DNA of 52,140 nt, taken from an uncultured Alphaproteobacteria bacterium. GTDB taxonomy: Bacteria > Pseudomonadota > Alphaproteobacteria > RF32 > CAG-239. Position 1 is the first letter of the stretch. Every line of letters begins with the position of its first letter. The translations under genes and the position numbers were made by a program. The stretch spans positions 1-52,140 of the forward strand of contig CALXZI010000007.1 in assembly GCA_944393205.1 (NCBI GenBank), in the 5' to 3' direction. Shown here piece after piece: positions 1 to 52,140 of the stretch. Under the pieces are notes generated by a model. That model did no database searches. It had not been told where the DNA came from and saw only the letters and a list, made by a program, of their open reading frames with translations.

Positions 1-44
1 CTTTTTACTTATCTATATTTTTTTATAAAAAAATTATAAAAAAC

Positions 45-77
45 AACACCGCTTCGGCTTCGCACCAAAACGGTGTT
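45..77 (-). terminator. Intrinsic terminator of the leftmost minus-strand gene
   Basis: Inverted repeat AACACCG (45-51) / CGGTGTT (71-77). Read on the minus strand the stem is followed by a T-rich run (about 31-43). It lies just beyond the stop codon of the 96-530 gene, so it probably ends the minus-strand run that begins near asnS. The 19-base loop is longer than usual. Confidence 0.6.
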
Positions 78-95
78 TGAGTTCTGCTTGGATTA

Positions 96-530
96 TTATT
101 TATTTTCTATTTGTTTGGCAAACAAAAACTTGTCCATGCCGTTGACAGTTGTGATTTTATCATTTTGTAAAATATTGGGCAGTTCAACGGTTCTAAACAC
201 GCTACGCGGGTCAGCTCCTTCCACGAAAGCAGTTACGTTTCCGCTGGCGCCGGCGATAAAACGCCGAGAAGCCTCGCTCCATATCATCATACTTTCGTCT
301 TTGTTGAGCGTTTTAGTGCTTTCAAACCCCATTTCCACCAATTTGGCACCGCATTCGGTATGCTCAATCAGTAAATGTCCCGGATTTTTTTTTACAAAAT
401 CAAAAGCTTTTTCCCGATTAGCCGCCGTTGGTTGAAAACTGATGCTGTAAACAACAACGCTGTTTTCTTTTGAAGACACATCAAGCGTACGGGCAATTTT
501 CATCCCTTCCGGCCATCTATCTCCGTTCAT
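96..530 (-). CDS. Hypothetical protein, 144 aa
   Basis: I do not recognise a family. The start is taken at the ATG ending at 530 because GGGAGAAAG stands just upstream, whereas the upstream ATG at 599 lacks a site and would lie deep inside the HAD gene. It overlaps the HAD hydrolase gene by 14 bases and is probably translationally coupled to it. The protein has no signal peptide or membrane segment, so it is likely cytosolic. Visible features are a basic, aromatic N-terminus, a segment with ISFQPTAANREKAFDF and a C-terminal part with TAFVEGADPRSVF. It is the last gene before a terminator. Confidence 0.6.
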   Translation of the reverse strand: MNGDRWPEGMKIARTLDVSSKENSVVVYSISFQPTAANREKAFDFVKKNPGHLLIEHTECGAKLVEMGFESTKTLNKDESMMIWSEASRRFIAGASGNVTAFVEGADPRSVFRTVELPNILQNDKITTVNGMDKFLFAKQIENK

Positions 531-1200
531 TTTCTTTCTCCCGAGAAATGTTCTGCGGCGCAATTTGAGTAAGGTATTGTTTAAGTGTAAATTTATCACT
601 GATTAAAACAGCGCTCATGCCGATATTTCTAGCCGCTGTAATATTGCGCGGCATATCATCAACCAAGATGCAGGATTCAACAGGTACGCCGATTCGTTTA
701 GAGATAAAAGCCAAGCCTTGCGGATCATGTTTGGGGTAAAAAACACCGTTTTTTTCTGATAAAGTAATGTCATAACACTGAATTCCATCAGCTTCAAAAT
801 CAAATACACTTTTGCCGAAACGTTGTTGCAAAACCTTGTCAAGATGTAAAATATGATTATTGGTTAATATCATAACAGGTTGATTTTGTGCAACATTTTT
901 GATATTTTGATATAAACCATCATCACGCGTGATGTTGCTATAATCAACCCGATCAAACATTTTTCGGCAAAAATTTTCAAAACCATAGCCCGTATAATCA
1001 CACACGGCTTTAATGTAATTAAAAAGCCCTAATTTATTTTGCGCGATTGTTTCTTCGGATATGCGTGCCTGCGTTGCGCCGTCAAGCTTTACATCTTGAC
1101 GGTAAGTTTCTTTCATCGCCTCAACAAAATCTTTAAGCGTCAAAGCTTCAGATGGGTATAACACCCCATCGCAATCAACCAATAATGTTTTATTCTGCAT
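517..1200 (-). CDS. HAD-superfamily hydrolase (pyrimidine 5'-nucleotidase-like)
   Basis: A 227-aa phosphohydrolase of the haloacid dehalogenase superfamily, probably acting on a small phosphorylated metabolite in the cytosol. Motif I is DCDGVLYP with D9 as the likely nucleophile and D11 as the acid/base. Motif II is MILTNN with T113. A lysine near 149-157 may serve as motif III, and motif IV is ILVDDMPRN with D181 and D182. The alpha-helical insertion after motif I fits a type I cap, as in the nucleotidase-like branch. The start overlaps the metallophosphoesterase stop by 11 bases and the end overlaps the next gene by 14 bases, so the three genes form a tight unit. The substrate cannot be read from sequence. 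Confidence 0.85.
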   Translation of the reverse strand: MQNKTLLVDCDGVLYPSEALTLKDFVEAMKETYRQDVKLDGATQARISEETIAQNKLGLFNYIKAVCDYTGYGFENFCRKMFDRVDYSNITRDDGLYQNIKNVAQNQPVMILTNNHILHLDKVLQQRFGKSVFDFEADGIQCYDITLSEKNGVFYPKHDPQGLAFISKRIGVPVESCILVDDMPRNITAARNIGMSAVLISDKFTLKQYLTQIAPQNISREKENERR

Positions 1201-2314
1201 TTTGACCAGCTTTCAAATTAAAAACGGTGATATCAGACGGTGCCAGAAGCCGCATTGGCGGTCCCCAGTAACCGGCGCCGCGGGTAATATAAAGTTTATT
1301 GCCGTTTTCCAAATTATACATACCGGCCAGATACCCGTTGGCCTCTTTAGCTAAAAAGTGAAAGGGAAAAATTTGCCCGCCGTGTGTATGGCCTGAAATT
1401 TGTAAATCAAACGTATTTTCCTCATTTTTAACGGGGCGGGGTGAATGTGACATCAAAACTTTGTAATAGTCATCTGAAGATGCGTATAAAGCTTTTTTAA
1501 AATTAACCGTCGCCGAGTTGGCGTCCGGAATTCCGGCAAGATACACGCCTGTCTGTCCAATTTCGGCGCCGGTGTTGTGCAAAACATCAAACCCCATGTG
1601 TGTGAATTCAATCATCCATTTTATCGGCGCGTTATAATATTCGTGATTTCCGAGGCTGACGTAAACGTTTTTTGCTTTAATGTTTTTTAATTCCGCAACT
1701 TTTTCTTTCAAGACATCAGGTTCATCGTCAATAATATCGCCTACCAACAAAACATAATCCGGATTTTGTTGGTTGATTTGTTCAACAATATGACGAATTT
1801 GCCACATTGGCGTAGCCGTATCAATGTGTAAATCGCTGGCAACAACAAGCCGCATATCTTCTTTAATGCGAGCATCTGTGATGTTGATTTCTTTGACAGA
1901 GGGCGTTTTGTTGGCTTCATAAACGCTGTATAAAGCAATCAGCAGAGCCAAAGCAACGGTAATAAGGTTGTTGCGCTGCAAGAGTCTGACGTTGTCCGGA
2001 TTTAAATCTTGATTATGGGAAATAAAATACACGATATACCAGATAATATCTCTGAAAAACAGAAGCATAAACAAAATAAAGGCAAAACCCATCAAAAAAT
2101 AGGAGCCTTTCGCCGCAATTTCATAAGAAACTCCAGTAAGCAGATTAGAATGTCTGATAAGCCGCAAAATCATCGGACTGAACCATGCTATAAAAAGCAA
2201 TAACAAAATCAATAGCTTACCCCATACCGGCAGATGGCCGTATCCGGCAAGCGTTTTATAAGTAATGGCCATACAGGCAATCATGACAATCAGCATAGCA
2301 ATAAAGAAACTCAT
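1190..2314 (-). CDS. Membrane-anchored metallophosphoesterase (YaeI-like)
   Basis: A 374-aa protein with an N-terminal block of about four membrane segments (within residues 4-132) followed by a calcineurin-like phosphoesterase domain. Metal-binding motifs are visible in order: SDLHID (D161, H163), VGDIIDD (D193), SLGNHEYY (N223, H224), then HSPRP and SGHTHGGQ near the C-terminus. The arrangement matches the YaeI/YkuE type, some members of which hydrolyse UDP-diacylglucosamine or other phospholipid-linked substrates; the substrate here is not known. AAAGGAA lies about 9 bases before the ATG. It is 46 bases downstream of the DUF4167 gene and overlaps the HAD gene. Confidence 0.87.
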   Translation of the reverse strand: MSFFIAMLIVMIACMAITYKTLAGYGHLPVWGKLLILLLLFIAWFSPMILRLIRHSNLLTGVSYEIAAKGSYFLMGFAFILFMLLFFRDIIWYIVYFISHNQDLNPDNVRLLQRNNLITVALALLIALYSVYEANKTPSVKEINITDARIKEDMRLVVASDLHIDTATPMWQIRHIVEQINQQNPDYVLLVGDIIDDEPDVLKEKVAELKNIKAKNVYVSLGNHEYYNAPIKWMIEFTHMGFDVLHNTGAEIGQTGVYLAGIPDANSATVNFKKALYASSDDYYKVLMSHSPRPVKNEENTFDLQISGHTHGGQIFPFHFLAKEANGYLAGMYNLENGNKLYITRGAGYWGPPMRLLAPSDITVFNLKAGQNAE

Positions 2315-2360
2315 TTTTTTAATTCCTTTCTTTAAAATTCAAAACGGAGCAATATATTTC

Positions 2361-2930
2361 CTATATGGCTGCGGCGTCTTCTTTGGGTAGATTCTCCGGT
2401 TTCAAACGGCGGATGCGGCGCGGCTTTTTAACTTCGTCGGAAGAAGTTTCCGTTGTTTGAGTTTCATCTGTATTTTTTTGCCGCGTCCGCGGATGAATTT
2501 CAATAATTTTGAATGACTTTTTTTGAGTAACCTTTAATTCATTCGTATTTCCACCCGTTGAAACGTTTTCATCCTTGGCAGCAACCGATGTTTCGGTTGC
2601 GTCCGCATTGTTTTCCGATTCTGATTTGTTTTCATTGTTATCGGTTGCTTCTGCGGTATTTTCGGCAATGTTCGGAGTTTCGGCTTTTAAAGCTTTTCGT
2701 TCATTAATTTCCGTCACGATTTTGCGATAATGCTCGGCATATTGACGATAAATCTCCATTTCCACAAAATCGCCCGAACCATGCGCTTCTTTAGCCAGTT
2801 CATTATATCTTTTGATTAAATCCAAAGCCGTGCCGTTGATTTTTCCGGCCGGACTGATGCTGTCAAACTTGTAATTGAGCGAGTAGGCGTTACTATTGCC
2901 GCCGCTACGAAATTTGTTATTTTTTTTCAT
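2361..2930 (-). CDS. DUF4167 domain protein
   Basis: A 189-aa protein whose first about 75 residues match the alphaproteobacterial DUF4167 domain: a basic, Asn-rich start, then SPAGKINGTALDLIKRYNEL and a helix containing YRQYAEHYRKIV. The rest is a low-complexity, Glu/Asn/Thr-rich segment ending in a basic patch (KPRRIRRLKP). No signal peptide or membrane segment. In alphaproteobacteria this domain is commonly encoded directly after prmC, as here. The basic, partly disordered make-up suggests RNA or ribosome binding, but that is inference. There is no obvious Shine-Dalgarno sequence before the ATG. The 117-base gap from prmC may hold its own promoter (TATAAT on the minus strand near 2950). 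Confidence 0.85.
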   Translation of the reverse strand: MKKNNKFRSGGNSNAYSLNYKFDSISPAGKINGTALDLIKRYNELAKEAHGSGDFVEMEIYRQYAEHYRKIVTEINERKALKAETPNIAENTAEATDNNENKSESENNADATETSVAAKDENVSTGGNTNELKVTQKKSFKIIEIHPRTRQKNTDETQTTETSSDEVKKPRRIRRLKPENLPKEDAAAI

Positions 2931-3047
2931 GTTTTATACAATCATATTATAAGCATATAGCTTGGGTTAAAATACTAAAGAATAAATCAAAAAAAGGCAT
3001 TTATTAAAAAAAATTATGCCGACAACCGGATAATATATGTTTTTTTT

Positions 3048-3908
3048 TCAATTGCAATCTTTTTTTCTAAAAATAATACATCTGTCTATATTGTTTAGAT
3101 CGCGGCGGGTTTCTATATGTGTAAATCCTCTTTTACCGAAAATTTCTTGTACGCTTTTGGCCTGCCGAATGCCGCATTCCAACATAACATATCCGTTGTT
3201 GGTTAAAAGCAGGGGGCAAATGTCAGCCAAACGCCGATAACTTACCAAACCGTCTTGTCCGCCGTCTAAAGCCGTTTGAGGATCAAAATCCTTAACTTCC
3301 GGCTCCAATGTGGCGATATCGGCGCTCGGAATGTAAGGTGGGTTTGAAACAATCAATTCAAACGGTGCGCTACTTAAAGTAAGGATATAATCATCAAACC
3401 AATCAGTTTGAACAAGATTGATTTGCTTATCCGGTACAGAAAGCGCAGCCTGATTCTGTCGGGTTGTTTTTAATGCGGTTCCCGATTTATCAATGCCTGT
3501 GCCGCGAAGTTGCGGAAAATCTTTTAACAGCGAAAGCAAAATACACCCCGAACCAACACCCAAGTCCAGAACGGAATGTAGATTATCTTTTTGTATGATT
3601 TCTGCCGCAGCTTCAATTAAAATCTCTGTGTCCGGCCGCGGTGAAAGCACGTTCTCATTGACAATAAAATCATATTTATAAAAAGACTTGCGACCGATAA
3701 CTTTATCCAAAGGTTTATGATTAATACGCGCCTGTACCAGCCGTTGTAAAACCGCTAGTGACGATTCTGTCAGCACCGTGGCGTCATTAACCGTATCGGC
3801 ATCCGTACCGATGGCACAAGCAATCAATAAACGCGCCTCCAATCGCGGCGATGCAATTTTTGCCGCAATCAATTTTTTAATAACTTCTTGATAAACAGAT
3901 TCGCTCAT
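3048..3908 (-). CDS. prmC: Peptide chain release factor N5-glutamine methyltransferase PrmC
   Basis: PrmC methylates the GGQ glutamine of release factors RF1/RF2 using S-adenosylmethionine. The 286-aa product has an N-terminal helical domain, the SAM-binding loop LDLGVGSGC (about 114-122) and the catalytic SNPPYIP motif (N189-Y192), followed by the family's ALDGGQDGL stretch. The start is taken at the ATG ending at 3908, one base after the rpoH stop. Upstream in-frame ATGs would run far into rpoH and add residues not seen in the family. No good Shine-Dalgarno is present, so translation is probably coupled to rpoH. Confidence 0.95.
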   Translation of the reverse strand: MSESVYQEVIKKLIAAKIASPRLEARLLIACAIGTDADTVNDATVLTESSLAVLQRLVQARINHKPLDKVIGRKSFYKYDFIVNENVLSPRPDTEILIEAAAEIIQKDNLHSVLDLGVGSGCILLSLLKDFPQLRGTGIDKSGTALKTTRQNQAALSVPDKQINLVQTDWFDDYILTLSSAPFELIVSNPPYIPSADIATLEPEVKDFDPQTALDGGQDGLVSYRRLADICPLLLTNNGYVMLECGIRQAKSVQEIFGKRGFTHIETRRDLNNIDRCIIFRKKDCN

Positions 3909-3909
3909 T

Positions 3910-4821
3910 TTAAGAGGCCATTCTTGCTTTAACGTCTGCCGAAAGTTTTTCAAAAGCACGTTTTTCAATCTGACGTACTCGCTCACGACTGATATTAAAC
4001 TTGACGCCGATTTCATCAAGAGTTGCCGGCGTATCGGTCAACATTCGGCTTTTGATGATGAATTGTTCCCGCTCGTTGAGTTTTGCCAGACAATCCAACA
4101 AAACTTTACGTTTATATTCAGCTTCTTGTTTGTTGGCGATTCTGTTTTCCACATTCTGCCGACTGTCAGCCAACATATCAATTTTTTCTTTATTTTCTTC
4201 ATCTGAATCATTGTAAACCGAAACATTTAAAGATTTATCGCCGCCGATTCGCCGATTCATTTCCACCACGTCTTGTTCATCCACCACCAATTCTTTGGCG
4301 ATTTCTTTCACAACCTTCGGCTCCAGTTCTTTGTTTTCATAAAGTCCCAAACGAGCTTTAATGCGTCCCAAATTGTAAAATAGCTTTTTTTGTGCCGCAA
4401 CCGTGCCGATTTTCACCAACGACCATGACCGTAAGATATAGTCGTTGATGGCGGCTTTAATCCACCAAATGGCATAAGTTGCCAAGCGCACTTTCTTTTC
4501 TTGGTCAAATTTTTTGACTGCCTGCATCAGACCGATATTGGCCTCCGAGATGATATCCGACATCGGCAACCCGTAACGACGATAAGTCAAGGCAATTTTT
4601 GCCGCCAAACGCAAATGCGACGTAATCAGTTTTTGTGCGGATTCTAAATTTCCGTTTGTTTTGAAATCATTGATAAGATATCTTTCTTCCTGTTCGGTCA
4701 AAACCGGAAACGTTTTGATTTTGTTTAAATAAGAATACAAACCGTTATCATCAATAACAGCCGGTAAATTTGTCTTGTTGGTAACTACGACCAGATTTTT
4801 ATGTTCGTTTGTTTCTGCCAT
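3910..4821 (-). CDS. rpoH: RNA polymerase sigma-32 factor RpoH
   Basis: A 303-aa group 3 sigma factor that directs RNA polymerase to heat-shock promoters. Region 2 is visible as SHLRLAAKIALTYRRYGLP, then EANIGLMQAVKKFD and YAIWWIKAAINDYILRSW. The RpoH-specific box follows as QKKLFYNLGRIK. Region 4 ends with the helix-turn-helix LDEIGVKFNISRERVRQIE. The length fits the family. It heads a likely rpoH-prmC pair separated by one base, and a possible promoter lies in the 55-base gap upstream. No clear Shine-Dalgarno sequence is seen before the ATG, which could leave room for mRNA-structure control of translation as in other rpoH genes (inference). Confidence 0.95.
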   Translation of the reverse strand: MAETNEHKNLVVVTNKTNLPAVIDDNGLYSYLNKIKTFPVLTEQEERYLINDFKTNGNLESAQKLITSHLRLAAKIALTYRRYGLPMSDIISEANIGLMQAVKKFDQEKKVRLATYAIWWIKAAINDYILRSWSLVKIGTVAAQKKLFYNLGRIKARLGLYENKELEPKVVKEIAKELVVDEQDVVEMNRRIGGDKSLNVSVYNDSDEENKEKIDMLADSRQNVENRIANKQEAEYKRKVLLDCLAKLNEREQFIIKSRMLTDTPATLDEIGVKFNISRERVRQIEKRAFEKLSADVKARMAS

Positions 4822-4844
4822 ATTCTTAAATAAACACTTTAATA

Positions 4845-4873
4845 TATTTAGATAAAATTTTATTTTAAATCAA
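4845..4873 (-). promoter_or_regulatory. Candidate sigma70-type promoter of rpoH
   Basis: On the minus strand TTGATT (4868-4873) and TAAATA (4845-4850) are separated by 17 bases. The site sits in the short gap before rpoH, about 25 bases upstream of the ATG. The surrounding DNA is very AT-rich, so a chance match is possible. Confidence 0.35.
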
Positions 4874-4876
4874 GAA

Positions 4877-5470
4877 CTACGGATAAATAAAAGAAATATC
4901 TTTATAGTCAATACTGTTTTTATCCAAATTAATAATGTATCCCTGATAATTGTCGGCATAAGGATACAACACCACATACAGAGGTACGTCCGCCGCTTCA
5001 TTCTGTCGGCATAAGATAATGTCTTTTTCGGGGATTTTTTCATTGAGTTTAATCATAATTAGAGCATTGGCTGTATTATAATCTTCTTCAGGGTTAAAAT
5101 CTTCAACCGATACATTTGAAAAACCGCCTAAATTGGCCAAAATAAGGGATTTTGAGCGTTTTGCAAGCGTCGTTGTGGAATGGAAACTGTCGGTGTATTG
5201 CCAAACGCGTTCCTTGATTTTAGTAAACAGCTGTGGCGAAGAACAGGTTGGCGCCGAAATGTTTTGTGTTTTGCCTAACTGCTCATCGGCATTAAAAAAA
5301 TCCGGATTTTCAGTTTCTGGCACTGGCGCGCCGAAATCATCATTGCTGACATTGTTATCAGCTGTCAACATAGTATCGGCGGAACTTGTTTCAGCTACGC
5401 CGAAAGCCGTTCCGCTTGTTGTCAACAGGAACAATAAACCGAAGATGAATTTTATCGCGTTGAACCTCAT
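4877..5470 (-). CDS. Secreted hypothetical protein, 197 aa
   Basis: I do not recognise a family. The first about 25 residues form a signal peptide: a basic start, a hydrophobic core (FIFGLLFLLTTSGTAFG) and a likely cleavage near AFGVA, so the protein is probably periplasmic. The mature part starts with an acidic, low-complexity linker. It then has a Lys-rich segment and a C-terminal half of short beta-prone stretches (ALIMIKL, LYVVLYPY, GYIINLD). Two cysteines in the mature part could form a disulfide. AAGGAG stands about 9 bases before the ATG. It follows asnS by 14 bases, so it is probably cotranscribed with it. Confidence 0.65.
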   Translation of the reverse strand: MRFNAIKFIFGLLFLLTTSGTAFGVAETSSADTMLTADNNVSNDDFGAPVPETENPDFFNADEQLGKTQNISAPTCSSPQLFTKIKERVWQYTDSFHSTTTLAKRSKSLILANLGGFSNVSVEDFNPEEDYNTANALIMIKLNEKIPEKDIILCRQNEAADVPLYVVLYPYADNYQGYIINLDKNSIDYKDISFIYP

Positions 5471-5484
5471 AAAAAAATAACTCC

Positions 5485-6873
5485 TTAAAAATTAATGGAT
5501 TTTGGCGTCCGCGGGAAGGGGATGACATCGCGGATATTAGCAATGCCCGTCACAAGCATCATCATCCGTTCAAAACCCAAGCCGAAACCGGCATGCGGCA
5601 CGGAACCATACTTGCGCGAGTCCAGATACCATGCATAATCTTCAACCCGCATTCCCAAATCTTTAATTTTTTGCACCAGAACGTCATAACGTTCCTCACG
5701 TTGTGATCCGCCGATAAGTTCACCGATTCTCGGCACCAGCACGTCCATGGCGGCAACTGTTTTGCCGTCATCGTTTAAACGCATGTAAAAGGCCTTAATT
5801 TCTTTGGGATAATCACGAACGATAACCGGTTTTTTGAAATGTTCTTCCGCCAAAAAACGTTCATGTTCGGTTTGCAAATCAATGCCGTATTCCGGCTTGT
5901 ATTCAAAAGTTTTGCCGGATTTTTGCATAATCTCAATAGCTTCCGAATATGTGATGCGGGCAAAACTATTGTGTGCAATATTTTCAAGCGTCTGCTTTAA
6001 GTTCGGATCCACAAATTTTTCAAACAATTCCAAATCTTGCGCGCAATGATCCATAAGGTGTGTAACGCATGAACGCACCATATCTTCGGCCAAATCCATA
6101 TCGTCATGAATGTCGGCAAAAGCCATTTCCGGTTCAATCATCCAAAATTCGGCGGCGTGGCGCTGGGTGTTGGAATTTTCGGCTCTGAATGTGGGTCCGA
6201 AAGTGTAGATGTTGCCTAAAGCAGTGGCATACATCTCGCCGTTGAGCTGGCCGGAAACCGTCAAACGCGCTTCTTTACCGAAAAAGTCCTGTGAATAATC
6301 AATCTTACCGTCCGGCGTCCGCGGCGGATTACTCATATCAAGCGTGGTTACTTGAAACATTTCACCGGCGCCCTCGCAGTCCGAACCGGTAATAATCGGC
6401 GTATGCACATAGAAAAAGCCGCGCTCATGAAAAAATTTATGAATGGCGTATGAAAGCTCCGACCGGATACGGAAAGCGGCGCCGTATTTGTTTGTGCGCG
6501 GACGTAAATGAGCAATCGTACGCAAATATTCATCGGTATGCTTTTTCTTTTGCAGCGGATAATCATCCGGCGCCAAAGAATAAATTTCAAACGTATTGGC
6601 AATAACTTCAAATTTTTGATTACCACCTTTGGAAGCAACCAATGCACCGGTTACGGCAACCGATGAACCGGTGGAAATTTTTTTAACCTCGTCATAATTG
6701 TCAAGGGAATTATTGGCGATAACTTGAATGTTTTTCAAACAAGAGCCGTCGTTAATTTCAATAAATGAAAAATCTTTGGCATCGCGGCGGGTCCTGACCC
6801 AACCTTTTAATAACACTTTTTCTTTTTCGGCATCAGCGGCCAATAAATCAATTATTTTTGTTCTTTTCAACAT
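5485..6873 (-). CDS. asnS: Asparaginyl-tRNA synthetase
   Basis: A 462-aa class IIb aminoacyl-tRNA synthetase that charges tRNA-Asn with asparagine. The N-terminal OB-fold anticodon-binding domain covers about residues 15-100 ([12 protein letters not shown]). The catalytic domain shows motif 2 ([20 protein letters not shown]) and motif 3 ([15 protein letters not shown]) near the C-terminus. The [12 protein letters not shown] stretch is typical of AsnS rather than AspS. The start is placed at the second ATG (ending at 6873), because AAGGGA lies 9 bases before it but directly abuts the first ATG at 6882. Presence of asnS suggests direct Asn-tRNA charging rather than sole reliance on the transamidation route. 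Confidence 0.96.
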
Positions 6874-6953
6874 TTTCAACATTCCCTTGAACTAAAAATG
6901 AAAATTTTAAAAACTTTTCGCACTATACATCAACAATCTTTAATTGTCCAGCA

Positions 6954-6979
6954 TTGACAACAAAATTTATAGGTATAAA
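6954..6979 (+). promoter_or_regulatory. Possible promoter of the lipoprotein gene
   Basis: A perfect TTGACA (6954-6959) is followed by TATAAA at 6974-6979 and another at 6981-6986. Neither gives the preferred 17-base spacing (14 and 21), so the -10 assignment is open. It lies in the divergent gap between asnS and the lipoprotein gene. Confidence 0.3.
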
Positions 6980-7015
6980 TTATAAAGAAATCAATTTATT
7001 TTTAGGAGGATGTTT

Positions 7016-7462
7016 ATGAAAAAAATATTAGCAGTGCTTGTGCCGGCGGTAATGCTGACAGCTTGTCAGGCAGATATAGATTCGTATCAATACGGCACAA
7101 GTTCGGTCGGACAGGCCAATGCGGCGGCGCAATGCCGTGTGATTAACGTACGGCTGGTTAAAGTTAAAAGCGACAATGAATTGGGTACGCTTATCGGCGG
7201 TGCGGCCGGCGGCGTGGCAGGTTACGGCATCGGCGGCGATAGCACGGCGCATTGGTTGGGCAGTATCGGCGGCGCGGTTTTGGGCGGCATTGCCGGCAAC
7301 GCGGCGCAAGGAGCGTTGTCTTCACAAAACGCTTATGAATATATCGTGGAATTAAACAATGGTCAGGTTATGACCATTACGCAGGGAACAGACACATTGT
7401 TGAGCCCCGGTCAAAGATGTATGCTTTTATATGGTAATCCGGCTCGTCTGATTGCTTACTAA
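7016..7462 (+). CDS. Glycine-zipper lipoprotein (17-kDa surface antigen-like)
   Basis: A 148-aa outer-membrane-type lipoprotein. The lipobox LTAC puts the lipidated cysteine at C17 after a short basic signal peptide. The centre is a glycine-zipper hairpin (GTLIGGAAGGVAGYGIGG, then GSIGGAVLGGIAGNAAQG), as in the rickettsial 17-kDa antigen and SlyB/PcP families. The C-terminus is a small beta domain ending in a GQRCMLLYG segment. The start is taken at 7016 because AGGAGG (7004-7009) lies 6 bases before it. The ATG at 7010 touches that site directly. It probably acts in envelope integrity; an exact role cannot be assigned. An intrinsic terminator follows. Confidence 0.85.
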   Translation: MKKILAVLVPAVMLTACQADIDSYQYGTSSVGQANAAAQCRVINVRLVKVKSDNELGTLIGGAAGGVAGYGIGGDSTAHWLGSIGGAVLGGIAGNAAQGALSSQNAYEYIVELNNGQVMTITQGTDTLLSPGQRCMLLYGNPARLIAY

Positions 7463-7480
7463 ATAAATTTTTACACTTGC

Positions 7481-7506
7481 AGCCCCGTACAAAAACGGGG
7501 CTTTGT
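7481..7506 (+). terminator. Intrinsic terminator after the lipoprotein gene
   Basis: Perfect 8-bp stem AGCCCCGT (7481-7488) / ACGGGGCT (7495-7502) with a 6-base loop, followed by a short TTTG run. The T tract is weak. Confidence 0.7.
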
Positions 7507-7530
7507 AAAAATGTGGTTAAAATTACACCG

Positions 7531-7559
7531 TTGACAAAAATACCGACGTCTGTTATTCT
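7531..7559 (+). promoter_or_regulatory. Sigma70-type promoter of the 7593 gene
   Basis: Perfect TTGACA (7531-7536), 17-base spacer and TATTCT (7554-7559). It sits between the preceding terminator and the ATG at 7593, giving a leader of about 25 bases. Confidence 0.55.
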
Positions 7560-7592
7560 CAAAAACAAAGAAAATTATTAAAAATTCTAATT

Positions 7593-8084
7593 ATGAAGAC
7601 GTTTAAATTAAGCGAATTAAAGGAATTCGCCGCCATCTTGAAAACTGATGGCAAAGACGCCATGTTGGGCAATTTTAAATCATGGTATCGCGCAACGTTG
7701 TACGAATTTTGCCGTCGCGAACTGATATGCAACATTTTACGCGGTTATTACGGTTCGGTGGAGGCTGAATGGAAAGAAGTTGACGCTTTGGCCGAACAGA
7801 ATTACCGTCAGGATACGCAGGATGCTTTGACTGATTTGTACGAGCGTTATCGGAAAGAGTGGTTTGAAACACAGTATCAATGCTATGAACAGCAACGACA
7901 TTCTTTTGCTGAATTGAAAAAGAATTTCAAATGGTATCGTTTCGTCAAACTCTGGTATGAAAAAATACGCTTGAACCGCGCCGACCGCAGTTTGACTTTG
8001 CGTGATATCTTGCAGGTTGTCAGTTGCGTCTATGTACAAAAAGGCGGAAAATTATCTGCTTTTAAACTGGCAATGAGCGCCTAA
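7593..8084 (+). CDS. Hypothetical cytosolic protein, 163 aa
   Basis: I do not recognise a family. The protein is helix-rich and full of aromatic and charged residues (for example YRKEWFETQYQCYEQQRHSF and NFKWYRFVKLWYEKIRL), with no signal peptide or membrane segment. It is a single-gene unit, with its own promoter upstream and a strong hairpin terminator downstream. The codon usage resembles the neighbours. There is no Shine-Dalgarno sequence before the ATG. No catalytic motif was seen, and a structural or regulatory role is as likely as an enzymatic one. Confidence 0.65.
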   Translation: MKTFKLSELKEFAAILKTDGKDAMLGNFKSWYRATLYEFCRRELICNILRGYYGSVEAEWKEVDALAEQNYRQDTQDALTDLYERYRKEWFETQYQCYEQQRHSFAELKKNFKWYRFVKLWYEKIRLNRADRSLTLRDILQVVSCVYVQKGGKLSAFKLAMSA

Positions 8085-8086
8085 AT

Positions 8087-8127
8087 AACAACAACCGCCG
8101 CAGATTGCATCTGTGGCGGTTGTTGTT
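8087..8127. terminator. Long hairpin between convergent genes
   Basis: A 19-bp stem (8087-8105 with 8109-8127), broken only by one G-U pair, around a 3-base loop. It lies between the 7593 gene (plus) and bamE (minus), three bases past the plus-strand stop codon. T tracts are poor on both sides, so it may act as a terminator and as a 3'-end stabiliser. Confidence 0.6.
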
Positions 8128-8138
8128 TGAAAAGCGGT

Positions 8139-8600
8139 TTATAAGCTGTCCCCCGAATTGCTTGGTGCGATTGGCAGATAAGCGCCGACGCCGCCGAAAT
8201 ACTTGCGGAAAAAGCCTAACTGTGTGCCGGCAGTGGGAGTCGCTGTCGTATCAACGTTAATTTGCCGCCCGTCTTCTAAATCATAATTTTTGATTGTAGC
8301 AACTTTTCCGTCATCGTTAAAAGTGATGGCTAAAACATCGCGCTTCATTTCTTCCGGCTTGAAAAAAGCCACTTTTTTCAGAGTTGATGACATATAAATC
8401 CAAGTTCTGTTATCAAAACTGGTTACGGCTGACGGACTGCCTAAAACGGATTCTACCTCGGCTTTATTTTGTCCTTTCCGAATTTGTGAGATTTTTTCAG
8501 ACGACGGCATATTACCGTTATGCACCAAGAAAATATCGCCGGAACAACCGACAAGGCCGAAAACAAACAGGCTCAAAAAAAACAACTTGCTTATTGACAT
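8139..8600 (-). CDS. bamE: BamE/OmlA-type outer-membrane lipoprotein
   Basis: BamE is a small lipoprotein of the BAM complex, which folds beta-barrel proteins into the outer membrane. The 153-aa product has a signal peptide with lipobox LVGC (C19) and the SmpA/OmlA domain: KISQIRKGQNKAEVESVLGS, a beta segment NRTWIYMSS, and ITFNDDGKVATIKNY. The C-terminal tail (after about residue 115) is low-complexity and ends with FFRKYFGGVGAY. It is divergent from yceD-rpmF-plsX-fabH, the usual alphaproteobacterial arrangement, and AAGGGTGG precedes the ATG. Confidence 0.88.
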   Translation of the reverse strand: MSISKLFFLSLFVFGLVGCSGDIFLVHNGNMPSSEKISQIRKGQNKAEVESVLGSPSAVTSFDNRTWIYMSSTLKKVAFFKPEEMKRDVLAITFNDDGKVATIKNYDLEDGRQINVDTTATPTAGTQLGFFRKYFGGVGAYLPIAPSNSGDSL

Positions 8601-8661
8601 AAAACCACCCTTACAATTATATTTTTAACATAAACGTTTTTATAACACACGGAAAACACGA

Positions 8662-9180
8662 ATGCAAAAAGATTTTTCATATCCTCTGAATATTGACGAA
8701 TTAAATCGGCACGAACATCATTATCATCTTCAAGCCGATGCTCTCCAACTTAAGACTTTAACGACCATATTGCAAGTGGAAAACGTCAAATCTTTTGTGG
8801 CGGATATTTATTTGAAACTTGATATAAAGCAGCATCGTTTGGACATTTGGGGAAAGGTGGAGGCGGAGTTGGAACTCAAAAGCGTGATATCGCTTGAAAA
8901 TTTTATCAAAAAATATGAGACGCCATTTGCTTATTATTTTGATACCGAAGCCACGTATAAAGATATTAAAGAGATGGAACAGGGAATAAACGATGATGTC
9001 CCTGATGTCATTGAAAACGGTAAAATTGATTTAGGTGACATCGCCATAGAGCAATTGGCACTTGTGATGGAAGACTATCCGCGTCGTGAAGGGGAGAAAT
9101 TTTATTTTACCAGTGAGTTTGACGAAGAGACGACCCGTCGCGCCAATCCGTTTGCCGTGTTGCAAAAATTAAAAAAATAA
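8662..9180 (+). CDS. yceD: YceD family protein (DUF177)
   Basis: A 172-aa DUF177 protein. The family is encoded next to rpmF across bacteria and has been linked to 23S rRNA processing and ribosome assembly; a precise role here is inference. Visible features are the N-terminal ADALQLKTLTTILQV region and the C-terminal IDLGDIAIEQLALVMEDYPR block, which is the conserved part, ending in a short basic tail. The metal-binding cysteine pair found in some homologues is absent. A 152-base gap with a candidate promoter separates it from rpmF. Confidence 0.88.
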   Translation: MQKDFSYPLNIDELNRHEHHYHLQADALQLKTLTTILQVENVKSFVADIYLKLDIKQHRLDIWGKVEAELELKSVISLENFIKKYETPFAYYFDTEATYKDIKEMEQGINDDVPDVIENGKIDLGDIAIEQLALVMEDYPRREGEKFYFTSEFDEETTRRANPFAVLQKLKK

Positions 9181-9256
9181 ACATGATATAAAAAATGCTT
9201 GCCAATAAAGAAAAAATTGGATAAAAGCTCATTAACAATTCCGGCAGATATTTTTC

Positions 9257-9285
9257 TTGCATTTAAAAAAAAACTGCATTAATAA
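9257..9285 (+). promoter_or_regulatory. Candidate promoter of rpmF-plsX-fabH
   Basis: TTGCAT (9257-9262), 17-base spacer, TAATAA (9280-9285). It lies in the 152-base gap before rpmF and gives a leader of about 40 bases. It would allow rpmF, plsX and fabH to be expressed independently of yceD. Confidence 0.45.
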
Positions 9286-9332
9286 TGACGCCTGAATGAT
9301 TTGTTGTGTAATTTTAACAAAAGAGAAGAAAA

Positions 9333-9521
9333 ATGGCTACACCAAAGAAAAAAACATCACAATCCCGTCGCAATATGCGTCGTTCTCATGATGCGCTGAA
9401 AGCCAATGCTTATCATGAATGCCCGAATTGCGGTGAGTTGAAGAGACCTCATAATGTGTGCCCGAAATGCGGCCAATATGACGGCAAAGAAGTCATTGCT
9501 CATAAAGCAGACAAAGAATAA
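9333..9521 (+). CDS. rpmF: 50S ribosomal protein L32
   Basis: A 62-aa L32 protein of the large ribosomal subunit. The N-terminus ([20 protein letters not shown]) is the family signature. The zinc-ribbon cysteines are intact as [18 protein letters not shown], so this is the zinc-binding form. It is followed by plsX within 26 bases, which couples ribosome protein and phospholipid gene expression as in many bacteria. Confidence 0.97.
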
Positions 9522-9547
9522 TTCAGATTTTATAAACGGAGGTGGCG

Positions 9548-10600
9548 GTGTCTGACGGAAACCTTGTCATATCTGTTGATGCTATGGGGGGGGATAATTC
9601 CCCTCGCATCGTCATAGAAGGTTTGGCGCTTGCAGCCAAGCATAATCCGGATGTTCGTTTTCTTGTCTTCGGAGACATGGAAAAAGTGCGTGGAGAGTTC
9701 AAAAAATTTCCGGCGCTGAACAAGGTTTGTGAGCTGCGTCATTCCGCGGAGGTTGTACACAATGAAGATAAACCTTCGCAGGTCATACGCAACAAAAACA
9801 CGAGTATGTACCAAGCCATAGATGCCGTCCGCAAAGGCGAAGCCGAAGCTGTTGTTTCTGCTGGCAATACCGGTGCTTTGATGGCGATTTCAAAAATGTT
9901 GTTAAAAACCATCCAGAAGATACATCGTCCGGCGATTGTCAGCATTATGCCGCACCGTTACGGCAAATATGTTATGCTTGATTTGGGTGCCAATACCGAA
10001 TGCAACGCCGTTAATTTGGCGGAATTTGCCGTGATGGGCAATGTGTTGGCCAAGCATGCTTTGGGTATAGAACATCCGAAGATTGCACTTTTAAATATCG
10101 GTGCGGAAGAAATGAAAGGCAAGGAAGAAATCCGCCATGCCGCCAAGATGATACGCACATCCACCATGGATATGGATTTTATCGGCTATATTGAGCCGCA
10201 TGAAGTTCCGTTCGGGAAGGCTGATGTCGTGGTGGCTGACGGTTTTACCGGCAATGTGGCCTTAAAATCCATTGAAGGAACGGCCAAGCTCATCCGCAGC
10301 ATGCTTAAAGACGCCGTACACAAATCGTTTTTGGCCAAATTTGGTCTTCCGTTTATGTATTTTGCAGCCAAGCGCATCAGCAAAACCATGAATCCCAAAT
10401 TATATAACGGTGCCATGTTTGTTGGTTTAAACGGTTTATCGGTCAAAAGCCACGGCGGTGCTGACGGATTGGGTTTTTCGGTTGCTATCGGCAATGCCAT
10501 AACGCTTGTCCGTCAAAATTTTGTGGCGACAATCCGTGATGAATTGGAACGCATAGATTTGGAAGAGATTTCACAGGATATATATTATGAGTTGTATTAG
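9548..10600 (+). CDS. plsX: Phosphate acyltransferase PlsX
   Basis: PlsX converts acyl-ACP and phosphate to acyl-phosphate, the donor for the first step of phospholipid synthesis through PlsY. The 350-aa product starts with the family signature VISVDAMGGD and keeps VSAGNTGALMA, LDLGANTEC and ADGFTGNVALKS. The start is a GTG at 9548, since GGAGG (9538-9542) lies 5 bases before it; the alternative GTG at 9542 overlaps that site. The gene overlaps fabH by 14 bases. It acts at the cytoplasmic face of the inner membrane. Confidence 0.95.
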   Translation: MSDGNLVISVDAMGGDNSPRIVIEGLALAAKHNPDVRFLVFGDMEKVRGEFKKFPALNKVCELRHSAEVVHNEDKPSQVIRNKNTSMYQAIDAVRKGEAEAVVSAGNTGALMAISKMLLKTIQKIHRPAIVSIMPHRYGKYVMLDLGANTECNAVNLAEFAVMGNVLAKHALGIEHPKIALLNIGAEEMKGKEEIRHAAKMIRTSTMDMDFIGYIEPHEVPFGKADVVVADGFTGNVALKSIEGTAKLIRSMLKDAVHKSFLAKFGLPFMYFAAKRISKTMNPKLYNGAMFVGLNGLSVKSHGGADGLGFSVAIGNAITLVRQNFVATIRDELERIDLEEISQDIYYELY

Positions 10601-11564
10601 ATCGGAAATTATTGGTTGGGGGCATTATCTCCCTAAAAAAGTGTTAACCAATGATGATTTGTCAAAGATGGTTGACACGAATGATGAATGGATTAGCACC
10701 CGCACGGGAATAAAAAGCCGTCATATCTCCGAAGGAGAAACAACGGCGGATATGTCCATCAAGGCAGCCGATGCGGCATTGAAACAAGCCGAACTGACAA
10801 TCAAAGACATTGACGTTATTATCGTCGGAACTTTAACGCCGGATAATACCACGCCGGCAACGGCGGCAAAAATCGGCGGCATTATGGGCGTTAACCCCGG
10901 CACGCCGACCTTTGATATTGCGGCGGCCTGCTCCGGTTTTGTGTATGCGCTAACCATGGCTGATAATATGATTCGGTTGGGGCAAGTAAAAACGGCATTG
11001 GTTATCGGAGCCGAGACTTTATCAAAAATTGTTGATTGGACCGATCGCAACACTTGTGTTTTGTTTGGTGATGGCGCCGGCGCTGTGGTTTTGAAGGCGC
11101 GTGAAGGCGAGGGAACCTCTGCCGATACCGGTATCTTGGCAACCAAATTATATTCCGACGGCACGCAATACAACAATTTGTATGTTTCCGGTGGTGTTTC
11201 CACCACGGCAACGGCCGGTTTTGTTGTGATGAACGGCAAAGAAGTGTTCAAATTTGCGGTTGGTAGTTTATCTGAAGCCGCCGAGAATGTTATGAATCAA
11301 TGCGGCGTAAACGCAGAACAGATAGATTGGCTGTTGCCGCACCAAGCTAACATCCGTATTATAGAAGGCGTCGGCCACAAATTGGGTTTACCGGATGAAA
11401 AAGTCATCGTGACGGTTGATCATCACGGCAATACATCGGCAGCCTCAATCCCGTTGGCTTTGTCTGAATCTTTGGAAGCGGGCAAAATCAAAAAAGGCGA
11501 TTTGGTCGTTTTGAGTGCGATGGGAGCCGGTTTTACTTGGGGCGGCGTTTTGGTGCGGATATAA
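10587..11564 (+). CDS. fabH: Beta-ketoacyl-ACP synthase III
   Basis: FabH condenses acetyl-CoA with malonyl-ACP to start type II fatty acid synthesis. The 325-aa protein has the complete catalytic triad: Cys115 in AAACSGFVYAL, His in LLPHQANIRI and Asn in HHGNTSAASIPLAL. The N-terminal MVDTNDEWISTRTGIKSRH is the CoA-binding signature, and the C-terminus ends with FTWGGVLVRI. It overlaps the end of plsX by 14 bases, so the two are translationally coupled. Confidence 0.96.
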   Translation: MSCIRSEIIGWGHYLPKKVLTNDDLSKMVDTNDEWISTRTGIKSRHISEGETTADMSIKAADAALKQAELTIKDIDVIIVGTLTPDNTTPATAAKIGGIMGVNPGTPTFDIAAACSGFVYALTMADNMIRLGQVKTALVIGAETLSKIVDWTDRNTCVLFGDGAGAVVLKAREGEGTSADTGILATKLYSDGTQYNNLYVSGGVSTTATAGFVVMNGKEVFKFAVGSLSEAAENVMNQCGVNAEQIDWLLPHQANIRIIEGVGHKLGLPDEKVIVTVDHHGNTSAASIPLALSESLEAGKIKKGDLVVLSAMGAGFTWGGVLVRI

Positions 11565-11604
11565 AAATCCGATAAAAAACTTGTGAACGATTTTTTTTGC
11601 AAGC

Positions 11605-11632
11605 TTGAGCTTTGAATAATTCGTGCTACACT
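11605..11632 (+). promoter_or_regulatory. Candidate promoter of ihfA-merR
   Basis: TTGAGC (11605-11610), 16-base spacer, TACACT (11627-11632), in the 105-base gap between fabH and ihfA. The boxes are moderate matches only. Confidence 0.4.
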
Positions 11633-11669
11633 CATATAAATAACATTGATAAACGAATAAGGAAAAGAA

Positions 11670-11957
11670 ATGAAAACTGTTACACGTGCTGATGTTGCTG
11701 AAACAATTTATGAAGAAATCGGTCTTTCCCGCAAAGATTCGGGTGATATTTTGGATATGATTATTGATGAAATCAAGGCTGACTTGGTTAAAGGTAATGA
11801 TGTCAAATTGTCTTCGTTCGGTACTTTGGCGTTGCGCAAGAAAAATCCGCGCGTCGGCCGCAATCCCAAAACCGGTGTAGAGGCTGAAATTTCGGCACGA
11901 ACGGTCATTTCATTCAAACCTTCTCAAAATTTACGTAAAACGATTAACGGCCAATAA
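11670..11957 (+). CDS. ihfA: Integration host factor subunit alpha
   Basis: A 95-aa HU/IHF-family DNA-bending protein. The N-terminal ADVAETIYEEIGLSR helix pair, the central VKLSSFGTLALRKK strand and the DNA-arm segment RVGRNPKTGVEAEIS followed by FKPSQNLRK are typical of IhfA rather than HU. With IhfB it would bend DNA by 160 degrees or more at specific sites and serve transcription, replication and recombination. The location between fabH and a MerR gene is the usual alphaproteobacterial one. AAGGAAAAG precedes the ATG. Confidence 0.92.
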   Translation: MKTVTRADVAETIYEEIGLSRKDSGDILDMIIDEIKADLVKGNDVKLSSFGTLALRKKNPRVGRNPKTGVEAEISARTVISFKPSQNLRKTINGQ

Positions 11958-11975
11958 CCGCTGGCGGAGGTTTAA

Positions 11976-12416
11976 ATGGTTGTCAACAAATCCAAAGCAG
12001 CGTTTCGGACGATTGCCGAAGTGGCGGACGATTTGGGGGTGGCCACGCATGTCTTGCGCTTTTGGGAAACCAAATTTCCACAAATTAAACCGATGAAAGC
12101 CGGTGGCGGAAGACGCTATTATCGTCCTGATGATGTTGAAATTGTCCGTTTGATAAAAGAACTTTTGTATGACAAACGCTTAACGATTGAAGGCGTGCAA
12201 AAGCTTTTTAAGGATAGAGGCGTTAAAGCCATTTTAGGCGGTGAAATCCAAAAAGATTTTTTTGAAATTTCAGAACCTGAAGAAAGTACTGAACCGATTG
12301 TTAAAATCAAAGAGGTTGAAGTGTGCCGGTTAAGTGAAGAACAACGCCGATTGTTGCAAGAAGCAAAAGAGGAACTACAAAACATCGCGCAAGATATAAA
12401 AAAAGCGGCTATATAA
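11976..12416 (+). CDS. MerR-family regulator (MlrA-like)
   Basis: A 146-aa MerR-family transcription factor. The N-terminal winged helix-turn-helix is clear: [20 protein letters not shown], then [10 protein letters not shown] and [20 protein letters not shown]. The C-terminal part is a charged coiled coil (KEEL..IAQDIKK) and lacks conserved metal- or drug-binding cysteines. This gene is a constant neighbour of ihfA in alphaproteobacteria, so it is more likely a general regulator of the MlrA/CarA type than the regulator of the distant alcohol dehydrogenase operon. GGCGGAGG lies 5 bases before the ATG. Confidence 0.88.
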
Positions 12417-12430
12417 AAAGCCGCTTTTTT
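12401..12430 (+). terminator. Intrinsic terminator overlapping the merR stop
   Basis: Perfect stem AAAAGCGGCT (12401-12410) / AGCCGCTTTT (12419-12428), 8-base loop, then T residues. The stop codon of the MerR gene lies within the loop. Confidence 0.85.
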
Positions 12431-12523
12431 CTACATTTTTTATAAATACTTATCAAAATTTTATTCTGATGAGTTTTTTGACGACACCGCATACGCTTAC
12501 AATCTAAAAATTGCAACATTATA

Positions 12524-12554
12524 AAAAAACGCCCTGCGAAAGGGCGTTTTTTTT
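12524..12554. terminator. Bidirectional intrinsic terminator
   Basis: CGCCCT (12531-12536) / AGGGCG (12542-12547) with a 5-base loop, flanked by seven A on the left and seven T on the right. It works in both directions and most clearly ends the minus-strand 12563-13438 pair. Nothing else was recognised between 12431 and 12523. Confidence 0.85.
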
Positions 12555-12562
12555 ATATACCG

Positions 12563-12964
12563 TCATTTATCTTTACCTAAAAAAACGATATAATATTCAT
12601 TGCGGTGTTTATCTACCCATTTGTTTTTGGGATAAAACGATAACACCAAAACAATGAAAAGAAAGAAATAAGTACCGGCAACCCACCAAATGAGATTGCT
12701 CAAAACAGCAACGTTGCCTCGCAAGAATAAAAAACCGCCAATGACGGCAATAATACCGGTATAAAAAACGAAATTGCAAAGTTTTTTATAGGCATTGCTT
12801 TCTTTTTGAATCCTGTCAACACGCTGCCATACCCGTAGATCTACGGCGAATATGACAGAATTCAAGATGCTTTCATCGGCATAGGTAAGACCTTTATCTT
12901 CCGGCATACAGCCGGTTTTATAATAAAAAATCTCACGAGCTTGGTTTAATTTCTTATCAGTCAT
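12563..12964 (-). CDS. Small two-segment membrane protein (paralogue of next gene)
   Basis: A 133-aa protein of unknown family. The first about 65 residues are cytosolic and contain CMPEDKGL. Two membrane segments follow (FVFYTGIIAVIGGFLFL and NLIWWVAGTYFFLFIVLVLSFY), then a short charged tail ending YYIVFLGKDK. The same layout and motifs occur in the upstream gene at 12986-13438 (CMPEDKGF, ILYTGIAAVVLGFMFL, NVIWIVAVFFLL, NYYLITLED), so the two arose by duplication. They are 21 bases apart and end at a strong terminator. No function can be assigned. Confidence 0.7.
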   Translation of the reverse strand: MTDKKLNQAREIFYYKTGCMPEDKGLTYADESILNSVIFAVDLRVWQRVDRIQKESNAYKKLCNFVFYTGIIAVIGGFLFLRGNVAVLSNLIWWVAGTYFFLFIVLVLSFYPKNKWVDKHRNEYYIVFLGKDK

Positions 12965-12985
12965 AATAAAAGTTAAATAATTTTG

Positions 12986-13438
12986 TTATTCCATATCAAA
13001 ATCATCATCATCACTAAAAGTATGGTCATTTTCATTATCTTCCAGTGTGATGAGATAGTAATTGGCTTTGTTTTTTTCCAGCCATTTCATTTCATGTCTG
13101 ACAAAAATTGCCAACACAATGTAAAGCAACAGGAAAAAAACAGCGACAATCCATATGACATTGGCCATATAATCGCCGCTATCCGGTAAAAACATAAACC
13201 CGAGAACAACTGCGGCTATTCCGGTGTAGAGAATGCTTTTTGCGGTTTTACCCGCAATTTTATGCCTTTTAAAGTGCTTGGCCAAAATTTTCCATTTGCT
13301 TTCGCTTTTAGAAAAAATGACCATGTTTTTTTTCACTTTGGGTAATTCGGCAACAAAGTTAAACCCTTTGTCTTCAGGCATGCAGTCTTCATTCAGAAAG
13401 AAAAGTTCACGCGCCCATTGTTTTCTAACATCATCCAT
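12986..13438 (-). CDS. Small two-segment membrane protein (tandem paralogue)
   Basis: A 150-aa membrane protein of unknown family, first gene of the pair. The start is placed at the ATG ending at 13438 because the protein then aligns with its paralogue from the first residues (MDDVRKQWARELFFLNEDCM against MTDKKLNQAREIFYYKTGCM). The in-frame ATG at 13510 would add 24 residues with no match and no Shine-Dalgarno. Compared with the paralogue it has an extra basic segment before the first membrane helix and an acidic tail (SDDDDFDME). The shared MPEDKG motif on the cytosolic side may be functional. Confidence 0.65.
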   Translation of the reverse strand: MDDVRKQWARELFFLNEDCMPEDKGFNFVAELPKVKKNMVIFSKSESKWKILAKHFKRHKIAGKTAKSILYTGIAAVVLGFMFLPDSGDYMANVIWIVAVFFLLLYIVLAIFVRHEMKWLEKNKANYYLITLEDNENDHTFSDDDDFDME

Positions 13439-13521
13439 TTTTTTAAATTTATAATTTTTATAATAATATGCAATTGCTTCAAACATGACATAAAACATAT
13501 TTTTTGTCAATGTGCAATTTT

Positions 13522-13556
13522 AAACAAAAACAACCGGCAGAAGAAAACACCGGTTG
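13522..13556 (-). terminator. Intrinsic terminator of the ADH-cupin-flavodoxin operon
   Basis: Stem CAACCGG (13531-13537) / CCGGTTG (13550-13556). Read on the minus strand it is followed by TTTTTGTTT. It lies about 20 bases after the flavodoxin-family stop codon. Confidence 0.8.
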
Positions 13557-13576
13557 TAACTACAAAATCAAATAAA

Positions 13577-14116
13577 TCAGCAATTTTTGCCCATTTGATA
13601 AGCTTCTTGCATGGTTGGAGAGTTTTTAATTTCACCGGCCTGCCATGCCCCCAATCCATAAATAACGCCTTTTTCTCTGGCGCCGTCCAGACAATCTTCG
13701 GTAAAGCCTCTGAAACCTTCCAATGCGCGCTGCATATTGGCTTTATTGTCATCGGCTGCGGCAATGATGAAATAAAAATCTTTGTTACTGATTTCTGTAT
13801 ACCGCGGCACGGTGCGGTCAATCAGCGTTTTCATCTGGCCGTTCATGGCATAAAAGTAAATCGGCGTGGCCATCACGATGACATCGGCTTCCACCATCTT
13901 GTCTAAAATTTCTTCCATGTCGTCTTTTTGCACGCATTTGTGCGTTGTGTTGCAAACGCCGCAGCCGCGGCAGAAATTGATTTTTTTATCATTAAGATAA
14001 ATTTTTTCCACTGCGTGTCCTGCTTCCAACGCACCTTTGATAAATTCGTCGCATAACAGGTTGGAATTTCCGTTTTTGCGAAAACTGGCCGATAAGACCA
14101 AAACTTTTTTATTCAT
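13577..14116 (-). CDS. Flavodoxin-family NAD(P)H-dependent FMN oxidoreductase
   Basis: A 179-aa flavoprotein of the NADPH-dependent FMN reductase/iron-sulfur flavoprotein type. The FMN phosphate loop is visible as SASFRKNGNSNLL near the N-terminus. The CRGCGVCN..HKC cysteine cluster (about residues 49-61) is typical of the multimeric flavodoxin WrbA-like subgroup. ATPIYFYAMNGQMKTLIDR is the second flavin-binding loop. It probably reduces quinone-like or nitro compounds, or carries electrons. AAAGGAG precedes the ATG. It is the last gene of the alcohol dehydrogenase operon and is followed by a terminator. Confidence 0.85.
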   Translation of the reverse strand: MNKKVLVLSASFRKNGNSNLLCDEFIKGALEAGHAVEKIYLNDKKINFCRGCGVCNTTHKCVQKDDMEEILDKMVEADVIVMATPIYFYAMNGQMKTLIDRTVPRYTEISNKDFYFIIAAADDNKANMQRALEGFRGFTEDCLDGAREKGVIYGLGAWQAGEIKNSPTMQEAYQMGKNC

Positions 14117-14119
14117 AAT

Positions 14120-14191
14120 TTACTCCTTTGCAATTTCATTAACCGCGGCAATCATAAAGATTGCCGCGGCGGTCGTTGATATCTTTTTCAT
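14120..14191 (-). CDS. Possible 23-residue coupled small ORF
   Basis: A short reading frame between the cupin and flavodoxin genes. Its ATG overlaps the cupin stop (TAATG) and its TAA ends 3 bases before the flavodoxin ATG. The peptide starts MKKISTTAAAIFMIAAV, which looks like a signal peptide or one membrane helix, and ends NEIAKE. The last codons contain the AAAGGAG used by the next gene. It may be a coupling device, a real microprotein or the remnant of a secreted protein. The sequence also folds as an 11-bp perfect hairpin (14143-14153 with 14159-14169), so RNA structure rather than protein could be what is selected. Confidence 0.35.
   Translation of the reverse strand: MKKISTTAAAIFMIAAVNEIAKE
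14143..14169 (-). other. Intercistronic RNA hairpin
   Basis: Perfect 11-bp GC-rich stem (14143-14153 with 14159-14169), 5-base loop, between cupin and flavodoxin genes. No T tract follows on the minus strand, so it is not a standard terminator. It could be an RNA-processing or stability element within the operon. Confidence 0.5.
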
Positions 14192-14661
14192 TATTTGTAT
14201 TCCGTATCGCTGACCGGTGCAAGCCATGTCGTCTGATTATCGGGCAGGTTGGTCTCAATGGAAATATGCGTAAACCAACTGTCCGGTGCCGCGCCGTGCC
14301 AATGTTCCACATCGGGCGGAATGCGCACCACATCGCCTTTGTGCAAGATTCGGATTTCCTTGCCGCGCTCCTGATAGCGTCCTTCGCCGGCCAACACCAG
14401 CAGAATCTGTCCGCCGTCATGTTTGTGCCAGTTGGTGCGGGCGCTTGGTTCAAACGTGACGTTGGCAATGGAAGAATTCCAAACATCATTATTGGCGCTC
14501 AAACGTTGCAGATAAGTTTGTCCGGTAAAAAATTCTCCGTACGGATTCGGTTCTCCTTGGTTGAAAACCGTGTCAATCGGTGCCTTTTTCATTTCTTGTG
14601 CTCCCACAACAGTTGAAAATGCGGTTAAAACGCATAATGTTGATACAAAAAGTTTATTCAT
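14191..14661 (-). CDS. Exported cupin-domain protein
   Basis: A 156-aa protein with an N-terminal signal peptide (MNKLFVSTLCVLTAFSTVVGA, cleavage near VGAQ) and one cupin barrel. Likely metal ligands are in NWHKHDGGQILLVLAGEGRY (two His and Gln) and VEHWHGAAP. The start is the ATG ending at 14661, preceded by AAAAGG; an upstream ATG would run into the dehydrogenase gene. The mature protein is probably periplasmic, which is odd because both operon partners look cytosolic. Related operons pair cupins with carboxymuconolactone-decarboxylase-like or dehydrogenase genes under MerR or LysR control. The substrate is unknown. Confidence 0.82.
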   Translation of the reverse strand: MNKLFVSTLCVLTAFSTVVGAQEMKKAPIDTVFNQGEPNPYGEFFTGQTYLQRLSANNDVWNSSIANVTFEPSARTNWHKHDGGQILLVLAGEGRYQERGKEIRILHKGDVVRIPPDVEHWHGAAPDSWFTHISIETNLPDNQTTWLAPVSDTEYK

Positions 14662-14674
14662 AACTTTAACCTTT

Positions 14675-15838
14675 TTATTTGTACGAGTTGTGATAAATTT
14701 TGACACAGTCGTCATCGCTCAAATCCAGACGGTCGTTGACAAATAAAAAGCCCATACAGTCTTTGGCGTTGCGCGCCATGGTCAGAAATTCGCTTTCGTT
14801 GATACCGTAATCAGACATTTTAAGCTCGTCAACCCCGCAAGCTTTTTGCAAATTGCTTAAAGCCGCGATAAAATCTTCCGGCTTGGTCGCATTTTCCATA
14901 CCCAAAGCCTGTGCCATTTTAACAAAGCGTTCCGGTGCGACGCCGCTGTCAATAAAGTGCTGATAATAAGCCTTGGAAATCATAATCAAACCGGCGCCAT
15001 GGGGCAATTCCTGATGATAAGCCGACAAAGCATGTTCCAGAGAGTGTTCGCTGCAGCAGGTGCCGACGCACATCACGAAACCGGACATGGTGTTGGCAAA
15101 AGCGGTGTGTTCGCGCGCTTCCAAATCGTTGCCGTTTTGCACGGCGCGCGCCAGATAACGTCCGACGTTTTCAATGGCAGTTAAGGCAAACATATCGCTC
15201 ATCAAGTTGGCTTTGTTGGAAATATAGGCTTCTACGCTGTGGAACAAGGCGTCAAAACCTTGATAAGCCGTCATCTTGGGCGGAACGGTCGCCATCAGTT
15301 CCGGATCAACGACGGAAAGCACCGGAAAGCCGCCGAAGAAAGCGGTCTTTTCATTGGTTTCGGGGTTGGTAATGACCGCGCCGGCGTCGGCTTCCGAACC
15401 TGTGCCGGCGGTGGTGGTGATGGCCACTAGGGGCAGGGGATTGTGTTGCATCGGTTTTTTCTTGCCTTGCCCGAACATAATGTAATCCCACAAATCGCCA
15501 TCATTGACCGCCATGGCGGCAATGGCTTTTGAGGCGTCCATCACGCTGCCGCCGCCTAAAGCCACAACAAAATCACATTTATTTTCTCTAGCCATCGCTG
15601 CGCCGGCCATCACCGTGCCTTTTAAAGGATTTGCTTCAACTTTATCAAACAAAACATAATCGGCGCCGCCTTTTTTAAGTTGTTCAATCGTGCGATCCAA
15701 ATAACCGTTGGCACGAGCCGATTTGCCGTTTGAAATAACCAGCAGAGCCTTTTTGCCCGGCAACGGTTGTTTGTGCAGATTATTCAGCTCGCCGCGGCCA
15801 AATAAAATATGAACGGGAACATAAAAATCAAAACTCAT
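14675..15838 (-). CDS. Iron-containing alcohol dehydrogenase
   Basis: A 387-aa type III (iron-dependent) alcohol dehydrogenase, similar to butanol dehydrogenases. The NAD(P)-binding stretch is VALGGGSVMDASKAIA (about 91-106), followed by TTTAGTGSEAD. The metal-binding region is intact: GFDALFHSVEAYIS, then CSEHSLEHALSAYHQELPHG. It interconverts aldehydes or ketones and alcohols, and likely detoxifies reactive carbonyls here (inference). AAGGAG stands 7 bases before the ATG. It heads an operon with the cupin and flavodoxin genes behind a MerR-type promoter. Confidence 0.93.
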   Translation of the reverse strand: MSFDFYVPVHILFGRGELNNLHKQPLPGKKALLVISNGKSARANGYLDRTIEQLKKGGADYVLFDKVEANPLKGTVMAGAAMARENKCDFVVALGGGSVMDASKAIAAMAVNDGDLWDYIMFGQGKKKPMQHNPLPLVAITTTAGTGSEADAGAVITNPETNEKTAFFGGFPVLSVVDPELMATVPPKMTAYQGFDALFHSVEAYISNKANLMSDMFALTAIENVGRYLARAVQNGNDLEAREHTAFANTMSGFVMCVGTCCSEHSLEHALSAYHQELPHGAGLIMISKAYYQHFIDSGVAPERFVKMAQALGMENATKPEDFIAALSNLQKACGVDELKMSDYGINESEFLTMARNAKDCMGFLFVNDRLDLSDDDCVKIYHNSYK

Positions 15839-16035
15839 CAGTTTTCTCCTTAATATATGTTGTTAATCAGTTTAAGCACGGCGCTTTCCGTCAGTGGTAA
15901 AAGCGCTTACATCTTGGAAACAGCTGCGGCGGATACGGAAATGATGTACTTTTATTGGTAGCAATCAATGTGTCCACCAGCTTTAATCAGTGTTTTCAGC
16001 AACTCTTAATAATAAATATAATCGATTCTGTTCAC
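15839..16035 (-). other. Long leader of the ADH operon, possible gene remnant
   Basis: About 190 bases lie between the MerR-type promoter and the dehydrogenase ATG, an unusually long leader. Its central part (about 15870-15945) is more GC-rich than neighbouring gaps and looks codon-like. On the minus strand a fragment reads ELLKTLIKAGGHIDCYQ and then stops. On the plus strand 15857-15958 could encode 33 residues. Neither has a convincing start. It may be what is left of a lost gene, perhaps including the missing regulator, or an RNA regulatory leader. Confidence 0.3.
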
Positions 16036-16066
16036 ATCATAATCATTAGAGTTAACTCAAGGTCAA
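16036..16066 (-). promoter_or_regulatory. MerR-type promoter/operator of the ADH operon
   Basis: On the minus strand TTGACC (16061-16066) and TATGAT (16036-16041) are separated by 19 bases instead of 17. The spacer contains the perfect palindrome GAGTTAACTC (16049-16058). A stretched 19-bp spacer with a dyad between the boxes is the hallmark of promoters activated by MerR-family proteins by DNA untwisting, and the dyad resembles those of AdhR/NmlR-type regulators of aldehyde response. The operon downstream encodes an alcohol dehydrogenase, which fits. No regulator gene is adjacent. Confidence 0.7.
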
Positions 16067-16076
16067 GCACTTTCTA

Positions 16077-16105
16077 TTGACTTTCAAGACTTTTTTTTAT
16101 ATATC
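16077..16105 (+). promoter_or_regulatory. Candidate promoter of the GltD-like gene
   Basis: TTGACT (16077-16082), 17-base spacer, TATATC (16100-16105), about 25 bases before the ATG at 16130. It is back to back with the MerR-type promoter, 10 bases away. Confidence 0.4.
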
Positions 16106-16129
16106 AGATTTTATAAAGGGGAAAACAAG

Positions 16130-17305
16130 ATGACCAATAAGAAAAATTTATATCTGAACAAACCGCAGTTTCAAGCCGAACTTGACCGATGTTTAAATTG
16201 TAAAGCCGAACCTTGCATGCATGCCTGTCCGGTCGGTTGCAATCCGCGCGAGTTCATAGAGCTGGCAAAAGCGCAAAAATTTGACATGGCGGCGACAAGC
16301 ATTATGGATAAAAACATTTTGGGACAAACCTGCGGCTTGGTTTGTCCAGACTATTTTTGCATGAAAGCCTGTACCAGACGGCATATTGATTTTCCGATAA
16401 ACATTCCCGGGGTTCAAGCCACTATTTTGCAAAATTACCGTGAGGAAAAAGCAGCGTTTTCGCCGATTGCGGACAACGGCTTGAATCTGGCGGTCATCGG
16501 CGCTGGTCCGGCGGGCTTGTCGGCAGCGGCGGAATTAGCCAAGAGTGGTTGCAAAGTCACCTTGTTTGAAGCAGAAAACAAAATCGGCGGTGCGGTCAAT
16601 CTGATACCGGAAGACCGCTTACCGCGCGATGTCATTGAAAAAGATTGGGCGTATGTTTTTAACCCCGAGCGGGTGACGCTCAAATTGAACACAACGGTTA
16701 CGGATATTCCGGCATTGCTGTCGTCATATGATGCTGTGATTGTTGCTGCTGGCGAACATAACGTAATGGGTTTGCGCATCAAAGGCGATGAATATGCGCT
16801 TTCTTATATTGAATATTTGAAGAATCCGCAAAATTATCAAACCACGGGTCGTGTGGCCGTTATCGGCGGCGGCAATGTAGCAGTAGATTGCGCCTTAACC
16901 GCCAAAGCGCAAGGAGCGGCAAGCGTGGAGATGTTTGTCCGACGCCGTTTAGCCGACATGCGTATCACTGAAGCCGAACATTTGGATTTGTTGCGCCGCG
17001 AAATAGATGTTTCGCCATTAACCAGTCCGACGGAAATTGTTAAAGACGGCGATAAATACAAACTGTCGGTTTGCAAAAACAAAATTGTTGACGGTAAAGC
17101 CGCAGCGTTGGAAGGCACAACCATCACCTTGCCGGCATTTGATTTGATTATCAAGGCAGTCGGCAGCCGCGCTGATGAAAAAACCGAACATGAAAAAATC
17201 ATTTACGCCGGCGATTGCCAAACCGGCGGTTCCACGGTGGTGCAGGCTGTTGCTTCCGGTCGTGCGGCGGCAAAAGAAATTTTAGACCGAATAACAAAGA
17301 GGTAA
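16130..17305 (+). CDS. GltD/PreT-like NAD(P)-dependent oxidoreductase
   Basis: A 391-aa flavoprotein related to the small subunit of glutamate synthase and to PreT. The N-terminal domain carries two cysteine clusters for iron-sulfur binding: CLNCKAEPCMHACPVGC (about 22-38) and CGLVCPDYFCMKACTRR. The FAD-binding loop is VIGAGPAGLSAAAEL and the NAD(P)-binding loop is VIGGGNVAVDCAL. The C-terminal FAD motif is YAGDCQTGGSTVVQAVASG. It would pass electrons from NAD(P)H to a partner. No gltB, preA or other partner gene lies nearby, so its role is open. AAGGGG precedes the ATG and a terminator follows. Confidence 0.88.
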   Translation: MTNKKNLYLNKPQFQAELDRCLNCKAEPCMHACPVGCNPREFIELAKAQKFDMAATSIMDKNILGQTCGLVCPDYFCMKACTRRHIDFPINIPGVQATILQNYREEKAAFSPIADNGLNLAVIGAGPAGLSAAAELAKSGCKVTLFEAENKIGGAVNLIPEDRLPRDVIEKDWAYVFNPERVTLKLNTTVTDIPALLSSYDAVIVAAGEHNVMGLRIKGDEYALSYIEYLKNPQNYQTTGRVAVIGGGNVAVDCALTAKAQGAASVEMFVRRRLADMRITEAEHLDLLRREIDVSPLTSPTEIVKDGDKYKLSVCKNKIVDGKAAALEGTTITLPAFDLIIKAVGSRADEKTEHEKIIYAGDCQTGGSTVVQAVASGRAAAKEILDRITKR

Positions 17306-17308
17306 GAA

Positions 17309-17337
17309 AAAGGCGGGTTAAAAAATCCGCCTTTCAA
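17309..17337. terminator. Bidirectional intrinsic terminator
   Basis: AAAGGCGG (17309-17316) / CCGCCTTT (17327-17334) with a 10-base loop, between the GltD-like gene (plus) and the 17352 gene (minus). On the minus strand the stem is followed by TTTTC, on the plus strand by a short CAAAA run, so it serves the minus strand better. Confidence 0.7.
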
Positions 17338-17351
17338 AATAACAATAAGAT

Positions 17352-17840
17352 TTATAGCTCAATGGCGTATATGTCTTTAACCCGCCAACTTTCACCGTTC
17401 GGCACTAAAACATATATAATGTTTCCCTGACACAAACCGAACCAGTTACCGTTACAGCTGCTTTCGGTATGAATTTCCATCATATCTGCGGCAATAGGTT
17501 TAATTTTTTTAATTTTAAAACTGATTTGCGTCGGACGATCCAAAGATTCGTCGTCCATAAAAATAAATCTCGGCAATTTGGCTTGTCGGCAACCTGTAAA
17601 GTCCGGATTAAGCGTACATTTGATGGCAAATTCAACCGCACAGGCCATTTCGCTGTTAAGCGCACATTCATCCGGTAAATCAGAAGAATCATAGGTATAT
17701 ACTCTGTCTTCAAAAACAGGAGAAGATGTTTTAAGTGTTTGAACATCGTTTGCTTTGTTTTGGTAATTGTTTTTAAGCCAATATAAACCGCCCAAAATTG
17801 CAATAATTAAAACAGCTGCAATAAGAATTTTTTTCCACAT
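17352..17840 (-). CDS. Membrane-anchored periplasmic protein, 162 aa
   Basis: I do not recognise a family. One N-terminal membrane helix (ILIAAVLIIAILGGLYWL) anchors a soluble domain that is probably periplasmic. The domain has six cysteines: four in the first half (CALNSEMACAVEFAIKC and a further CRQ) and two near the end (SCNGNWFGLC), spaced as if to form disulfides. The end shows beta-prone stretches (NIIYVLVPNGESWRVKDIYA) like a small NTF2- or SH3-like fold, but this is only an impression. AAAGGAT precedes the ATG. It follows the beta-barrel gene by 12 bases. Confidence 0.68.
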   Translation of the reverse strand: MWKKILIAAVLIIAILGGLYWLKNNYQNKANDVQTLKTSSPVFEDRVYTYDSSDLPDECALNSEMACAVEFAIKCTLNPDFTGCRQAKLPRFIFMDDESLDRPTQISFKIKKIKPIAADMMEIHTESSCNGNWFGLCQGNIIYVLVPNGESWRVKDIYAIEL

Positions 17841-17852
17841 GATATTTATCCT

Positions 17853-18407
17853 TTACAAAAAGTGGTAACGTAAACCCAAAGTATATTCATTAAAATGATC
17901 AAACGGCGCAATATTATCCAGCCCAACATACCGAACCAGCACCCGCAAACTGATGTTTTCGCTTAAATTATACATCAAGCCGGCGCCAATCCTATAACCC
18001 CATGCACTGTTTTTGTGATGTTTTCCACCGTTTAATTTTTCTTCAAATACGTATTCACCGATACCGGCGGTAGCGGTTAAATCAAACGTATGATAACATC
18101 CGAGCGGCAAATAAGCGGCAATATCCAAACCATAGGCACGGTATGAGGTTTTATACTTTCCGCTGTTTGTTTTTTTTGCATCGGAACCGCTCTGGTTAAA
18201 AAACAGTTCGGTGCCGAAATAATCATTGTATTTTGTACCAAGATTAATCCCCGCCGCATGATAATTCGGATTTAAGCTTTTCGCCGAAGCTTCAACATAG
18301 GCATAATCAAGCCCCAGATACGGAATATATTTCAGTTCGGCAGCCTGCGCCGGTAAAGAAACCAGCACGGCGGCGGCAAGAGAAAAGCGCAAAAACGTTT
18401 TATGCAT
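17853..18407 (-). CDS. Outer-membrane beta-barrel protein (paralogue of 45843 gene)
   Basis: A 184-aa protein with a signal peptide (cleavage near AQAAE) and alternating beta strands ending in the aromatic-rich YTLGLRYHFL expected of a barrel inserted by BAM. It is clearly related to the 45843-46406 product. Shared patterns include YxPYxGxDYxY, AAGINLGTKYNDYFGTELFF against AVNLGVRMYDYLGLEAFY, and the shared GKYK, YGLD, GYRxG and YxxL segments. The predicted size fits an 8-stranded OmpA/OmpX-like barrel. It leads a two-gene unit with the membrane-anchored 17352 gene. Confidence 0.82.
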   Translation of the reverse strand: MHKTFLRFSLAAAVLVSLPAQAAELKYIPYLGLDYAYVEASAKSLNPNYHAAGINLGTKYNDYFGTELFFNQSGSDAKKTNSGKYKTSYRAYGLDIAAYLPLGCYHTFDLTATAGIGEYVFEEKLNGGKHHKNSAWGYRIGAGLMYNLSENISLRVLVRYVGLDNIAPFDHFNEYTLGLRYHFL

Positions 18408-18488
18408 AATTTATTCCTTTAATTTAATTGATTTATAACTTTTTTTTTATCATAATAACGATTAAACAAAAAATAAAGTAAAAATATT

Positions 18489-18517
18489 TTGAGTATACGG
18501 ATTTTTTATGGTATAAC
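18489..18517 (+). promoter_or_regulatory. Sigma70-type promoter of the pilin-like gene
   Basis: TTGAGT (18489-18494), 17-base spacer, TATAAC (18512-18517), giving a leader of about 20 bases before the ATG at 18543. It lies in the divergent gap to the beta-barrel gene. Confidence 0.6.
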
Positions 18518-18542
18518 TTAAAAAATAAGAACGGGAGGGCGA

Positions 18543-19100
18543 ATGAAAAGGTTTTCCAAAATAAACGAAGTCGGCCGATCCATGATTGAGGCCATCGGCT
18601 ATATCAGCGTTATGGTAACCATCAGCGTTTCCGTGGCGGCGGCGGTAAACAGCGGTTATTACAAATATCGTTTAAGCAGGATTAATTCTGAATTGACGGA
18701 TTTAAAGAAGGTTATCAGCCAACGTTATGTCGCAGCCGGTGATTATAAAGAAGTAAGCATGGATGCTCTGATTGAAGAAAAAATCGCGCCGTGGGACACG
18801 CGCGATGGAACGCATGCTTTCAGCGGCGAGGTCAAAATCGGCCCCTACGATGACGGCAATTTCTTTTTTATTGAGTTTGATGACGTCCCGCGCGATGCCT
18901 GTATGGAGCTGGGGTTAAAAGTGTGGATTGTTAATGACGGTTCGGATTTGGATACTTTGAAAATCAACAATAAAACATGGGCTTGGAAATTTTCCAATTT
19001 AACCGATAATCCAAACTATGAACTGCCGTCCAAGGCCAAAGACGTTGTTGAGGGTTGCACCGAAGAATATAAAAATAAGATGATTTGGTATTTTAATTAG
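18543..19100 (+). CDS. Type IV pilin-like protein with short leader
   Basis: A 185-aa prepilin-like protein. The leader is 11 residues and ends in Gly; the mature part would start RSMIEAIGYISVM with the conserved Glu at +5 and a hydrophobic N-terminal helix, as in type IV pilins and pseudopilins. The residue at +1 is Arg instead of Phe, shared with the two long-leader genes in this window. The C-terminal domain has two cysteines (ACMEL and EGCTEE) that could close a disulfide loop, as in PilS-type pilins. GGGAGGG lies 4-5 bases before the ATG. No assembly ATPase or prepilin peptidase is in the window. Confidence 0.78.
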   Translation: MKRFSKINEVGRSMIEAIGYISVMVTISVSVAAAVNSGYYKYRLSRINSELTDLKKVISQRYVAAGDYKEVSMDALIEEKIAPWDTRDGTHAFSGEVKIGPYDDGNFFFIEFDDVPRDACMELGLKVWIVNDGSDLDTLKINNKTWAWKFSNLTDNPNYELPSKAKDVVEGCTEEYKNKMIWYFN

Positions 19101-19130
19101 TTTTATTGTGGTTAAATATACAGATTTTGC

Positions 19131-19159
19131 TTGAAGTTATAAAAATGTGTTGCTACCTT
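19131..19159 (+). promoter_or_regulatory. Candidate promoter of dksA
   Basis: TTGAAG (19131-19136), 17-base spacer, TACCTT (19154-19159), about 40 bases before the dksA start at 19201. A weak to moderate match. Confidence 0.35.
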
Positions 19160-19200
19160 TTTAACATTAAACATTTTACATGATTGCAGGAGATGAAAAT

Positions 19201-19626
19201 ATGGTAGATTCAATCATTCTTCCCCCGGACTATAAACCATCGGCTGATGAAGAATATATGAACGATATGCAACTTGAATATTTTCGCCAAAAGTTGTTGG
19301 CTTGGAAAAAGTCTTTATTAGAACAATCGCAAGACACATTGGATGATCTGCGTCAGGGTGGTTTGAATCAGCCCGATGAAATTGATCGTGCTTCGCTTGA
19401 AACAGACAAATCTCTGGATTTGCGTACCAAAGACCGCGCCCGCAAACTGATTGTTAAGATTAATGCAGCCTTGGAACGCATTGAAGACGGCTCATACGGC
19501 TACTGCGAAGAAACTGGCGAACCTATTGGTTTAGAACGTTTGGAAGCCCGTCCGATTGCCACACTTTCCATTGAGGCACAGGAACGCCACGAGCGGATGG
19601 AAAAAACCTACGACGATGAAGCGTAA
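19201..19626 (+). CDS. dksA: RNA polymerase-binding regulator DksA
   Basis: DksA enters the RNA polymerase secondary channel and, with ppGpp, tunes stable RNA and amino acid promoters. The 141-aa product has the coiled coil (YFRQKLLAWKKSLLEQSQDT to SLDLRTKDRARKLIVKI) with the conserved DEIDRAS tip. In the C-terminal zinc-finger region only one of the usual four cysteines remains: CEETGEPIGLERLEARP then ATLSIEAQERHE. This form is known in alphaproteobacteria. The start at 19201 is chosen because AGGAG (19188-19192) lies 8 bases upstream; the ATG at 19180 lacks a site. Confidence 0.93.
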   Translation: MVDSIILPPDYKPSADEEYMNDMQLEYFRQKLLAWKKSLLEQSQDTLDDLRQGGLNQPDEIDRASLETDKSLDLRTKDRARKLIVKINAALERIEDGSYGYCEETGEPIGLERLEARPIATLSIEAQERHERMEKTYDDEA

Positions 19627-19629
19627 AAT

Positions 19630-20202
19630 ATGCCGGTAAGAGATTTTATTTTGGCATCATCTTCGCCGCAGCGCCGTCAGCTGTTGGAACAAATCGGCTA
19701 TATTCCGAAAAAAATAATTCCGGCCGATATTGATGAAAATTGCTTGAAATATGAACGCCCGTTGCCGTATGTCAAACGTATGGCATTGGAAAAAGCTAAA
19801 AAAGTGGCTGCTGATAATCCGGGTGAAAATGTTTTGGCTTGTGATACGGTTGTGGCGGCTGGTTTGCGGATTATTCACAAATCCAAAACCGCGGCGGAAC
19901 AAGAGGCAGTCATGCGGCTTTTATCGGGTCGCAATCATAAAGTTATCAGCGCCGTTTGCCTGATTGATAAAAACGGCAGAATCAGCAGCCGCTGTGTGGC
20001 AACGCGGATTTGTATGAAACGTTTGAACGAAGAAGAAATCAAAAATTATATTGCCGGTGGTGAATGGGTCGGTGTTTGTGGTTACAAAATTGAGGGCGAA
20101 TTGGCCGGATTTGTTAAAAATATGATCGGTTCATATTCCGGTGTGGTTGGTTTACCTTTGTATGAAACCAGAAATTTATTAATAGGAGCGGGAATAAAAT
20201 GA
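19630..20202 (+). CDS. maf: Maf-family nucleoside triphosphate pyrophosphatase
   Basis: A 190-aa Maf/Ham1-type protein that hydrolyses non-canonical or methylated nucleotides to the monophosphate. The signature FILASSSPQRRQLLEQIG is at the N-terminus, followed by PYVKRMALEKAKKV, the catalytic-site ACDTVVAAG and the later LLSGRNHKVISAV. The downstream GEWVGVCGYKIEG corresponds to the usual substrate-loop segment, with Val-Cys where many homologues have other residues. It starts 3 bases after dksA and overlaps the RNase gene by four bases (ATGA), so translation is coupled. Confidence 0.92.
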   Translation: MPVRDFILASSSPQRRQLLEQIGYIPKKIIPADIDENCLKYERPLPYVKRMALEKAKKVAADNPGENVLACDTVVAAGLRIIHKSKTAAEQEAVMRLLSGRNHKVISAVCLIDKNGRISSRCVATRICMKRLNEEEIKNYIAGGEWVGVCGYKIEGELAGFVKNMIGSYSGVVGLPLYETRNLLIGAGIK

Positions 20203-21365
20203 GAGCAGATACTTTGGTCTATGAAAGAAAAGGAGATAATGTCCGTTTAGCAGCACTTGACGGCGGCAAAATGTGTGAAATTGATGTGTTTTCCGAAAAC
20301 AAAGCCTCTGAAGGCAATGTATATTTGGGAAAAATAACGCATAAAATGGAACTTGCCAATGGGCGCGTTGGTTTTATGGTTAACATCGGCGATGGTGAAG
20401 ATGCTTTCATGAATGCGTATGAAACGGATTTAAAAGAGCTCAATATGACCGAAGGACAAAGCGTGGTGGTGCAGGTTGCCCAAGAAAAACGTGCCGAGAA
20501 AGGTGCTAAAGTGGTTCGCAACATCCAGATTGTCGGCACCACATTGGTATATCGTCCGTTTAAGATGGGGGTGGATGTTTCTTCCAAAATTGAGGATAAG
20601 GAGCAGGCTCGTGTCTATCGCACGGCTGTGTGGGAAAACATTACCGGTCAGGAGGGCTGGGCTCTGCGCACGGCAGCTGTTGATTTTCCGCTTGAGGATG
20701 TTTTAGAAGAAATGGTTAAACTGCGCGGCATTTATGAAAATATCCGTATCAAAGCGCGCAACGCCTCGGCGCCGGCTTTGTTGTACGTACGGGAAAATCC
20801 GCTGTTTGAATATATCCGCCGTTATAAGGAAAGTTTGAACAAAATTGTGGTCAATGATCATAATCTGGAAAAAGAATTGGTGGAATTAACCGATGCCGAT
20901 ATGGTGGTTTATTCGGCTGATCCGTTTGCCGAATATGGCTTGGAAGATCAAATTGTTGAAGCCTTAAGCCGCACGGTCAACCTAGCCGGCGGCGGTAGCA
21001 TCCATGTAGAGCAGACACGAGCCTGTGTGGCCATAGATGTAGACAGCGGCGATGTGAAATCCGGTGGAGCAGTATCGCGTTTAAATGATGAAGCTGCGGT
21101 TGAAATTGCCCGCCAAATTCGCTTGAAGAACCTATCTGGTAAAATCGTGGTTGATTTTGCCGGTTCTGATGAATATCGTTTTATGAAACCGGTGATGGAT
21201 ATTTTGGAAACCTGTTTGGCAGATGATCCGTGCCGTGGTCGCGTGGTTGGCTTAAGCCGCGCCGGCAATGTAGAGATTTTGCGTCAACGTCGCCGGCCGT
21301 CGCTTTTAGATATTTACACTGAAGAATGCCCGACATGTCAAGGGACTGGCAGGGTGGAAAAATAA
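20199..21365 (+). CDS. rng: Ribonuclease E/G family protein
   Basis: A 388-aa RNase E/G family endoribonuclease for RNA processing and decay. An S1-like domain is visible in NVYLGKITHKMELANGRVGF. The catalytic region includes VAIDVDSGDVKSGG (metal-binding aspartates in CVAIDVDSG) and GKIVVDFAG. The zinc-link cysteines are at the C-terminus (CPTCQGTG). At 388 residues it is shorter than E. coli RNase G (489) and lacks the long C-terminal scaffold of RNase E. The order maf-rng-yacG is common in alphaproteobacteria. AGGAG precedes the ATG by 10 bases. Confidence 0.9.
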   Translation: MRADTLVYERKGDNVRLAALDGGKMCEIDVFSENKASEGNVYLGKITHKMELANGRVGFMVNIGDGEDAFMNAYETDLKELNMTEGQSVVVQVAQEKRAEKGAKVVRNIQIVGTTLVYRPFKMGVDVSSKIEDKEQARVYRTAVWENITGQEGWALRTAAVDFPLEDVLEEMVKLRGIYENIRIKARNASAPALLYVRENPLFEYIRRYKESLNKIVVNDHNLEKELVELTDADMVVYSADPFAEYGLEDQIVEALSRTVNLAGGGSIHVEQTRACVAIDVDSGDVKSGGAVSRLNDEAAVEIARQIRLKNLSGKIVVDFAGSDEYRFMKPVMDILETCLADDPCRGRVVGLSRAGNVEILRQRRRPSLLDIYTEECPTCQGTGRVEK

Positions 21366-21583
21366 TGGTCAAACTGCACAAATGCCCGATTTGCGGCAAA
21401 CAAACGGACGATGAAAAATATCGTCCGTTTTGCTCCAAACGCTGCGCCGACATTGATTTGGGGCGTTGGTTCAACGGCAGTTATGCCGTGCCGGCAGCCG
21501 AACTTGATGAAAGCGATTATGAAGATTTGGAGCGCGAATTAGCTCAAACTGGCGATGAAAATAAAACGGATTCTATTTGTTAA
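21365..21583 (+). CDS. yacG: DNA gyrase inhibitor YacG
   Basis: A 72-aa zinc protein that can bind GyrB and inhibit gyrase. The zinc ligands are CPICGK and FCSKRC, followed by the family's DIDLGRWFNGSY. The tail is acidic. The start at 21365 overlaps the RNase stop by one base (TAATG). The gene ends 11 bases inside the end of the convergent pilin-like gene, which shows how closely that gene has been placed against the core operon. Confidence 0.92.
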   Translation: MVKLHKCPICGKQTDDEKYRPFCSKRCADIDLGRWFNGSYAVPAAELDESDYEDLERELAQTGDENKTDSIC

Positions 21584-22331
21584 AAGCAATATACAAATTA
21601 CAATAATCTTCATAGCAGATTTGGCACAAATTTTGCATCTGCGCTAAAGTTAAGGTACGGATGCATCTTTGGTTTGAATAACAATAGGTTTCATTGTCGC
21701 CAAAGAACCAATCTTGCGTATGCTGTTCGTCAGAGGCGGATTGTTTACTGTCTACACCAACATGAGAAAGCTCGGCGGCCCAAGGAATGGTAGAGTTAAG
21801 GATATTTAAGCATAGGGTATTGTTTTGATCTTTAACATTACTCATCGTAATAACAATGTTTTTATGTTCGTTATCGGCTGACAATACAACTTGGAGATTA
21901 AAAACATCATAAATATAATTATTATTGCTAATCATTTCTCGCGGAATAAGGTTTAATTTTTCAAGATAAGGCAGCATGTTTCCATTAGTGATATCAATTT
22001 GCAAAACAGCATAATAAAGCTGTGTAAATTGCTCGGTCTGTTTATTGAGTTTATACTTCATCATGGCTTTGGAGTAGCCGGAAATCGCGCCGACGCTTAA
22101 AACCCCGATTATAGCCAGCACGCCGAGCATCTCCACCATGGAACGCCCGCATAATGGCACATCTGTTTGCCTTCTTTTCGCTCGTGTACCGTTTTTGTAC
22201 ACGTCGCTCAAACAAGGCTTCGCATCTGCACCATTCTTCGTTCGTTCGTTTTTTGTGCATAGAGCCGCATCTGCTTGCTTTCTTTCATTGTGTGCCAAAG
22301 AAGAAAAGTTAAAAAAATTGAATAAATTCAT
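21573..22331 (-). CDS. Pilin-like protein with long repetitive leader (gene A)
   Basis: A 252-aa prepilin-like protein. The start is the ATG ending at 22331, with AGGAG 8 bases upstream; a TTG further up is in frame but lacks a site. The leader is 62 residues, far longer than usual for prepilins, and made of imperfect NER/ADxxLC-type units. After Gly62 the mature part begins RSMVEMLGVLAIIGVL with Glu at +5 and then GYSKAMMKYKLNK. The variable middle covers about residues 95-205. The last about 37 residues carry C-x5-C-x12-C-x2-C-x4-C, the pattern also seen in the 51391 gene. The gene is inserted between yacG and rimP on the opposite strand. Confidence 0.78.
   Translation of the reverse strand: MNLFNFFNFSSLAHNERKQADAALCTKNERTKNGADAKPCLSDVYKNGTRAKRRQTDVPLCGRSMVEMLGVLAIIGVLSVGAISGYSKAMMKYKLNKQTEQFTQLYYAVLQIDITNGNMLPYLEKLNLIPREMISNNNYIYDVFNLQVVLSADNEHKNIVITMSNVKDQNNTLCLNILNSTIPWAAELSHVGVDSKQSASDEQHTQDWFFGDNETYCYSNQRCIRTLTLAQMQNLCQICYEDYCNLYIAFNK
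22160..22290 (-). repeat. Imperfect repeats in the pilin leader
   Basis: Three related stretches contain CATCTG, starting at 22160, 22223 and 22268, each followed by a TTCTTT or CTTCG-type run. The offsets of 63 and 45 are multiples of three, so the reading frame is kept. They correspond to leader units ending QTDVPLC, GADAKPC and QADAALC. The related gene at 51391 has only one unit. A small TTCG tetranucleotide run (three copies plus TT, 22237-22250) lies inside. Confidence 0.6.
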
Positions 22332-22375
22332 TAAAAGAACTCCTAAAAACTGCAAAATTTATGTATTTTCTCGTC

Positions 22376-22402
22376 ATTCTAAACCGTTTTTTTTTTTTGC
22401 AA
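22376..22402 (-). promoter_or_regulatory. A-tract promoter module of pilin-like gene A
   Basis: On the minus strand TTGCAA (22397-22402) and TAGAAT (22376-22381) are 15 bases apart, and most of the spacer is a run of A (T on the plus strand, 22387-22398, 12 bases). The block 22370-22386 is identical to 52113-52129 and lies at the same distance (39 bases) from the start codon in both genes. A homopolymer between the boxes could change promoter spacing by slippage. Confidence 0.5.
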
Positions 22403-22560
22403 TTTTAAAGAGTCTCGTGGGGATAAGTTACAACCGGCGGCTTCCATCGTCTTTTTGCGAAAACATTATAAGTTTGATAAATTGTACATATTATAAAAAA
22501 AGTACTTGATTTATTGATTTTTTGTGGTAATGGTATTGACATCTTTCATAAATATTTTTG

Positions 22561-22592
22561 GAAGTGGGGTCAAAAGCCCCGCTTCTTTTTTT
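22561..22592 (+). promoter_or_regulatory. Terminator-like attenuator hairpin in the rimP leader
   Basis: GAAGTGGGG (22561-22569) / CCCCGCTTC (22577-22585), with one G-U pair and a 7-base loop, then seven T. It has the full form of an intrinsic terminator but lies 16 bases before the rimP ATG, with no plus-strand gene upstream. It is therefore likely a leader attenuator for the rimP-nusA-infB operon; a comparable rimP leader is known in enterobacteria. The gap 22403-22560 holds no gene. Confidence 0.65.
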
Positions 22593-22608
22593 AAGAAAAG
22601 TGAAAAAG

Positions 22609-23112
22609 ATGAAAAAACACCCTTTGCAAGATATGCTGGAACCGGTCATTTCCAACCTCGGTTATGAGACGGTTCGGATTCTGACCATCGGGCAGGTTAA
22701 CCCGACCTTGCAGGTCATGATAGACTTGTCAGACGGCAGTCGCGAAATTAATGTGGATGATTGTGCCAAAGTCAGCCGTGCTTTGTCGGCAGTTTTGGAT
22801 GAAAAAGATCCGATTAAAGATAAATATTCGTTAGAAGTCAGCTCACCCGGCCTTGACCGACCGCTGACCAAACCGGAACATTTTAAGCGTTTTACCGGTT
22901 ATACGGCAAAAGTTGAAACCGAGGCTGAAGTTGAAGGCCGCAAACGCATTAAAGGTATCATTACGGATATTGATAAAAAAAACAATGTTCATATAAATAT
23001 GGACGACAAAGAATACGTTATTGCCTTTGACAATATTACCAAAGCCAAAATCGTCATCACCGACGAGCTTTGGGCAAAGTATGAGGCAGAGCAGGAAAAT
23101 ATTAATCTTTAA
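22609..23112 (+). CDS. rimP: Ribosome maturation factor RimP
   Basis: RimP assists 30S subunit maturation. The 168-aa product has the N-terminal KH-like domain with LTIGQVNPTLQVMIDLSDG and INVDDCAKVSRALSAVLDE. The signature SLEVSSPGLDRPL is present, followed by an SH3-like C-terminal domain. The start is the ATG at 22609; in-frame starts further up would overlap the leader hairpin. It is the first gene of the rimP-nusA-ylxR-infB-rbfA operon. Confidence 0.94.
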   Translation: MKKHPLQDMLEPVISNLGYETVRILTIGQVNPTLQVMIDLSDGSREINVDDCAKVSRALSAVLDEKDPIKDKYSLEVSSPGLDRPLTKPEHFKRFTGYTAKVETEAEVEGRKRIKGIITDIDKKNNVHINMDDKEYVIAFDNITKAKIVITDELWAKYEAEQENINL

Positions 23113-23135
23113 CTTTAAGATTTAAGAGGAGCGCA

Positions 23136-24656
23136 ATGGAAAATACAGAAAATATGCCCAGACCGGAAATCGTTTTAGTCGCCGATACGGTCGCCCGTGA
23201 AAAAAACATTGATAAGGAAGATGTTTTTGTCGCGATGGAAGTTGCCATTCAAAAAGCCGGACGTTCGCGTTACGGTTTTGAGCACGATATTCGTGCCAAA
23301 ATTGACCGCAAAACCGGTGCGATTTCTTTGGCGCGTTATCGCGAAGTGGTGGCAGATGATGCTGAAGTGGAAAATGAAGCGGCACAAATCCGCTTGAGTG
23401 ATGCTAAAGCTTACAACAAAGACATTAAAATCGGCGAGTTTATTATTGACCCTCTGCCGCCGATTGATTTTGGGCGTATTGCCGCACAAACCGCCAAACA
23501 GGTTATTGTGCAAAAAGTTCGCGATGCCGAGCGCAACCGCCAGTATGAAGAATACAAAGAAAAAATTGGGACGATTGTCAACGGCACAGTCAAACGGATT
23601 GAGTTTGGTAATGTTGTTTTAGACATCGGTAAAACCGAAGCCATTTTACGTCGTGATGAAATTATTCCGAGAGAAAAATTCAAAAACGGCGACCGCGTTC
23701 GTGCATATGTGTTAGACGTCCGTCGCGAAAACCGTGGTCCGCAGATTTTCTTATCACGTACTTGCCCTGAATTTATGGCTAAACTGTTTACTTCCGAAGT
23801 TCCGGAAATTTATGACGGCATTGTCCAAATTATGGGTGTGGCGCGTGATCCGGGCTCCAAAGCTAAAATTGCGGTCAAAGCCAACGATATGACGATAGAT
23901 CCGGTTGGCGCCTGCGTCGGTTTACGCGGTATTCGCGTGCAAGCGGTGGTGACCGAACTCCAAGGCGAAAAAATTGATATTGTGCCGTATTCAGAAGATA
24001 AGGCGCAATATTTGGTGGCAGCACTAGCACCGGCAGAGGTAACCAAAGTGGTGATTGATGAAGAGAACGGTCGTATGGAAGCGGTTGTTCCGCAAGAACA
24101 ATTTTCTATAGCTATCGGCCGCCGCGGCCAGAATGTCAAACTGGCTTCTCAACTTTTGGACGCCGATATTGACGTTTTGACCGAAGAGCAGGAGCAGGAG
24201 CGCCGCGCCAATGAAAACAAGGTTCGTTCGCAGCGCTTTATGGAAGCCTTGGATGTTGATGAGATGATTGCTCATCTCTTAATTGCCGAAGGATTTTCCA
24301 CGATTGATGAAGTTGCTTTTGTGGATTTAAAAGAGCTCTCTGAAATTGAAGGCTTTGATGAGGATGTTGCAACCGAATTGCAGCGCCGCGCCAAAGAGTT
24401 TGTGGAAAAGCGCAATAAAGACTTTGCTAAAAAGAGCAAAGATTTGGGCATTGATGAACAGCTCAAAACCATTGAGGGCTTGGATCAGGATATGATCATC
24501 AAACTGGCTGAAAACAATATAAAGACGTTGGATGATTTGGCAGATCTTGCCGCTGATGAATTGATTGAAATTTTAGGCGAAGATACCTTGACGGAAGTTG
24601 AGGCCAATCGTATCATCATGGCAGCCCGTGAGCACTGGTTTGCTGATGAAAAATAA
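23136..24656 (+). CDS. nusA: Transcription termination/antitermination factor NusA
   Basis: A 506-aa NusA that binds RNA polymerase and nascent RNA and controls pausing, termination and antitermination. The N-terminal domain is followed by an S1 domain (about 135-200, GTIVNGTVKRIEFGNVVLDI), two KH domains (IGRRGQNVKLASQLL near residue 325) and a C-terminal pair of acidic helix-hairpin-helix repeats (about 360-500). Two such repeats occur in many proteobacterial NusA proteins. AGAGGAG lies before the ATG. It follows rimP by 23 bases. Confidence 0.96.
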   Translation: MENTENMPRPEIVLVADTVAREKNIDKEDVFVAMEVAIQKAGRSRYGFEHDIRAKIDRKTGAISLARYREVVADDAEVENEAAQIRLSDAKAYNKDIKIGEFIIDPLPPIDFGRIAAQTAKQVIVQKVRDAERNRQYEEYKEKIGTIVNGTVKRIEFGNVVLDIGKTEAILRRDEIIPREKFKNGDRVRAYVLDVRRENRGPQIFLSRTCPEFMAKLFTSEVPEIYDGIVQIMGVARDPGSKAKIAVKANDMTIDPVGACVGLRGIRVQAVVTELQGEKIDIVPYSEDKAQYLVAALAPAEVTKVVIDEENGRMEAVVPQEQFSIAIGRRGQNVKLASQLLDADIDVLTEEQEQERRANENKVRSQRFMEALDVDEMIAHLLIAEGFSTIDEVAFVDLKELSEIEGFDEDVATELQRRAKEFVEKRNKDFAKKSKDLGIDEQLKTIEGLDQDMIIKLAENNIKTLDDLADLAADELIEILGEDTLTEVEANRIIMAAREHWFADEK

Positions 24657-24680
24657 AGTTTTCTGATATAGGGGAAAACA

Positions 24681-25250
24681 ATGGAAAAAGAAACAGAGAG
24701 AAGATGTATCGTAAGCGGCGGGGTCAAGCCTGCTAATGAGCTTCTTCGCTTTGTCAAGACCGAAGACAGCCGCTTGGTTCCGGATTTTAATAAAAAACTT
24801 CCGGGCCGAGGGCTGTATGTTACCAACTCGCGTAAAATGCTAAAAACCGCGTTGGATAAAAACTTATTTATAAAATCAATTCATTGCCATTTGAAAATTG
24901 AAGAAAATTTTTTAGAAATGGTGGAAAATCTGTTGCATAAGAAAGGGCTGGAAGCAATAAATCTGGCGCGGAAAGCTGGGGCTGCCGTTGCCGGTTTTGA
25001 GAAAGTAAAAGATAATATATTAAAAAATAAAGTTGCTTTCGTGATTGAAGCGGCGGATGCCGGTCAAGACGGAAGCGAAAAGATGCAGGCATTGTCAAAA
25101 GGTTTGGAAATCTTAAAAGTATACACCACCGATGAATTGGACAATGCTTTAGATAAAGTAAATACGGTTTATATTGCTGTTCTAAAAAGCAACATAGCCG
25201 GAATGGTTTACACAAATCTGAAAAGGTATCAGACTTTTTTGGATGCGTAG
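24681..25250 (+). CDS. YlxR/DUF448 RNA-binding protein
   Basis: A 189-aa protein with an N-terminal YlxR domain (RRCIVSGGVKPANELLRFV, then LPGRGLYVTNSRKMLKTAL) and a C-terminal L7Ae-like part (GLEAINLARKAGAAVAGFEK, then VAFVIEAADAGQDG). This two-domain form is usual in alphaproteobacteria and is always next to nusA and infB. It probably binds nucleic acid in connection with transcription or translation; the exact role is not known. GGGGAAAA precedes the ATG. It lies 24 bases after nusA and 19 before infB. Confidence 0.9.
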   Translation: MEKETERRCIVSGGVKPANELLRFVKTEDSRLVPDFNKKLPGRGLYVTNSRKMLKTALDKNLFIKSIHCHLKIEENFLEMVENLLHKKGLEAINLARKAGAAVAGFEKVKDNILKNKVAFVIEAADAGQDGSEKMQALSKGLEILKVYTTDELDNALDKVNTVYIAVLKSNIAGMVYTNLKRYQTFLDA

Positions 25251-25269
25251 GTGATGGAGAACAAAATAT

Positions 25270-27759
25270 ATGGCTGACGAGAATGCAAAAGGAAAATTGA
25301 CATTATCCGGAAAATCAACCCTGACATTAAAAAATGTCGGGAAGTCATCTTCTTCTGACGGAAGAAAGATGGTTCAAGTTGAAGTCCGTAAAAAAAGGAT
25401 CGTTCCTTCAACGACGCCGTCACCGGCAGCAAAGGTGGAAATTGACGAGGCAACGGCTCAAAAGCTGCGTTTGATTGCCGAGGCAAAGGAACATGAAGCC
25501 AAACGTCGTCAGGAAGAAGAGGCAAAAGAAGTTTTGCGCCAAAAACAACGCGATGAACAAGCGGCGCGTTTGGCGGCGGAAGAAAAAGCTAAAGAAGAGG
25601 AAGAACGTCGCCGTCAGGAAGAAGAAAAAGCCCGTCAGGAAGAAGAAAGGCGTGTTCAAAATCAGCCCAAAGCAGAAAAGCCTGCCGAGAGCGAAGAAAA
25701 ATATTATTCAAAAGGACGCAAATCTAAAGATTATGATGATGAGGACGATGATGATTATCGCAAAGATAAAAAGTCATCATCTGGAGCTCATCATTTAAGC
25801 AAAGAAGAAACTTTTGAGCAGGAACGCAAAAAAATCCAAAAACGCAGTTTTGAATCGCCGCGCCGCAATAACAAAATTAATGTCAACAGTTTTATGAACG
25901 GTGATGACGATGATGATTACGGCTTTGGTGCACCGCGCCGACGCTTTAAGAAAAAGCAGCCTAAACCGGCCGCCCAACCTGTGGCACCGGCTGAAAAAAT
26001 CGTCAAAGAAGTTGTCGTTCCCGAGGTAATTACCGTACAGGAACTTGCCAACCGTATGGCGGAAAAAAGTGCGGAAGTTATTAAAAAACTGATGTCATTG
26101 GGTGTGATGGCAACCATCAATCAACCGATTGATGCTGATACGGCACAAATTGTGGTTGAAGAAATGGGACATAAATGCAAACGCGTGGCTGATAGCGATG
26201 TTGAAGAAGGTTTGACCGGTCCGGTAGACAATGCAGAAGATTTGTTGCCGCGCCCACCGGTTGTAACGGTGATGGGACACGTTGACCATGGTAAAACCTC
26301 ATTGTTGGATGCCTTGCGCGAAACCAACGTGGCTGCCAAAGAAGCCGGAGGTATTACTCAACACATCGGTGCGTATCAGATTGAAGTTTCCGGCGGTCAA
26401 AAAATTACATTTATTGATACCCCAGGACATGAGGCTTTTTCAGAAATGCGCGCCCGTGGTGCCAAAGTAACAGACATTGTGGTATTGGTGGTGGCTGCCA
26501 ACGACGGCATCATGCCGCAAACGGTGGAGGCAATTCGCCATGCTCAAGCCGCCGAGGTGCCGATTGTTGTGGCAATCAATAAAATTGACTTGCCTGGGGC
26601 TGATCCGATGCGTGTCAAGACAGAACTGTTACAGCATGGTATTGCCGTAGAAGAAATGGGCGGTGAGTGCTTATGCGCTGAAGTGTCTGCCAAAAAACGC
26701 ATTAACATTGACAAATTGGTGGAAGCAATTTTGTTGCAGGCCGAAATTTTAGACTTGAAAGCCAACCCGAACCGCAAAGCAGAAGGCACGGTGATTGAAG
26801 CCAAAATGGAAAAAGGCCGCGGTAGTGTGGCAACTGTTTTGGTACAGAATGGAACATTACGTATTGGCGATGTGTTTATTGCCGGTAAAGAATGGGGGCA
26901 TGTCCGCGCCATGTTTAACGAATTGGGCAAAAAAGTACACGAAGCCGAACCTGCAACACCGGTTGAGGTTTTGGGTTTGCAGGGTACCCCGTCTGCCGGC
27001 GATAATTTTATTGTTGTCAAAGATGAAACCCAAGCTAAAGAGGTGACCAATTATCGGATTCGCAAAGAACGTGAAGCGAAGTTGGTTAAGAGCGCTAAAT
27101 CGGCCATGGAACAAATGCTGGATAAGATTAAATCCGGTGAATCAAAGTATCTTTCGGTCATTATTAAAGCCGATGTTCAAGGCTCTATTGAAGCGATTGA
27201 AGGTACAATTAACAAACTTTCTACCAATGAAGTGTCGGTACATGTGTTGCATTCGGCGGTCGGTCCGATTTCGGAATCTGACATTTCGCTTGCCAAAGCC
27301 TCCAACGCTTTTATCATCGGTTTTAACGTCCGAGCGATTCCGCAGGCACGCGATATGGCGCGCCGCGACGGGGTTGATATCCGTTATTATTCCATCATTT
27401 ATGATGTGGCTGATGACGTTAAAAAAGGTTTGGAAGGTTTGCTTTCACCGGAAATTAGAGAAAAACTTTTGGGTTATGCCGAAATCCGTAATGTCTTTAA
27501 CATCACCGGCGTTGGCAAAGTCGGCGGCTGTATGGTGACCGAAGGCATTGTCAAACGCGGCGCTAAAGTCCGCCTGCTACGCGACAATGTGGTAATTCAC
27601 GACGGCAATCTGGCACAGCTCAAACGTTTCAAGGAAGATATTAAAGAAGTGCGCGAAGGCTATGAATGCGGCATGAGTTTTGAAAATTATAATGACATTC
27701 AGGTTGGCGACTTTATTGAATGTTATGAGCTTGAAACCATTGCGGCAAAACTGGCCTAA
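25270..27759 (+). CDS. infB: Translation initiation factor IF-2
   Basis: An 829-aa IF-2, the GTPase that places fMet-tRNA on the 30S subunit and promotes 50S joining. The N-terminal part (to about residue 250) is charged, with long Glu/Arg/Lys-rich coiled coils (about 65-150) and acidic patches. The GTPase motifs are GHVDHGKT at 336, DTPGHE near 383 and NKID near 437. The C-terminal domains end with [18 protein letters not shown] precedes the ATG. Confidence 0.97.
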
Positions 27760-27801
27760 ACCACCGACGTCTTGTCATAATAACAAAAAGGAAACAAAAT
27801 A

Positions 27802-28200
27802 ATGGCACAAAAAGAAGTATCACAGCGTCAGCTGCGTGTCGGACAGGAGATTAAAAGAGTTCTGACTTCGGCGTTAGAACGCGGTGAAGTGCATAGCGCC
27901 GAGCTGTTAGACGCTTTTATCACGATAACGGAAGTGCGTGTTTCGCCGGATTTGAAATATGCCACGGCTTATGTCATGACATTAAACGGCAAAAACCTTG
28001 GGCAGATTCTGGAAAAACTCAATGAAGACGCATGGATTTTCAAAAAACAGATTGCCACCAAATTGCAATTGCGTTTCACTCCGGAACTCAATTTTCGCGC
28101 AGACGACACATTTGTTGAGGTTGATAAAATTGAAAAACTGTTGCGAGATCCGAAAGTGGCGCAAGATTTGCAAAAAACAAATACAGAAGAAAATAATTAA
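27802..28200 (+). CDS. rbfA: Ribosome-binding factor A
   Basis: RbfA binds the 30S precursor and helps process 16S rRNA, and in many bacteria is important at low temperature. The 132-aa product has the KH-like core: RQLRVGQEIKRVLTSALERG, ITEVRVSPDLKYATAYV and LRFTPELNFRADDTF. It follows infB by 42 bases with a good AAGGAAA site. Unlike many alphaproteobacteria, truB and rpsO do not follow; mscL does. Confidence 0.93.
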   Translation: MAQKEVSQRQLRVGQEIKRVLTSALERGEVHSAELLDAFITITEVRVSPDLKYATAYVMTLNGKNLGQILEKLNEDAWIFKKQIATKLQLRFTPELNFRADDTFVEVDKIEKLLRDPKVAQDLQKTNTEENN

Positions 28201-28212
28201 GGATAAACAGCT

Positions 28213-28713
28213 ATGAAAAATTTTATTAATGAATTTAAAAAATTTGCCATGCGCGGCAATGTGATTGACATGGCCGTCGGTATCATTATTGGTGCCGCTT
28301 TTGGTAAAATCGTTGATTCGTTGGTCAAAGACATCATTATGCCGCCGATAGGCCTTTTGATGGGAAAAGTTGATTTTGCCAATTTATATTTTGTCTTGCA
28401 TGATGGTGCTGTTGCCGGACCGTATGTGTCGTTGGAGGCGGCGCAGGAAGCTGGTGCGGTAACCATGAATATCGGTATGTTTTTAAACGCCCTGATAAGT
28501 TTTGTGATTGTTGCTTTTGCCGTGTTTATTTTGATAAAAGCGATAAACACTTTGCAAGAAAAAATGTTAGCCAAAGAGAAAAAAGCCGAAGCAGCCGCTG
28601 CGCCGGCGACAAAGACTTGCCCGTTTTGTTGCACTGAAATTCCGTTGGCCGCCACACGCTGCCCACATTGCACTTCAGAACTTGCAGTAGCCAAAAAAAC
28701 GCGGAAGAAATAA
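28213..28713 (+). CDS. mscL: Large-conductance mechanosensitive channel with zinc-ribbon tail
   Basis: MscL opens at high membrane tension and releases solutes on osmotic down-shock. The 166-aa protein has the conserved N-terminus ([20 protein letters not shown]) with pore helix TM1, a periplasmic loop and TM2 ([18 protein letters not shown]). After an Ala/Lys-rich linker it ends in a zinc ribbon, CPFCCTEIP...RCPHCTSEL, then a basic tail. The zinc-ribbon extension occurs in some MscL homologues and would hang in the cytosol below the bundle. It lies 12 bases after rbfA and ends at a palindromic terminator. Confidence 0.95.
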
Positions 28714-28730
28714 AACAGATATTAACTCCA

Positions 28731-28770
28731 TAATCTAAAAGGCAGATTTTAAAATCTGCCTTTTAGATTA
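28731..28770. terminator. Perfect 40-base palindromic terminator
   Basis: The bases 28731-28750 are the exact reverse complement of 28751-28770, with TTTTAAAA at the centre. It lies between mscL (plus) and the YbhN-type gene (minus). In RNA the central bases form the loop. The run after the GGCAGA core provides T residues on either strand, so it can terminate both genes. Confidence 0.85.
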
Positions 28771-28787
28771 TTTAAAAATGCGAATAT

Positions 28788-29900
28788 TTATGAATTATGT
28801 CGCAAAGCGTCTTGTGCTTTTTCTTTCATATCATGCGCCTTTAGAGATAATTTTTTAGTTTTTTGAGCCAGATATTCTTTGATGCGCGTCAACCGTCGCT
28901 GCTGTTTGATTTCCTTTTGCCGATAGCCCAAATACCACTCATAAGAGAATAAAGCTATGCCGGAGACAGCCAACGGCAGAAGATAATAGATAATGCGGTA
29001 GGCAATCAATGCACCAAAAAGCAGGGCTTGGTTATCCGCTCCCGGAATAATGTTTGAAAAAACAAGTTCAAATACGCCCAAGCCGCCGGGAACCTGACTG
29101 TACACACCCAAAATTTGGGCAATAATAAACGCGCCGATAAACACATCAAACGGAATATCAATGAAATGAACAAGCGTAAAATAAAGCACAAGCGATGCCA
29201 TTAAAATATCAATGCTGCCGATGATGATTTGCGCCCATGCCATCTTAAACGACGGCATATTAAAAGCGATGCCTTTAATATCAATTTTCTTTTTATAAAC
29301 CAAACTGGCACCCAAATAAATTCCCAAACCGATGAATGATACAAAAGCAATTATTGCTGTTGTCAGATGCGATAAAGAACCTTCGCCGAAAGCGTGATTT
29401 GGCGTAATAACATAACCGATGATGATTAAAAAGAAACAGGCTACCAGATAAGTAAATCCCGAAAAAGTAATAATCTTTACGATTTCATTGGCATGCAGCC
29501 GCCAGCGCGTATACAGCCGATAACGAATGGCGCCGCCGGAAACAATGGCGTGGCCGGCATTGTTACTGACTGCAAAACCGATAAAACCGGCAAACATCCA
29601 ACGCCAGAAAGGCAATTTATGCTTAATATACTTTAATGCCAGAAAATCATATGAAGACAACGCGACATAACCTAAAAAAGAGGCGATACAGGCATAAGCC
29701 AAATTTTTGTGCGGAATGCTTAAGACGGCAGTTTGCAAATCAGCCCAATCATACTTGGCAAGCTGTTTGTAAATCATCAACGCCGCCAAAGCAAAGAAAA
29801 ACAATCCGGCCCAAGAAATAAGCCTTTTTATCAAGCGCTTGGTGCGATAAGCGATGCTCGTTGTCTTTTGCACGGTATGTTTTCTTTTTTTTAATTTCAC
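28788..29900 (-). CDS. YbhN/UPF0104-type flippase-like membrane protein
   Basis: A 370-aa integral membrane protein with about eight membrane segments and a basic, helical C-terminal tail. It belongs to the lysylphosphatidylglycerol synthase transmembrane (flippase-like) family; the motifs SNNAGHAIVSGGAIRYRLY and YSQVPGGLGVFELVF are characteristic. Related proteins include E. coli YbhN and the MprF flippase domain; the lipid moved here is not known. The start is a GTG (codon 29898-29900) with CGAGG 8 bases upstream. It follows the Sel1-repeat gene by 35 bases and is probably in one transcript with it. Confidence 0.85.
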   Translation of the reverse strand: MKLKKRKHTVQKTTSIAYRTKRLIKRLISWAGLFFFALAALMIYKQLAKYDWADLQTAVLSIPHKNLAYACIASFLGYVALSSYDFLALKYIKHKLPFWRWMFAGFIGFAVSNNAGHAIVSGGAIRYRLYTRWRLHANEIVKIITFSGFTYLVACFFLIIIGYVITPNHAFGEGSLSHLTTAIIAFVSFIGLGIYLGASLVYKKKIDIKGIAFNMPSFKMAWAQIIIGSIDILMASLVLYFTLVHFIDIPFDVFIGAFIIAQILGVYSQVPGGLGVFELVFSNIIPGADNQALLFGALIAYRIIYYLLPLAVSGIALFSYEWYLGYRQKEIKQQRRLTRIKEYLAQKTKKLSLKAHDMKEKAQDALRHNS

Positions 29901-29935
29901 GGATTTGCCTCGTTGATTAAAACACCACTGATAAT

Positions 29936-31063
29936 TTAATCTTTAGGTTTTATATTTTCATCTATATAACGGCGTATATTTTTACCAAAAGTCTGACGAA
30001 TATATGTTGTCAATTCGGAAGGTTGTTCTTTAAATGCTTCGGCGCGGCTTTGTGCTTGTAACAATTCCTCTATTTTCAAAGCCTTGGCCAGCGTATTGCG
30101 GTGTTCTGCGGCGTTTTTTGCACCGTAAACGGAAGCTATATTATAAAGAATGTGTGCCTGAATAATATTACGTGGATACATGGTTCCTTCAGCCAAAATT
30201 TGTGCCAATGCCATAATGGCATCCAAATTACCCTGTCCGACGGCAGCATTAAGATATTTGATGGCGTTGCCGTAATTTTGCGTAATACCTTGTCCGTTGG
30301 CGTACATCATGGCCAGCATATATTGAGCTTCATCAAAATTAACGGTGGCAGCCTCTCGGATTAAGCTGACGGCTTTATAATAGTCTTGCGGCACGTGAAA
30401 ACCTTGGTAATAAGCATAACCCAGCATAAATTTAGCTGTGTTATTGCCGGCATCGGCAGCTTGTTGAAAAAGTTTGATAGCTTGGTCTAAATTTTGTTCA
30501 TTGTTTTCGCTACTTAAATATATAAAAGCCAAATTCACCGCGGCATCATCGCTTCCGAGCTCTGCAGCACGGGCGAAAAGCTGGGCGGCCTTAAGATAAT
30601 TTTGTTTTGTGCCGATACCGTTAAAATAAAGGCTTCCCAAATTATTAAGGGCAATTTTATTGTCTTGTTCGGCAGCCATTTCATAATATTTGAAAGCTTG
30701 AGCATAATCGGATTGTACGCCGTCCGTACCGTATAAATACATATAACCCAAAGAGAGTTGGGCGCTGATATTTCCTTCATCGGCTAGACGAACGAGCCGT
30801 TGTAACGGAGTTTCTTCAATCGCTTTTTCGTCAGAACTTTGGGCAGTTTCAGTGTCCTCTGTTTCTACCGATTTTTTAATGAAAGAAAAATTTAAGAATG
30901 AAAAAATTCCCCGATCATCAGCCACGTTTTTTTCGGATTTTTGTTCTTGAATTTCTTCTGCGGGAAGCTCTTCGCCGATTCCGCCGGCCAAATCAAAGCT
31001 TTGTGCAAAAGTTGTGGCGGAAAACAAGGTGCAAAAGCAGAATAATGTTATAAATCTTTTCAT
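29936..31063 (-). CDS. Secreted Sel1-repeat protein
   Basis: A 375-aa protein with a signal peptide (cleavage near TFAQS) and about six Sel1/TPR-like repeats between residues 85 and 340, seen as SLGYMYLYG, LGSLYFNGIGT, LAFIYLSS, LGYAYYQG and LAMMYANGQGI. The N-terminal linker is acidic. Such repeats mediate protein interactions, often in the periplasm or during envelope stress. The following YbhN-type gene suggests a shared envelope role (inference). GAGG lies 7 bases before the ATG. Confidence 0.85.
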   Translation of the reverse strand: MKRFITLFCFCTLFSATTFAQSFDLAGGIGEELPAEEIQEQKSEKNVADDRGIFSFLNFSFIKKSVETEDTETAQSSDEKAIEETPLQRLVRLADEGNISAQLSLGYMYLYGTDGVQSDYAQAFKYYEMAAEQDNKIALNNLGSLYFNGIGTKQNYLKAAQLFARAAELGSDDAAVNLAFIYLSSENNEQNLDQAIKLFQQAADAGNNTAKFMLGYAYYQGFHVPQDYYKAVSLIREAATVNFDEAQYMLAMMYANGQGITQNYGNAIKYLNAAVGQGNLDAIMALAQILAEGTMYPRNIIQAHILYNIASVYGAKNAAEHRNTLAKALKIEELLQAQSRAEAFKEQPSELTTYIRQTFGKNIRRYIDENIKPKD

Positions 31064-31190
31064 CTAAAAACCTCGTCAAAAACAATTTGCAGTTATATTA
31101 AGCTAAAAAAAAAGCACTTTCAAGGCAAATATTGTTGTAAAAAAATAAAAAGAAGGTATGTTAAAGACTAAAAAAGGAAAGGGGAAATAT

Positions 31191-33008
31191 ATGCCGGTAG
31201 AAACACCGATTTACACGATAAAAAACGCCCGCTTGAGTTTCGGGCTGACGCCGTTGTTTACGGGGATTGATTTGAATATCAGCCGCGGCGATAAAATCTG
31301 TCTGGTCGGTCGTAATGGTTCGGGAAAATCCACTTTGCTGAAAGTGATTTGCGGGCAACTTGAACCCGATTCGGCAGAGATTTTTATTCAACCCGGTACA
31401 AAAATTTCTTATATGCCGCAAGAACCTGATTTCACCGGTTATGATACCTTGCGTCAGTATATTATGGCCGGTTTGGATAAAAATGATGGCGAGCAGGAAT
31501 ATAAAGCGGATATTTTAATCGGCCAGTTGGGGATTTTGGATAAACAGCCGCCGTCATCATCTTCCGGCGGCGAGCTGAAAAAAGCCGCTTTGGCAAGGGC
31601 GCTTATTGGTGAACCGGATATTTTGCTGTTAGATGAACCGACCAACCATTTGGACATTGCAACGATTGAAAAATTGGAAGAAATTATTGAAAAATTCAAA
31701 GGGGCGGTAGTGGTTATCAGTCATGACCGAATGTTTTTAAATCATGTGTCTCGTCGGAGTTTATGGCTGGATCGCGGCATTTTGCATTACAGCAATAAAG
31801 GTTTTGCGCATTTTGATGAATGGCAGGAGCAAATTTTGGAGCAAGAAATTATTGCCCAAAAATATTTAAATAAAAAAATTGAGGAAGAAACAGAATGGTT
31901 GCATAAAGGCGTTACCGCCCGCCGCAAACGCAATCAAGGAAGATTGCGGCGTTTGCAGCAGCTGCGTCAGGAACGGCGCGAGCAAATCAAACAAGTCGGT
32001 TCGGTTAATTTGGAGATAGATTCGGGCGAGCTGCGTTCACGTTTGGTGATTGAGGCAAAACATATCTATAAAGCCTATGGCGGTCGTGAATTGGTCAAAG
32101 ATTTCTCCATCCGCGTCATTAAAGGCAATCGTTTGGGTATTGTCGGACCGAACGGTGCCGGTAAAACCACCTTGATAAAGTTGTTAACCAAAAAGTTAGA
32201 ACCGGATTCGGGTTTTGTTCGTATCGGCAAAAATCTGGAAGAGGCTTATTTTGACCAAAACCGCATAACGCTGGATCCTAAAAAAACCTTGTGGAAGACG
32301 CTTTGCAATGAGGGCGATCATATCTGGGTTCGTGGTCATTATCGCCATGTTGTGGCATATCTGAAAGATTTTTTGTTTAAGCCCGATCAAGCGCAATGTC
32401 CGGTTTCATCACTTTCCGGCGGCGAGAAAAACCGCCTGATGCTGGCGGTGGCTTTGGCTAAACCTTCCAATTTTTTGGTATTGGACGAGCCGACCAATGA
32501 TCTGGACATGGACACCTTGGATTTGTTGCAAGAAGTTTTGGATGAATATCCGGGGACAATTCTGATTGTCAGCCACGATCGCGATTTTATGGACAAAGTG
32601 GCTACTTCGCTGTTGTATATGAAAGGCGACGGCACGATTACCGAACATATCGGCAGCTATTCCGAATTGTTGGAAAAAATTAAAGCCACACCGCCCAAAA
32701 AACAATCCGGCGGACAAACCCCATCGGCATCTGTTTCCGTCTTACCTTCCATAAAATCATCAGGCACGACAAAACTCTCTTACAAAGATCAGCGTCTGTT
32801 GCAAATTTTACCTGATGAAATCAGCGCGCTGGAAAAACGCATTGCTGAAATTGAACAACGGTTGTATACTGAAACAGATTTATATGCTACCGCGCCGGAA
32901 GAGTTTGACGCCTTAACGGAAGAATTACAATCCTGCCGCCTCCAAAAGGAAGAAAAAGAAAACACATGGTTGGAAATCTGCCTCAAAGCCGAAGCTTTGC
33001 AAAAATGA
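31191..33008 (+). CDS. uup: ABC-F ATPase Uup
   Basis: A 605-aa soluble ABC-F protein with two ATPase domains and no membrane segments. Domain 1 shows [25 protein letters not shown] and [11 protein letters not shown]; domain 2 shows [25 protein letters not shown] and [15 protein letters not shown]-terminal coiled coil (about 540-600) and the [15 protein letters not shown] stretch identify Uup rather than EttA. Uup binds nucleic acid and ribosomes. The start is the ATG at 31191 with AAAGGGG upstream; the ATG at 31158 has poor spacing. It converges on mutS with a gap of 2 bases. Confidence 0.92.
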
Positions 33009-33010
33009 TT

Positions 33011-35710
33011 TTACTTGTCTTTAGAAGCATTCAATGCCAGATTTTTTAATTCGTAAAGCTTGTCCAAGGCAGCTTTGGGGGTAAGGTTGTCAGGATTAAG
33101 GTCTTTTAGAGCCAGTTCCAGCGGTGAGATCTTTTCTTTTTCAGCTTCTTGTTTTTTAAATACGGCAAACAACGGCAAATCATTTTCAATGGAAGAAATC
33201 GTTTGATTGTTCGGATTATTTTCCAACGAATGCAAAACCTGTTCGGCACGTTTTAAAACCAATTTGGGAAGTCCGGCCAGTTTGGCGACATGAATACCGT
33301 ATGAACGATCAGCCGTACCGTTAATGACCTCATGCATAAAAATAACCTCGTCTTTAAATTCTTTAATTTTCATGCAATGCAACGTTAAGGCGTTGAGTTT
33401 TGAAGCCAAAACCGTCAATTCATGATAATGCGTTGCAAACAGCGCCCTACAATGGTTAACCTCGTGCAAATGTTCAACCACGGCCCATGCGATGGATAAG
33501 CCGTCATAAGTTGCCGTACCGCGCCCGATTTCATCTAAAATAACAAAAGAACGCGGCGTTGATTGATTTAAAATGGCTGCGGTTTCAACCATTTCTACCA
33601 TAAAGGTAGAACGTCCGCGCGACAAATCATCGGAAGCGCCGACGCGGGAAAACACTTTATCCACTAGGCCGATTTTTGCCGATGCGCACGGCACGTATGA
33701 TCCGGTTTGCGCCATAATGGCGATTAAAGCGTTTTGTCGTAAAAAAGTGGACTTACCGGCCATGTTTGGACCGGTCAGCAACCAAATTCGGTTGTTTTCG
33801 CCATTAAGAACGCAATCATTACTGACAAAAGTGCCTTCATGTGTTTTTTCAAGAGAAGCTTCCACCACCGGATGCCGACCTTCTTTAATCTCAAAGATTG
33901 TTGAATCTTCCAAAATCGGGCGGCAGTATTTTCGTTCTGCGGCCAGATCAGCCAAAGCAGCAGCTACATCAAGTTCAGCCATTGCGCCGGCAGCAATGGA
34001 TATATCATCGGAAACGCACAAAATATCATCAATCAAATGTTCGTATATTTCCAATTCCATGGCAATGATTTTTTCTTTGGCGCTGCGAATTTCTTTTTCC
34101 AGATCCGTCAGTTCAACCGTAACAAAACGTGCAGCATTTAAGACCGATTGTCGGTGAATAAATTGTGGGTTTTGCAAAACAACCGCCGAATGTTTTGCCG
34201 GAATTTCAATAAAATATCCCAACACGTTATTGTATCGGATTCGCAAATTGGCGATATTTGTTTCTTCAATATATTTTTGTTCAAGTTTTGCAATTAGTTC
34301 CCGACTGTTATTGTGCAGATGGCGCAACTCATCCAAAGCCGGATAATATCCTTCACGGATAAAACCACCATCGCGAGCCAGTACCGGCAGATTCTCTTCT
34401 TCTACAAGCGCTCGTTCCAAATTATTGACGATGGTACTAAAATCACTTGGTTTTTTTAAGATGTTTTCAATGGCGTCCGGAAGTTTTTCTAAAATTTTAT
34501 TATATTTACCATATGAGTTTAATAAGTTTTTTATTTTCGGCACGAAAGATAGGGTTAATCCGATATCGGCCAAATCTTTCGGACCGCCACGACCAAGGCT
34601 TAAACGAGAAACAGCTCTTTCTAAATCAGAAAAACTTTTAAAATAATCTCGTAATTCGTTCCGAATTTCCGGTACGCTGATAAAAAATTCTATCGTGTCC
34701 AGCCGCCGATTAATTTCATCCAAATCCATAGAAGGGCTTGCTACTCTGGCACGCAACAAACGTGCGCCGGCGCCGGTTACGGTACGGTCCATAGTTCCCA
34801 AAAGCGTGACGCTTTTATCACCGTGTGCGGAATCGGCGATTTCCAGATTAGCCCGAGTTGCATTGTCAATTTCCATAAACTTGGCATCGTTAATCTTAAC
34901 CGGCCTTTTTATTCGGGGAAGCTTGCCTTTTTGCGTGCTTTCAACATAATCAAGAATAACACCGGCCGCTGCAATTTCTGCCTTGGTAAAATTACCGAAA
35001 GCTTCAAGCGTTTGTACATGAAAAAGATTTTCCAGATATTGCTTGGCGCTCAAACTATTAAAACGAGCCTGCGGCAAAACGGTGAGTTTGTCATGGAGTT
35101 GGTTGAAAATATCAAATAAATCAGGTATCTGCAACATATTGTCAGCCACGATGATTTCAACCGGCTGTAATTTGGATAAGGCGTTTTGGATATCTGGTCC
35201 CATGTTTTCCAGAGAAGAAGGAATATACTGTGTGAAAAAATCTCCGGTGGAAAGGTCTAACCAAGATAATCCGAAATTATCATTGTGTCGGGCGCAACAC
35301 AAAAGATAATTGTTGCGTCTGGCATCCAAAAGATTATCTTCGGTTAAAGTCCCAGGGGTTACCAAGCGCACCACTTCACGTCGGACAATTGCACTGCGGC
35401 CGCGTTTTTTGGCTTCATCGGGTGTTTCCATCTGTTCGCATATGGCGACTTTATAACCTTGATGAATGAGCCGCGCCAGATAATTTTCATAAGCATGAAA
35501 CGGTACGCCGCACATCGGAATATTTTTTCCTTCCGATTTTCCGCGTTTGGTTAAAGCAATGTCTAGCGCCTTTGAAGCGATTAAAGCATCGTCAAAAAAA
35601 AGCTCGTAAAAATCACCCATCCGATAAAAAATAAGATAATCTTTATGGGCATTTTTGACTTTCATATATTCAGCCATGGCCGGCGTCAGGTCTTTTGATT
35701 CTTCACTCAT
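33011..35710 (-). CDS. mutS: DNA mismatch repair protein MutS
   Basis: An 899-aa MutS that recognises mismatches and recruits MutL. The mismatch-contact motif is YRMGDFYELFFDDA with F34-Y35-E36. The Walker A motif is TGPNMAGKST near residue 645 and Walker B is FVILDEIGRG near 720. The C-terminal helical tail ends with the tetramer-type extension. AAGAAGA precedes the ATG. Its end is 2 bases from the end of uup and no terminator was seen, so the two 3' ends may read into each other. Confidence 0.96.
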   Translation of the reverse strand: MSEESKDLTPAMAEYMKVKNAHKDYLIFYRMGDFYELFFDDALIASKALDIALTKRGKSEGKNIPMCGVPFHAYENYLARLIHQGYKVAICEQMETPDEAKKRGRSAIVRREVVRLVTPGTLTEDNLLDARRNNYLLCCARHNDNFGLSWLDLSTGDFFTQYIPSSLENMGPDIQNALSKLQPVEIIVADNMLQIPDLFDIFNQLHDKLTVLPQARFNSLSAKQYLENLFHVQTLEAFGNFTKAEIAAAGVILDYVESTQKGKLPRIKRPVKINDAKFMEIDNATRANLEIADSAHGDKSVTLLGTMDRTVTGAGARLLRARVASPSMDLDEINRRLDTIEFFISVPEIRNELRDYFKSFSDLERAVSRLSLGRGGPKDLADIGLTLSFVPKIKNLLNSYGKYNKILEKLPDAIENILKKPSDFSTIVNNLERALVEEENLPVLARDGGFIREGYYPALDELRHLHNNSRELIAKLEQKYIEETNIANLRIRYNNVLGYFIEIPAKHSAVVLQNPQFIHRQSVLNAARFVTVELTDLEKEIRSAKEKIIAMELEIYEHLIDDILCVSDDISIAAGAMAELDVAAALADLAAERKYCRPILEDSTIFEIKEGRHPVVEASLEKTHEGTFVSNDCVLNGENNRIWLLTGPNMAGKSTFLRQNALIAIMAQTGSYVPCASAKIGLVDKVFSRVGASDDLSRGRSTFMVEMVETAAILNQSTPRSFVILDEIGRGTATYDGLSIAWAVVEHLHEVNHCRALFATHYHELTVLASKLNALTLHCMKIKEFKDEVIFMHEVINGTADRSYGIHVAKLAGLPKLVLKRAEQVLHSLENNPNNQTISSIENDLPLFAVFKKQEAEKEKISPLELALKDLNPDNLTPKAALDKLYELKNLALNASKDK

Positions 35711-35816
35711 GTCTTCTTTTTTGCAAACCTGTATTAAATAAATTTAAACTCCTTTTATCATAATATATTTTTATATCCAGTCCATATTTTTTTTTGATTT
35801 GTATACGGGGTGACGG

Positions 35817-37256
35817 ATGTTATTTAAAAAAATAGGTCAGTTTGAAATTGCCAACAATTCAAGTTTTATGGCTCGGGTTCTGATTTTATCTTTGCCTGCG
35901 GCGCTGGTTTTTATTATGCTGGTTGGATTAAATCTTTTAACGCCTTATTGGGCAATAGTATCTTATATGATGATTATTGTGTTCAATATGGTGTTTTTGC
36001 TACCGATGAGTGCCGAATTACAGCAATTAAAAAAATATATTAACGAATTGGCTAAAGGTGGCGTCGCTGATGATTTTAATATGAATTTTTCCGAGCAAGA
36101 AGCCCGAGAAATTGCCGAAACCATAAATTCGGTGCATAAATTTTGGGTATATAAAACCGATGCCTTGGAAACGCAGGTTATGTCCGATACGGCGGTTTTA
36201 GACACTTTGCCGGATCCGATTTTAATGATTGATCGTTCTGGAAATGTGTTGGGTGCCAATTTATCGGCGCGACAATTTTTAGGGGCTGATATTACCAATA
36301 AAAACATAGAAAATGTTTTCCATGCCAACAATTTTATCAATGCCGTTGCGCGTGTGCTCAAAAAAGAAAGCGAGTCCGAAAATCTGATTTTTTATGCGCA
36401 CAAAGACAAAAAAACAGAACAAAAAATATACGCCCACGTCAAACAATTGCCTTGGTTTTCCAAAGGTCGTACCGTTGCGGTCGTTTCGCTTTACGATTTA
36501 ACCAAGGCTGTTAAGCTTGAAAAAATGCAATCCGATTTTGTGGCCAATGCCAGTCATGAGTTGCGTACGCCGTTATCGGTTATTTCCGGCTTTATTGAAA
36601 CCCTGCAAACCACTGCCAAAAACGATGATCAAGCCAGAGAATATTTCTTAAAAATAATGGCCGATCAAACAGCATTTATGTCGGATTTGATTGAAAATTT
36701 GTTATCGCTCTCGCGCATTGAAATGACACAAGATGAGCTTCCTTCCGAAAGGGTTGAGTTGGCCGAGGTAATAGAAGATGTCGTTAAAGCCATGAGCTTA
36801 AAAGCCGAAGCGCGCCATATGCACATCATTACCGAAATTCCCCCGCATCTGCCGCCCATCACGGCAGATAATCAACAAATCCGACAACTAATTCAGAATT
36901 TAACGGATAATGCCATCAAATACGGGCTTTCACCGAGCGATGTCACCATTTCGGTTAAAGAAGTTGAGAAAATACCGTCTTCCAAAAGTTTTAGTGTGTC
37001 CAATGGAAAAGCGCTGGCGGTTTCAGTTAATAATAAGGGCTCCAAAATCAGCCGCGAAGATCTGATGCGTTTAACCGAACGATTTTACCGTATGCAGGAG
37101 CACAAAGATTTGAATATTAAAGGCACGGGCTTGGGTTTATCCATAGCCAAACAGATTATTATTCATCACCGTGGTAATTTAACGGTCAATTCTACCGGCT
37201 ACGACGGAACGACATTTACCGTTTATTTGCCGCTTGATCTTAACAAAAACTCTTGA
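35817..37256 (+). CDS. phoR: PhoR-like sensor histidine kinase
   Basis: A 479-aa membrane sensor kinase. Two N-terminal membrane helices (VLILSLPAALVFIMLVGL and YWAIVSYMMIIVFNMVFLL) have almost no periplasmic loop, as in PhoR. A PAS domain follows (about 125-230, DTLPDPILMIDRSGNVLG). The H-box is VANASHELRTPLSVISGF with H247, the N-box NLTDNAIKYG is near 361 and the G-box GTGLGLSIAKQI near 436. No response regulator, pst or phoU gene lies beside it, so the PhoR name rests on domain order alone. GGGGTGA lies before the ATG. Confidence 0.82.
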   Translation: MLFKKIGQFEIANNSSFMARVLILSLPAALVFIMLVGLNLLTPYWAIVSYMMIIVFNMVFLLPMSAELQQLKKYINELAKGGVADDFNMNFSEQEAREIAETINSVHKFWVYKTDALETQVMSDTAVLDTLPDPILMIDRSGNVLGANLSARQFLGADITNKNIENVFHANNFINAVARVLKKESESENLIFYAHKDKKTEQKIYAHVKQLPWFSKGRTVAVVSLYDLTKAVKLEKMQSDFVANASHELRTPLSVISGFIETLQTTAKNDDQAREYFLKIMADQTAFMSDLIENLLSLSRIEMTQDELPSERVELAEVIEDVVKAMSLKAEARHMHIITEIPPHLPPITADNQQIRQLIQNLTDNAIKYGLSPSDVTISVKEVEKIPSSKSFSVSNGKALAVSVNNKGSKISREDLMRLTERFYRMQEHKDLNIKGTGLGLSIAKQIIIHHRGNLTVNSTGYDGTTFTVYLPLDLNKNS

Positions 37257-37301
37257 ATAAATAATACACTCGTGTTATATCACGACCAATGAAAGTTTTT
37301 T

Positions 37302-38627
37302 ATGCATTTTGATTATCATAATATATGGAAAATGAGTTATCCGATTCTCATCAGTATGTTGATGCAACAGCTGGTGGGAATAACTGATGTTATTTATCTC
37401 GGACGACTGGGAGAGGTTGAGCTGGGCGCATCGGCTCTGGGTTCCACATATTTTTTGACGATTTTTATGGTTGCGTTTGGCTTTAGTCTCGGCGCTCAAA
37501 TTCTTATGGCACGATGTAACGGTGCGGCGGAATACGAACGTATCGGTGCGGTATTTTATCAAGGCTGTGGATTTTTATTAGCATTTTGGATGCTGATAGT
37601 TGTTTTGTCTTGGTTCATATCGCCTTTGTTGCTAAAATCTTTGATTGCCAATGACGCTGTTTGTCAGGCCACGCTTGAATATATAAACTGGCGTATTTGG
37701 GGTTTGGCCGGAGCCTCAATTATTGTGATGGGGCGCGGTTTTTTCGTGGCTATAACTCGTACATATGTTTTAAGTATTGTCTCGCTTATCATGGTTCTAT
37801 CAAACATTATTCTTAATTATGTCATGATATTCGGTAAATTTGGTTTTCCGGCGATGGGTATTGCCGGTGCGGCATTAGCTTCCGATTTGTCAGAAATCAT
37901 GGCTGTCTCTTTTTTGGTCGTCTATTTATGTAAAAGAGTTAATATCGCCAAATACGGATTTAATAAGTTGACTCTGTTTGATTTTAAATTGTTAAAAAGG
38001 ATATTAAACGTTTCAGTTTGGACCATGCTGCAACAATTTATCTCGGTTTCAGCATGGTTTTTGTTTTTTATCGCCATTGAGCATTTGGGCGAAAGAGAGC
38101 TGGCTGTTTCCAATGTGGTGCGAAGTTTATCTTCTTTTCCGTATGTTTTTATCAACGCTTTATCAGCAACAGTCAGTTCCATTACCGCCAACTTAATCGG
38201 TAAGGGATTGACCGATGAAGTTATGCCTGCTGTCAGACGGGTTATGCGCCTCTGTGGCGTTATTGTTTTTCCGTTTCTGATATTTATGGTGTTGGCGGCT
38301 TATCCGTTATTACGGATTTATACGGACAATCAAGCGTTGATACAAGCATCCATACCGGCTTATCTGGTTATGCTTTCGGCGTTTGTGCCGTTGGTGCCGG
38401 CGTGGATATTATACAATGCCGTTTCCGGCACTGGAAACACGCGCTATGCCATGAAAATTGAATTTTTTTCCATGTTTATTTATATTTTCCATGTGTTTGC
38501 CGTTATCTTGTATTTCAAACTGCCTCTGGCCGTGTGTTGGACGGCAGATTGGGTCTATAATGTTGCCATTCTCATAATGTCTTATCGGTATATGCATTCA
38601 ACAAAATGGCGTTACAAAAAGATCTGA
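37302..38627 (+). CDS. MATE-family efflux transporter
   Basis: A 441-aa inner-membrane exporter of the multidrug and toxic compound extrusion family, with about 12 membrane segments in two related halves. The N-terminus NIWKMSYPILISMLMQQL and the segment GEVELGASALGSTYFLTI are typical; GTGNTRYAMKIEFFS is the matching part of the second half. Substrates and coupling ion cannot be told from sequence. It follows the sensor kinase by 45 bases and converges on the APH-like gene with a gap of 7 bases. Confidence 0.9.
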   Translation: MHFDYHNIWKMSYPILISMLMQQLVGITDVIYLGRLGEVELGASALGSTYFLTIFMVAFGFSLGAQILMARCNGAAEYERIGAVFYQGCGFLLAFWMLIVVLSWFISPLLLKSLIANDAVCQATLEYINWRIWGLAGASIIVMGRGFFVAITRTYVLSIVSLIMVLSNIILNYVMIFGKFGFPAMGIAGAALASDLSEIMAVSFLVVYLCKRVNIAKYGFNKLTLFDFKLLKRILNVSVWTMLQQFISVSAWFLFFIAIEHLGERELAVSNVVRSLSSFPYVFINALSATVSSITANLIGKGLTDEVMPAVRRVMRLCGVIVFPFLIFMVLAAYPLLRIYTDNQALIQASIPAYLVMLSAFVPLVPAWILYNAVSGTGNTRYAMKIEFFSMFIYIFHVFAVILYFKLPLAVCWTADWVYNVAILIMSYRYMHSTKWRYKKI

Positions 38628-38634
38628 TACCGTT

Positions 38635-39594
38635 TTAATACAGACGATTAATTGTTTTTATCAGTTTCGGGTATTTGTGTAGATGTTGCGTAAAAAGCCA
38701 ATCTTTGCGTAAGGATTGTAAAAATTTGGAATAAAAAACCCGCCGCGACAGCAAAGTCTGGAAATATCTTCCGGCACCGTACAAAATATCTTGTTTGGTC
38801 AAACCTTCTTCATTTCTTAAATACAACAACAAGGATGTTAACTGTTTTTCCGGCAGAGAAAATACGGAATGCGGCAAAACGCTTGATAGAACCAAAAACA
38901 TCATATCTTCAACCGCATATCCGTAACGCAGTGTTTCAAAGTCTAATAATGTGGCTTTGCCGCTATTGCTTAAAATAATGTTGTTCAGGCTAAAGTCGCC
39001 GTGGATTACCCTCAATATACCCCTCCCACGTATATTCTTAAGGTCCTCCGAGATAAGCTCGTTATACATTTTTATTTGATTAAGAATTTTTATTTTAATA
39101 AAATTCCTCTGATTATTCATTAATTTCATAATATGTTCTGCGTTTTTTTCACATTGTATTTCCGGCGATACAAAAGGCAGTATTAAATCATTGTCAAATT
39201 TGACTTTCTGAAATTGTCGGTAATTGGATATGATGTCATTAAAGATATGCGGCGATAAGTTTGCATCTCTGATTTTTTGACCGTTGGCGTAAGTCAAAAG
39301 AAGGCCCGTTCTTTCTTCAAACACAAAGTGGTTTTGCCCGTTTGCGGTCATTAATTTTGCTGTGTGAAAATTCGGATTTTGTTTTAATGCATTTAAGATG
39401 CGGCAAAGCCGTTGTGTACGTTTTTCGGAATTTTTGGGCAGAAGTTTAACAATACAAGATGATTTTACCGTCTGACAGAAAAAATTATCTGACGAACCAC
39501 CTTTGCCGATAGCACCGAATTTAACAATTTCTGATTTGAAGATTTGTTGTTGTAGATATTCTTTAAGATTATGTATAAATTCTTGATTGTGCAT
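38635..39594 (-). CDS. Aminoglycoside phosphotransferase/choline kinase-like protein
   Basis: A 319-aa kinase-fold protein of the APH/choline kinase family. The catalytic loop is VIHGDFSLNNIIL (H198, D200, N205) and the metal-binding aspartate is in LLDFE (D218). The N-terminal lobe has GKGGSSDNFF, a likely nucleotide loop, with a possible ATP lysine in CIVKLLPK. Such enzymes phosphorylate small alcohols, amino sugars or cell-wall and lipopolysaccharide precursors. The product is unlikely to be an acquired resistance gene, because base composition matches the region. GAGGA lies 5 bases before the ATG. Confidence 0.78.
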   Translation of the reverse strand: MHNQEFIHNLKEYLQQQIFKSEIVKFGAIGKGGSSDNFFCQTVKSSCIVKLLPKNSEKRTQRLCRILNALKQNPNFHTAKLMTANGQNHFVFEERTGLLLTYANGQKIRDANLSPHIFNDIISNYRQFQKVKFDNDLILPFVSPEIQCEKNAEHIMKLMNNQRNFIKIKILNQIKMYNELISEDLKNIRGRGILRVIHGDFSLNNIILSNSGKATLLDFETLRYGYAVEDMMFLVLSSVLPHSVFSLPEKQLTSLLLYLRNEEGLTKQDILYGAGRYFQTLLSRRVFYSKFLQSLRKDWLFTQHLHKYPKLIKTINRLY

Positions 39595-39766
39595 TTAGTC
39601 CTCAAATAAGAAATAATAAATTTTTGCTTTTGAAGTCAAATGTTTTTTAATGTTTTTTGTTTGCAATTGTGAATGTATAAGATTTTACCGAAAATATCAT
39701 TTTATTCTTGATTATATCGGCCAAAGTGTTAAAAAATAAACAACAAGATAAAAGCAGGAGGTCGGG

Positions 39767-40660
39767 ATGCAGCAATATTGGTGGTTGGTTTCCATTTTTG
39801 CAAGTTTTATTTTTGCCATGTATATTTTCGCTAATCAGATTTTCAAACTGAAAGGTTCATTGGTGATGATATACCGAGGCATCGGGGCGGCAATAGTTTT
39901 ACTACCGTTTATTCCGCTGATACAGGGGATGGATAATCAAGTTTTTTATTATCTGTGTATTGTGCAGGGTTTTTTGATTGCATATCTTGACAACCGCTTG
40001 TTTAATGCGGCCAATCGTTTCGGTGCAGAGCTTACCAGCATGATCCAGCCAATCAGTGTTTTGTTCGGCTTTGTCATTTGGTTTGTTTTGGTTCCGCAAC
40101 AGTTTTGGAATTTATGCCAAAACCCATGGCGTTTGTTTTTCATTACCGTTTCCATCGTCGGCATTGTCAGTTCTGTGCTGATGCTCAAAAAAAACCGCAT
40201 GAGCCGCAAAGCTTTTTTCTACCTGCTACCGGCGCTTTTAACGGTCACCATTTTAGATTTGCTTGGGAAAAAACTGATGGATATCGGTCAGGACAATGTT
40301 TTGGGCGCTATTTTTTATTATTCCATCATCACTTCCGTGGTGGCCGGCGGTATTAATGCTATAGCTTATTTTAAGGAAGGAAACACTCTGTCGGAAGTTT
40401 TGCGCCCGCGTAATATGTTGTTTGCTGGCATCCCTGTCATCATCTTAATTTTAGCCATGTATTCATTCAAAAATTACAGCCTATATTTAAGCGTCAATCC
40501 AGCATATGTTATGGCCATTATTTATTCTTATCCGATATGGATACTTTTTGCCAACAATGTGTGTTCGCATTATTTCAAGCATCGTACATACGCCCATCCG
40601 AGTCGTTGGGTGTTGTTAACGATGATGGTTTCAATCATTATCCTGATCTTGAATGTTTAG
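39767..40660 (+). CDS. DMT-superfamily (EamA-like) membrane transporter
   Basis: A 297-aa inner-membrane protein with about ten membrane segments and little outside the membrane, fitting the drug/metabolite transporter superfamily. The halves look related (FIFAMYIFANQIFKLKGS and LLTVTILDLLGKKLMDIG). I cannot name the substrate. A strong AGGAGG lies 6 bases before the ATG. The end overlaps the end of the convergent DsbD/ScsB-like gene by 30 bases. The 172-base gap on its left holds only AT-rich sequence. Confidence 0.72.
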   Translation: MQQYWWLVSIFASFIFAMYIFANQIFKLKGSLVMIYRGIGAAIVLLPFIPLIQGMDNQVFYYLCIVQGFLIAYLDNRLFNAANRFGAELTSMIQPISVLFGFVIWFVLVPQQFWNLCQNPWRLFFITVSIVGIVSSVLMLKKNRMSRKAFFYLLPALLTVTILDLLGKKLMDIGQDNVLGAIFYYSIITSVVAGGINAIAYFKEGNTLSEVLRPRNMLFAGIPVIILILAMYSFKNYSLYLSVNPAYVMAIIYSYPIWILFANNVCSHYFKHRTYAHPSRWVLLTMMVSIIILILNV

Positions 40661-42505
40661 GTGTTTTTTGACAATATCGGGCGTCAAAAGCTGGGGCAGT
40701 ACGATATAATTCGGATGCTGTTCCGTAGCTTTCTGCCGCGGAGGATAATAAACATACAACGGCACGCCGCTACGGTTGTACCAATGCAGAGCGCGGCTGA
40801 TTTGAGGGTTTTCGCTAGTCCAATCAGCCTTAAATAAGTTTATGCCGTATTTGGTTGCGATTTGCAAAAATTCTTCCGTATCTAGCGCCATTTTTTCATT
40901 AGCCAGACAAGTGACACACCATTTGGCGGTAAAGTCAATAAAAACGGGTTTGCCGCTTTTGATAAGTCGGACAATTTGTTTTTCATCATAAGGCTGCCAT
41001 GGGCTGTTATCCGTTTGCTGCGGAGATAAGAAAGTCTGATGATATAGAATCCAACCGAGCCACACACAGGTCAATAAAATCGGCACGGAAAGTATTTTTT
41101 TCAAGACAATCATCCATTTTCCGGGTTTGGGTAACATTTTACGGATTGCAGTTGGATACATTTCTGCCAACGTGAAGGGGATGGCGTACCCGATTCCCAA
41201 GCTCAAAAATACCGGAAAATAAACTGTGGGCGGCTGAAACAACGCATATCCCAATGCGGCGCCCATAAAAGGTCCTGTGCAAGGGCTGGCGATCAAAACA
41301 GCCAAAAATCCGGTCATAAAAGAATTTACACCGGCATATTGATTAAAGAAATCAAGAAAATTTCCTTTAATTTTTATAATGTCGGCTACCAATAAAAATA
41401 AAAGGATAAATAAGCACAACATGGCGCCGACAAACCATGATGATTGTAGTTGAAATCCCCAACCGGCTTCGGCACCGCCGTATCGCAACAAGTAAAGTAA
41501 AAACGCCATAAGAAGAAAACTTGATACCACGCCGCAAAAGTAAGAACAAGCACGGCGGGCATGATGATTTTGTGCGGCGCTTTTGGCTAAAGCGAAAGCC
41601 TTAATGCTCAAAATCGGAAATACGCACGGCATACAATTTAAAATAATACCGCCGACAAAGGCTAACAGCAAAACTATCCACAAAGAATAGCTTCCGTTGT
41701 TTTCAACACCATGTCTGTGATGAACGACATCATAAACAAAAGCCTTTGAGCCATACACCAAAATTCCTTTGGTGGGAATAAAATCTTCAAGATTTGCTTC
41801 AGCTTTTATTTCTAGGCGGTTGTTTTTGTTGATGAGCTTTTCTTGCGGAATTTCAGCGGCGATTAATCGTCTTTCATACGGAATAAAGTAAAAAGGCTCT
41901 GTGTGCAAATCAAATTCATCAGATGGGAACGTCAAAGTTAAAACATAATTGTCATTTTCGGCTGTCACAGGTTGAAAAACTTTTTCCGGAAAAGTTGCTC
42001 GCGCCTTTTTGCTTTCCGTGTACCAAAGCGTGTCATTCGTCGGTAATACGTTTAAACGAGTTTCTTCCGGTTCACAAACATCAGAACAAGCTGTCCATTT
42101 AACATCAAGTAAAATTTTGGGGAAATTTTTATCATCTTCCGGTATTTTATCAATAACAAATAAATAATAAGCCGTATCACCATATCCGAATTGTGTAATA
42201 ATATCATTGTATATAAATCGTTGTGGCGTTGTCTCATGGATTCTTTCTACACGTCTGTTTTCGGTAAATTGCCAGTTAAATTCAACCGGAACACCGGCAT
42301 CTCCTGGATTATCCCAGAAGATATGCCAGCCGTTAAACATCTGAAACTTAACCAAAACCAAAATGTTGCGTTGAGCCGTTTTGTGGGCGAAGACGCTGAT
42401 GTTGAGCTTGTCATTTTGCCATGTGCTTTGGTTGCAAACCGCAGAGCACGGCCAAATGAACATAAAACCGAGGCATAAAAGTGCTAATGTTTTTAAGAGT
42501 TTCAT
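40631..42505 (-). CDS. DsbD/ScsB-like thiol-disulfide reductase
   Basis: A 624-aa inner-membrane protein that carries electrons from cytosolic thioredoxin to periplasmic thiols. A signal peptide and an N-terminal periplasmic domain (to about residue 270) resemble the DsbD-like part of ScsB, with CSDVC. About eight membrane segments follow with redox cysteines in NCMPCVFPIL and ASPCTGPFMG. The C-terminal thioredoxin domain has the active site AKWCVTCLAN near residue 530. The ATG overlaps the CDP-alcohol gene stop (TAATG). It likely serves disulfide or metal-stress homeostasis in the envelope. Confidence 0.87.
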   Translation of the reverse strand: MKLLKTLALLCLGFMFIWPCSAVCNQSTWQNDKLNISVFAHKTAQRNILVLVKFQMFNGWHIFWDNPGDAGVPVEFNWQFTENRRVERIHETTPQRFIYNDIITQFGYGDTAYYLFVIDKIPEDDKNFPKILLDVKWTACSDVCEPEETRLNVLPTNDTLWYTESKKARATFPEKVFQPVTAENDNYVLTLTFPSDEFDLHTEPFYFIPYERRLIAAEIPQEKLINKNNRLEIKAEANLEDFIPTKGILVYGSKAFVYDVVHHRHGVENNGSYSLWIVLLLAFVGGIILNCMPCVFPILSIKAFALAKSAAQNHHARRACSYFCGVVSSFLLMAFLLYLLRYGGAEAGWGFQLQSSWFVGAMLCLFILLFLLVADIIKIKGNFLDFFNQYAGVNSFMTGFLAVLIASPCTGPFMGAALGYALFQPPTVYFPVFLSLGIGYAIPFTLAEMYPTAIRKMLPKPGKWMIVLKKILSVPILLTCVWLGWILYHQTFLSPQQTDNSPWQPYDEKQIVRLIKSGKPVFIDFTAKWCVTCLANEKMALDTEEFLQIATKYGINLFKADWTSENPQISRALHWYNRSGVPLYVYYPPRQKATEQHPNYIVLPQLLTPDIVKKHLNIQDQDND

Positions 42506-43164
42506 TAACGTTTCGTTCTCCTAACGGCAATAACCAGATTGTAGTAAGCACTACTGATGAGAAGTAAAGATTTTACCAGTGAAATAAAACCAAAAAACAA
42601 AGCCAGCGGCATAAACCAAAACGGAAAGATATTCATCAAAATCAGCGCGGTTGAAACATCCAAATTTTGTATTGTACCCCACAAACGAATTTTAAATTCC
42701 GAACGGTTGATTTTCCGATAATTTTGACCGGAAACGATGGCCAAGCCGAGAAGCACCGCCGCCGAGAAAGCCAACGTCAGTAATAAAAAAGCACCGGCGA
42801 CCGCGTTGTCTTCCGGTACGGCCATTGTAAAGCCGAAAATAAACAAGCCGAGGGAAAGATAATCAGCGGTTATATCAAAAAAAGTACCAAATGCGGTAAC
42901 TTCTTGTCGCCGTGCGCTGATACCATCCAACACATCGCACCACCGGTTAAGTATTAAGCAGATAAAAGCGCTGACATAATATTCCATAGCCAAAAAATTA
43001 ACGCCTAAAACGGCAAAAAACAGCCCGCTCAAGGTAATGGCATTGGCTTTAACCGAGTGTTCAAAAAGCCAATCGGCAACTTTTTCTGATAGTGTGTAAA
43101 AATGGTTTCCCGTCGTGCTGACTGAAATATTTCTGAATTTTTTTAAGATATTTTTCCACTTCAT
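42505..43164 (-). CDS. CDP-alcohol phosphatidyltransferase
   Basis: A 219-aa integral membrane enzyme that transfers a phosphatidyl or similar group from a CDP-alcohol to an acceptor alcohol. The catalytic signature is complete: DVLDGISARRQEVTAFGTFF then DITAD (pattern DxxDGxxAR, Gly, DxxxD). Several membrane segments follow. The start is the ATG ending at 43164 with GGAGAAG upstream; the ATG at 43218 would overlap the previous gene. It lies 50 bases after the phosphoglycerol-transferase-like gene. The acceptor is unknown. Confidence 0.84.
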   Translation of the reverse strand: MKWKNILKKFRNISVSTTGNHFYTLSEKVADWLFEHSVKANAITLSGLFFAVLGVNFLAMEYYVSAFICLILNRWCDVLDGISARRQEVTAFGTFFDITADYLSLGLFIFGFTMAVPEDNAVAGAFLLLTLAFSAAVLLGLAIVSGQNYRKINRSEFKIRLWGTIQNLDVSTALILMNIFPFWFMPLALFFGFISLVKSLLLISSAYYNLVIAVRRTKR

Positions 43165-43214
43165 TTTTCTTCTCCGAAAAGCGGTTGTTAAATATATTGT
43201 AATCACTGGATTTT

Positions 43215-45011
43215 TCAATCCTGTGATAAACTGAATTTAAGAACCCCCTGACCAATGCTAACCAGCGTATAACCGGCGCCGTCATTGCGAAATTCCAATA
43301 AAAGTTTATGGTCATCTTTAATGAGTTTGGCCGGAATAGAAAGTGTTTTATGTATCGGTTGCACGATATCATTTTCAAAGTTCCATGCGGCAATTTCTTG
43401 GCCGTTGGCATAAACTTTAAATTCACGTTGTTTATTAATCATAAATAAAATTTTAAACCAAAAATCAAACGTAATATGGTCGCCATCAAATTCAGGCAAG
43501 GTAAACGACATTGTGTCCAACCAAATACAATCCATGGCCACCTCGGCAAAAGAAGCGTACGGACGGATGTTTTCAGCCCCGCTAATGAGTTCGCCCCATG
43601 CCGGATAAGGATGATACAATGGTTCAAAAGTGTTTTCTATTGTGCTAAAGGAATCATATATTTTGGAAGTTTTCATCAACTCAATATCTAAATTGTTGTT
43701 TATCTCTTCTCGTATTGTCGGGTAAGGGGAAAATAAAGAGCGTCCAAGGCCAAACTTTCCGTCCGGAATTTCAATTCCGATAGCTTGTAAAATTGTCGGC
43801 GCCATATCAAATGAGGTCCATTTTCTGGTATTGGTTTTTGTTTTTTTCACAAGCGGATTAATAATAATGTTAACAATTTCTCTATTTTTGTGTTGAGGGT
43901 ACAAATCGTTCTTTCCGGTTTTGACATGGTCACCCAAAATAACAATGGTTGTATTTTCATAAAAATCTTGTTGTTTAATCCATTCAATAAATTCTCCCAT
44001 CATTTTATCGGCGCACGCGATAACATCACGGCTGTCGTTAAAACGTTTCAGGCATTGCTGATCAAGATAAATATCCGGTCCGTGTGTATCCAAAGTAAGA
44101 AATGAAAATAAAAAAGGTTGCCCTGAAGCGGCCAACTCTGTCAAACGCTGTTTAGCAAGGTCATATAAAACACTGTCGCGTAATCCCCATGAGGTTCCTT
44201 GAAATTGTTGCCAATCTACACCATATAATTTGTGAATTTCTGTTTTCCCGATAACATCTTCAAAACCATGTGTTTGTAAAAACATTCCTGTTCTGGCAAA
44301 CTCAAGACTTGTTCCCTTTAAAAAATAGGTTCTATAACCATGTTGTTTCAATATCTCCGGATAACATAACAAACCTGGCATAAAATTATGATATGTTGTA
44401 TAATTGGTTTCAGAAGCAAGCTTAAACGGTACGGAACAAAAATATGTCGTCATGCCGGCAATGCTATAATCCTGATTTTGCAGCTGGTGGTATCCGTCAA
44501 AAGAAATATTTTCAGCCGCAAGTTTGCTTAAATTCGGCAAAAGATTTTCGCCGGCAAGTTTTGGGTTGGCATAATCTTTTTCCATTGATTCCATATAAAG
44601 TACGATAAGGTTGCGTTTATTCTCGGGAAAAGAATAAGCAATATCTTGCGGAAAGACATATTCTTGCTCATATAAAGCGGTTGGCGTGTGACGATAAATC
44701 AAAAAAGGAACAAGCTGTATTTTATAGACGACATAAATAAGACACAATACGGAAGTAATGAGCAAATAACGATTTTTGTTCGTCAACACGGCCATGATGA
44801 TACAGATGGCAAGAGCCGGCAACAGCGTCCATAACAGATAGCCATAAACAATATTTTGTCCGACATTGATGAGACCGTGTCCGACATTGATTAAAATTTG
44901 TTCAAAATATACATCACCCCATATCAGGTTTGTCCTGATCAGGGCAAACAATGCCGCTAAAGAAAAAAACAAAATAGTGATAGAAAGCACGTCTGCTAAT
45001 TTTTGTTTCAT
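43215..45011 (-). CDS. LTA synthase/OpgB-like alkaline phosphatase-superfamily enzyme
   Basis: A 598-aa inner-membrane enzyme with four to five N-terminal membrane segments and a periplasmic alkaline-phosphatase-like domain, as in lipoteichoic acid synthases and phosphoglycerol transferase OpgB. Metal-site motifs are LYMESMEKDY, TLDTHGP and VILGDHVK. The nucleophile region reads QDYSIAGMTTYFCSVP, where a Ser or Thr would take the phosphoglycerol. A C-terminal beta-rich domain of about 130 residues follows. The start is taken at the ATG ending at 45011, one base after the glycosylase stop; an ATG at 45026 is possible. It may decorate glucans or another envelope glycan with phosphoglycerol. Confidence 0.82.
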   Translation of the reverse strand: MKQKLADVLSITILFFSLAALFALIRTNLIWGDVYFEQILINVGHGLINVGQNIVYGYLLWTLLPALAICIIMAVLTNKNRYLLITSVLCLIYVVYKIQLVPFLIYRHTPTALYEQEYVFPQDIAYSFPENKRNLIVLYMESMEKDYANPKLAGENLLPNLSKLAAENISFDGYHQLQNQDYSIAGMTTYFCSVPFKLASETNYTTYHNFMPGLLCYPEILKQHGYRTYFLKGTSLEFARTGMFLQTHGFEDVIGKTEIHKLYGVDWQQFQGTSWGLRDSVLYDLAKQRLTELAASGQPFLFSFLTLDTHGPDIYLDQQCLKRFNDSRDVIACADKMMGEFIEWIKQQDFYENTTIVILGDHVKTGKNDLYPQHKNREIVNIIINPLVKKTKTNTRKWTSFDMAPTILQAIGIEIPDGKFGLGRSLFSPYPTIREEINNNLDIELMKTSKIYDSFSTIENTFEPLYHPYPAWGELISGAENIRPYASFAEVAMDCIWLDTMSFTLPEFDGDHITFDFWFKILFMINKQREFKVYANGQEIAAWNFENDIVQPIHKTLSIPAKLIKDDHKLLLEFRNDGAGYTLVSIGQGVLKFSLSQD

Positions 45012-45012
45012 T

Positions 45013-45660
45013 TTAATCCGAACCATTCAACAAACGATATAATTTTTGAATAATGGCGTCAAACATTTTATCTGTTAGAACACCGGTATTGATGTTGTAA
45101 CGCGAGGTATGGTATGAGTCAAGCAACAAGATTCCGTGTCGGGGCAAACGGTGGACAACGCCGTGTGTAAATTTGTAATCGGTCTGCTTATACCCCAGTG
45201 TACGTAAAACTGCGTTGTGTGAAACCGTTCCCAAAGACACGATAATTTTAAGATTAGGCATGGCTGCGATTTCTTCGGCCAAAAACCTGCCGCAGGTTTT
45301 TGCTTCGTCTCCGGTAACTTTGTTTTGCGGCGGTACACAGCGTACGGCGTTCGTAACTCTAACGTCAAGCAATTCAAAGCCATCATCTTTTTGTTTGTCG
45401 TAAATGCCTTTGGCAAAACCGTATTTTTTAAGTGCCGGATACAAAACATCGCCGGCATAATCATTAGTAAAAGGTCGGTTGGTCTGATTGGCGCCGTTTA
45501 ACCCCGGAGCCATGCCGACAATCAGGATTCGGGCATCTAAAGAGCCAAACGGCTCTACCGGCGCATTATGATAAGCCGGATATTTTTTTTGGTTTTCTTT
45601 TCTGAACTGCACCAAACGCGGGCAGAGCGAACAATCTTTTTTTGGCGTACAAAAAGACAT
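45013..45660 (-). CDS. Family 5 uracil-DNA glycosylase (UdgB-like)
   Basis: A 215-aa iron-sulfur uracil-DNA glycosylase that removes uracil and related bases from DNA. The active-site block is GMAPGLNGANQTNRPFTND (about 49-67), which fits family 5 because it lacks the acidic residue of family 4. C10, C13, C108 and C123 are likely 4Fe-4S ligands. The C-terminal loop SYHTSRYNINTG corresponds to the DNA-intercalating motif. GAGGTG precedes the ATG. It leads the minus-strand run towards the DsbD-like gene. Confidence 0.87.
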   Translation of the reverse strand: MSFCTPKKDCSLCPRLVQFRKENQKKYPAYHNAPVEPFGSLDARILIVGMAPGLNGANQTNRPFTNDYAGDVLYPALKKYGFAKGIYDKQKDDGFELLDVRVTNAVRCVPPQNKVTGDEAKTCGRFLAEEIAAMPNLKIIVSLGTVSHNAVLRTLGYKQTDYKFTHGVVHRLPRHGILLLDSYHTSRYNINTGVLTDKMFDAIIQKLYRLLNGSD

Positions 45661-45771
45661 TTAACACCTCGTATTATAAACTTTTACACCTTTAACATAA
45701 AAAAAATATTCATGCACCATTTAAAATAATTTTTTGCAGAATATATACACTTAAGAAGTGTTGTACCAAGC

Positions 45772-45799
45772 TTGTATGATGCTTTTTGGACTTTATGTT
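45772..45799 (+). promoter_or_regulatory. Candidate promoter and operator of the beta-barrel gene
   Basis: TTGTAT (45772-45777), 16-base spacer, TATGTT (45794-45799). Eleven bases before the -35 box lies the inverted repeat ACACTT / AAGTGT (45747-45761, 3-base loop), which could be an operator. Both are suggestions only. Confidence 0.35.
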
Positions 45800-45842
45800 A
45801 ACAAATATCAACAAAAAACTATTTATAAATAGGAGTTAAGAT

Positions 45843-46406
45843 ATGAAAAAAACATTATTGTTGGCAGGCGTTGCCAGTGTTTTGGCGTTTAATGCAAACG
45901 CTGCAAATTATAATTGGATGGAAGAATATCAGCCGTATATCGGGGCAGATTATGTATATTCCTACGCCAAATTCGGCGGCGAAGCGCGCCATATGAAAGA
46001 TAGTTATAATTCAGGTGCGGTAAACCTAGGTGTCAGAATGTATGATTATTTGGGATTGGAAGCGTTTTATCAGCAATCTGGCGAACGTACGACTCATAAA
46101 GCCGACGGAAAATATAAATCCGAATTTTTAGCATACGGCCTTGATATGTATGGCTATATGCCTATTATGTGCAGTGATTTTAATTTGTTGGGTTCTCTTG
46201 GTTTAGCCAATTATCGGGTAAAATTTTCTTATCCTGATGTCAAATCCAAACATCAAAACCGCATCGGCTACCGTGCCGGCATAGGTGTTCAATGGAACTT
46301 TACCGAACATCTGGCGGCTCGTGTGATGGGGCGTTACACTTACCTTGGTATGGAACGCTTGGACAATTTAAAAGAAGTAACAGCCGGTTTAAGATATACT
46401 TTCTAA
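45843..46406 (+). CDS. Outer-membrane beta-barrel protein (paralogue of 17853 gene)
   Basis: A 187-aa protein with a signal peptide (cleavage near NANAANY) and a predicted eight-stranded barrel ending VTAGLRYTF, whose terminal Phe is the usual BAM signal. It is a paralogue of the 17853-18407 product, about 27 kb away. AGGAG lies 8 bases before the ATG. It is a single-gene unit with a long perfect terminator. The two copies differ most in the stretches likely to form surface loops, for example AKFGGEARHMKDSYN. Confidence 0.82.
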   Translation: MKKTLLLAGVASVLAFNANAANYNWMEEYQPYIGADYVYSYAKFGGEARHMKDSYNSGAVNLGVRMYDYLGLEAFYQQSGERTTHKADGKYKSEFLAYGLDMYGYMPIMCSDFNLLGSLGLANYRVKFSYPDVKSKHQNRIGYRAGIGVQWNFTEHLAARVMGRYTYLGMERLDNLKEVTAGLRYTF

Positions 46407-46420
46407 ACGTTGGATTTGTA

Positions 46421-46461
46421 AAAAACAATGCTCTGATACTAAATCAGAGCATTGTTTTTTA
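46421..46461 (+). terminator. Strong intrinsic terminator after the beta-barrel gene
   Basis: Perfect 17-bp stem (46421-46437 with 46443-46459) with a 5-base loop, A-rich on the left and T-rich on the right. The T run and the A run make it work in both directions. Confidence 0.9.
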
Positions 46462-46528
46462 GTTTTTATTTACAAGCCTGATATTTTTTGTTAAAGAACG
46501 AATATTATAACTATCAACACGAGGTGTC

Positions 46529-48292
46529 ATGTTTGAAAAACTAAAAACGCAGATAAAATCAACATCTTTTGTTCAAAATTATGGCAAAATGCTACCGTAT
46601 GTGCGTCCTTATTGGGGGCGGGCATTGTGTGCCGTGTTGATAACCATTCCCATCGGCGGCATGGATGCGGTTATTGCATGGTCGTTAAAACCATACATGG
46701 ATGTGGTCATGGTAGAAAAAAACGCTTCATCTACATGGTTTATTCCGATTTTGATTATAGTGTTCAGTTGTTTGCAAAGTTCCTTGAGTTATATGGCAAC
46801 TTATTTAAACACATGGGTCGGTCGCAAAATTGCCAATGATGTGAAAGTTGATTTGTTTGATAAACTGATGCATTATGATGCGGCTTTTTTTGATAAAAAT
46901 ACATCGGGCAATATTGTGTTCCGCTTTAACAATGACGTTGATTCAGCTTGTAACGGTTTGTTAAGCAATATGAAATTGTTTACCACAAGGTTGTTTTCAT
47001 CTATCTCATTGATCGGCGTTTTGTTTTATAATTCGTGGCAGTTGGCTATCATCGCCGTCATCATTCTTTTGGGCGCATTATATCCGTTGACAACTGTTCG
47101 TCGCCGCATTAAATCGGTCATGGATAAAAGCGTGTTTTCTGGTGCGGCGGTTGTGACGCATTATAATGAAACTTTTAACGGCAACCGGATTATTTCTTCC
47201 TATAATTTATACGACCACCAAAATGCGCGTTTCAAAGATACACTCAATTCCGTTTTTAAGTTGGGAATGAAAATGGTGCAGCGCACCGGCATGATGTCGC
47301 CGCTGATGCATTTTATTGTTTCTTTGGGCATTGCCGCGGTCATCTGGACTGGCAGTCATCTGATTGTAACCCAACAAATAACCTCGGGCAATTTTGTATC
47401 ATTCATCGCCGCATTGATAATGCTTTATAACCCGATAAAGAGCATCGGCAATAATTTTAACAACGTGCAGATGTCGTTTATGGCCATGGAAAGGGTTTTT
47501 TCATTAATGGATGGGCATCCGAAAGTCCAAGATCGCGAAAATGCCCATAATCTGAAAGAGATTCGTCAAAGCATAGAATATCAAAACGTGTGCTTTGAAT
47601 ATATTAAAGGCAAGCCGGTGTTAAAAAATATAAACCTGAAAATAAAAACCGGAGAAAAAATTGCCTTGGTCGGCAATTCCGGCGGTGGTAAAACAACGTT
47701 GGTCAACCTGTTGCCGCGTTTTTATGACGTGACCTCCGGCCAAATTTTAATAGATGGCACGGATATTCGCGATCTGACGGTACAATCCTTGCGTGATAAA
47801 ATTTCGGTTGTATTTCAGGATAATTTTTTATTTACGGGAACTATCCGTGAAAATATTTTGTTGGGAAATGAAAATGCGACGTCCGAAGAAATAAGCAATG
47901 CCGTTAAATGTGCTTGTTTAGATGAATTTATTGACACGCTTGATAAAGGCCTTGATACCGAAATCGGTGAACGCGGTATTTTGCTTTCAGGCGGTCAAAA
48001 ACAGCGGATTGCCATTGCGCGCGCTTTTCTCAAAAATGCACCGATTGTTATTTTGGATGAGGCTACCTCGGCATTGGACAATAAATCGGAAGCGATTGTC
48101 CAGCAAGCAATAGACAATCTGATGAAGGATCGTACAGTTTTTGTGATTGCGCATCGCCTTTCTACCGTTCGTCATGCCGACAAAATTGTTGTTGTAAATT
48201 ATGGCAAAATTGTTGAAGAAGGCACTCATGAAGAACTCTTGAAAATTGAAAACGGTACATATGCCTCGCTTTATTATGCGCAACTTAAATAA
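46529..48292 (+). CDS. msbA: MsbA-like lipid exporter ABC transporter
   Basis: A 587-aa half-transporter with six N-terminal membrane segments and a C-terminal ATPase domain. The Walker A motif is VGNSGGGKTT (near 384), the Q-loop VVFQDNFLFTG follows, the signature is LLSGGQKQRIAIARAF (near 488) and Walker B is VILDEATSALD (near 508). The shape fits MsbA, which flips lipid A-core across the inner membrane. A role in export of another lipid or drug is possible. An ACGAGG lies 6 bases before the ATG. Confidence 0.85.
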   Translation: MFEKLKTQIKSTSFVQNYGKMLPYVRPYWGRALCAVLITIPIGGMDAVIAWSLKPYMDVVMVEKNASSTWFIPILIIVFSCLQSSLSYMATYLNTWVGRKIANDVKVDLFDKLMHYDAAFFDKNTSGNIVFRFNNDVDSACNGLLSNMKLFTTRLFSSISLIGVLFYNSWQLAIIAVIILLGALYPLTTVRRRIKSVMDKSVFSGAAVVTHYNETFNGNRIISSYNLYDHQNARFKDTLNSVFKLGMKMVQRTGMMSPLMHFIVSLGIAAVIWTGSHLIVTQQITSGNFVSFIAALIMLYNPIKSIGNNFNNVQMSFMAMERVFSLMDGHPKVQDRENAHNLKEIRQSIEYQNVCFEYIKGKPVLKNINLKIKTGEKIALVGNSGGGKTTLVNLLPRFYDVTSGQILIDGTDIRDLTVQSLRDKISVVFQDNFLFTGTIRENILLGNENATSEEISNAVKCACLDEFIDTLDKGLDTEIGERGILLSGGQKQRIAIARAFLKNAPIVILDEATSALDNKSEAIVQQAIDNLMKDRTVFVIAHRLSTVRHADKIVVVNYGKIVEEGTHEELLKIENGTYASLYYAQLK

Positions 48293-48313
48293 ATTTATTC
48301 CCTAAACCAAATG

Positions 48314-48343
48314 TTAACCTTAATAAACTTAAATGCATACTAT
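48314..48343 (+). promoter_or_regulatory. Candidate promoter of ftsB
   Basis: TTAACC (48314-48319), 18-base spacer, TACTAT (48338-48343), about 40 bases before the ATG at 48382. A moderate match in AT-rich DNA. Confidence 0.35.
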
Positions 48344-48381
48344 AAAAATGATTCTTTTGCAAACAGGAGTATGGTAACAAA

Positions 48382-48711
48382 ATGAACGGGTTATCAGACA
48401 TATGGTCAAAGATAAAAGGTTCGTCCGGATTTTTATTTATCATTATTCTGACCTTTATATATTTCAGTTTTTACGCCGTTAAAGGCGAACGCGGATTTAT
48501 GCGTTATGTTTATTTGACCGGAGAGGTGCAAAAGGCACGTGATGTAGCGCGCCGATATGCCGAGGAAAAAGCCGGTTGGGAAGAAAAAGTCCGTTTATTA
48601 TCAGCAGAAAGTCTGGATTTGGATTTGCTGGAAGAGCGGGCACGAATTGTCTTAAATATGGTTGGCATGGATGAATTTGTTATTTTGGATGAAAATGAAA
48701 CAAAAAAATAA
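48382..48711 (+). CDS. ftsB: FtsB/DivIC-family cell division protein
   Basis: A 109-aa bitopic division protein: cytosolic start, one membrane helix (FLFIIILTFIYFSFYAV, about 17-33) and a periplasmic coiled coil (VQKARDVARRYAEEKAGWEE) followed by a short conserved segment (LDLLEERARIVLNMV). With FtsL and FtsQ it would activate septal peptidoglycan synthesis. AGGAG lies about 12 bases before the ATG, which is long. A four-codon ORF (ATG at 48371) overlaps the ftsB start by ATGA. Neighbours are the M23 peptidase and bactofilin, so this is a cell-shape cluster. Confidence 0.85.
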   Translation: MNGLSDIWSKIKGSSGFLFIIILTFIYFSFYAVKGERGFMRYVYLTGEVQKARDVARRYAEEKAGWEEKVRLLSAESLDLDLLEERARIVLNMVGMDEFVILDENETKK

Positions 48712-48796
48712 AGGCTTTATTTTAGAATTTTTTTTTGTTATATTAAAGCGGATTTTGTTGGCAACAGAATGTAACTTATTGAAATGATTGAACTTT

Positions 48797-50026
48797 ATGA
48801 AAAAAAGAATAAGAAATATTAAAATCAAAAAGCCGTCTATGGTACACTATGGAAGGCGATCTCCCTTGTTTTCCGATAAGGAGATTATTTTCCGTAGTGG
48901 CGGGCGAGCCAAGGTTTTCAATATTTCTTCTCGTGTACAAATGTTTTTGATGGTTTTGTTGATTATCATAGGCGGTTGGAGCGCCTATTCTTATTATTTA
49001 TACAACAAATCAGATCAAATAATTTCATTTAAAAATCGTGAATTAGATGAAACCAGAGACGCATATGTGGATTTGATGACGGATTTTGTGGCAATTCATC
49101 GCAATATCAGTTCTATGTTCACTTTAATTGATGAAGAGCAACTGCAAGATGAACTCAATATCAGCCGCTACAAACAGCAGGCTCAAGTGGTAGAAGAAAA
49201 AATCCGCCGCATTGCCGATAAAAAAGACTGGGTCAAAACCGATGAGCTGGAAGAAAAAACCACACTGCGCGATGCGCTTTTGCAACGTGATCGGGCAGTT
49301 TCGGAACGTAATAAATTGCTGGATAAAATAGAAGTTTTGGAAGACAATATTCAGCGTTTGGAAATGGCAGAAATGGAAATATTAAACCGCGTCGGCCGTT
49401 TATCGGATAAAGAAATGTCCAAAATCAAAGAAGCTATTTCTGCTATCAATAAATCCATAAAAAAACAAAATAAATATTTTAATCCGTTGGCTAACAGCAA
49501 AAAAGACAGTGCCGGCGGTGCGTATGAACCGGATATTCCGGCTGTAAAAAATAACGAGCTTAATAAGAAAATGCAAGATGTCTTTGCGCAGGTAGATGAT
49601 CTCGGATATTACCGTGAGGTCATGAAATCTGTTCCAATCGGGAAGCCGGTTTGGAGTTATTGGTTGAGTTCTTCATTTGGACATCGTTCTGATCCGTTTA
49701 ATAAAAAGTCTGCGCGGCATAAAGGGGTTGATTTGGCAAGTAACAAAGGCAACAAAGTTAAAACCATGGCTCAAGGCAAGGTAACTCGTTCGGGATGGAA
49801 TGGCGGTTACGGTAATATGATTGAGATTGACCATGGTAATGGTTTTAAAACCAGATACGCTCATTTAAACAAGTCATATGTTAAAAAAGGGGAATATGTT
49901 AAATTGGGCGATACAATCGGCGAAGTAGGTTCAACGGGTCGTTCAACGGGACCACACCTGCATTATGAGGTTATTTATAACGGCACCCAGGTTGATCCCA
50001 TGGCCTTTATCAAAGCACAACTGTGA
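48797..50026 (+). CDS. Membrane-anchored M23 family metallopeptidase
   Basis: A 409-aa cell-wall endopeptidase. A basic cytosolic start is followed by one membrane helix (VQMFLMVLLIIIGGWSAYSYY), a periplasmic coiled coil (about 80-220) and a C-terminal M23 (LytM) domain. The zinc site is seen in SFGHRSDP, HKGVDLAS and HLHYEVIYNG. With all metal ligands present it is likely catalytic. The start is placed at the ATG at 48797; a TTG 9 bases earlier is in frame. It lies 10 bases before a bactofilin, a pairing known to organise local peptidoglycan cutting. Confidence 0.88.
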   Translation: MKKRIRNIKIKKPSMVHYGRRSPLFSDKEIIFRSGGRAKVFNISSRVQMFLMVLLIIIGGWSAYSYYLYNKSDQIISFKNRELDETRDAYVDLMTDFVAIHRNISSMFTLIDEEQLQDELNISRYKQQAQVVEEKIRRIADKKDWVKTDELEEKTTLRDALLQRDRAVSERNKLLDKIEVLEDNIQRLEMAEMEILNRVGRLSDKEMSKIKEAISAINKSIKKQNKYFNPLANSKKDSAGGAYEPDIPAVKNNELNKKMQDVFAQVDDLGYYREVMKSVPIGKPVWSYWLSSSFGHRSDPFNKKSARHKGVDLASNKGNKVKTMAQGKVTRSGWNGGYGNMIEIDHGNGFKTRYAHLNKSYVKKGEYVKLGDTIGEVGSTGRSTGPHLHYEVIYNGTQVDPMAFIKAQL

Positions 50027-50036
50027 GGAATAAAAA

Positions 50037-50537
50037 ATGAAAAATCTACGTAAAATATTATACCTTAAAATTGCAAAATTTCGCAAGAATGTCAGTAATG
50101 TTCCGGTTCCGAGCATCATCAGTTTCGGTACAAAAATCAAAGGTAATATCTTGGATGGCGAGGTTATCCATATTGATGGACGTTTGGAAGGAAATGTCTG
50201 TTGCGAAGAATTGGTTATTGGTACCAAAGGTCAGGTTATCGGACAAGTAAGAGCAAAAAATTTAAGTCTGTACGGAATTTTGCAAGGAACAGCCGAGGCC
50301 GATAGTTTGTTTATCGCCGGTTCTGCTCGTTTAATAGGCGACGCTTTGCACAATTCCATTGCTATTGAACCGGGCGCCTATATTGAAGGTCGTTGCATCC
50401 GTTTGCAAAAGAAAACGACATCAGTGGAAAAAATTGATAAAGAACCTTCTGTCAAGAAAACACCGATGGTTGAAAAAGCACATATGCCGGCCAATAACCC
50501 GAATTTGTTCAAAACGGCATCCGGTGGCAATAAATAA
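50037..50537 (+). CDS. Bactofilin
   Basis: A 166-aa polymerising scaffold protein. The central domain (about residues 27-125) is a right-handed beta-helix of short glycine/hydrophobic repeats, for example ISFGTKIKGNILDGEVIHID, then GRLEGNVCCEELVIGTKGQV and AKNLSLYGILQGTAEADSL. The ends are disordered, basic at the N-terminus and Lys/Pro-rich at the C-terminus. Bactofilins localise M23 peptidases and shape the cell in Caulobacter, Helicobacter and Myxococcus; the gene before it is such a peptidase. It ends exactly where smpB starts. Confidence 0.9.
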   Translation: MKNLRKILYLKIAKFRKNVSNVPVPSIISFGTKIKGNILDGEVIHIDGRLEGNVCCEELVIGTKGQVIGQVRAKNLSLYGILQGTAEADSLFIAGSARLIGDALHNSIAIEPGAYIEGRCIRLQKKTTSVEKIDKEPSVKKTPMVEKAHMPANNPNLFKTASGGNK

Positions 50538-51029
50538 ATGTCTACGGTCAAAAAGATAAAAAAAACAGATTTTATAAGTACCGGTTTGGTGGCGCAAAAC
50601 CGCCGCGCTCATTTTGATTATCTAATTGAAGAAGTATTTATTGCCGGCCTTCAGTTAACGGGAACGGAGGTCAAATCTTTACGTTTGGGGCATGCCAACA
50701 TCAATGAGGCTTATGGCATAGAAAAAGACGGTGAAGTTTATATGTCTAATATGTTCATTGCCGAATATGCCAATAAAGGCTACGAAAGCCACGCTGAAAA
50801 AAGACTTCGTAAACTTTTACTGAAGAAAAAAGAAATAATCAAAATAATCAACGCCTTGTCACGAAAAGGTTCTACGTTAATTGCTATAAAATTATTTTTC
50901 AATAATTACGGTCGTGCCAAATTAGAAATCGGTCTGGGTCGTGGCAAAAAGGTCTATGACAAGCGAGAAGCTGTAAAAGAACGTGATTGGAAACGAGAAA
51001 AAGCCAGATTTGTTAACAACTTTAAATAG
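50538..51029 (+). CDS. smpB: tmRNA-binding protein SmpB
   Basis: SmpB carries tmRNA to stalled ribosomes for trans-translation. The 163-aa product shows the family signature: NRRAHFDYLIEEVFIAGLQL, then TGTEVKSLR, NINEAYGI and the tail KVYDKREAVKERDWKRE, which inserts into the ribosome. It begins at the base after the bactofilin stop and is probably coupled to it. No ssrA gene was recognised in the window. Confidence 0.96.
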   Translation: MSTVKKIKKTDFISTGLVAQNRRAHFDYLIEEVFIAGLQLTGTEVKSLRLGHANINEAYGIEKDGEVYMSNMFIAEYANKGYESHAEKRLRKLLLKKKEIIKIINALSRKGSTLIAIKLFFNNYGRAKLEIGLGRGKKVYDKREAVKERDWKREKARFVNNFK

Positions 51030-51067
51030 TGTATTACAAAAAATACAAACCAAAAGTATAAAAATAC

Positions 51068-51095
51068 TTGATATTTTTCTAAAAACGTATAAACA
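51068..51095 (+). promoter_or_regulatory. Candidate promoter with operator-like repeat before the XRE gene
   Basis: TTGATA (51068-51073), 16-base spacer, TAAACA (51090-51095). The inverted repeat AAGTAT / ATACTT (51054-51059 and 51064-51069) overlaps the start of the -35 box, as expected of an autorepressor site. AT-rich context makes both tentative. Confidence 0.35.
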
Positions 51096-51137
51096 TAAAG
51101 TGTATGACGCATGAACAATCTTTTATAAGGTACAACT

Positions 51138-51368
51138 ATGCGCAACTTTTGTTTAAATGAATATGTTGGTGAACAAATCAAAAAACGGCGTGAAGAGCTG
51201 GGACTTTCCCTATCGGAAGCGGCTCAAATTTTACAAATAAAAACCGGTGAACTTGCGGCTTTTGAATATGGCGCGCGTGAGATATATCCGGATATGATTT
51301 TTAAATTATGCAGAGTTTTTCGTACAAACGCGGGTTATTTTTTTGACGGTATTGATGATATGGATTAA
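51138..51368 (+). CDS. Small XRE-family regulator
   Basis: A 76-aa protein consisting almost entirely of one Xre/Cro-type helix-turn-helix domain: VGEQIKKRREELGLSLSEAA, then ILQIKTGELAAFEYGAREI and a C-terminal part ending YFFDGIDDMD. AAGG lies 8 bases before the ATG. It could regulate itself, smpB-side genes or the convergent pilin-like gene B, whose end is 22 bases away. There is no toxin partner nearby, so it does not look like an antitoxin. Confidence 0.85.
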   Translation: MRNFCLNEYVGEQIKKRREELGLSLSEAAQILQIKTGELAAFEYGAREIYPDMIFKLCRVFRTNAGYFFDGIDDMD

Positions 51369-51390
51369 ATGCCGAAAATATGAATACCAT

Positions 51391-52074
51391 CTACGGCAGC
51401 CACGTTATATAAAAGACACAAGTAGAACCTTCATAACAATTCCGACATGCGGTGTCAATTTCATCTAAAGTGATGTTTTTCAAACAAGTGCGATTGCCGG
51501 TACAATACCGATCGCCATAAATGGTTGATTCAAGGGATTCGGCGTTGCCATCTTCATCTTCCGGCAAAAATTGCGATGTTTGAACATAGTTCAGTTCATG
51601 CCGATTTTCTTTTGTGATATAAAATAGGGTGCGACAAATTTCCAAATCTTGATTATTGTTTGAAAAACTGTAGCCGATTCCGTAAAAATTAGGATATGAA
51701 TATAGCCATATGTTATGGTTGAATATATCTCTCATGTAAATTTTATCATAAAGTGAAATGCCGTCAGGAATAAGACCGAGTTTATCAAAAATTTCAGCAT
51801 AAGATATCCATGAGGAGGCGTTATTGCTTCTAGGTAAAGTACGAGTTGTTTGTAAAGCGTTGTTAATAAGCATATTCATGGATTCTGAAAATTTGTTGAG
51901 CTTATATTTAAGCATGGCCTTGGAATAACCGCTGATAGCGCCAACACTTAAAACCCCGATAATGGCTAAAACCCCCAACATTTCAACCATGGAACGACCG
52001 CATAACGGCACATCTGCTTGCCTTCTTTCATTATGTGTATGAAAGGAAAAGCTAAAAAATTTGAACAAATTCAT
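51391..52074 (-). CDS. Pilin-like protein with long leader (gene B)
   Basis: A 227-aa prepilin-like protein, related to gene A at 21573. The start is the ATG ending at 52074, with AGGAG 8 bases upstream. The leader is 26 residues with one NERRQADVPLCG unit, then RSMVEMLGVLAIIGVL with Glu at +5 and GYSKAMLKYKLNK. The middle (about 60-185) has no clear match to gene A. The last about 39 residues carry C-x5-C-x12-C-x2-C-x5-C with a shared CYE motif. Base use matches the neighbours. Confidence 0.78.
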   Translation of the reverse strand: MNLFKFFSFSFHTHNERRQADVPLCGRSMVEMLGVLAIIGVLSVGAISGYSKAMLKYKLNKFSESMNMLINNALQTTRTLPRSNNASSWISYAEIFDKLGLIPDGISLYDKIYMRDIFNHNIWLYSYPNFYGIGYSFSNNNQDLEICRTLFYITKENRHELNYVQTSQFLPEDEDGNAESLESTIYGDRYCTGNRTCLKNITLDEIDTACRNCYEGSTCVFYITWLP

Positions 52075-52112
52075 TAAAAGAACTCCTAAAAACTGCAAAA
52101 AATACTTATTTG

Positions 52113-52140
52113 CTCGTCATTCTAAACCGTTTTTTTTTTT
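52113..52140 (-). promoter_or_regulatory. A-tract promoter module of pilin-like gene B (partial)
   Basis: The block 52113-52129 matches 22370-22386 base for base, with TAGAAT (minus strand, 52119-52124) and the homopolymer run beginning at 52130. At least 11 T are seen before the window ends, so the upstream box is not visible. Confidence 0.5.

Follow-up and report, generated by a model that had tools for sequence, protein, structure and literature searches.

This locus raises the question of whether a 17-base block, found upstream of two pilin-like genes and directly preceded in both cases by a long A/T run, belongs to a promoter, and whether slippage of the run could switch the expression of the gene that follows. 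The window, i.e., the whole stretch of DNA that was analysed, is 52,140 nucleotides long and is an entire contig (7 of 70) of the genome of an uncultured alphaproteobacterium, here called G000. The two loci, gene A and gene B, have the following features.

22370..22386, minus strand: 17-base block of gene A, CGGTTTAGAATGACGAG, found again without mismatch at 52113-52129 and in 37 other places of the genome
22376..22381, minus strand: putative -10 box TAGAAT of gene A, with TATAAT, TATGAT or TAAGAT at the equivalent position elsewhere
22387..22398, minus strand: A12 homopolymer, the putative spacer of gene A (T12 on the plus strand), 12 being the modal length
22399..22402, minus strand: TTGC, the conserved part of the putative -35 side of gene A (GCAA on the plus strand)
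22403..22428, minus strand: conserved upstream stretch of gene A, ACTTATCCCCACGAGACTCTTTAAAA, within which CACGAG is a species-specific signature
21573..22331, minus strand: gene A, type IVb pilin-like, 252 aa, with a long prepilin leader and the mature part from about the G at 22148
52113..52129, minus strand: 17-base block of gene B, with TAGAAT at 52119-52124
52130..52140, minus strand: A-run of gene B, at least 11 bases, ending at the contig end
51391..52074, minus strand: gene B, pilin-like, of the gene A family, 227 aa, with the mature part from about the G at 51999

The preliminary description of this DNA held that the block is identical at 22370-22386 and 52113-52129 and lies 39 bases upstream of both genes. 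Sequence comparison bears this out, with 39 positions from the gene-proximal base of the block to the A of the ATG in both cases (ATGs at 22331 and 52074), and the TAGAAT box, the 12-base run and the 15 bases from TTGCAA to TAGAAT in gene A are likewise as claimed, as is the run of at least 11 in gene B, inside which the contig ends. Within the window, the block has 2 matches at up to 3 mismatches vs. 0.06 expected by chance, and no A/T run other than the tracts of these two genes reaches 10 bases. The same contig also carries a MutS gene (33011-35710) and a PilS-like gene (PF08805, 18543-19100), the latter about 3 kb from gene A and without an A12 promoter upstream.

The element was proposed as a promoter common to two genes, a number that the whole genome of G000 (1,414,236 bases) raises to about 50. 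There, the block has 39 exact occurrences and 11 others with 1-3 mismatches, compared to 6 matches for a reversed-pattern control at the same limit of 3 mismatches. Around these copies, the box is found in 53 promoters, the run being uncut in 49, and every one of the 41 that have enough downstream sequence precedes a pilin N-terminus, the remaining 12 of the 53 being cut by contig ends. No pilin frame is visible at one further copy outside the 53, C20:15960 (L223). Conversely, a few pilins of this genome (C12, C16:14332, C18:7272, C43:1617 and C8:8732) lack an A-tract promoter.

On the gene strand, the element reads ACTTATCCCCACGAGACTCTTTAAAATTGC-A12-CGGTTTAGAAT, with a GGAG-type site about 20-40 bases further on and then the start codon, and G000 and its three congeners (G001-G003) have in common the promoter type TTGC-A12-CGGTTTA(G/T)AAT. 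Most copies of G000 have TAGAAT as the putative -10 hexamer and some have TATAAT; among the G002 copies TATGAT prevails, and G107 has TAAGAT. TTGA replaces TTGC in 11 of the 182 copies listed. Ahead of TTT...TTGC, most of the G002 copies seen differ from G000, but TTGC-A12-CGGTTTA is kept. These -10 variants at a conserved distance from TTGC, ahead of a GGAG-type site and a start codon, indicate that the element is very probably a promoter, as had been supposed, the -35/-10 assignment resting on sequence only; conservation also speaks strongly for a spacer that is a homopolymer of fixed length, usually 12 As. It is not a canonical sigma-70 promoter, which would have TTGACA-like and TATAAT-like hexamers 16-18 bases apart: a simple sigma-70 scan of 22200-22600 returned no promoter, TTGCAA and TAGAAT being 15 apart. 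Sigma-54-like and FliA-like readings of TTGC and TAAAGTT, considered by eye, were rejected because their geometry does not fit.

The pilin-like nature of genes A and B also holds, and their prepilin N-terminus and predicted fold point to a type IVb pilin. The family shows the hallmark G(-1) and E(+5), after which comes a hydrophobic N-terminal helix (residues 2-50 in the model), and the model predicts a type IVb globular fold. A plain Foldseek search gave no significant structural match for the pilin, a second look with VIA gave one, and a profile search of solved structures yielded a weak match to bundle-forming pilin only (E 0.045). In a translated search of G000, the pilin N-terminus matches 57 places at E <= 1 and 55 at E <= 0.001. 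The family combines a constant 5' part with a variable 3' part: mean identity is 93% in the N-terminus vs. 24% in the remainder for all 47 complete members of this genome (97% vs. 26% in 38 chosen members). GRSMVEMLGVLAIIG is present in 43 of the 47, and the other 4 have one or more changes, one of them having D for E. Contig 6 of G000 holds a cluster of secretin, PilO, T2SSE, T2SSF and a bundlin-like protein. The prepilin peptidase domain PF01478 was not found in G000, which is 99% complete and has about 55 prepilins, while it was matched in 12 of 14 control genomes. The leaders are modular and long, and the distance from the -10 box to the mature start is 52-55, 117-120, 160-164, 187, 214-227, 249 or 329 bases, depending on the paralogue. 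In the longer ones (cf. 22148-22331 in the window), GTGTAC...GTACAC arms can be seen by eye, and the repeat search reported no inverted repeat there. A pilin leader in another genus (G094, L242 207-430) seems to hold an in-frame palindromic repeat-like sequence before GRSMIEML, which resembles the Rickettsia palindromic elements.

Among the 83 genomes of the family, the general promoter pattern occurs 47, 57, 2 and 50 times in G000, G001, G002 and G003, respectively, and not at all in the other 79, and its reversed control gave none throughout; G002 has its own downstream variant of the promoter with 39 occurrences, and viral contigs gave no match to the promoter pattern. The congeners have 53 (G001), 53 (G002) and 64 (G003) pilin genes, while 73 of the 79 other family genomes searched have 0 to 10. 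The other six have larger pilin families without the A12 promoter pattern (at least 82 in G019, 34 in G029, 21 in G094, 19 in G077, 18 in G006 and 15 in G075), and the one G094 pilin examined shows no such A-run within the stretch read. Pilins are not the only genes behind this promoter type. In the congeners, it precedes Cys-rich proteins with signal-like N-termini followed by ALNCTTQP (L119 808-2194 and L127 2360-2751), and in g7, another genus of the family, TTGC-A12 lies upstream of a Cys-rich gene (L081) despite the empty pattern search. Genome G023 of genus g7 (L076) has TTTAAAGTTGC-A13 with a different -10 side ahead of a 316-residue protein without an evident signal peptide. This protein and the L223 copy show that not every user of the promoter is evidently surface-exposed. 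Titles and opening abstract lines in open-licence PMC literature, which do not exhaust what is in print, contain no account of the element or the pilin family.

The length of the A tract is central to the proposed switch. The 49 uncut runs of G000 comprise one of 8 As, four of 9, one of 10, four of 11, 33 of 12, four of 13, one of 14 and one of 21, so that 16 of the 49 whole runs among these paralogues differ from 12; the genomes concerned are metagenome bins, one per species, and assembled run lengths may carry errors. The distance from TTG to CGG could be compared in 182 listed copies (47/47 in G000, 48/57 in G001, 39/39 of the G002 variant and 48/50 in G003) and is 13 in 136, 12 in 18, 14 in 12, 10 in nine, 11 in five, 9 in one and 15 in one. 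A distance of 13, which equals twelve As, is the mode in all four species (34/47, 34/48, 31/39 and 37/48, in the same order), and twelve As therefore look like the selected spacer setting. The earlier idea that the 15-base spacer is off-optimum and would improve towards 17 finds no favour in these numbers, a 17-base spacer (distance 15) occurring in 1 of the 182 listed copies. The 11 listed TTGA copies have a distance of 13 in seven, 12 in two and 14 in two. The tract is pure A in 181 of the 182, where the search patterns fixed only the first six or seven run positions as A. Intact genes with 9, 10, 11, 13 or 14 As exist, and the shortest run, A8, belongs to the one clearly broken pilin that has a tract, a single gene being too few for a comparison of tract length between intact and broken genes.

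Long A-runs are placed almost exclusively at this promoter in the three genomes in which their location was checked, G000, G001 and G002, the check leaving aside G003 with its 66 runs. All 35 A/T runs of exactly 12 in G000 are copies of the element, and of its 50 runs of at least 11, where composition alone would predict about 3 in 1.4 Mb, all 48 that were located sit in it, including an A21 at C37:9859, an element copy whose TTGC is itself replaced by As. The same applies to 44 of 44 such runs in G002 and to 60 of 63 in G001, the three outside (C22:15, C22:46 and C27:15010) lying in odd sequence at most 70 bases from contig ends. Such confinement is expected if long runs are tolerated only where variation is useful, and equally if only this promoter needs them.

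Orthologous loci allow the same promoter to be compared between species. Six interspecies pairs were found by aligning the flank beyond the promoter, with the alignment running through the element, and their A-runs are 12/12, 12/12, 12/12, 11/11, 9/12 and 12/9. Run length thus differs in 2 of the 6, a difference between species and not within a population, and in the 12/9 pair the 12-A member lies at most 70 bases from a contig end in poor-looking sequence. The TTGC and CGGTTTA(G/T)AAT letters are alike in all six pairs apart from an extra C after the run in one copy of the 11/11 pair, which makes its distances 13 vs. 12. The letters between CCCCA and GACT are typical of the genome: CGA in G000, where 42 of the 46 copies counted carry ATCCCCACGAGACT, AAA in G001 (23 of 36 counted) and CCA in G003 (21 of 31 counted), and the letters after the -10 box are also species-dependent. 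The upstream letters go with the genome and not with the locus in all five orthologous pairs involving G001 or G003, and therefore the promoter copies within a genome seem to be homogenised, for which gene conversion is the likely cause. One G002 pilin promoter (L111), in a slot that G000 also has (L065), carries the G000-type upstream stretch unlike most G002 copies seen, possibly as an ancestral form or through interspecies transfer.

The pilin bodies behave differently from their flanks. The slot of the window, compared to L151, shows a rimP-side flank that is 93% identical over 1131 bases and a promoter that is 89% identical, with the pilin aligned over 123 bases only; L016 and L101 have 98% flank identity and the same break at the pilin, and L022/L097 and L065/L111 can be aligned on both sides of the pilin but not over most of the pilin itself. 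Since the flanks align and the pilins mostly do not, the pilin bodies would be replaced or diverge very fast at fixed places. By coordinates, at least 23 of the 140 contig ends have a copy no more than 100 bases away, so mis-joins of short-read bins at the repeat are possible. A search for mosaics among the pilin bodies of G000 returned 47 similar pieces at E <= 1e-4, and the best 45 of the 47 show no clear mosaic pattern.

The reading we prefer, to which we give about an even chance, is that the element is a slippage-switched promoter of a dispersed set of about 50 type IVb pilin-like genes; that such switching would proceed as in the Vlp system of Mycoplasma hyorhinis is, by analogy, plausible to much the same degree. 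One promoter would serve all these genes and, in related species, also those of some Cys-rich secreted proteins, and RNA polymerase would contact TTGC(AA) and the TAnnAT -10 box (TAGAAT in gene A, from which transcription presumably proceeds), at a distance set by usually 12 As. With 12 as the presumed working length, i.e., ON, slipped-strand replication would alter the tract and lower or abolish transcription of that one gene until a reversion restores it, such that each pilin could be switched on and off independently within a population. The copies of a species would be kept alike by gene conversion between their promoters, leaders and N-termini, which are near-identical, while the pilin bodies would diverge or be exchanged at fixed chromosomal slots. 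An A homopolymer does lie between the putative -35 and -10 elements of the family members, and its length differs between copies and, at the same locus, between species. However, the noncanonical 15-base spacing after TTGCAA and the empty sigma-70 scan speak against this reading, as do the users of the promoter that are not evidently surface-exposed and the three G001 runs outside the element, slippage would be damped by the MutS encoded in the window, and, if 12 is ON, most of the genes would be on at the same time, barring some further means of choosing among them. Nor does every promoter homopolymer switch: for nspA of Neisseria meningitidis no switching was detected (PMC6389960), and the same goes for the vpma T-tract (PMC2268961).

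A promoter of fixed geometry that does not switch is the main competitor, quite possible in our view if somewhat short of an even chance. The A12 tract would then be a stiff, bent structural spacer for the polymerase, a dedicated activator or a sigma factor, all pilins would be co-regulated, and copies of deviating length would be mildly defective ones awaiting repair by gene conversion. This agrees with a modal length that is the same in four species though the flanks diverge, with the distance of 13 held by most of the TTGA variants (7 of the 11 listed), with the A8 run of the clearly broken pilin and with the presence of MutS. However, a mixed sequence that does not slip could also hold a length of 12, yet nearly all listed tracts (181 of 182) are pure A; intact genes carry 9, 10, 11, 13 or 14 As, and the element holds nearly all long A/T runs (48/48 located in G000, 44/44 in G002 and 60/63 in G001).

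The repeat might also be, though this is improbable, a recombination substrate, with a common 5' stretch of about 100 bases through which RecA or another system would swap pilin cassettes between chromosomal slots, and with the A-run as a conserved passenger. The breaks between flank and pilin at the window slot and L151 (93% flank) and at L016/L101 (98% flank) would be explained in this way, as would species signatures that follow the genome and not the locus, but short-read bins can be mis-joined at repeats, and recombination would need neither exactly 12 As nor a block that sits ahead of start codons like a promoter and has -10-like substitutions; moreover, G002 keeps A12 though its upstream stretch differs in most copies. 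The T12 of the plus strand, finally, could act on that strand, e.g., as a terminator of convergent transcripts. It has no stem ahead of it, the minimum free energy of 22355-22400 being 0 kcal/mol, and the two terminator-like sites that a scan gives for the plus strand lie at 22436-22451 and 22560-22586, with none at T12, which rules this function out for practical purposes and leaves it hardly any probability.

Should the slippage-switched promoter be the correct reading, it may extend to the whole surface repertoire: each of about 50 type IVb pilins per genome, together with Cys-rich secreted proteins, would be an independent slippage switch, with promoters homogenised by gene conversion and pilin bodies swapped between fixed slots, a picture that we rate a little below an even chance. 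An uncultured alphaproteobacterium would then possess a contingency system of very large size based on promoter slippage, with an origin separate from that of the mycoplasma systems; in the reports consulted (PMC10502178, PMC2268961), the surface-gene families switched via promoter-spacer repeats are those of mycoplasmas. With about 50 pilin genes per genome behind one architecture, related species included, the system offers a natural series of length variants, and near-identical promoters that differ mainly in the number of As make the relation between spacer length and transcription directly measurable. That long A-runs in these genomes occur almost only at this promoter is itself a testable statement.

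Vlp genes have conserved 5' and variable 3' parts and lie in a single cluster. In M. hyorhinis, each of these surface genes has an A tract in its promoter, and indels in the -35/-10 spacer switch transcription on and off (PMC10502178, PMC2268961). The pilins are like Vlp in being a gene family with a homopolymeric A tract in each promoter, but they are not homologous to it: their products have a prepilin N-terminus and a predicted type IVb pilin fold and are not lipoproteins as a strict definition of Vlp would ask, and they belong to an alphaproteobacterium with about 50 dispersed genes, a modal tract of 12 and a putative switch. The family is thus, by analogy, at most Vlp-like in mechanism and not a Vlp. 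The nspA gene of N. meningitidis also has an A homopolymer just upstream of its -10 box, which sets expression such that one base matters, but it is a single gene with 5 or 6 As and no phase variation detected (PMC6389960). Diversification of a pilus subunit is known from the R64/IncI shufflon, which acts on the PilV subunit of a type IVb thin pilus (PMC5430464). G000 has its cluster of secretin, PilO, T2SSE, T2SSF and a bundlin-like protein; the shufflon works by multiple DNA inversion, in contrast to the many complete genes with their own promoters found here. In Neisseria, the pilin has a constant N-terminus and a variable remainder, and the silent pilS copies have no promoters. Gene conversion between pilE and pilS alters the pilin coding sequence (PMC6389960). 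Unlike pilS, all 41 copies that could be judged in G000 have promoter and pilin together.
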